Position numbers and translations under genes: made by a program | In this document: positions 1 to 25,721 of the stretch, in pieces | Layout: each line of letters starts with the position of its first letter | Numbering within the stretch: the stretch's first letter is position 1 | Notes under the pieces: generated by a model | What the model was told of the DNA's origin: nothing | Databases searched by the model: none | Seen by the model: only the letters and a program-made list of their open reading frames with translations | Source: a virus | DNA length: 25,721 nucleotides | Direction: 5' to 3' (one strand) | Virus record (IMG/VR): IMGVR_UViG_3300000101_000139 | Location: 1 to 25,721 of that record

Positions 1-65
1 ATAGTAGGAAAATCCTTACCAGTATATTTAATATCTTTGCTTATTTTTTTATTTATTGATGCCAT
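1..65 (-). CDS. Baseplate wedge gp6-like protein, N-terminus only (partial)
   Basis: The last 65 bases hold the first 21 codons of a minus-strand gene that leaves the window. Its N-terminus (MASINKKISKDIKYTGKDF...) resembles the start of gp6/J-type baseplate wedge proteins of T4-like phages, where a short basic stretch precedes a 'Y-x-G/S-(K/R)-DF' motif. It starts 7 bases after the stop of the gp25-like gene, the order expected in a baseplate cluster (25 then 6). Only the extreme N-terminus is visible, so the call rests on motif and position. Confidence 0.6.
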   Translation of the reverse strand, partial: MASINKKISKDIKYTGKDFPT

Positions 66-72
66 GTCTTTC

Positions 73-504
73 CTACATATTCATTACTGTTACACTACCA
101 TCTGAGCCGAACTTAAAAGTTACTGATTTAAACTCTGTGATATCATCAACTACACTAAAGTTTAACTCTACTACTACTTTATATTGATCTATATTTTCTA
201 TATCACGGTTAACTTTTACAGGTCCTAATTTTACATACGGTAGCCAAAATTTAACTGCATCCATTATCTCAGTACGGATCATAGAAGTTAAATCTCGAGT
301 ATTAGGTTCAAATAAAAATCTTCTTAAATTAGTACCAAACTGAGGTTGCATGATCCGTTCTCCTTTATTAGTTAATAAAAGATTAACTATATTAGTTTTA
401 GCTTGATCTAGAGTTGTATAATTTAATTTTAAATTAGATCTCCCTGAACCAAACGGTAACGCTATCCCTATACCAATATCATCTCTACCGAACAAATTTG
501 CCAT
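73..504 (-). CDS. Baseplate wedge protein, gp25-like (GPW_gp25 family)
   Basis: 143 residues, the usual size of the T4 gp25 / phage P2 gpW lysozyme-like family, a wedge component of contractile-tail baseplates and related injection machines. The middle carries the family signature: a segment about a linear array of loci, then 'NLLLTNKGERIMQPQFGTNL' (about residues 41-60) followed by RRFLFEP. The C-terminal half, with a conserved FSV...V.F.F pattern, also fits. It lies directly upstream of a gp6-like gene and is separated from the preceding gene by 3 bases, so all are probably co-transcribed late genes. The family assignment is strong; the assembly role is inferred from homologues. Confidence 0.9.
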   Translation of the reverse strand: MANLFGRDDIGIGIALPFGSGRSNLKLNYTTLDQAKTNIVNLLLTNKGERIMQPQFGTNLRRFLFEPNTRDLTSMIRTEIMDAVKFWLPYVKLGPVKVNRDIENIDQYKVVVELNFSVVDDITEFKSVTFKFGSDGSVTVMNM

Positions 505-507
505 TTT

Positions 508-1026
508 TTACTTTTTAAACTTTTTTACTAACTCAGAATAATCTCTAGTTAGTGCTTTTGCTACTCCAGGATCAACTTCAGTAGCATGATTAACTCCACC
601 TGCTACATTAGTTTTAGGCATCATTTCCTGTATGGATGGTGTTCCTGAAGGATCCATATCTCCATATCCCATTTTAGCTGCTAATGATGCTCTATCAAAA
701 CCTTGTGCTGAATCTGCAGTGTAGGATTGATTGTTCATAGTTGGATACTCTTGATTACCAGCCGCTATCTCTCCAGCAGTTTCATTAAGTATAGCATTTA
801 AAGTAGCATTTTTAGTGTACTGCTTTAAAGCTTTAGGTTTAGGTTTACGAGCTACTCGCTCAATACCATCTTGAAGACCTAATGCATGCTTTAATCCTTT
901 TTTGAATTCCTTCTTTGTAACTTGTGCTTTTGGTGCTTTACGCTCGTTTAATAGAGTACGTACTTCTTTACGAACCTCTTCACGAACAATTTTTCTTATA
1001 ACTTGTGCTAATTTGTTTGTTGACAT
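508..1026 (-). CDS. Hypothetical phage protein, charged N-terminal helix
   Basis: 172 residues, not recognised. Residues 5-70 are strongly charged and predicted helical (KIVREEVRKEVRTLLNERK and following Lys-rich segment), which would suit a coiled coil or scaffold-type contact. The second half is polar, rich in Ala, Gly and Asn, and ends in a Lys-rich helix. A good ribosome site (AGAGGAAAA) lies just before ATG. The gene sits between a probable virion protein and gp25, so a baseplate or tail role is plausible but unproven. Confidence 0.75.
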   Translation of the reverse strand: MSTNKLAQVIRKIVREEVRKEVRTLLNERKAPKAQVTKKEFKKGLKHALGLQDGIERVARKPKPKALKQYTKNATLNAILNETAGEIAAGNQEYPTMNNQSYTADSAQGFDRASLAAKMGYGDMDPSGTPSIQEMMPKTNVAGGVNHATEVDPGVAKALTRDYSELVKKFKK

Positions 1027-1093
1027 GTTTTTCCTCTAAATATACTTTATCATATATAAATATAACTATTACTAAATTGTCGGTTAAAAACCT

Positions 1094-1690
1094 CTATGAT
1101 ACTCCCATCCACGGCACAGGTGTAGGTACTGGTCCTGCAGGTGTTGGTACTAGCCCAGTATATAATCCTGATATCATGGTTAAATGTTGTGTAAATCCTG
1201 ATACTAAAATAGTTGCTATTAGTGAGCATTGGTTCGAATGAAATGCATCGTTTATAGTTGATGCTAATGCTGGTATAGCTCCAAGTCCTGGATCTAATTG
1301 TGTTACTCCAGGCGCTGGTGCTATCGTTGGAGGGTGAGGTGGTACTGGTTGGTACTGTACAGCTGCCCATGCATTTACAGTAGCAGTAGCTGCTGGTAGC
1401 CAACCTGGAACCCCGATATCTATACCTTCAGGTGGTACTTTAGCCTGATTAAATACTTGAGCAAATGAAGCTTTCCATCCACTCTCCATAGTTGCTTTTA
1501 CCCAACCACTAGCTACTAGATTATTATAAGGTATAATACCAGCTGTAGTAATTGCTAGCTCATACTCGTCAGCTATTTTTTTAGCAGTTGGTGCACCAGC
1601 TTGTTGCCAATCTTCATCTGTATCACCTTTTGCGAAACCGCAAAACCATGAGTTCATAGCTGCTGTAAATCCTGGCCAATTAGCTGGCAT
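1094..1690 (-). CDS. Putative virion protein near the baseplate
   Basis: 198 residues with no signal peptide or membrane helix. The N-terminal part (about 1-110) is a Trp-rich mixed segment; the C-terminal part has Pro-rich linkers (PVPPHPPTIAPAP near 117 and PTPAGPVPTPVP at the end). The PTPAGP motif also occurs near the C-terminus of the spike/hub-like protein encoded just upstream, suggesting the two belong to the same structure. ATG is preceded by AAGGAGATAGT, a clear ribosome site. A shifted reading of this gene overlaps a long minus-strand ORF at 1050-1403, which is a shadow. Function is inferred from context only. Confidence 0.75.
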   Translation of the reverse strand: MPANWPGFTAAMNSWFCGFAKGDTDEDWQQAGAPTAKKIADEYELAITTAGIIPYNNLVASGWVKATMESGWKASFAQVFNQAKVPPEGIDIGVPGWLPAATATVNAWAAVQYQPVPPHPPTIAPAPGVTQLDPGLGAIPALASTINDAFHSNQCSLIATILVSGFTQHLTMISGLYTGLVPTPAGPVPTPVPWMGVS

Positions 1691-1704
1691 ATACTATCTC
1701 CTTA

Positions 1705-3162
1705 CTATCCGTTTCTTTGTACCCAAACCGTATCACTATAACTGGTAGCTAGGGTTGATTTTAATGTTGCAACATCTGCTTGATGTGCTGCATATTGTGG
1801 TGCCTGTATTGGTGGCCCTGATGGACCTGCTGGTGTTGGGTGTATTTCTGACTGTAATGTTGTTAACCATGCATCAAGGATATCACATAAAGTACTTTTC
1901 CATAAATCATCCTCATCTCCTAATACAAGAGGGTGCCCTTTTGTAGCTTGAGTTGCACCGACTCCTCCATCATCTTCTGATTGTTGAGACTTACCTAAAT
2001 ATATCAGAGGAGCTTCTATTTCTAATTTTTCAGTTGCATTTAAGTAAATGGATGGAGTATCAACTAAAAATTCACTACCTGCATCAAATGTCATATCAGT
2101 TTCTGTAGTTAATCCAATTCCCCCTCCTCCAAAAATATATGTACCAGCTTCCCTACTATTAAATACTAATCTATTTGAGGTTAATAATATCTGACCTTGA
2201 CGTTCACCCTCTGCATCTATTAAGTCATCAGTTGTCGGGGCTGTTAAGTCTTCACCTACTGTATTTTCTCCTGCTTCAAAAGATAGTGCATCGTATTTAG
2301 TAGACCCAAAAGTTAAAGGTATTGTTTGACCTTTAGTCATCCAGATTGTACCAGCTGCTGTATCCGGATTCTCTATTACATGCTCCCCACCATCTTCTAA
2401 ATCTTGATCTTGACCGTTACGAATTATAATTAAAGGTTCGGCTGGGTCATTAGTAGATGGGTCAGACCATAAATTAGGTACATCAGGGTCTACTACTGCT
2501 GAACCAAATCGTATAGAATGACCAAATCTACCTTCAATAGTAAAATCTCCTTCGTAAGGCTGTATTGGTCTAATACGTGGCTGTTCTTTAAATGTTCTAC
2601 CGAACTCTATATCACTACCCTCATCTCCTGATATATTAGGATTACCAAATCCTACTTCTTTATACTCAGCTATCTTATCCTTATCCGCTGAGGATATATC
2701 AGGTTCAGGTATACTTAGAAATGGTATAGCGTTATGGTGTACTGATCCCCAAATATTTAGTATATCATGGTAATACATTTGAGTACTATCAGGTTGATCA
2801 ACTGAGTTTTTTTCGCAATATTCTGAAATTAGTACTATCTCGTGAATAAGCGGGTATTGCTTAACATTACGAGTCAATGGTACTGCCCAGCTTAATTTAT
2901 CTAAATCTTCTACATTAGCATCACTAAATATACGTCTAACTTGAATACAACCAATTTGCTCTTCAGGGTCAGGTATAGTAGAGTCGTAATTAGGGTGTGA
3001 AGAGTTAAGTACTATATCTACTACTTCAGCCGGCTCAGTATGATAGGTATCAACTTTAAGATTCTGTTGAAAATCGAGGTCATGCTGAGTAACTGGAGCT
3101 GCTGGCCCATATGGGCGATAACTTTTACCTTTGTTATTCTTTACTTTTGAGTATCCGGCCAT
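1705..3162 (-). CDS. Baseplate hub/spike-like protein (gp5 or VgrG-type organisation)
   Basis: 485 residues. The N-terminal 150 residues contain an OB-fold-like beta region including a short GCIQVRRI stretch. The middle has the motif GDFTIEGRFGHSIRFGS (about 205-221), common in hub/spike proteins of contractile tails. Residues 330-400 form a repetitive beta segment with IYLNATEKLEIEAPLIYLG, like the gp5_C/VgrG triple beta-helix. The C-terminus has the 'KGHPLVLGD...TPAGPSGPP' pattern of such proteins. The start overlaps the upstream gene by 29 bases. It probably forms the membrane-piercing centre of the baseplate. No lysozyme domain is evident, unlike T4 gp5. Confidence 0.7.
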   Translation of the reverse strand: MAGYSKVKNNKGKSYRPYGPAAPVTQHDLDFQQNLKVDTYHTEPAEVVDIVLNSSHPNYDSTIPDPEEQIGCIQVRRIFSDANVEDLDKLSWAVPLTRNVKQYPLIHEIVLISEYCEKNSVDQPDSTQMYYHDILNIWGSVHHNAIPFLSIPEPDISSADKDKIAEYKEVGFGNPNISGDEGSDIEFGRTFKEQPRIRPIQPYEGDFTIEGRFGHSIRFGSAVVDPDVPNLWSDPSTNDPAEPLIIIRNGQDQDLEDGGEHVIENPDTAAGTIWMTKGQTIPLTFGSTKYDALSFEAGENTVGEDLTAPTTDDLIDAEGERQGQILLTSNRLVFNSREAGTYIFGGGGIGLTTETDMTFDAGSEFLVDTPSIYLNATEKLEIEAPLIYLGKSQQSEDDGGVGATQATKGHPLVLGDEDDLWKSTLCDILDAWLTTLQSEIHPTPAGPSGPPIQAPQYAAHQADVATLKSTLATSYSDTVWVQRNG

Positions 3163-3529
3163 TTTCTACACCCTTAATCTTATCATCTATATTAGCGTTA
3201 TTTTTTTCAATAGCGTTTAGCTCTTCAAGTAGCTGTGCTTTTTCTTCTTCTGAAATACCAAAATCGCTCTCACCTTGACCGTTATTACCAATAAGTCGTT
3301 GAACTACTGCTAGAAGTTTAGCTAATTGATCATCATTTTTTACACTAACTTCTAAATAATCCTTTATTAATGGTACTATAATAGTAGCATCACCTATGTT
3401 TTGAACAAACGGCTTTAATTCAGATATTAATAAATTTATCTGAGACTCCTTCTTCTTGGATGCACCATATAAATCTTTAGCAATATCTGAAAAGCTTTTT
3501 CCTTTAAATATTTCACTATCTTTATCCAT
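3134..3529 (-). CDS. Conserved phage protein, helical, unknown function
   Basis: 131 residues, mostly predicted alpha-helix with a charged, Glu/Lys-rich C-terminal third that could form a coiled coil (about residues 88-125). No catalytic motif is visible. It overlaps the spike-like gene by 29 bases and lies 9 bases from the sigma factor gene, so it is translated in the same operon. The overlap suggests translational coupling with the hub protein and hence a possible tail or assembly role. Confidence 0.75.
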   Translation of the reverse strand: MDKDSEIFKGKSFSDIAKDLYGASKKKESQINLLISELKPFVQNIGDATIIVPLIKDYLEVSVKNDDQLAKLLAVVQRLIGNNGQGESDFGISEEEKAQLLEELNAIEKNNANIDDKIKGVENGRILKSKE

Positions 3530-3538
3530 ATATAATAA

Positions 3539-4351
3539 TTAGAAATATTTAGAATTTTGTTTACTGGAACTTGCTATAGTATTATCAAGTCGACCAGTTT
3601 TTTGATAATCTTCCCACATTTCACGATATATACGACGCATTTGATTAACTACTTTAGTTATATATTGAGTTTTAACATCAGCCATTTCTCGGATCATAAT
3701 ATATAATGCTTTTTTATTATATATTTCTATATTTTCTCTGCGCCTGAATAACTCAGCTATAGCAGCTGCTACACGTATATCCTTTTTTCTAGTAAATATA
3801 GTGTTAAGATTTGCATCCCAATACTCAACCATTAAGTCAGTAAAATCCTTTCGTGCTTCTTTAATATCTTCACGAACTATTTCATTAGTAATATTACGCT
3901 TAACATCAATAGCATCTACAGAAGTACGCTGCTTCATTTTTTTATAATTTTCGTTGTTATTATAAATTAAATAATTTTTAGCAACTATACTAAAATAAGA
4001 ATAAGCTTTTGAACCTTTAGTTGGATCATACTTATCAATTTTCTCTATAAGATAAGCAACTACTTCAGCTTGTACGTCAACATAAGGATCGTCGAAGCAG
4101 TAAAATTTAAAGGTATGAATAATATTTTCTGTAAGCTTCATGAACGGTTTATGTATATGTTGAGAATAAACCTTATTACGCAAAAAATAATCAGGTTCAT
4201 TATTATAAGCTATAATAGCGCGTTCATTTTCTTCGTGAAAATACCCTCTCCGTTTTTTTGCTTTTGTTACCTTACGTTCTGTTTCGAACTCATCGTACCA
4301 TTCATAAAATTCCTGTACTGGTGATAAGCTAGCGCTTACTTGATTTATCAT
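3539..4351 (-). CDS. RNA polymerase sigma factor, T4 gp55-like (late transcription)
   Basis: 270 residues. Residues about 81-131 match sigma-70 region 2: an acidic-aromatic start (FDDPYVDVQAEVVAYLI), then IDKYDPTKGSKAYSYFSIVAKNYLI, the pattern that binds the core polymerase and melts promoter DNA. The protein is short and lacks an evident sigma region 4, as in phage-type late sigma factors such as T4 gp55. It sits next to baseplate genes. The promoters in this window are host-type, so the DNA sequence it recognises is not obvious here. Its assignment as a sigma factor is firm; the specific gp55 orthology is inferred. Confidence 0.8.
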   Translation of the reverse strand: MINQVSASLSPVQEFYEWYDEFETERKVTKAKKRRGYFHEENERAIIAYNNEPDYFLRNKVYSQHIHKPFMKLTENIIHTFKFYCFDDPYVDVQAEVVAYLIEKIDKYDPTKGSKAYSYFSIVAKNYLIYNNNENYKKMKQRTSVDAIDVKRNITNEIVREDIKEARKDFTDLMVEYWDANLNTIFTRKKDIRVAAAIAELFRRRENIEIYNKKALYIMIREMADVKTQYITKVVNQMRRIYREMWEDYQKTGRLDNTIASSSKQNSKYF

Positions 4352-4619
4352 CCTCTTCTCCGAGTGTGTCTAATTTTTGTATAATTGATTTGAGCTCTTT
4401 AAAAAAGTAACCTACTTCATCATCTGATGAAAAAGAGCCTTTATTATCTATCTTTTTAATCTCTCTATTCATATCAGTAATTGTCTTTGAGAACTCTTTT
4501 ACCCATGTTTCTAGGTTTTCTATATACTCCTCACCCTGCTCATATTTACGTAGCAGGTTATGTATAATATACAGAGTGATAGCAAGAGCTAGCGTAAGTA
4601 TTATAATTGTTATTATCAT
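4329..4619 (-). CDS. Small membrane protein with coiled coil
   Basis: 96 residues. The N-terminus is a single strong hydrophobic helix (MIITIIILTLALAITLYIIH), with no basic residues before it, followed by a charged helical tail rich in Glu and Lys (residues 25-85) that could form a coiled coil. The gene overlaps the sigma factor start by 23 bases and the HD-hydrolase stop by 4 bases (ATGA), so it is tightly embedded in the operon. Function unknown; a cytoplasmic-tailed inner-membrane protein is the simplest reading. Confidence 0.7.
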   Translation of the reverse strand: MIITIIILTLALAITLYIIHNLLRKYEQGEEYIENLETWVKEFSKTITDMNREIKKIDNKGSFSSDDEVGYFFKELKSIIQKLDTLGEEDDKSSKR

Positions 4620-5437
4620 CCGAATAACTCATCAAATAATTTACTAGCATCTGAACCTGTATTCAGCTGTGACTTTGGAGAAGGTTTCTTTTTAGGTGTA
4701 GGTTTAGGAGCTGATGAAGGCTTCTTAACTACATGATCCATCATTTTATCTTTAGGAACATCTGTTAATGTTCTAGTACCTTGTAGTCCATTCTCACCAT
4801 ATTTCCATCTCTCCCACTCTACTCTCGAAGCTATCATATCAGCTTGATGGAGTATTAATGGTAGGTTAGAACGTAGTCTTGAATCTGGATTAAAGCTAAC
4901 TAGATAGGGTTTATTAGCTTCCTCATACATACCATCATGTATTCTAATACCTAAAAACTCATTCCAAGAATACTTAATACCAAAATGTTGTAATAAGAAT
5001 AAGCTCCTATCAGGTACTAAGCTGAATTCAGTTTTAGGATTAACAGTATAAAGAGCACCTTGATTCTTTCTATGCCACTCAGATTCGTTAGGTATGTATG
5101 TATCATTTTCTAAATCACCAACCTTACCTAAGTCATGGTTTAATGCGGCAAACATAAGCTCTTCAACTGAGTAATTATCTGTGTAAGCACCTTGCATCAT
5201 CCATGAGTTGTAAAGATCAAATGCGCAATCCATAACACGTAATACGTGATCTACATACCCTCCTGCGAAACAGTTATGATAATGTTCTCTCGAGCTTGCT
5301 GGAGCAAACATCATCCTGTCTGCAAAATGATTATACATCTCCAGAAGCTTCTCTTGACGCTCTCCTGTGAATTGGTGATTAATACGACCTATTAAGTCAT
5401 CCCAATTTCCTTTAATTTGTTGTTCGTTTAATTTCAT
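4616..5437 (-). CDS. HD-domain phosphohydrolase with possible sliding-clamp-binding tail
   Basis: 273 residues. Metal-binding HD residues are visible: His64 in VDHVLRV, His101-Asp102 in NHDLGK, and Asp200 in LHQAD. HD enzymes hydrolyse nucleotides or related phosphomonoesters, so a role in nucleotide metabolism or signal removal is plausible. The C-terminal 35 residues are a Lys/Pro/Ser linker ending in SKLFDELFG. This resembles the hydrophobic C-terminal clamp-binding peptides of T4-group DNA polymerases (LFDMF in RB69). The tail suggests recruitment to the phage sliding clamp, which is inference. It overlaps the membrane gene by 4 bases. Confidence 0.8.
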   Translation of the reverse strand: MKLNEQQIKGNWDDLIGRINHQFTGERQEKLLEMYNHFADRMMFAPASSREHYHNCFAGGYVDHVLRVMDCAFDLYNSWMMQGAYTDNYSVEELMFAALNHDLGKVGDLENDTYIPNESEWHRKNQGALYTVNPKTEFSLVPDRSLFLLQHFGIKYSWNEFLGIRIHDGMYEEANKPYLVSFNPDSRLRSNLPLILHQADMIASRVEWERWKYGENGLQGTRTLTDVPKDKMMDHVVKKPSSAPKPTPKKKPSPKSQLNTGSDASKLFDELFG

Positions 5438-5446
5438 ATTAATATA

Positions 5447-6097
5447 TTAATGTATTATTCCGTCAATGACACCCAACTTTTGAGCATCTTTAGAAGATAA
5501 ATATAAATCTGTCTTTGTTTGCTCAGACCAGAATTTTTTATCTTTAATAGTTTTTTCTCCTAGAATAGCATTAGCCATATCCTCTAGATGAGCGTTATAT
5601 TTATGAGCTGCTTTAAGATCAGATGATTTACCAGCTTGCATAGATGAGCCTTCATGTATCATAATTGTAGATCTCTTACTCGCTAGACGTTTACCAGTAC
5701 CACAAGCCAATATCATAGCTGCTGCACTCATCGCTTTCCCTCTACATATAGTATTAACTTTAATATCGCTATTTCTTTCTAAACTCTCTATGTAGTCTAT
5801 AATACCAAACATCTCATATACATCACCACCTACTGAATCTATTATAACATTAATGGGTGAAGAATCACCCTCTTCCCTATTCTTAATAATAGCACGACAT
5901 CTAACCATAAAATCGTATAAGCCAAAATCTTCTATTTCACCTACTATATAGACTACACTATCCTCTACATCAACTGCAAATTCAATCTCTTTATATAGAT
6001 GTTTTTTTTCTAAATCATCTTCATAATAAACTTCCTCTTCAGTTGTATTAGTCTTTACTTGCTCTTCATCGTAATTTCCGTATATATCTCGTGCCAT
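5447..6097 (-). CDS. ClpP-like serine protease
   Basis: 216 residues, close to ClpP length. The fold signature is visible: INVIIDSVGGDVYEMFGIIDYI at about 82-103 (oxyanion/substrate strand), the nucleophile Ser124 in GKAMSAAAM, the catalytic His148 in TIMIHEG, and Asp160 in GKSSDLKAA in the place of the ClpP Asp. The C-terminus has the DLYLSSKDAQKLGVID stretch typical of ClpP. ClpP degrades proteins presented by ClpX/ClpA unfoldases, or acts as a phage prohead protease in some families. No partner ATPase is in this window. Its presence with a phage tmRNA is notable. Confidence 0.9.
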   Translation of the reverse strand: MARDIYGNYDEEQVKTNTTEEEVYYEDDLEKKHLYKEIEFAVDVEDSVVYIVGEIEDFGLYDFMVRCRAIIKNREEGDSSPINVIIDSVGGDVYEMFGIIDYIESLERNSDIKVNTICRGKAMSAAAMILACGTGKRLASKRSTIMIHEGSSMQAGKSSDLKAAHKYNAHLEDMANAILGEKTIKDKKFWSEQTKTDLYLSSKDAQKLGVIDGIIH

Positions 6098-6099
6098 AA

Positions 6100-6309
6100 T
6101 TATCCTTTTAATATTTGTTTTAATTTATCAAATGGCTTCGTCTTACCTTCAAAAGCCTCTTCAACACTTATACTATCATAACCGAGTGCACAAGCTAGAC
6201 GCTTACATACTCTTTTAAAGTCATGTATGTCTACATTTTCATTAACATCTAATTCAACCTTCTGAATTTCTTTAGAGTATGTACCACGGGTGTATATTAG
6301 TTTATCCAT
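6100..6309 (-). CDS. Small hypothetical protein
   Basis: 69 residues, short and unrecognised. It begins with a beta-like N-terminus and continues into two charged helices (DFKRVCKRLACALGY and a Lys-rich C-terminal helix). It is separated from the ClpP-like gene by 2 bases and from a putative leaderless promoter (−7 box ending 6 nt before ATG, see 6315-6344) by 5 bases. Thus it is probably the first gene of the transcript that continues into the protease, HD-hydrolase and sigma genes. Confidence 0.7.
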   Translation of the reverse strand: MDKLIYTRGTYSKEIQKVELDVNENVDIHDFKRVCKRLACALGYDSISVEEAFEGKTKPFDKLKQILKG

Positions 6310-6314
6310 AATGT

Positions 6315-6344
6315 ATAATATACGAAAAATAAATTTAAGATCAA
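6315..6344 (-). promoter_or_regulatory. Host-type promoter for the 6309-and-down operon
   Basis: On the minus strand: TTG (6342-6344), a 19-base spacer, then TATATTAT (6315-6322), preceded by TTTTTCG. The Bacteroidota consensus is TTG / TAnnTTTG with a 19-21 base spacer. Only 5 bases separate the -7 box from ATG, so the transcript would start at or near the start codon. Confidence 0.7.
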
Positions 6345-6853
6345 ACTAATCTAATTTTTAATTTACGACTAATTTTTTTAATTTGAGATTCAATAGATTT
6401 TTTATCTTTTTTAAGAGAAGCTTTTTTTAACTGTTTTTTGAGATCATATAACTCTGCCATTAACGAACGTTTTACAGCTTCACGCTCTCGTTTAGTTAAT
6501 CGCTTTTTAGTTTTTTTAGATTCTATAATTGTGGCTGGAAGTGTACCTTTTAATTTAGGTTGTTCAGTACCTTTATGAAACACGTTACCCTCTCTATCAA
6601 CAAACTCGTTCATCCATTGCCAACCCTTAGGTCTACCTGTCGGTTTATATCTTGGAGTAAATTTAGGTGGTTCAGTAATTCGATTTACACATTTATGGCA
6701 AAGAGTAGCAGTAGTATCTATATTTACTTTAACCCACTCTCCACAAAACCTACCTGACCAGTATTTACCACCCTCAATACTGTTACGGCATATCATCCAT
6801 CGCTCACCATTCTCAATATAACTTTTGTAGACTGTTGTATTCTTCTTTGCCAT
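6341..6853 (-). CDS. Conserved phage protein with four cysteines, possible zinc-binding
   Basis: 170 residues. Cys22, Cys37, Cys52 and Cys55 (last two as LCHKC) are placed like a zinc-binding site. The middle has PRYKPTGRPKGWQWMNEFVDREGN, a Trp/Gly-rich stretch that looks like a conserved core, and the C-terminal 70 residues are a Lys-rich helix (KKSIESQIKKISRKLKIR). The fold is not recognised; a nucleic-acid-binding role is suggested by the basic tail only. The start follows a promoter with 5 bases between the -7 box and ATG. Confidence 0.75.
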   Translation of the reverse strand: MAKKNTTVYKSYIENGERWMICRNSIEGGKYWSGRFCGEWVKVNIDTTATLCHKCVNRITEPPKFTPRYKPTGRPKGWQWMNEFVDREGNVFHKGTEQPKLKGTLPATIIESKKTKKRLTKREREAVKRSLMAELYDLKKQLKKASLKKDKKSIESQIKKISRKLKIRLV

Positions 6854-6858
6854 ATAAT

Positions 6859-6889
6859 TAAATATACGAAAAAAAAATTAGTTAACCAA
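6859..6889 (-). promoter_or_regulatory. Host-type promoter for the 6853 gene
   Basis: Minus strand: TTG (6887-6889), 20-base spacer ending TTTTTCG, then TATATTTA (6859-6866). Five bases lie between the -7 box and ATG at 6853, so the mRNA would be leaderless or almost so. The TTG sits just inside the intergenic gap beside the stop of the membrane protein gene. Confidence 0.75.
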
Positions 6890-6890
6890 C

Positions 6891-8192
6891 TTACCCTCTA
6901 TATTTGTAACTTTTTTTAACTCGAGCTATCGGGGGCGGGCGCTTAACTACTCGTTTTTTAGATTTATTTTTCTTAGATTCAACCATACCAATTAACTTTT
7001 CTTTATCAGTTTTCTCTACTTCACCATGATATAATTCGTGCTCTGATTCGTTACCTTCTATAGGAGTATCAACGCTCTCCTTAACTTCCTCTTGTTTAGC
7101 TTCTAATAACTCTTCTTCTTCTAGAACATCAATCCAAGCATCTAAACCATTCTGCACCTTCGCAGTACCTAATATTTTTTCATTAGTTTTTATAGCAGTC
7201 TCTAAATCATCTACTACTAAATCTTTTTTTTCTATTTTAATACTTTCTGTTATACTAGATTTTATTTTATCTTGATTTGCTTTAACTCTTTGTTTTAATT
7301 CTGGGGAAGGTTCATTCCACTCTGCAGGTATAGGGTATGGTTTGTTAAATTCCATTCCTTCAGGTACTGACAATACTATATCAGAATCTCTACCTCTTAC
7401 TTGAGCGAACGCCATGTTAGCTGCAACTACTAGTGCTATAGCTAAAGGATCAAATACAAATATTATAAGTAATAAGAACCAGTTAACAACTCTATTCATA
7501 GGTTGACCGGTAGTTTCTGCTAGATATTTAAGTGGACCTAATTCACTCTCCGCTTCATTAGATATCTCTTTATCTAGTAATGATACATCAGTTTTATTAA
7601 TTGAATCCATTACAGCTTCAATTTTTATATTAATATCATTTCTATTTGTTGTAGCAGTTGATAATTCACTTTGTAACGCTCTACGAGCTGATGAAGAGGA
7701 TGTTGTAATTAACTGACCTGATTCTTTATCTATGTATTGTACCTGAGCTGGATTAGATAAAGCTATCCTTAAATCTGAAATTGATTTAGTTAAACTAGCC
7801 TTTTCTATCTTAAGATCTTGCTTCTGCTCTTCATACCTAACCTGCTTTTGATTTAAAATCATTAACGATTTATCTAGTAGTTCTGATTGATTTGCAGTTG
7901 ATTGGTATGCTCCAGATAGAAATCCATATATACCTCCTGATGTTATTAATATTAAAACAAAGCATGCAATTGAAAGGTAAGCTCTTAAGCCTTTATTAAT
8001 AGTATCCCAGTATTGGTAAAGCAGTGACGCTACCACAAGTTTAGCGAACTCGAGTGAACCTGCCATAATCATAACTTGAAAGCTAGCTCCTGCAAATAGT
8101 TTACTTAAACCATAAACAGAATAGAATGCTGCTGAACCTGAAACAGCTAGTGCACTTAACGCTATTAATAGTGGAAACAGCTGTTTACGCAT
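6891..8192 (-). CDS. Multi-pass membrane protein with central coiled coil
   Basis: 433 residues. Hydrophobic segments are seen at about 4-28, 36-60 and 68-95, then a long charged coiled-coil region (about 98-205), then another hydrophobic segment at about 234-262 (NWFLLLIIFVFDPLAIALVVAANMAFA). The last 170 residues are hydrophilic, with Glu-rich then Lys-rich stretches (KKNKSKKRVVKRPPP). DUF4407-like membrane proteins share this plan of TM segments around a coil; the match is by topology only. It lies in a single-gene stretch between two promoters. Function unknown; inner-membrane location inferred. Confidence 0.7.
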   Translation of the reverse strand: MRKQLFPLLIALSALAVSGSAAFYSVYGLSKLFAGASFQVMIMAGSLEFAKLVVASLLYQYWDTINKGLRAYLSIACFVLILITSGGIYGFLSGAYQSTANQSELLDKSLMILNQKQVRYEEQKQDLKIEKASLTKSISDLRIALSNPAQVQYIDKESGQLITTSSSSARRALQSELSTATTNRNDINIKIEAVMDSINKTDVSLLDKEISNEAESELGPLKYLAETTGQPMNRVVNWFLLLIIFVFDPLAIALVVAANMAFAQVRGRDSDIVLSVPEGMEFNKPYPIPAEWNEPSPELKQRVKANQDKIKSSITESIKIEKKDLVVDDLETAIKTNEKILGTAKVQNGLDAWIDVLEEEELLEAKQEEVKESVDTPIEGNESEHELYHGEVEKTDKEKLIGMVESKKNKSKKRVVKRPPPIARVKKSYKYRG

Positions 8193-8194
8193 TA

Positions 8195-8368
8195 CTATCC
8201 TTCTAGTTCAGTAAAATTAACTATTTGTTTATTTATTGATTGTAACTTATTTATAATACCTACAGCTTCTGCTTTAGATATAGCATTAGATTCTAACCCT
8301 CTCTTTAATGTTTCAAGAAGATTAGATATAGCTTCGGCTCTATTTTGTACTTGATCTTTATATTTCAT
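8195..8368 (-). CDS. Small helical protein
   Basis: 57 residues from an ATG at 8368 to TAG at 8195. Sequence is fully helical and charged (MKYKDQVQNRAEAISNLLET then LKRGLESNAISKAEAVG...). It ends 3 bases before the start of the membrane protein gene, so it would be co-translated with it. The composition and length suggest a real peptide with no known motif. Confidence 0.6.
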   Translation of the reverse strand: MKYKDQVQNRAEAISNLLETLKRGLESNAISKAEAVGIINKLQSINKQIVNFTELEG

Positions 8369-8497
8369 ATATATATCTTTATTATAATTATCTATTATAT
8401 ATTATTTTTATTAATTATTATTATATTTAATTATTATTACTATTATTATATTATAAATTATAGAATATAATTAAAAAATATCGTAAAGGCAACTGTT
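8369..8497. other. Very AT-rich spacer
   Basis: This stretch is almost entirely A/T with runs of TAT/ATT repeats. No ORF of any length, TTG-spacer-TAnnTTT promoter or clear hairpin was found. It separates the transcript of the 8728 gene from the small 8368 gene. It could be a DNA-bending or helix-unwinding region, or simply a relaxed spacer. Confidence 0.6.
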
Positions 8498-8728
8498 TTA
8501 CAGTATTTCTGCAGTTTTTATTTGTTCACAGAAGAGAAACATACCATTCTTCTGAAATACCTTCTCAACACTACTACAGTTATCACGTAGATACTCTACC
8601 CAGACACGTATCATTGCATTAACATCATCAGAATTAATGCCATGCGATCTCGGTGACATTTGGTGCTGAGGTATAGCTCTATGTATTACCCAATACTCAT
8701 TATCGTATTGTAAAACTTTTTTTTTCAT
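8498..8728 (-). CDS. Small hypothetical protein
   Basis: 76 residues. Mixed helix/strand composition with several aromatic and basic residues; no recognised motif. ATG lies just after an AT-rich run that ends the previous gene. A weak stem (GTAAA...TTTAC, about 8482-8500) followed by a T-run on the minus strand sits near its stop and could end transcription. Confidence 0.65.
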   Translation of the reverse strand: MKKKVLQYDNEYWVIHRAIPQHQMSPRSHGINSDDVNAMIRVWVEYLRDNCSSVEKVFQKNGMFLFCEQIKTAEIL

Positions 8729-8738
8729 AATGTAAGGT

Positions 8739-8758
8739 TTATTGACTTGCGGGCCAGC
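8739..8758 (-). repeat. Sequence complementary to the Hsp20 leader loop
   Basis: On the minus strand this 20-base segment (GCTGGCCCGCAAGTCAATAA) is nearly complementary to the loop of the Hsp20 leader at 9478-9498 (TTATTGATACTGCGGGTCAGC), with a one-base indel and two or so mismatches. It lies after the DUF2061 gene, so 5' and 3' regions of the same transcript could pair. Confidence 0.45.
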
Positions 8759-8761
8759 TTT

Positions 8762-9001
8762 TTAGTTTTTTTCTATAACCTTTTTTACATTCTTGTCTAT
8801 ACCATATTTGTTTCGTATCCAGGCTCGTTCATGAAAATAATATAAAATCATTTTAGTGATTATTTCCAATCCACTCACAGTTAATCCAGCAGTAATACTA
8901 CCTGTCACTAACCAAGTTAATAATAGTGTATCCAAGCTGGCAATTGTTCTCCAACTCAGAGTCTTTAATAAACTTCTCTTTTTACTAGCAAACATCATCA
9001 T
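8762..9001 (-). CDS. DUF2061-like small membrane protein
   Basis: 79 residues with the KKRSLLKTLSWRTIASLDTL start and SGLEIITKMILYYFHERAW core that characterise DUF2061 family proteins, which have two hydrophobic segments (about 20-38 and 40-56) and a basic tail. Such proteins are common in marine Bacteroidota; their function is unknown. It sits 7 bases downstream of the Hsp20 stop and shares its transcript. Three Met codons occur at the start; the first is used here. Confidence 0.8.
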   Translation of the reverse strand: MMMFASKKRSLLKTLSWRTIASLDTLLLTWLVTGSITAGLTVSGLEIITKMILYYFHERAWIRNKYGIDKNVKKVIEKN

Positions 9002-9008
9002 ATAAACT

Positions 9009-9422
9009 CTATGTAATAGCTATAGTTTTAGGTTTAGCTTCTTCTGCAAGTGGTGCAGATAAATGAAGTAAACCATTTTCTAGTTTCGCTTCCAACTGAC
9101 CTAAGTCAAACCTTCTGCTTATTCTCCATCCAAAGTTAAATGCTCGTTTAGCAATATTCCTTTGAATGTATTCATTCTCGTTAGAGCTTGAATCCTTCTT
9201 GTATTCTACTCGAAGTACATCTCCTTCAATAGTGAGCTCAATGTCTTTGTTTGTTAAACCTACGCACGCAATATCAATATTGAGCCCTTCTTCGGCCTCA
9301 TATATGTCTACTGGATGGTTTAGTTTGGATGCATCTGCAAATTGATAATCTACATCTGTCTTGAAATAGTCCTTAAATAGGACGTCGAATGGCGATGTGC
9401 CGAATGGTGTTAAATTTCCCAT
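9009..9422 (-). CDS. hsp20: Small heat-shock protein (Hsp20 / alpha-crystallin)
   Basis: 137 residues. The alpha-crystallin domain is visible: PVDIYEAEEGLNIDIACVGL (about 37-56), TNKDIELTIEGDVLRVEYKK (57-76), ISRRFDLG, LEAKLENGLLHLSAPL near the end. Small heat-shock proteins hold unfolded proteins without ATP and are frequent in T4-like marine phages. A good ribosome site (AAGGAGA) precedes ATG, and a promoter with an about 85-base leader lies at 9510-9540. The leader can fold (see 9471-9503). Its place with tmRNA and ClpP suggests a protein-quality theme. Confidence 0.92.
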   Translation of the reverse strand: MGNLTPFGTSPFDVLFKDYFKTDVDYQFADASKLNHPVDIYEAEEGLNIDIACVGLTNKDIELTIEGDVLRVEYKKDSSSNENEYIQRNIAKRAFNFGWRISRRFDLGQLEAKLENGLLHLSAPLAEEAKPKTIAIT

Positions 9423-9470
9423 AATAAATCTCCTTAGATAATTTTAATTATTAAACATTATTGTTTTAAC

Positions 9471-9503
9471 ATAACTTGCTGACCCGCAGTATCAATAAGT
9501 TAT
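9471..9503 (-). promoter_or_regulatory. Stem-loop in the Hsp20 leader
   Basis: Minus strand: ATAACTT (9497-9503) pairs with AAGTTAT (9471-9477), 7 bp perfect, closing a 19-base loop. The loop carries the segment complementary to 8739-8758. Leader folds upstream of small heat-shock genes can act as RNA thermometers, but this stem does not cover the ribosome site, so a thermometer is not shown. Confidence 0.5.
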
Positions 9504-9509
9504 TTTATA

Positions 9510-9540
9510 TAAATATACGAAAAATAAATTAAACATACAA
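9510..9540 (-). promoter_or_regulatory. Host-type promoter for Hsp20
   Basis: Minus strand: TTG (9538-9540), 20-base spacer ending TTTTTCG, then TATATTTA (9510-9517). Distance to ATG at 9422 is about 90 bases, leaving a real 5' leader, unlike the leaderless arrangement at 6309 and 6853. The promoter abuts the stop of the preceding gene. Confidence 0.75.
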
Positions 9541-9541
9541 C

Positions 9542-10108
9542 TTAATAATGAATTATAGGTGTTGTTAGTACACTAGGAACTAATACAATTCCGTTATATA
9601 TTTGAAATGCTGGATCTGTACAACAGGCTCCTCCTCCTCCAGTCCACCCACCAGTCGTACAATCATCAATTACTAACATGCTAATAGTTAGATTATCAGC
9701 AGTACATGTAGGTCCTACTGTTACTTGAAAGCTCATTGTAAATGGTCCTTGGGATGCAGTACCCCAATCAGGGTTAGAAGTATTAACAAATCTCCATCCT
9801 GGTCCAAAGTTTAGGCCACCAATAAATGTATGCTGCAAGTCCCATAACCAATTACCAGCTGAACCAGCTGGATTACCTGGTGCAGTTATTGGAGTAAGAT
9901 TGATCCAACTTGGTGATAAATTAATTTGAAATGCATGAATCCAGTTTATATTAATTCCTGTAAAGTTTCCTAATGTGTATGTAACCGTTACAACATCTCC
10001 TGGAGCATAAGGCCCAGTCGGAGTCATGCTACCAATCTGAGTATTAATGCACTGTGAGCTAGCATTTATGTTTAATAATAAACTTAATATGATTAATAAT
10101 TTTTTCAT
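9542..10108 (-). CDS. Secreted protein, likely host-surface or virion-linked
   Basis: 188 residues. Signal peptide at 1-19 (MKKLLIILSLLLNINASSQ, cleavage near SSQ-C). The mature part is beta-rich, with several Trp and Cys residues and a GGWTGGGGACC glycine-cysteine run near residue 155-166. The C-terminus ends TTPIIHY, very like TGPIQHF at the end of the 10637-11176 protein. No T9SS domain is present. Last gene of the operon, overlapping the previous one by 4 bases (ATGA). Probably exported; function unknown. Confidence 0.75.
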   Translation of the reverse strand: MKKLLIILSLLLNINASSQCINTQIGSMTPTGPYAPGDVVTVTYTLGNFTGININWIHAFQINLSPSWINLTPITAPGNPAGSAGNWLWDLQHTFIGGLNFGPGWRFVNTSNPDWGTASQGPFTMSFQVTVGPTCTADNLTISMLVIDDCTTGGWTGGGGACCTDPAFQIYNGIVLVPSVLTTPIIHY

Positions 10109-10635
10109 CTTACCAAAGTTATAGGTCTAATAAACCTATTATTTTTTATAAAAACATTTATAGTATAAACTCCAATAGGGGAGCTTTCAGCTTTCCACGG
10201 CTCATTGCTCAGCGACTCAAATATTCTTTGACCCCACCTATTGTATATTGCAATATATTCGATCTCATCAGCTGATTTACCCCTTACTGTGTATTGATCA
10301 TTTATACCATCCCCGTTAGGAGTAAATGAATTTGGAAAAAATAGAGTAGCGTAAGGGCAAGGATCTATAACGACTTGATATCGAGAAGTATCTCCTTCAC
10401 ATCCAAATCTCATTGTATAAACTGAAATGAAGTACTCTCCTGCAGAGTCAGGCCATTGTATAGTAATAGTATTATCGAACGCAGAAACCACCTGTCCGTT
10501 AGAGATCGACCAAAAGTACTCCTTATCAGCATCATACTCTACTTGATAGGATTGCGGTTGTATAACCTCACAATCATTATAGATTTCTTGAGCTAACAGA
10601 TGAAAGGGTAATAATATCAATACCCACCACCTCAT
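10105..10635 (-). CDS. Surface protein with Ig-like domain and T9SS type B sorting domain
   Basis: 176 residues from the ATG at 10635; a longer reading from 10671 is possible but puts the signal peptide inside. The start lies 1 base after the upstream stop (TAATATG). Signal peptide at 1-16 (ending FHLLAQ). Residues about 25-92 look like an Ig/PKD-like beta-sandwich. Residues about 98-176 match the gliding-motility-associated C-terminal domain (CHU_C, TIGR04131): PNSFTPNGDGIND (101-113), IYNRWGQRIFE (130-140), PIGVY (153-157). In Bacteroidota this domain directs export by the type IX secretion system and surface anchoring. The phage thus uses the host's export route. Confidence 0.85.
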   Translation of the reverse strand: MRWWVLILLPFHLLAQEIYNDCEVIQPQSYQVEYDADKEYFWSISNGQVVSAFDNTITIQWPDSAGEYFISVYTMRFGCEGDTSRYQVVIDPCPYATLFFPNSFTPNGDGINDQYTVRGKSADEIEYIAIYNRWGQRIFESLSNEPWKAESSPIGVYTINVFIKNNRFIRPITLVR

Positions 10636-10636
10636 A

Positions 10637-11176
10637 TTAAAAGTGTTGAATCGGACCAGTGATTGGTCCATTGTTTACAGTTACATTTATTGTGGTATTA
10701 CATCCAGCCATAGAATAGGTTAATACATAATTACCAACACCAGTTGATGGCTGAAAATTACTACCTACTACACCTGTACCTGACCATGTACCTCCTGCAG
10801 GACTTCCTACTAATGGTGTAGTTGGATCACCAGGACAAAATGGGCCTATAGTATTACCAGATAGATCTAAAATAAATACATCTAGGAGTTGTGGCGTACC
10901 GGGACAACCTGCTGCATTAGATTCTATTACTTCTACCGCATTAGGATAAAGACCAGATACACCTCCCCAGTCTACTGTAATAGAGCTTGTAGTTTGACCT
11001 GTTTGTAAGATACCTCCTCCACCTGTTACCGTCCATTGATATGTTGATGTAGGTGTAACTGCAACTAAATACTGTTCACCTGTTGCATTAGCGCATACTG
11101 TGTCTGGATTAATTGTTGTTTGTGATATTGCAGATATCGATAATGATACCAACAAGATTGTTAGAAATTTCTTCAT
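10637..11176 (-). CDS. Secreted Ig/PKD-like repeat protein
   Basis: 179 residues. Signal peptide at 1-18 (MKKFLTILLVSLSISAIS). Two beta-sandwich-like repeats: about 19-105 (YQWTVTGGGGILQTGQTTSSI...VDWG, as in Bacteroidota PKD-like domains) and about 108-170 (FCPGDPTTPLVGSPAGGTWSGTGVVG...GVGNYVLTYSMAGC). Such repeats are typical of large adhesins in flavobacteria. The protein ends in TGPIQHF, similar to TTPIIHY two genes downstream. A strong ribosome site (AAGGAGAAG) precedes ATG. First gene of the three-gene operon. Confidence 0.8.
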   Translation of the reverse strand: MKKFLTILLVSLSISAISQTTINPDTVCANATGEQYLVAVTPTSTYQWTVTGGGGILQTGQTTSSITVDWGGVSGLYPNAVEVIESNAAGCPGTPQLLDVFILDLSGNTIGPFCPGDPTTPLVGSPAGGTWSGTGVVGSNFQPSTGVGNYVLTYSMAGCNTTINVTVNNGPITGPIQHF

Positions 11177-11192
11177 ATTACTTCTCCTTAAA

Positions 11193-11921
11193 TTATGGTT
11201 TTGAAAATATATATGTATATATTAATCTACCGTTAGCATTTTCTTTTTTTCGATAATCACGCAGTATACTACCATGCCGTACCATATGTGTTTTAGCTTT
11301 TTTTAATCTAGTCTCATCAGTACAGCTAATACATAATAACCCATTAATGGATGTAGCGCGAACAAGATCATCATCTATACTATCATACACCTCTTGTAAT
11401 AGAGCAGTTACCTGATCTTCTGACATCATACTCGGTTCAGAGCGAAACTCTTTAGGCATTAACCTGCGCTTACTCATTATACGTGTCATATAGAAATCAA
11501 CATCTTCTACATCGAGTGATGTAAACCAATTACTAAATTGACGAAGATTATTATTAAAGAGTTCATCTCTATCTTCTTTATGAATTACATCCCATACCAT
11601 TGATATAATGATACGATTAGATTCATCGAGAGCTTTAACATATGCTCGTTGTTTATCAACCGGTAACTTATCAAACCACTGCTGAAAGCCTTCTTGATAT
11701 TTAGCTACCGATGATGAGGTCCAAGATCCGCTCATATCAACTTCATTAAAAAATTCTTTACGAACATCGGGACTTCGAGAGTAAGACGAATGGGTAGACA
11801 TATCATCATTTATTGAGTAATTGTCCATTGATGTATCCTCGTGAGGAGCTCCCCACAGTTCAAGTTTATATAACTTACCGTTACACTTTAACTCTTTAGA
11901 TACAATTGGTCTACTAATCAT
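11193..11921 (-). CDS. Hypothetical protein
   Basis: 242 residues from ATG at 11921 (start MISRPIVSKEL). A longer reading from 11951 would extend into the tmRNA gene and is not used. AAGG lies 9 bases before ATG. No signal peptide or membrane helix; composition is mixed, with charged helices in the middle and a basic C-terminus (KENANGRLIYTYIF). Not recognised. Positioned between the tmRNA and the secreted operon. Confidence 0.7.
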   Translation of the reverse strand: MISRPIVSKELKCNGKLYKLELWGAPHEDTSMDNYSINDDMSTHSSYSRSPDVRKEFFNEVDMSGSWTSSSVAKYQEGFQQWFDKLPVDKQRAYVKALDESNRIIISMVWDVIHKEDRDELFNNNLRQFSNWFTSLDVEDVDFYMTRIMSKRRLMPKEFRSEPSMMSEDQVTALLQEVYDSIDDDLVRATSINGLLCISCTDETRLKKAKTHMVRHGSILRDYRKKENANGRLIYTYIFSKP

Positions 11922-11940
11922 AATATTAACCTTATAAAGG

Positions 11941-12217
11941 TCCACCTCCACCGGGCTTATACGACTTGCCCTGTTAATGCCGTTCGGTTCTGGGGACTTT
12001 ATTAAGCCGCCATTGCCATTTCAACATGTTCGCCTGTTATGCGTGACCTTCCTTAAATCCTTATCTCAATGTCAAATCCAGTGCACCCCCATATTATATT
12101 TAACTACATATAAGTAATATGTAATCTATTGTATCATATGTTTTCACATATAATCGTTGTGGAGGTGGCGGGATTCGAACCCGCGTCCATTTGAGCAGCT
12201 AATAAAAGTACTAGCGG
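11941..12217 (-). ncRNA. ssrA: Circularly permuted (two-piece) tmRNA gene
   Basis: Minus strand order is acceptor piece first, coding piece second. Acceptor piece (about 12217-12160): T-arm GCGGG/TTCGAAT/CCCGC (12168-12184), then CACCTCC (12161-12167) and discriminator A; CCA is not encoded. A 68-base intervening segment (12092-12159) follows, with an ATATGT-GAAA-ACATAT hairpin. Coding piece (12090 down to about 11941) starts GGGGGTG (12084-12090), pairing fully with CACCTCC (one G-U pair), then CACTGGATTTGAC, matching the conserved tmRNA D-arm region (CTGGATTCGAC). TTGAG (coding) can pair with CTCAA (acceptor) as helix P2. A tag ORF ending AMAA-TAA-TAA follows, then a GGGC/GCCC hairpin. tmRNA rescues stalled ribosomes and tags proteins for degradation. 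Ends of the pieces are estimates. Confidence 0.9.
12002..12034 (-). other. tmRNA tag-peptide reading frame
   Basis: Codons GGC GAA CAT GTT GAA ATG GCA ATG GCG GCT then TAA (a second TAA follows), giving GEHVEMAMAA. The resume codon GGC is inferred by comparison with Bacteroidota tags, which often begin GE and end ALAA. The AMAA end still gives a hydrophobic, Ala-Ala terminus as required by tail-specific degradation. Confidence 0.7.
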
Positions 12218-12478
12218 TCAGTTTATTGTTTGTTTTACCTTAATTAACTCTGCACACTTCTCGTACTCTTCACGATCTGCATGCTGAAAATACTCTATTA
12301 CTTCGTTAATAGTGGAAACCCTTCTTGGTTGTTTAAGCATCCAAGTACCTGATGGTAGATCTTGTATATCTACTTCACTAATTAAATACTCGTAAGTATT
12401 GTTCATAGCAGCTTCAAGCAGCTCTAGATCTTCAGCTGAATCACCAAATGTTTCTATTGGTTCACTAAATCCTTCCAT
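12218..12478 (-). CDS. Small protein of a three-member YEKCAE family
   Basis: 86 residues. The C-terminus, EEYEKCAELIKVKQ (about 70-83), is shared with the proteins at 15797-16033 and 22186-22518. An upstream motif, AAMNNTYEYL (about 24-33), matches SAMENTYMIL in the 22186 protein, so the two are full-length paralogues. YEKCAEL-helix motifs resemble a UVR-type helical pair, but this is only similarity. The stop codon is immediately followed by the tmRNA acceptor piece. Function unknown. Confidence 0.75.
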   Translation of the reverse strand: MEGFSEPIETFGDSAEDLELLEAAMNNTYEYLISEVDIQDLPSGTWMLKQPRRVSTINEVIEYFQHADREEYEKCAELIKVKQTIN

Positions 12479-12480
12479 GT

Positions 12481-12534
12481 CAACAGCCGCCTTTGCAGTG
12501 AGCTGCTCTAGGAATCATAAATCTTTTTATCATA
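12481..12534 (-). CDS. Possible 17-residue microprotein
   Basis: ATG at 12534, TGA at 12481, giving MIKRFMIPRAAHCKGGC. An AAAGGGAAT ribosome-like site lies 5 bases before ATG, and the stop is 2 bases before the ATG of the 12478 gene, so translational coupling is likely. Two Cys in CKGGC could bind a metal or form a redox pair. It may instead be a short leader ORF. Confidence 0.35.
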
Positions 12535-12564
12535 TCTATTCCCTTTATAATAATTAGTAATAGT

Positions 12565-13026
12565 TTAATCAAATAATTGTTTAATTTGCTTATGTTTTTT
12601 ATAGAGTGTATTCATAGTTTTAAGATCCTCTGTATCTACTAAATTAGAAGCATTAATCTTAAACACTGTATCAGTTACAAACATTCTATCAGCTCGATAC
12701 TCTTCTGTATCAAAGTTCTTTTTATCTTCAGTATTAGATATATTAAGTATAATTAATGTTTTTAAAGTTTTTAATTTACCTAATACACTTTCTACCTTAG
12801 GACTAAACACATCTTTAGGAATCTCTTCTGCTATATTAAATATACTACCTAGCTTACCTAATAAATCAGATGTTTCCGATTTCTCTCCAACAGTTCGAAG
12901 TGCTTCAATATTTTCATAATGCTCCATGAGCTTATTAGCTCGTTTAGAGAGATTACTAGATATTTGTTTTTTTAATGTTGGCTGTCGTTTTTTTCCGAGC
13001 TGCTTTCTTGACTGCTTTTTTGCCAT
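12565..13026 (-). CDS. Hypothetical basic protein
   Basis: 153 residues, Lys-rich at the N-terminus (MAKKQSRKQLGKKRQPTLKK) then mostly helical. No motif recognised. It overlaps the membrane-protein gene at 12956-13207 by 71 bases in another frame, an unusually large overlap, with each protein being Lys-rich in the shared region. Presumed expressed from a common transcript. Confidence 0.65.
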   Translation of the reverse strand: MAKKQSRKQLGKKRQPTLKKQISSNLSKRANKLMEHYENIEALRTVGEKSETSDLLGKLGSIFNIAEEIPKDVFSPKVESVLGKLKTLKTLIILNISNTEDKKNFDTEEYRADRMFVTDTVFKINASNLVDTEDLKTMNTLYKKHKQIKQLFD

Positions 13027-13207
13027 TTGATCCGTTTGTTTTCTTTTTATAAGTCGAACGTCTCTTATATAACTGATTTTTAACTGACTTTAATTTTTCT
13101 TGTGTAGCTTCTAATGTAGTATTAATTACATCTAAATCTTTTGTGTTTTTAAAGTACATAGCTGCTGCACCTATTAGTAACCCAATTACTATTCCTAAAT
13201 ATAACAT
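12956..13207 (-). CDS. Small single-pass membrane protein with basic tail
   Basis: 83 residues. Residues 1-20 are a hydrophobic helix (LYLGIVIGLLIGAAAMYF). The rest is a charged helix and a highly basic, low-complexity tail (KKTNGSNGKKAVKKAARKKTT). The tail would lie in the cytoplasm and could bind nucleic acid or membrane lipids. Function unknown. Confidence 0.65.
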   Translation of the reverse strand: MLYLGIVIGLLIGAAAMYFKNTKDLDVINTTLEATQEKLKSVKNQLYKRRSTYKKKTNGSNGKKAVKKAARKKTTANIKKTNI

Positions 13208-13230
13208 TTATATCTCTTACCTTTATTTGT

Positions 13231-13274
13231 GTAGATTAGCCTCGAGCCCGTTTAATAAAGCTCGAGGCGTCTAC
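13231..13274 (-). terminator. Strong stem-loop downstream of the 13512 gene
   Basis: CCTCGAGC (13240-13247) pairs with GCTCGAGG (13260-13267), 8 bp perfect, extended by GTAGA/TCTAC. No U-run follows on either strand, so it is more likely an RNA-stability or processing hairpin, or a Rho-type end, than a classical terminator. Confidence 0.5.
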
Positions 13275-13287
13275 TAGTTGTTAACTA

Positions 13288-13512
13288 TTACTTCTTTACA
13301 AAGAATGAAGCTACTAATAGTAATACGATAAGTCCTACGAACCCACCATTTCCTAATGCAGTAACGATAGCAGTTAAATTAGCTATTACGTCCATTCCGA
13401 ATACTGAACCGCCTGTTAAGACTGTCCAAAGGATTGTTACTGGCAATACTGCCATTAAGATAGTCATTAGACCACCAAAGAATCCTGTTACATATTTGAT
13501 TACATTTTCCAT
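13288..13512 (-). CDS. Small membrane protein, holin-like size
   Basis: 74 residues with two hydrophobic segments (about 10-32 and 40-72) ending in the basic FFVKK tail. No charged loop long enough for enzymatic activity. AGGAGA lies before ATG. Phage holins have this size and topology, so a holin is one possibility, but no lysin gene is adjacent; other phage membrane proteins also fit. Confidence 0.6.
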   Translation of the reverse strand: MENVIKYVTGFFGGLMTILMAVLPVTILWTVLTGGSVFGMDVIANLTAIVTALGNGGFVGLIVLLLVASFFVKK

Positions 13513-13587
13513 GTTATAAATCTCCTATATTTTGTATTTGTCGAATACTAGTTTTGTGGCACAATTGCCGTTGCTTTACAAGGGTTG

Positions 13588-13602
13588 ATCCCATTATGGG
13601 AT
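13588..13602 (-). terminator. Short palindromic hairpin after the barrel gene
   Basis: ATCCCA and TGGGAT form a 6-bp stem with a 3-base loop, 10 bases after the stop of the 13612 gene. No U-run follows, so the call as a terminator is weak. Confidence 0.35.
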
Positions 13603-13611
13603 ATTAATTAC

Positions 13612-14046
13612 TTAGAAACGGTACGCCAACCCTAGGTTGAATGTACCTTCTCTATCTCCGTTTGAGTCTTCTTTAAGACCCATAGTATAATTAGGTTCTA
13701 CTGCTAACCCTTTCCATACGTTAAATGAATAACCTAACCCTAAAGTTAAATTGTCCATCATTTCTTCGGTTGGTGCTTGAACTGAAATGTACATATTTGT
13801 ATTCCAGTTATAACGACCAAAAAGGTCGTAAGAAGCATCACCTAAAGAATCTTCTCCAGCTGTGATTAAACCAACTGTCCAAGTATCGTTTACTGCGTAT
13901 CCAATACCCATGTTGTCAGTTAAGCTAGACATTTCCCACTCTGCGCCTTCTTCAGCTGCAGTGTAGGTTGTAACTACTATAAAATTCTGTGCTGATGCGA
14001 ACATAGTTGCAAAGCCCAGTGCTAATGTTAAAAATAAATTTTTCAT
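13612..14046 (-). CDS. Small outer-membrane beta-barrel protein
   Basis: 144 residues. Signal peptide at 1-19 (MKNLFLTLALGFATMFASA, cut at ASA-Q). The mature part is alternating beta strands with short turns (GYAVNDTWTVGLI, LGLGYSFNVWKGLAVEPNYTMGL), ending in aromatic Phe (LAYRF), the hallmark of outer-membrane barrels recognised by BAM. Likely inserted in the host outer membrane; possible roles are receptor masking or superinfection exclusion. RBS AAGAGGAAATAT. Confidence 0.75.
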   Translation of the reverse strand: MKNLFLTLALGFATMFASAQNFIVVTTYTAAEEGAEWEMSSLTDNMGIGYAVNDTWTVGLITAGEDSLGDASYDLFGRYNWNTNMYISVQAPTEEMMDNLTLGLGYSFNVWKGLAVEPNYTMGLKEDSNGDREGTFNLGLAYRF

Positions 14047-14104
14047 ATATTTCCTCTTTTTGTTTAATTTAAGTTAACCCTTGTAATAGCGTTTTAAATC
14101 TGTT

Positions 14105-14141
14105 GCATATATAAATAAACTGTTAAGATATTTATATATGC
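14105..14141 (-). promoter_or_regulatory. 13-bp perfect inverted repeat in the leader of the barrel gene
   Basis: GCATATATAAATA (14105-14117) and TATTTATATATGC (14129-14141) are perfectly inverted with an 11-base spacer, about 60-95 bases upstream of ATG. It could be an operator, a weak RNA hairpin (AU-only stem) or hold a TATAAATA box, the T4 late-promoter core. None is proven. Confidence 0.5.
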
Positions 14142-14166
14142 TTCGGATTTATTCTATACGCAACCT

Positions 14167-14367
14167 TTATTTAGTTGCTTTAGTTTTTTTAATTGTTCTC
14201 TTGTTAACGATCTTCTTTGTAGACTCATCTGCTCTAGTTTTAAGTAAACTTATTACTAAAGACTTATCCAAGTTTCTTTCAGTTAATTCGTCAATTTTCT
14301 GTTTAGCGTACAAGTAAGTACCTATAATACCTAATAACGCTCCTAATATAAATGTTAAAAATTCCAT
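14167..14367 (-). CDS. Small single-pass membrane protein
   Basis: 66 residues from ATG at 14367 (MEFLTFILG...). A TTG upstream could start an 8-residue longer form; ATG is preferred because it does not overlap the upstream gene. One hydrophobic segment (3-20), then a charged helix and Lys/Thr-rich tail (KKIVNKRTIKKTKATK), like the 12956 protein. Function unknown. Confidence 0.6.
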   Translation of the reverse strand: MEFLTFILGALLGIIGTYLYAKQKIDELTERNLDKSLVISLLKTRADESTKKIVNKRTIKKTKATK

Positions 14368-14377
14368 ATCTATAACT

Positions 14378-14668
14378 TTATACCATATCAAGACTCTTTC
14401 CAGTCTTGAATGCTTCTTTAGCCAACATTATTGTTTCCTGAATTTTAGTGCATTCAGTCCATGTTAATGCAACTCGTTGATTACCGATTACAAGCTCTCC
14501 TATCGTCTTGTTATTATAACCATCTTTACCGTCACCTCGTACTCCTTCTTTTACCATGAAGTCTATTTGGCCCCATAAGTTTCCGTAGCGTTGCTCTCTC
14601 GGGTGTGTATGTAAACCTGCTTGCATTATACCCATTTTGTTTGTGTGTGTTCCTTTTTTAAAAGACAT
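14378..14668 (-). CDS. Hypothetical protein
   Basis: 96 residues, Gly- and charge-rich with several His and Trp (GLHTHPREQRYGNLWGQ). No catalytic motif identified. Length and good codon flow suggest a real gene. Its stop is 10 bases before the ATG of the next gene. Confidence 0.65.
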   Translation of the reverse strand: MSFKKGTHTNKMGIMQAGLHTHPREQRYGNLWGQIDFMVKEGVRGDGKDGYNNKTIGELVIGNQRVALTWTECTKIQETIMLAKEAFKTGKSLDMV

Positions 14669-14752
14669 TTTGTTTTAGTGGTGAGCCACAACCTTTTAGT
14701 TAATAAATAATTTTATTATTGTTAATATAGTAATTTAATTTCATATAAACAA

Positions 14753-15088
14753 CTATTCTTTATACCGATTTCCTCTACGTCTATTAATACGCATGATTTT
14801 AGCCTCAACTTTATCACTTGACATTTTGCTAGGATGAGTACGTAGTAAATTTTGATGTAATTTGATACCGTATTGCAGAGCATATTCCCAGGCATCCCAC
14901 ACACAACTTGCAGGAGGAAGCATATAATCTTCACCTATTACTCCTCCATGACCATCTGTGATATAAAACTTACCATCACTGTTAGCTTTAGTTGTTGCGT
15001 TCGGGTATTTTTTTAGAACCCTCTTTTTAATTTTTTGAAACTCCTTCCTACGTCTTTCTACTGGAAGGTCATATAACCTTTTATTCAT
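14753..15088 (-). CDS. Hypothetical basic protein
   Basis: 111 residues. Basic at both ends (ERRRKEFQKIKKRVLKKYP and NRRRGNRYKE). The middle (YITDGHGGVIGEDYMLPPASCVWDAWEYA) carries His, Asp and Cys residues, but no family was recognised. Nucleic-acid binding is possible from charge only. Gap of 6 bases to the upstream gene; 84 bases of no clear content follow. Confidence 0.7.
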   Translation of the reverse strand: MNKRLYDLPVERRRKEFQKIKKRVLKKYPNATTKANSDGKFYITDGHGGVIGEDYMLPPASCVWDAWEYALQYGIKLHQNLLRTHPSKMSSDKVEAKIMRINRRRGNRYKE

Positions 15089-15094
15089 TTATTT

Positions 15095-15538
15095 TTATTT
15101 TAGTAATTTGACTTTATTTTCTAGTAAATCTTCTTCTACCCACTTACCGAGGTATTCACCTTCAGAGCATAGATACGTAATTTTAGCTTGAGCTAGTTCT
15201 TCTGAACGTTCCTGTACATTTACCTTAAAGTTTTCTAGATCTTTATCAGTAGGTACAGGTCCTATCTGCTTACCGAGCGCACCCTTTTCTTTTAAAGTAT
15301 ATGACGCGACAGGTACTATAGATTCAGTTCGATATTTAGGCTTCCAGCTTTTCTTTTGAGTACCTTTATTCTTACCACTCTTATAATCCTTTGAATCTAG
15401 ATTCGTAATCTCATAGCGCACCTGGTGACCGCACCTACTGCACATAAAATACTCTTCTCTTGTTCTTGTTTGAAATTCGTGGTATCCGTGTTCATAACCA
15501 CATCTTTGACATTCTTGTTCTTGACTTACTGTACCCAT
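15095..15538 (-). CDS. Zinc-ribbon protein
   Basis: 147 residues. An N-terminal zinc ribbon is visible: Cys10/Cys13 in CQRC and Cys33/Cys36 in CSRC, separated by 20 residues, like transcription-factor or topoisomerase-type zinc ribbons. The rest is basic with a Lys-rich middle (KDYKSGKNKGTQKKSW) and an acidic C-terminal end (EEDLLEN). A nucleic-acid role is plausible. Confidence 0.75.
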   Translation of the reverse strand: MGTVSQEQECQRCGYEHGYHEFQTRTREEYFMCSRCGHQVRYEITNLDSKDYKSGKNKGTQKKSWKPKYRTESIVPVASYTLKEKGALGKQIGPVPTDKDLENFKVNVQERSEELAQAKITYLCSEGEYLGKWVEEDLLENKVKLLK

Positions 15539-15542
15539 AACT

Positions 15543-15761
15543 TTACTTTAAAAATTTATTTAATTCATAACCTGATGGATATCCTATTACCGCAGCGCAC
15601 TCACTGCATACCCATCTTGTACTCGTCTGGCATCCTTCACCCAGAGCTACTTGCTTGATTGTTCGTTCAGTATGATTACATTTATCTTGCATCATCCTAA
15701 GCTCTCGCTCAATTTTATTTCTTTGATTGATAAGTTCCTCAATCTTTTTATTAGCTGCCAT
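15543..15761 (-). CDS. Small coiled-coil/zinc protein
   Basis: 72 residues from the ATG at 15761 (MAANKKIEELINQRN). An earlier ATG at 15830 lies inside the C-terminal motif of the upstream gene and is rejected. Residues 3-25 are a charged helix, and Cys28, His30, Cys52, Cys55 (CNH ... CSEC) could hold one zinc. TTAGGGAA lies 7 bases before ATG. Confidence 0.65.
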   Translation of the reverse strand: MAANKKIEELINQRNKIERELRMMQDKCNHTERTIKQVALGEGCQTSTRWVCSECAAVIGYPSGYELNKFLK

Positions 15762-15796
15762 GGTTGGTTCCCTAAGTACATTCTCGTAACTTACCT

Positions 15797-16033
15797 TTAC
15801 CACTGTTTTAACTTTACAAGTTCTGCGCATTTCTCATACTCTTCAGTACTAACAAAATGCTCTACTAACTCATCGATTAACTTTCGCTTTTTATAATTAG
15901 TACCTTGCATATCTTTTAAGAACGTTTCATCAGTAGACATATATTTATACATGAGATTGCACCACCCTGAGTGTAGCATATCTATCTGATCGATTAAGTC
16001 TGCAGCTGTAATATCTTTACCGTTTATATTCAT
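15797..16033 (-). CDS. Small protein with YEKCAE C-terminus
   Basis: 78 residues. C-terminal ELVEHFVSTEEYEKCAELVKLKQ repeats the motif of the 12218 and 22186 proteins (EEYEKCAEL/IxKxK). The N-terminal part differs, with a helix and Met-rich segment. It starts 1 base after the stop of a 17-residue ORF, with TAATATG junctions on both sides. Role unknown. Confidence 0.65.
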   Translation of the reverse strand: MNINGKDITAADLIDQIDMLHSGWCNLMYKYMSTDETFLKDMQGTNYKKRKLIDELVEHFVSTEEYEKCAELVKLKQW

Positions 16034-16034
16034 A

Positions 16035-16088
16035 TTAATTAATAAGCTTAACGCTCTCGATAGTTTGTAGTGTATGGTTAATTGTCAT
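16035..16088 (-). CDS. Possible 17-residue microprotein between two genes
   Basis: ATG at 16088, one base after the stop of the VWA gene; TAA at 16035, one base before ATG of the next gene. Encodes MTINHTLQTIESVKLIN. Being coupled by TAATATG on both sides suggests translation by reinitiation; it may just be a spacer read this way. Confidence 0.35.
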   Translation of the reverse strand: MTINHTLQTIESVKLIN

Positions 16089-16089
16089 A

Positions 16090-18144
16090 TTACTTAGTTA
16101 AAAACATCTTATTTAACGTCTTAGCTAACGGGATAAGGCTAGTTACATCTATTGTCTGTGCAGCTTTTCCATACATTCTAGTAAATTCATCTTGAGAACC
16201 GTATTGGTTATTACCAATAAAGTAACTTAAAACCTGTATACCTCTCTTTTTCATATTATCAATCTGCTTTCTAGTATGCAGTATAGCAGATTCTCCATAG
16301 TATTGGTAACCTTTAGGTTCACAGTATGGCATCCCATCACTAAAATTAATAAAATAACTCTCTTTATCACCTGATGCAGCAACTAGTTCATTTTTTATAG
16401 CTTCAAACGTTAGCCCTTCCGGGGTTAAATTAGAAGCACATATATGCTTGAATAAGCTAGTAATTTTTTTAAAGCTATCAACTCTTGAATCGTAAGCAAT
16501 TAAGATAATCGGCTTATCTCCTGTAGTAGTTCTATAAGATACTTGAATATCTAAGTTATCAATCATAGAAGCTGCTTTTGCAATAGCTACTACAGCTGTT
16601 TGACAGTTTTCAAATCTCGATCCAGCCATTGACCCTGAAGCATCTATAGTAATATGCACGTTAGCAGGAGTATATTTATCGTTCATAACCTGCTGGAATA
16701 TTCTCTCTGCACCAAAACCTAGAGTACTAATTAATCTCTTATCTATCTTGCCAGAATCTAATCTAGAAAATTTAGTATTTCGCTCTTCGCTTCTTAATTT
16801 AAGTTTTTTACCTAGCTGTCTACCGAGAGTAATACCTTTACTAACTGCATTACTTAATGTTTCTCCTTTAGATCTCCATACTTGACCATTTAAGAAATTA
16901 TAACCTGCATTATCAATAACGTTCTGAGTAAGTTTCTTTACAACGATACACTCAGTTTCGTAAACCTTTCCATTATATCTATTAGTAGTCTTACCAACCT
17001 TCTTAATCTCTGAACCAGACTCTTCTAAAGCCTTCATTTTCTTCTGCTCAGTCTTATTAAGTTTAGTCTTTTTAATATTATTATTGATAAAATCTTTCTG
17101 CTTTTGAATAGCTTTAGCTAACTGCTTCTCTTGACGAGGAGATAACTCAGGTAAGTCTGATCCTCCTGCTCCTCCAGCACCATTGCCTTGAGCGGTACCT
17201 GTAATAGCTTCCTCTCCTTCAGCTTTAGAACCATCATCTTTTGAATCACCTTCTGGAGTAGTAGCTTCGTCACCGCTAGTAGTATTATTACCCTCATCAC
17301 CATCTTTTTGACTATCACCATCCTGACCTGAAGTAGTTTCTTGCTCAGTAACAGCAGGAATATTTGCTTCTACTAGTTGAAATATCTTTAGAGCGATAGT
17401 AAGTGACTGCTTAGTAGACTTTAATCTATCGATGTTAGCTAGATCAATTACTTTATAAACATCTAATAATCCAGGTAAAGCGTTAAGATCACGGTTAGCA
17501 TTAGTAATATTAATAATATGAAACATATAAGAGTCCCAATCTAATTCTCTATGACTTGACGAAGCTAAAGCTTTATCAATAATAGGTGAGCTAAAGTAAC
17601 GATTATATAGAGCATGATAATAGCCTTTATAACCAGGAGCTGATTTGAATACGAAATTATCTATTCGTCTGTCCTCAACTATATTTAATAAATTTCTAAC
17701 CTTATCTTTAACATAACTTTTAGCTGACATATGACTCTTCATATCATACTTCTCATTCACTGTAGAGTATATATCACAAGCATCTGCCCAGCTAGCTATC
17801 TCTAGCTCTAAATGAGGTAAAATATTAAAATCAGTTAATAGAACGTGAGAACCTTCATGTAGAGCTAATCCAACAGTACTATCGAAATCTTTATCCTTAA
17901 TACTAGCTGAAATAGTTACTGACTTACCATCAGTATAACTATCTTTACCTTCAAATCGAACAGGTATATCTGACTTACCAGTCACAATATTAACGAAGTT
18001 AGAAATCGCTCTACGATATCCAGATAACTTAATCAGCTCAGAAGTTCTATCTGAAACTATATCTCCTGTCAGGATATCTCTATCCTCAGAAAAGAAGTCG
18101 TTTCCTAACCACCAGCTTGAATTTGTTCTATTTTTTATAATCAT
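16090..18144 (-). CDS. VWA-domain protein with HExxH metallopeptidase-like region
   Basis: 684 residues. A HExxH zinc motif is seen at 96-100 (LALHEGSHVLL), followed by NIVEDRRIDNF near 154-164, the layout of VWA-linked metallopeptidase-like proteins. Residues about 265-330 are a low-complexity acidic linker. The VWA domain starts near 495 with the MIDAS motif DASGSM (501-506). Related proteins often work with an AAA+ MoxR/CobS-type ATPase, not present here. Two strong promoters lie just upstream. A role in protein remodelling or metal insertion is possible. The low-complexity linker makes the 17118-17321 ORF a shadow. Confidence 0.8.
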   Translation of the reverse strand: MIIKNRTNSSWWLGNDFFSEDRDILTGDIVSDRTSELIKLSGYRRAISNFVNIVTGKSDIPVRFEGKDSYTDGKSVTISASIKDKDFDSTVGLALHEGSHVLLTDFNILPHLELEIASWADACDIYSTVNEKYDMKSHMSAKSYVKDKVRNLLNIVEDRRIDNFVFKSAPGYKGYYHALYNRYFSSPIIDKALASSSHRELDWDSYMFHIINITNANRDLNALPGLLDVYKVIDLANIDRLKSTKQSLTIALKIFQLVEANIPAVTEQETTSGQDGDSQKDGDEGNNTTSGDEATTPEGDSKDDGSKAEGEEAITGTAQGNGAGGAGGSDLPELSPRQEKQLAKAIQKQKDFINNNIKKTKLNKTEQKKMKALEESGSEIKKVGKTTNRYNGKVYETECIVVKKLTQNVIDNAGYNFLNGQVWRSKGETLSNAVSKGITLGRQLGKKLKLRSEERNTKFSRLDSGKIDKRLISTLGFGAERIFQQVMNDKYTPANVHITIDASGSMAGSRFENCQTAVVAIAKAASMIDNLDIQVSYRTTTGDKPIILIAYDSRVDSFKKITSLFKHICASNLTPEGLTFEAIKNELVAASGDKESYFINFSDGMPYCEPKGYQYYGESAILHTRKQIDNMKKRGIQVLSYFIGNNQYGSQDEFTRMYGKAAQTIDVTSLIPLAKTLNKMFLTK

Positions 18145-18178
18145 AATTTTAGGTATTTATCTCTCTTTATTTATAATA

Positions 18179-18209
18179 TAAAGATAAGAAAAAAAACTCA
18201 GACTACCAA
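18179..18209 (-). promoter_or_regulatory. Promoter B (tandem) for the VWA gene
   Basis: Minus strand: TTG (18207-18209), 20-base spacer, TATCTTTA (18179-18186). Shares AGTTGGTAGTCTGAG and TTTCTTATCTTTA with promoters at 18274-18304 and 24552-24582. Confidence 0.75.
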
Positions 18210-18273
18210 CTAAATCTTTAGTTATTTTTAATAAGTAGTTTGTCCGGTTCTTCATCTCTCTTTCTTTATATAC

Positions 18274-18304
18274 TAAAGATAAGAAATAAATCTCAGACTA
18301 CCAA
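18274..18304 (-). promoter_or_regulatory. Promoter A (tandem) for the VWA gene
   Basis: Minus strand: TTG (18302-18304), 20-base spacer, TATCTTTA (18274-18281). The unit, including the AAAGAGAGAT stretch after it, is duplicated about 95 bases downstream as promoter B. A 32-residue ORF (18157-18255) lies between them; it spans promoter B and is not called as a gene. Confidence 0.75.
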
Positions 18305-18316
18305 CTGTTTTATGGA

Positions 18317-18559
18317 TTATTTTTCGTTAGAAGTGTACCACATCTCATCACCTACCTTCCAGGTTTTGTGGTTAGGTGTATTGCAGGTTGCAATAGTGTG
18401 GTTGGAACGAATCTTAGATAAAGCTTCGTGAACATCAGCTTGTGATCTAAGGTTGCGAACTGATACTGTATTGTTCAATATCGTTTTTAATTTGCCCTCA
18501 CTACCTACCTTTTCTTTAATAGGTTTAACGTGAGCTAAATGTGCGGTTAATCGTTTCAT
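18317..18559 (-). CDS. Small hypothetical protein
   Basis: 80 residues from ATG at 18559 (MKRLTAHLAH...); an upstream TTG could add 4 residues. Basic N-terminal half, mixed C-terminus (TWKVGDEMWYTSNE). No recognised motif. It is flanked upstream by the structured RNA at 18600-18814 and downstream by the tandem promoters, so it may be expressed from the same transcript as that RNA. Confidence 0.65.
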   Translation of the reverse strand: MKRLTAHLAHVKPIKEKVGSEGKLKTILNNTVSVRNLRSQADVHEALSKIRSNHTIATCNTPNHKTWKVGDEMWYTSNEK

Positions 18560-18599
18560 ATTATATATCAATTTTAATTAGTTTAAAAATAAAGGTTCT

Positions 18600-18814
18600 T
18601 GGTGGGTTAAACAGTTGGATATAATAGTGAGCAACTTTAACCATAACACTCTACACCACGTGAAGGTGACCTTTTTCGTAGAGCTATGGGAGATATTTCT
18701 CTTGAAGTCCTTGTTTATTTTCGCCCTTGCAAAGGCTACTTTGAAACCTTGTCTTCGTCCGATAAACCTCTCCCATGTGTTGTAACCGATGAGATAGTTA
18801 CCTACCCCATTTAA
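18600..18814 (-). ncRNA. Unassigned structured RNA with its own promoter
   Basis: About 215 bases with no ORF. Paired elements: GTAAC/GTTAC (18782-18801); long-range TCTCCCAT/ATGGGAGA (18769-18776 with 18686-18693, 8 bp) enclosing a GCCUU-type hairpin near 18723-18736; CTCTAC/GTAGAG (18649-18654 with 18678-18683) with internal CACC/GGTG pairs; and a 3' stem TTTAACC/GGTTAAA extended by CAAC/GTTG (18605-18642), followed after about 10 bases by a T-rich stretch. A TTG-N20-TATATTTA promoter ends about 6 bases upstream. No known RNA family is recognised: not tRNA, tmRNA, 6S, RNase P, group I/II intron by visual check. Confidence 0.55.
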
Positions 18815-18820
18815 TTATAT

Positions 18821-18851
18821 TAAATATACGAAATAATTTTCATATTACCAA
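18821..18851 (-). promoter_or_regulatory. Host-type promoter for the structured RNA
   Basis: Minus strand: TTG (18849-18851), 20-base spacer ending TTTCG, then TATATTTA (18821-18828). It lies directly after the stop codon of the 18852 gene. Predicted start is near 18814. Confidence 0.75.
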
Positions 18852-19364
18852 CTAAACATTAAGGTATTTTTTATATGCATCTGACATACGATCAAAATAC
18901 TTTGACTTCATAATTGTCCTATGCGCTTTACCTAGCTCTTTTTTATCTGCTACATTAATTAAAAAAGCAGGAGCAAACTGTCTAGGATTAAACCCGTCTA
19001 TATTAGTAATAGTATCTTCTGGATTAAAACATATAATTTTATATTCAGTAAATCCATTACGTTTAATTAATTTATTTAGAAATGCTTGATACTTCCTCGT
19101 ATCAGATTCAGGGATTACCCCTGTACCTATTTGAGCAAATAACGCTGAACTATATTTACTATCTTCAAATTCCTGCATTTTATCTATAAAGCTTTCTTCA
19201 TCAGGATTAAACACATCTATAAGTAATTTGTCTTGATCTAACTCTGGTCCAGCAAACGGACACACAGGTATACCTCCAAATTCATCTCGCTTAGGACGTA
19301 GGATAAAGTTTATATAACCCTTCATTTTATTTTTGAGGCTAGTATATGGACACTTCTCATTCAT
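18852..19364 (-). CDS. Conserved hypothetical protein (CPFAG / AP.LINVA motifs)
   Basis: 170 residues. Contains a VCPFAGPELD segment (about 34-43), FNPEDTITNIDGFNPRQFAPAFLINVADKKEL near 112-143, then a basic helical end. It resembles a small-molecule-binding or enzyme fold with short conserved sites, but the family name is not known to me. Starts 4 bases after a promoter (19369-19399), so its mRNA is likely leaderless. Confidence 0.7.
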   Translation of the reverse strand: MNEKCPYTSLKNKMKGYINFILRPKRDEFGGIPVCPFAGPELDQDKLLIDVFNPDEESFIDKMQEFEDSKYSSALFAQIGTGVIPESDTRKYQAFLNKLIKRNGFTEYKIICFNPEDTITNIDGFNPRQFAPAFLINVADKKELGKAHRTIMKSKYFDRMSDAYKKYLNV

Positions 19365-19368
19365 AATA

Positions 19369-19399
19369 ATAATATACGAAAAGTTTTTTATATTTCCAA
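19369..19399 (-). promoter_or_regulatory. Host-type promoter for the 19364 gene
   Basis: Minus strand: TTG (19397-19399), 20-base spacer ending TTTTCG, then TATATTAT (19369-19376). Only 4 bases separate the -7 box from ATG, predicting a leaderless transcript. Confidence 0.75.
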
Positions 19400-19413
19400 A
19401 TTATTATATATTT

Positions 19414-19932
19414 TTAAAACTTTTTGGTTAACCCTACACTTCCCTCAAATACACGAATACCAATATCGTTTCGCTCAATTAGTTTACTAATTAAATCTAT
19501 TGTTATCCATTTTGTATTTAAACTAAACTTTACTCTTGGGTTTATATAACTATGAGTAATCCTCCTATGCTTATACTTAAAAGGTATTCCCTCTCTATAA
19601 GTACCTGTTCTACTTACTATGTGATATTGATTACCTAAATGTAAATGTATGTTTTGTAAAATATTAAAATAATAGTCTAAACCAAAACCATAATTATAAT
19701 AATAAGCATTGGGAAATGCTCCACAAAAGGCGTACGTTGCTGTTTTTTCACGTATGGTGCCCATCTCAATATCAAAATCTAACCCATTAATCTGATATTT
19801 CATGCGATCATTGTCCTTTATCTCTAACAAATTATTAGCATCAACACTAAAACTGATGTAAGGAGTTTTACGTGATTGAGAGTAAGAATTTAAACTTATA
19901 AATAAAAGCAGTATTAATAATATTCTAATCAT
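19414..19932 (-). CDS. Outer-membrane beta-barrel protein
   Basis: 172 residues. Signal peptide at 1-18 (MIRILLILLLFISLNSYS). Mature region has alternating beta strands (YYYNYGFGLDYYFNILQNIHLHLGNQYHI, SYINPRVKFSLNTKWITIDLI) and ends with aromatic Phe (GLTKKF). Overlaps the preceding gene by 4 bases. As with the 13612 protein, a host outer-membrane or surface role is inferred. Confidence 0.7.
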   Translation of the reverse strand: MIRILLILLLFISLNSYSQSRKTPYISFSVDANNLLEIKDNDRMKYQINGLDFDIEMGTIREKTATYAFCGAFPNAYYYNYGFGLDYYFNILQNIHLHLGNQYHIVSRTGTYREGIPFKYKHRRITHSYINPRVKFSLNTKWITIDLISKLIERNDIGIRVFEGSVGLTKKF

Positions 19933-20267
19933 TTAGTTAAATCATATCTAAATATTATTATACCTCCTATATTAGCATACATGTCTTCCCTCTCCCAACC
20001 TTTACGATACTTCTCGTCAATAAACTCCTTAACTGCTCCTACCGCTAAAGGTACTAGCACACTGTATAGTCTAGCTCGTTTTTTTGGAACACGATGCTCA
20101 AAATATTTATATGTGTTATAAGCGATAACATAACTGCAAGTAAAATGAAGTATCTTATCTCCACCATTTCTTAATACAGGTTTGTGATCAAATAAACCTA
20201 TCTCATGTAATGATTGTGATTGAAGATTTATTGATATAAAGAGAAACAGAGTAAGTATGTATTTCAT
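19929..20267 (-). CDS. DUF2279-like periplasmic/membrane protein
   Basis: 112 residues from the ATG at 20267 (MKYILTLFLFISINLQSQS, signal peptide 1-18). Residues 30-50 have GDKILHFTCSYVIAYNTYKYF, and the C-terminal part has KEFIDEKYRKGWEREDMYANIGG, the DKxLHF ... KEFxDE ... DxxANxxG pattern of DUF2279/YfiM-type proteins. An upstream Met (20288) precedes the real signal peptide. Likely exported; role unknown. Confidence 0.7.
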   Translation of the reverse strand: MKYILTLFLFISINLQSQSLHEIGLFDHKPVLRNGGDKILHFTCSYVIAYNTYKYFEHRVPKKRARLYSVLVPLAVGAVKEFIDEKYRKGWEREDMYANIGGIIIFRYDLTK

Positions 20268-20269
20268 AG

Positions 20270-20644
20270 TTAACAAGATACGAAACATTGTTCGTATGAA
20301 GTATTATTTACGGTTACTGTTTTTTCGACATACGTGCAAACATCACCTTGCTCAAACCCTTTTTCTACTAGTAAGGGTAAGCTCGATGGTTTACACCATG
20401 CGTATACTTTATAACCTAAATATTCTTCTTGAACATATGTCCATCTTGTATCCCATAGAGATCTGAAGATACCTTGTCGTCTAAAATTATCGTGAACCCA
20501 AGCATCTAAAAACTTAATTGTGTTATCAGCTTCGACTTGCATTTGAATATGACCAACACAGGTATTACCTGTATGAGCTATCCAAGCATGCTGATGGTGC
20601 TGAGTTGTACCAGAAGGAGGCATGTACAGTATATTGTGATTCAT
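20270..20644 (-). CDS. GNAT-family N-acetyltransferase
   Basis: 124 residues. The core AWVHDNFRRQGIFRSLWDTRWTYV (about 48-71) matches the acetyl-CoA-binding motif of GNAT enzymes (R/Q-x-x-G-x-G/A loop as RRQGIF). A CGHIQM strand precedes it; VEKGFEQGDVCTYVEK (about 93-108) is the typical last strand. The substrate cannot be told. Short for the family, perhaps phage-minimised. Downstream gene follows after 2 bases. Confidence 0.8.
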   Translation of the reverse strand: MNHNILYMPPSGTTQHHQHAWIAHTGNTCVGHIQMQVEADNTIKFLDAWVHDNFRRQGIFRSLWDTRWTYVQEEYLGYKVYAWCKPSSLPLLVEKGFEQGDVCTYVEKTVTVNNTSYEQCFVSC

Positions 20645-20672
20645 CTTGCTCTCTATACATAACCTTTTTCTT

Positions 20673-20846
20673 TTATTGCTTTACTATTCTATTATATGCG
20701 TATTCATATTTTTCAGACATTGTCTTATGCTTATGTTGAGGCTGTGCTCTCATCTTCTTAAGTTGCTGATCAAATTGCTTTCGTAACCCGCGACTTTCAA
20801 CGGACATTGTTATTTCATACATTGTATCTTCCGACCATTTACTCAT
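20673..20846 (-). CDS. Small charged protein
   Basis: 57 residues (start MSKWSEDTMYEITMSVESRG), ATG at 20846 and TAA at 20673. Mostly helical with many Lys, His and Gln in the second half (RAQPQHKHK). ATG comes 3 bases after the stop of the Cys-rich gene. No recognised motif. Confidence 0.6.
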   Translation of the reverse strand: MSKWSEDTMYEITMSVESRGLRKQFDQQLKKMRAQPQHKHKTMSEKYEYAYNRIVKQ

Positions 20847-20849
20847 ATA

Positions 20850-21011
20850 TTACTCCCATCTAGGTGGATTATCCGGACACGGTAATGAAGTTAGCACTTT
20901 TATAATCATAAAACATTTACATAGTCCACACTGTGTAGTAGCTGGCCAGTAATGCTTGCAAGATTTGCAAATATCTAATTTTTCACTCGATGTCAGTCCC
21001 GTTTTCTTCAT
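20850..21011 (-). CDS. Cys-rich small protein, probable zinc-binding
   Basis: 53 residues. Cys pairs CKSC (15-18), CGLC (28-31) with Cys33, and Cys45 (SLPCPDNPP), the arrangement of small phage Cys-rich proteins with an ending CPxxxPPRW. Overlaps the upstream 20983 gene by 29 bases. ATG at 21011, TAA at 20850. Likely metal-binding; function unknown. Confidence 0.65.
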   Translation of the reverse strand: MKKTGLTSSEKLDICKSCKHYWPATTQCGLCKCFMIIKVLTSLPCPDNPPRWE

Positions 21012-21282
21012 GTATATAATTATACCTTTGTTCTATTATACGTAACCTTTTTTTAGCTTCTTCTCTAAATCCTCCAAAATACTTTACCTCGGATACTGAA
21101 TCAGTTAATGTTTTAATAAACATGTAATCAGAAGTACTTTCTTGTAAATAACTTTCATTTACTAGTTTAGTTAATATTAGCAAGTAGCTAGACGCCTCTA
21201 ACCTTCTCTTAGGTTCATCTGGTTCTATTTCCTTCTTTAACTGTTGAAGTCTATTCTGTAAATTTTTAAAGCTATTCGCCAT
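20983..21282 (-). CDS. Hypothetical helical protein
   Basis: 99 residues, mostly charged helix; the first 30 residues (NLQNRLQQLKKEIEPDEPKRRLEAS) look like a coiled coil. No recognised motif. Its 3' end overlaps the Cys-rich gene. The region upstream holds the only plus-strand candidate gene. Confidence 0.65.
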   Translation of the reverse strand: MANSFKNLQNRLQQLKKEIEPDEPKRRLEASSYLLILTKLVNESYLQESTSDYMFIKTLTDSVSEVKYFGGFREEAKKRLRIIEQRYNYIHEENGTDIE

Positions 21283-21345
21283 TTAATGATTTCTTAATAA
21301 TTTCTTAATATGTTTGCTTATATAAATATTTACTTATTAACGAAT

Positions 21346-21423
21346 ATGAAACAAAACAAATTTGACATAACACCAATACTATACATAGCGATAATGATAA
21401 CTGTTTTTGCATTATCAGTTTAA
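21346..21423 (+). CDS. Possible 25-residue membrane peptide on the plus strand
   Basis: ATG at 21346, TAA at 21421-21423. Sequence MKQNKFDITPILYIAIMITV... ending FALSV: a short basic/polar N-terminus then one hydrophobic helix. TATAAATA, the T4 late-promoter core, occurs upstream near 21320. It would converge with the glycosyltransferase, overlapping its stop by 4 bases. It would be the only plus-strand gene; could be a chance ORF. Confidence 0.35.
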   Translation: MKQNKFDITPILYIAIMITVFALSV

Positions 21424-21992
21424 GTAAGTATCATCATCTTTTCATGACCAACTATTAACGTTGGATCAATGTAACTTCTATAACCTAACTCTTTAGCACG
21501 TATCTGAAATAATGCATCTTCACCAGTACCATGCTCATCTTGAGTAAACGGTTGATCCAAATCGTCAAATACTTCTGATTTAACTAACATCCAACCTAAC
21601 CCATTTGCTTTAACTTCTAATAGATCAGTCTTATCTTTTATATCATCTCGAGTCAACGTACCTCCATCTAAAGATCCACATGCAAAGTCATTATAAGGGT
21701 ATACTGTTTTCATAACATATACCCCAGATACTATTGAGACATTTTTATGATCTAATAACTTATAAAAATCGTCAGGTGTAAAGTTTATATCACTATCTAT
21801 CCACATATAATAATCTGGTCTGAACATCCTAGCTCTATCTAGCACCTGATTACGTACTACGTGCACGTTAGGATTATAGTTACGGAATAACCTCCACTCA
21901 ATTTCAGGCGGCATTGACTTAATTAATGCTGTCCAGTTCTCAAGAAACCATCCTGAAAAGTTAGGTCCAGGGATACAAAATGCTACTCTCAT
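21420..21992 (-). CDS. Glycosyltransferase, GT-A fold
   Basis: 190 residues. N-terminal strand RVAFCIPGPNFSG; metal/nucleotide-sugar motif DSD at 66-68 (MWIDSDINFTPDDF); ANGLGWMLVKSEVFDDL (about 129-145); a GEDALFQIRAKELGYRSYIDP segment (about 157-177) and final VGHEK typical of GT2-like enzymes. It transfers a sugar, perhaps to phage DNA, virion proteins or host envelope glycans. The next gene downstream-in-transcription is outside the small plus-strand ORF; carbamoyltransferase is two genes upstream. A shared modification role is suggestive only. Confidence 0.85.
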   Translation of the reverse strand: MRVAFCIPGPNFSGWFLENWTALIKSMPPEIEWRLFRNYNPNVHVVRNQVLDRARMFRPDYYMWIDSDINFTPDDFYKLLDHKNVSIVSGVYVMKTVYPYNDFACGSLDGGTLTRDDIKDKTDLLEVKANGLGWMLVKSEVFDDLDQPFTQDEHGTGEDALFQIRAKELGYRSYIDPTLIVGHEKMMILT

Positions 21993-21995
21993 AAT

Positions 21996-22202
21996 TTACT
22001 CCGGTGGTGATTGTCCATCTTCTAATGCCCACTCATCACATTGCTGTAATATAGACTTAATAAACTTATCTGTATTTAATATCATTGATAAATCTGGATT
22101 ATCCATTAACGTATTTTGTATTGCTACTCTAACTGAAGTTTTAGAATATCTAGGATTCCACTTCTTCATTGGTTTACTTCTTGGTCTACCTCTTTGTGCC
22201 AT
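21996..22202 (-). CDS. Small hypothetical protein
   Basis: 68 residues. Basic N-terminus (MAQRGRPRSKPMKKWNPRYSK, with an AT-hook-like RGRPR) and a helical C-terminal half with Trp and several acidic residues. The RGRP motif could bind the minor groove of AT-rich DNA, but a single copy is weak evidence. Overlaps the 22186 gene by 17 bases. Confidence 0.6.
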   Translation of the reverse strand: MAQRGRPRSKPMKKWNPRYSKTSVRVAIQNTLMDNPDLSMILNTDKFIKSILQQCDEWALEDGQSPPE

Positions 22203-22518
22203 ATCTTTTCTCTTTAATTTTTACTATTTCTGCGCATTTCTCGTACTCTTCACTCTCTACATAATAATCTATCATCGATTCAAACAACTCATTACTATTG
22301 ATATCATTATGTAGGTGCGGAAATTCTGGATTATAATCATCTGACATAGGGTTAAATAATAACGCTACATCATTATGTTGATCAATACTACCTGGTTGCA
22401 TAGATACTTTATCCATTAAACTATCCCAAGTAGCTTTACCTGTTAATATCATGTAAGTATTCTCCATTGCTGATCGAAGTATACGTTGATCGAATTCCAT
22501 TTCTTCTATTTCATTCAT
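22186..22518 (-). CDS. Protein of the YEKCAE family
   Basis: 110 residues. Shares AMENTYMIL (about 16-24) with AMNNTYEYL in the 12218 protein and YVESEEYEKCAEIVKIKEK near the C-terminus with the 12218 and 15797 proteins. A long polar linker separates the two motifs. The ATG overlaps the carbamoyltransferase stop by 4 bases (ATGA), so translation is coupled. Confidence 0.7.
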   Translation of the reverse strand: MNEIEEMEFDQRILRSAMENTYMILTGKATWDSLMDKVSMQPGSIDQHNDVALLFNPMSDDYNPEFPHLHNDINSNELFESMIDYYVESEEYEKCAEIVKIKEKRYGTKR

Positions 22519-24287
22519 ATTTTTTTATTTAATTTATTAGTATTTTCTTCAGGCATTGTTAAACCTCCTATAAGATTTTTATGCATGTCACCCATTTCAT
22601 GTGGCTCTTTATTATTAGCTGGATCATTTAAAAAATCCAACATATCAGTATCCTTATTTACTAACATTTTATAATCACTAAAGTATAAGTAATCTATATT
22701 AGTTCCCATGAAGCAATTAATAGCATGCTCAGGAGTCTCAACTATAGGTTCTCTATCATTAAAGCTAGTATTAAGTATTATAGGTACACCTGTACGTTCT
22801 TTCCACTTCTTTATAAAATTATAATACCACTTGTTTGTACCTTCAGTAACTGTCTGCAATCTACCTGTACCGTCTAAGTGAACAACTGCTGGAACTTTAT
22901 CTTTAACTTCATCTTTAAATTGTAAGACGAAACTCATATAAGGACTGTTAATATCTCTAACGAACCAATCACTCACATCTTCTCGAAGTATTGAAGGTGC
23001 AAATGGTCGATACCATTGCCTGTGCTTAACCTTGTCGTTAATTAGGTCTTTCATCTTAGGGCTCCTAGGGTCAGCTATAATACTTCTGTTACCTAGCGCT
23101 CGACGCCCACTCTCTGCTCCCCCATTAAATATAGATATTATATTCTGTTCGTCTAATAAATCTAATACCTTATCATCATCCACTTCTTGTACGTTAATAT
23201 CAAATCTATCTAATGCAGACATAACCTCATCTTTAGTATATGTTACTCCTAGATAAGGAGTAGGATTAGGGTTCCATTCTATTCTAGGATTATCTAAAAT
23301 TTGATGCCATACATATTGAGCGCAACCTATAGCTAATCCACCATCATAAGGTACTGGACATACATACATATTTTCTACTCCAAACCAATCATACATTTTA
23401 CCCATCATTACCGAGTTTAATATAACTCCACCAGCAAAACATATATTAGTAGGCTTATGTTCATCTATATATGGTTTAATAATATTATAAGCTACTTCTT
23501 CTGTAGCTCGTTGAAGAGAAGCAGCTACATCAAATCTATCTTGCTCACTCTTATCCGCTATAGGTTTTAATTTATCTACTACTGCGTATGTATGTTTACT
23601 TGGACCACCTTCACCTGCTATAAATGCATTATAAAAGTCTTTCCAATACTTAGGTTCACCTACAGATGCCATAGCCATTATAGTACCTCCTGCAAATCCA
23701 TGTGGATGTCCAGCTGATAATCCGAATATATCTCTGGTATATATTCTCCATGGCGATCCTATAGTAATTGCTTCCATAGGTATTCTAGCTATAGGTTCAA
23801 TTTTATTACCTTTACCTTTCCAAAAAGTAAATGCTGAAGAAAAGAAGTCGTTAGGAGTATTAGGGTCATACTCTCTATGATAGTCATAATGATCTGTTTT
23901 CTCTGTACCACTACCATCAATAGTTATTATTAATGCTTCATCATAATTACTAGAAAAGAAAGCATTAGCTGCATGAGATTGATGATGACTAATAACATAA
24001 TATTTACCATTAGACTTATCTAATAATTCCATCATACTATCAGTCGCATGATCCTTAGCGCATGTCGCTTTATGGTCACCTGTACGTTTCCTCGGATTAC
24101 CAAAAGCGAAATGAGTTACCTCACTTAATACATCTTCAGGTAAGCGTTCAAGAGCCATCTCTAGACCATCACCCATAGGTTCTTTTTCTCGTATAAACCT
24201 TTCTAGCTCTTCATGCACCTTAGGCACACCATTATCTAGTAAGCAGTAAGCTACATCATGCCCACTATTAAATCCTAATATTTTCAT
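22515..24287 (-). CDS. Carbamoyltransferase (NodU/TobZ family)
   Basis: 590 residues, full family length. N-terminal ASKHA-type domain starts ILGFNSGHDVAYCLLDNG; HHQSHAANAFFSS (about 101-113) is the conserved His motif that helps make carbamoyl-adenylate; ITIDGSGTEK follows. A conserved ICFAGGVILNS core lies near 281-291. The C-terminal domain has ESGRRALGNRSIIADPR (about 390-406) and RPFAPSILRE. The enzyme attaches a carbamoyl group to sugar or other hydroxyls; phage target unknown. It sits near the glycosyltransferase. Well supported as a family. Confidence 0.92.
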   Translation of the reverse strand: MKILGFNSGHDVAYCLLDNGVPKVHEELERFIREKEPMGDGLEMALERLPEDVLSEVTHFAFGNPRKRTGDHKATCAKDHATDSMMELLDKSNGKYYVISHHQSHAANAFFSSNYDEALIITIDGSGTEKTDHYDYHREYDPNTPNDFFSSAFTFWKGKGNKIEPIARIPMEAITIGSPWRIYTRDIFGLSAGHPHGFAGGTIMAMASVGEPKYWKDFYNAFIAGEGGPSKHTYAVVDKLKPIADKSEQDRFDVAASLQRATEEVAYNIIKPYIDEHKPTNICFAGGVILNSVMMGKMYDWFGVENMYVCPVPYDGGLAIGCAQYVWHQILDNPRIEWNPNPTPYLGVTYTKDEVMSALDRFDINVQEVDDDKVLDLLDEQNIISIFNGGAESGRRALGNRSIIADPRSPKMKDLINDKVKHRQWYRPFAPSILREDVSDWFVRDINSPYMSFVLQFKDEVKDKVPAVVHLDGTGRLQTVTEGTNKWYYNFIKKWKERTGVPIILNTSFNDREPIVETPEHAINCFMGTNIDYLYFSDYKMLVNKDTDMLDFLNDPANNKEPHEMGDMHKNLIGGLTMPEENTNKLNKKI

Positions 24288-24296
24288 ATATACTCT

Positions 24297-24527
24297 TTAC
24301 ACCTTTACCAGGTTACTACCCCAACCAACTCGCTTGTCCATTTCCTGTAGAGCTTTTGCTTGAGTAGGGTCTTTAATTATTTCAGTCTCCATATACTCAG
24401 TCTTACCCGCTATTACATTACGCACATACCACGCAGCTGTAGTAGAGCATTTTACACAAGTTTTTGAATTAGGAAGAGCTTTTAACCTACCAGGTTGAAT
24501 ATCTTCGTGACATTTTACACAAATCAT
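24297..24527 (-). CDS. DksA/TraR-type zinc-finger protein
   Basis: 76 residues. Cys3-x-x-Cys6 and Cys24-x-x-Cys27 with the typical HEDIQPGRLKALPNSKTCVKC spacing of the DksA/TraR C4 zinc finger. DksA proteins bind RNA polymerase through the secondary channel; this protein is shorter and lacks the long coiled coil, so regulation of polymerase is possible but not certain. It is transcribed from a promoter at 24552-24582 with a short leader. Confidence 0.8.
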   Translation of the reverse strand: MICVKCHEDIQPGRLKALPNSKTCVKCSTTAAWYVRNVIAGKTEYMETEIIKDPTQAKALQEMDKRVGWGSNLVKV

Positions 24528-24551
24528 AGTTTATCTTTTTTATTATTTATA

Positions 24552-24582
24552 TAAAGATAAGAAAAATATCTCAGACTACCAA
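24552..24582 (-). promoter_or_regulatory. Host-type promoter for the 24527 gene
   Basis: Minus strand: TTG (24580-24582), 20-base spacer, TATCTTTA (24552-24559). Nearly identical to the tandem promoters of the VWA gene. A leader of about 20 bases with AAAAAAGAT precedes ATG. Confidence 0.75.
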
Positions 24583-24585
24583 CTG

Positions 24586-24789
24586 TTATGCGGATAATAC
24601 TGATAATATTTTACTTGCCGTTACTGACTTTACCTCGAAGTCTAAACTTTGAGAGCTTAACTCTTTAGTTATAATTACCTCTGCATCTGTTACACTTACT
24701 GCATCTATTAGATACTGTTCAGTCATTTTTTTCTCTTTGCCCGAATTAGGGTCGGTGTGAAGTACCGATACTTTTGTTACATAATACAT
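24586..24789 (-). CDS. DUF4494-like protein
   Basis: 67 residues: MYYVTKVSVLHTDPNSGKEK, then KMTEQYLIDAVSVTDAEVII and a beta-rich C-terminus. The order 'YxVTKV ... TEQYLxDAxSxTxAE' matches the DUF4494 family, found mainly in Bacteroidota and their phages. Strong ribosome site AAGGAGAAAG before ATG. Function unknown; supports a Bacteroidota host. Confidence 0.8.
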   Translation of the reverse strand: MYYVTKVSVLHTDPNSGKEKKMTEQYLIDAVSVTDAEVIITKELSSQSLDFEVKSVTASKILSVLSA

Positions 24790-24801
24790 AACTTTCTCCT
24801 T

Positions 24802-25721
24802 TTAAATTAATTGTTTGTTTACTTGTCTACAGCCAAAGAGACCTAACTCTTTAGCTTTTACTTCTAATACTATATCGATATCTAAACCGTAAGTATTTAT
24901 TTCTTCTATAACATAATCTGCGTGAGCGGTAGCTCTAATTTTATCTACCTTTTTCTTCATCTCAAGCAAAGTAGGCCAGTCTTCTATATTTTTTGGATCT
25001 ATAGAGTTAGCTTTACACATACGGTTAAACGCTCTTAACTCTTCTTCTCGTTTAGATTCAGAATAGTGGGTGCATTGACGAACATCATCTGGCCAAGTAG
25101 TAGCTGCTAACTTAAGAGCTTCTTCTTCAGTTAAACCACTAGTGTGAAACTTATGATGAAAGTAATCGAATGTAATTGGTATACCTATCTCTTTATGAAA
25201 ATAATCATATAACATTTGTACTGACCACATATTAGCTTTATCATCGTTCTCAACTACCAATCGCTTCTTACAGCTATCTGATAGTCTATGCCAAGCTGCT
25301 ATCCATCGTACTGCAGTAGCAGCATGATCTCCATAAGCGCCTCCTATATGTATATTTATCTTATTATCAAACGAAGGTTCAAATCCCATCATATCAAACA
25401 TCTCTGAATGACGCTCAAGTCCTATAATAGATTTATCAACTACTGCAGGAGTAGGAGAACCTAATACTGTAAACGGGCCTGGATGGGTAGTTACTCTCAT
25501 ATTATGTTTACGAGCATACTCACCTGCTTCAAATAAAGCAGCTTTAATCTCGTCTAGTTGAGGTAACATTTTTAGCTCGTAATGGTCATGCCAAGGTATA
25601 AGTTCACTACCGATACGAAATAGAGTAATATTATGCTCTTTGTTCCATTTAAGGTAGTGTAATAAGTCTTTAGCATTATCTAATGCTTTAACACCTACTG
25701 CTTCGTAATCCCAACCTTCAT
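24802..25721 (-). CDS. uvsE: UV damage endonuclease UvsE/UVDE, N-terminus beyond the window
   Basis: Reading frame remains open to the window edge (306 codons visible; no stop), so the start is outside; an internal Met at 25569 is not the start. Visible signature: LFRIGSELIPWHDH, then RVTTHPGPFTVLGSP, HIGGAYGDHAATAVRWIAAWHRL, VVENDD, GIPITFDYFHHKFH and a THYSE motif. These His, Glu and Asp residues match the UVDE TIM-barrel metal site. It nicks DNA 5' to UV photoproducts. The last codons end 12 bases before the ATG of the DUF4494-like gene. Confidence 0.9.
   Translation of the reverse strand, partial: EGWDYEAVGVKALDNAKDLLHYLKWNKEHNITLFRIGSELIPWHDHYELKMLPQLDEIKAALFEAGEYARKHNMRVTTHPGPFTVLGSPTPAVVDKSIIGLERHSEMFDMMGFEPSFDNKINIHIGGAYGDHAATAVRWIAAWHRLSDSCKKRLVVENDDKANMWSVQMLYDYFHKEIGIPITFDYFHHKFHTSGLTEEEALKLAATTWPDDVRQCTHYSESKREEELRAFNRMCKANSIDPKNIEDWPTLLEMKKKVDKIRATAHADYVIEEINTYGLDIDIVLEVKAKELGLFGCRQVNKQLI

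Follow-up and report, generated by a model that had tools for sequence, protein, structure and literature searches.

An apparently undescribed clade of circularly permuted tmRNAs, with its own tag and structure, in T4-like phages that very probably infect Bacteroidota

The window analysed here, that is, the whole stretch of DNA, comprises 25,721 nt (positions 1-25,721 of IMGVR_UViG_3300000101_000139) and is a 25.7 kb phage fragment. Read directly, it carries on the minus strand, at 12220-11953, a circularly permuted tmRNA gene (Table 1) with the 3' acceptor part encoded before the 5' part. An earlier note made from the letters alone had described this order, and every element that it named is present in the sequence. 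The acceptor halves pair at 7/7 positions, as it claimed, with G3:U70 as the sole wobble, and its P2-like pairing TTGAG/CTCAA exists as part of a longer P2 of 7 bp around a bulge. Its range of 11941-12217 was nearly right, the 5' end lying about 3 bases further, at 12220; the 3' end is placed between 11953 and about 11922. Since the stop codon of the upstream gene sits inside helix P2c, this gene and the tmRNA are likely to be co-transcribed. An alternative start of the downstream gene, GTG at 11951, would fall within or just after the tmRNA.

Table 1. Parts of the permuted tmRNA gene and the flanking genes, in window coordinates
Feature	Position	Strand	Remark
Upstream gene, 86 aa	12218..12478	-	stop TGA inside helix P2c
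Acceptor piece (first in gene)	12160..12220	-	exact 5' end inferred
P2c 5' strand TGACC	12220-12216	-	acceptor piece
P2b 5' strand	12208-12202	-	acceptor piece
P2 strand CTC-A-AATG	12195-12188	-	acceptor piece; 7 bp with CATTGAG, bulge
T-arm GCGGG-TTCGAAT-CCCGC	12184-12168	-	acceptor piece
Acceptor 3' strand CACCTCC	12167-12161	-	acceptor piece
Discriminator A	12160	-	CCA absent from gene
Intervening sequence, 69 nt	12091..12159	-	expected to be removed; two hairpins, z -4.2
Coding piece	11953..12090	-	3' end possibly up to ~30 nt further
Acceptor 5' strand GGGGGTG	12090-12084	-	coding piece
P2 strand CATTGAG	12071-12065	-	coding piece
P2b 3' partner	12058-12052	-	coding piece
P2c 3' partner	12048-12044	-	coding piece
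Resume-codon hairpin	12022..12039	-	TAACA 12039-12035 / TGTTG 12026-12022; GGC in loop
Tag reading frame GEHVEMAMAA	12005..12034	-	ARAGORN
Two TAA stops after tag	12004-11999	-	
H-type pseudoknot after tag	11953..11983	-	S1 ACGGC 11983-11979 / GTCGT 11965-11961
Pseudoknot S2	GGGC 11971-11968 / GCCC 11956-11953	-	covarying in most relatives
Downstream gene	11193..11921	-	likely start ATG 11921

The search with Rfam two-piece models that the note had proposed gives a match of RF04321 (tmRNA_permuted) at 12209-12002 of the minus strand, with 66.4 bits against a cut-off of 47 (cmscan, E 5.4e-11). ARAGORN reports the locus as tmRNA* (permuted) and calls the tag that the note had read, GEHVEMAMAA. 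As in the permuted class, the acceptor half is encoded before the coding half, the two halves pair, and a tag reading frame ends in a stop. RF04321 is a merger of the alpha (RF01849), beta (RF01850) and cyano (RF01851) families (PMC11915505); in the window and the clade loci scanned none of these three subtype cut-offs is reached and RF04321 alone is reported. The standard model, RF00023, gives a partial match of 38.5 bits to the 3' half, as might be expected if a one-piece or broken tmRNA had been misread as permuted. However, this match does not reach the cut-off of 47 and comes from the T-arm side, the order is not the 5' half before the 3' half of a one-piece gene, and no second T-arm lies downstream of the coding piece in the window. 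Elsewhere in the window a single exact T-loop-like match exists, at 25376 of the opposite strand, which leaves no competing one-piece reading. Together with the constant order in the clade and the covarying acceptor halves described below, this makes such a misreading hardly credible.

Relatives were sought with the 86-aa product of the upstream gene as a query. In each of its seven best relative loci (58-92% identical) a permuted tmRNA lies at this position (7/7), so the note's call to search related phages for the same order led to close relatives that keep it. A first DNA pattern (TTTGAC with a gap of 50-80 nt) was too strict and had zero matches; more general permuted-tmRNA patterns in IMG/VR reveal a far bigger clade whose tags follow G[EA]xVxxAMAA, and 104 stretches there match a pattern for the tag-coding DNA. 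All clade members have the permuted order, and those listed score 55.7-71.3 bits with RF04321. The tag is encoded by 18 DNA variants among the relatives, many of them synonymous. The tag frame and stop are kept through these changes and the resume hairpin is kept as well, which suggests that the tag is translated. The same conservation speaks against a decoy, a tmRNA that would bind ribosomes and mainly block or compete with host trans-translation, adding no degradable tag; the ending of the tag, AMAA rather than ALAA, is in favour of such a role, which we nevertheless consider very unlikely.

The structure was examined in an alignment of 47 non-redundant genes out of 68 parsed, where six helices (acceptor, T, P2, P2b, P2c and the resume hairpin; 34 pairs) were scored. 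Across them 97.2% of the cells are paired, and 15 of the 34 pairs contain double changes. The double-change cells number 161 against 45.6 in shuffles, and none of 500 shuffles reaches 161; since sequence kinship inflates such counts, the control with slid partners weighs most, and here the covariation score is 0.318 versus at most 0.087. The acceptor stem, P2, P2b and P2c, all of which join the two pieces, covary over the 47 sequences, and this indicates, at the level of sequence, that the separately encoded halves evolve as one molecule. The third acceptor pair, G3:U70, which is the alanine identity pair, is invariant (47/47). In the resume hairpin 99.6% of the cells of its five pairs are paired; its inner pair switches between U-A and A-U together with a Gln/His change at tag residue 3, and this linked swap may reflect only a few events.

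The pseudoknot after the tag occupies the same position in most relatives, with its second stem in several different paired forms, and a pseudoknot search chose a different fold in about 10 of the 47 sequences; the element appears well supported, though not universal as parsed. The coding piece of a two-piece tmRNA typically has PK1 and PK2 around the tag (PMC3985003). The clade genes have no room for a classical PK1 before the tag and hence do not show the usual two pseudoknots; since the cited description says "typically", the missing PK1 marks a variant, and membership of the class is still allowed. CCA is encoded in only 2 of the 68 clade genes, and the discriminator is A. Two candidate pairings were discarded. 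Within the acceptor piece GCTAGTA/TATTAGC could form a local hairpin, but this has zero double changes, whereas five pairs of P2b have them, and P2b was preferred. GTGGAGGTGG (about 11950) could pair with the acceptor strand, but in L005 both sides differ without compensation.

A clade covariance model was built from 29 members with the window excluded. With it the left-out window scores 165.5 bits, and five further members that had been left out score 137.7-166.3 bits, whereas every other phage tmRNA tested has at most 76.4 bits, among them the alpha-type Mosig (53.8), the beta-like L139 (60.7), MA9V-3 (63.0) and crAss-like records. The seven relatives, the 47 covarying homologues and the score of the left-out window place the locus beyond chance. 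We suggest that the clade is a large, apparently undescribed phage branch of a known RNA class, with its own conserved tag and structure.

The intervening sequences of the relatives are 16-70 nt long, with two size classes, 16-22 and 68-70 nt. A nearly identical long form is found in different tmRNA backgrounds (the window, L244, L270, L293, L295 and L319), and L082 and L295 are near-identical except for the intervening sequence; both observations suggest insertion or recombination. Just upstream of P2c most other clade members have ATATTTATA or a close variant, and an element of the TATTTATA type precedes P2c in 47 of the 68 clade genes (e.g. L161 and L105). Among 576 ORFs in these loci, 51 occurrences of TATTTATA fall within the 80 nt upstream, most of them at a distance of 10-40 nt from the start, and the ATATTTATA/TATTTATA-type element is possibly a promoter of this phage group. 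At two other loci (L284:2641-2714 and L303:11518-11587) tRNA genes abut or overlap the ends of permuted tmRNAs, where tRNA processing might set the outer tmRNA ends.

With regard to the phage itself, the window encodes a T4-type gp25-like baseplate wedge protein and, at 10105..10671 on the minus strand, a CHU_C type IX secretion signal protein (PF13585, 43.9 bits, cut-off 27). CHU_C exceeds its cut-off in 13 of 82 clade records (10/48 and 3/34), in 0 of 47 non-clade permuted-tmRNA phage records (clade member L270 excluded) and in 0 of 14 control genomes. A Gp23-type capsid is present in 6 of 9 long clade contigs; for the two capsids tested the nearest named phage is Flavobacterium phage immuto (46-55% identity), together with Microcystis phage Mel-JY01 (47-58%) and then Rhodothermus phage RM378. 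The Microcystis label of Mel-JY01 may come from a non-axenic culture. RF04321 has zero matches in immuto, Mel-JY01 and LR756508. INPHARED holds no close isolate at the DNA level, and the clade has no known isolate. Because CHU_C is confined to the clade among the records scored and the capsids are nearest to immuto, Bacteroidota, here marine ones, are very probably the hosts, and they are the best host assignment for the clade. The T4-type capsid and baseplate genes occur here alongside Bacteroidota-specific genes, as in a T4-like Bacteroidota phage. The RF04321 match, the clade covariation, CHU_C and the capsid therefore all agree with the note's view that a Bacteroidota-type phage encodes a permuted tmRNA here, and we consider it highly probable that the locus is a functional two-piece tmRNA gene belonging to a T4-like phage, with Bacteroidota as its very probable hosts.

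Some further genes of the window deserve mention. Three adjacent secreted-looking genes lie beside the tmRNA at 9542-11176, one with a PKD-like domain and one with CHU_C, and a phage use of the host T9SS is possible. Small proteins at 12218-12478, 15797-16033 and 22186-22518 share the C-terminal motif EEYEKCAE(L/I)xK(V/L/I)K, and their relatives are common in marine phages. The auxiliary genes at 22515-24287, 24802-25719, 9009-9422 and 16090-18144 encode a carbamoyltransferase, a UvdE UV endonuclease, Hsp20 and a CobT-like protein.

On the anatomy read from the gene we propose the following working, in which processing, charging and tagging are modelled on other two-piece tmRNAs. In the first step one precursor would be transcribed, acceptor half first. 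Host RNase P would release the coding piece by a cut ahead of its GGGG, 3' processing, with tRNase Z also expected (PMC3985003), would trim the acceptor piece to the discriminator A, and the CCA-adding enzyme would complete the 3' end, which is needed because CCA is not encoded.

In the second step the pieces would reassemble via the acceptor stem, P2, P2b and P2c, with the resume codon GGC presented in the hairpin loop; covariation favours both. Host AlaRS would charge the tmRNA through G3:U70.

In the third step host SmpB would bring the tmRNA to ribosomes stalled on broken mRNA. No SmpB is found in 50 phage records, many of them fragments, and the function would thus depend on the host protein. 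The nascent protein would gain (A)GEHVEMAMAA and then be degraded, and ribosomes would be freed during infection. Degradation by ClpXP is uncertain, since the tag ends in MAA and the usual ending is LAA. The window also encodes a ClpP-like serine protease at 5447-6097 (Pfam CLP_protease, 91.5 bits), which likewise resembles head maturation proteases; its role might be that of a capsid protease, or tagged proteins might be its substrates.

How the permutation arose in these phages can be answered only tentatively. It is plausible that a Bacteroidota-type tmRNA was permuted independently within Bacteroidota phages, which would have produced a virus-only lineage where PK1 was replaced by the cross-piece helices and the resume hairpin, although we rate this origin as somewhat less likely than not. 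The note had taken the start of the tag as Bacteroidota-like. GE is indeed present, but as a sign of a Bacteroidota origin it is weak, since the tag that ARAGORN gives for the alpha-type Mosig, GEDNFALAA, starts in this way too. The gene could also have come from an alpha/pelagimyophage or another permuted lineage by exchange between marine T4-like phages and diverged afterwards, which would leave the working of the RNA unchanged. In favour of this, Mosig, with its alpha-type permuted tmRNA and its GE tag, and the window have a distant protein homologue in common, marine phages commonly carry permuted tmRNAs (PMC9004378), and the stacked cross-piece helices are laid out as in the RF04321 consensus. 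However, the scanned clade members miss the alpha, beta and cyano cut-offs that Mosig (RF01849, 67.6 bits in an E-value search) and L139 (reported as RF01850) reach, and the clade model gives Mosig its low score only. By eye, moreover, the clade lacks the pre-tag hairpin of RF04321, which Mosig appears to have, and both the resume context TAACTGGC and the pseudoknot recur in the crAss-like cr114_1, also a Bacteroidota phage. Such a transfer is possible, but we regard it with doubt.

Whether by independent permutation or otherwise, a widespread lineage that is carried by viruses, is attached to Bacteroidota and falls outside the alpha, beta and cyano models offers a test of how permutation arises and spreads. 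It also provides a tmRNA that is small and covaries heavily, with helices between two RNAs apparently in place of PK1, and suggests that rescue of stalled ribosomes is useful to T4-like Bacteroidota phages. A clade tmRNA is also found on a contig of a Nitrosopelagicus (archaeal) MAG (L321:4250-4420, CALBOT010000027.1). Several genes of this contig match clade phages, above all L163, with 59-85% identity, and it is probably a phage contig binned with the archaeon. Misbinning has been suspected for archaeal tmRNAs (PMC11915505), in line with this case, and the clade offers an explanation for at least some of them.

Last, we compare the clade with known systems. Two-piece tmRNA has been described for three main bacterial lineages (PMC11915505), and 53 such structures, 50 being marine or aquatic, have been reported from the phages of INPHARED (PMC9004378). 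Cellulophaga phages Calle_1 / phi38:1 and phi14:2 and Flavobacterium phage FpV4 have standard tmRNAs with, by eye, a Gly-initial tag; unlike the clade they show the one-piece order and match RF00023, phi14:2 just under the cut-off.

Closer to the clade, as permuted tmRNAs in Bacteroidota phages, are those of Chryseobacterium phage MA9V-3 (PV245944; RF04321 64.7 bits) and the crAss-like cr114_1 (50.9) and cr53_1 (50.3). The records of MA9V-3 and cr114_1 are annotated with tmRNA, that of cr53_1 is not. A literature search found neither a paper discussing permuted tmRNAs in Bacteroidota-phage records, which are apparently undiscussed so far, nor one for four Bacteroidota-like tag strings. The tags of these phages differ from those of the clade (GNVIDINKYVAKLEVAA in MA9V-3, GNFYVTDYTRIAA), and the clade model gives all three at most 63.0 bits. 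Although cr114_1 resembles the clade by eye in resume context and pseudoknot, it has an intact tRNA-His gene within its intervening sequence (L326:539-981); a minihelix of acceptor and T-arm only is seen by eye just after its coding piece. Permuted tmRNAs at L211, L246, L249, L255, L283, L290, L300 and L303 have unusual tags, such as GKVINMFGQPQLRAVA and GNVIEMFPKLRAVA, that recall GNVIDINKYVAKLEVAA, and these loci are perhaps a second Bacteroidota-phage group.

Phage Melnitz and Pelagibacter phages such as Mosig have two-piece tmRNA (PMC9004378) and resemble the clade as marine T4-like phages with a permuted gene. However, Mosig is of alpha type and encodes CCA, and the clade model separates its 53.8 bits from at least 137.7 for members. 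With the RF04321 class as a whole the clade shares the order of acceptor piece, intervening sequence and coding piece, G3:U70, the T-arm, the stacked cross-piece helices and a tag ending in AA. It differs in the scores of its scanned members, which fall below the subtype cut-offs, in leaving PK1 without room, in placing the resume codon in a hairpin loop, in the rarity of encoded CCA (2/68 genes) and in its G[EA]xVxxAMAA tag. Thus, the permuted class and its phage cases are known, and what is new is a separate clade with its own tag and structure.
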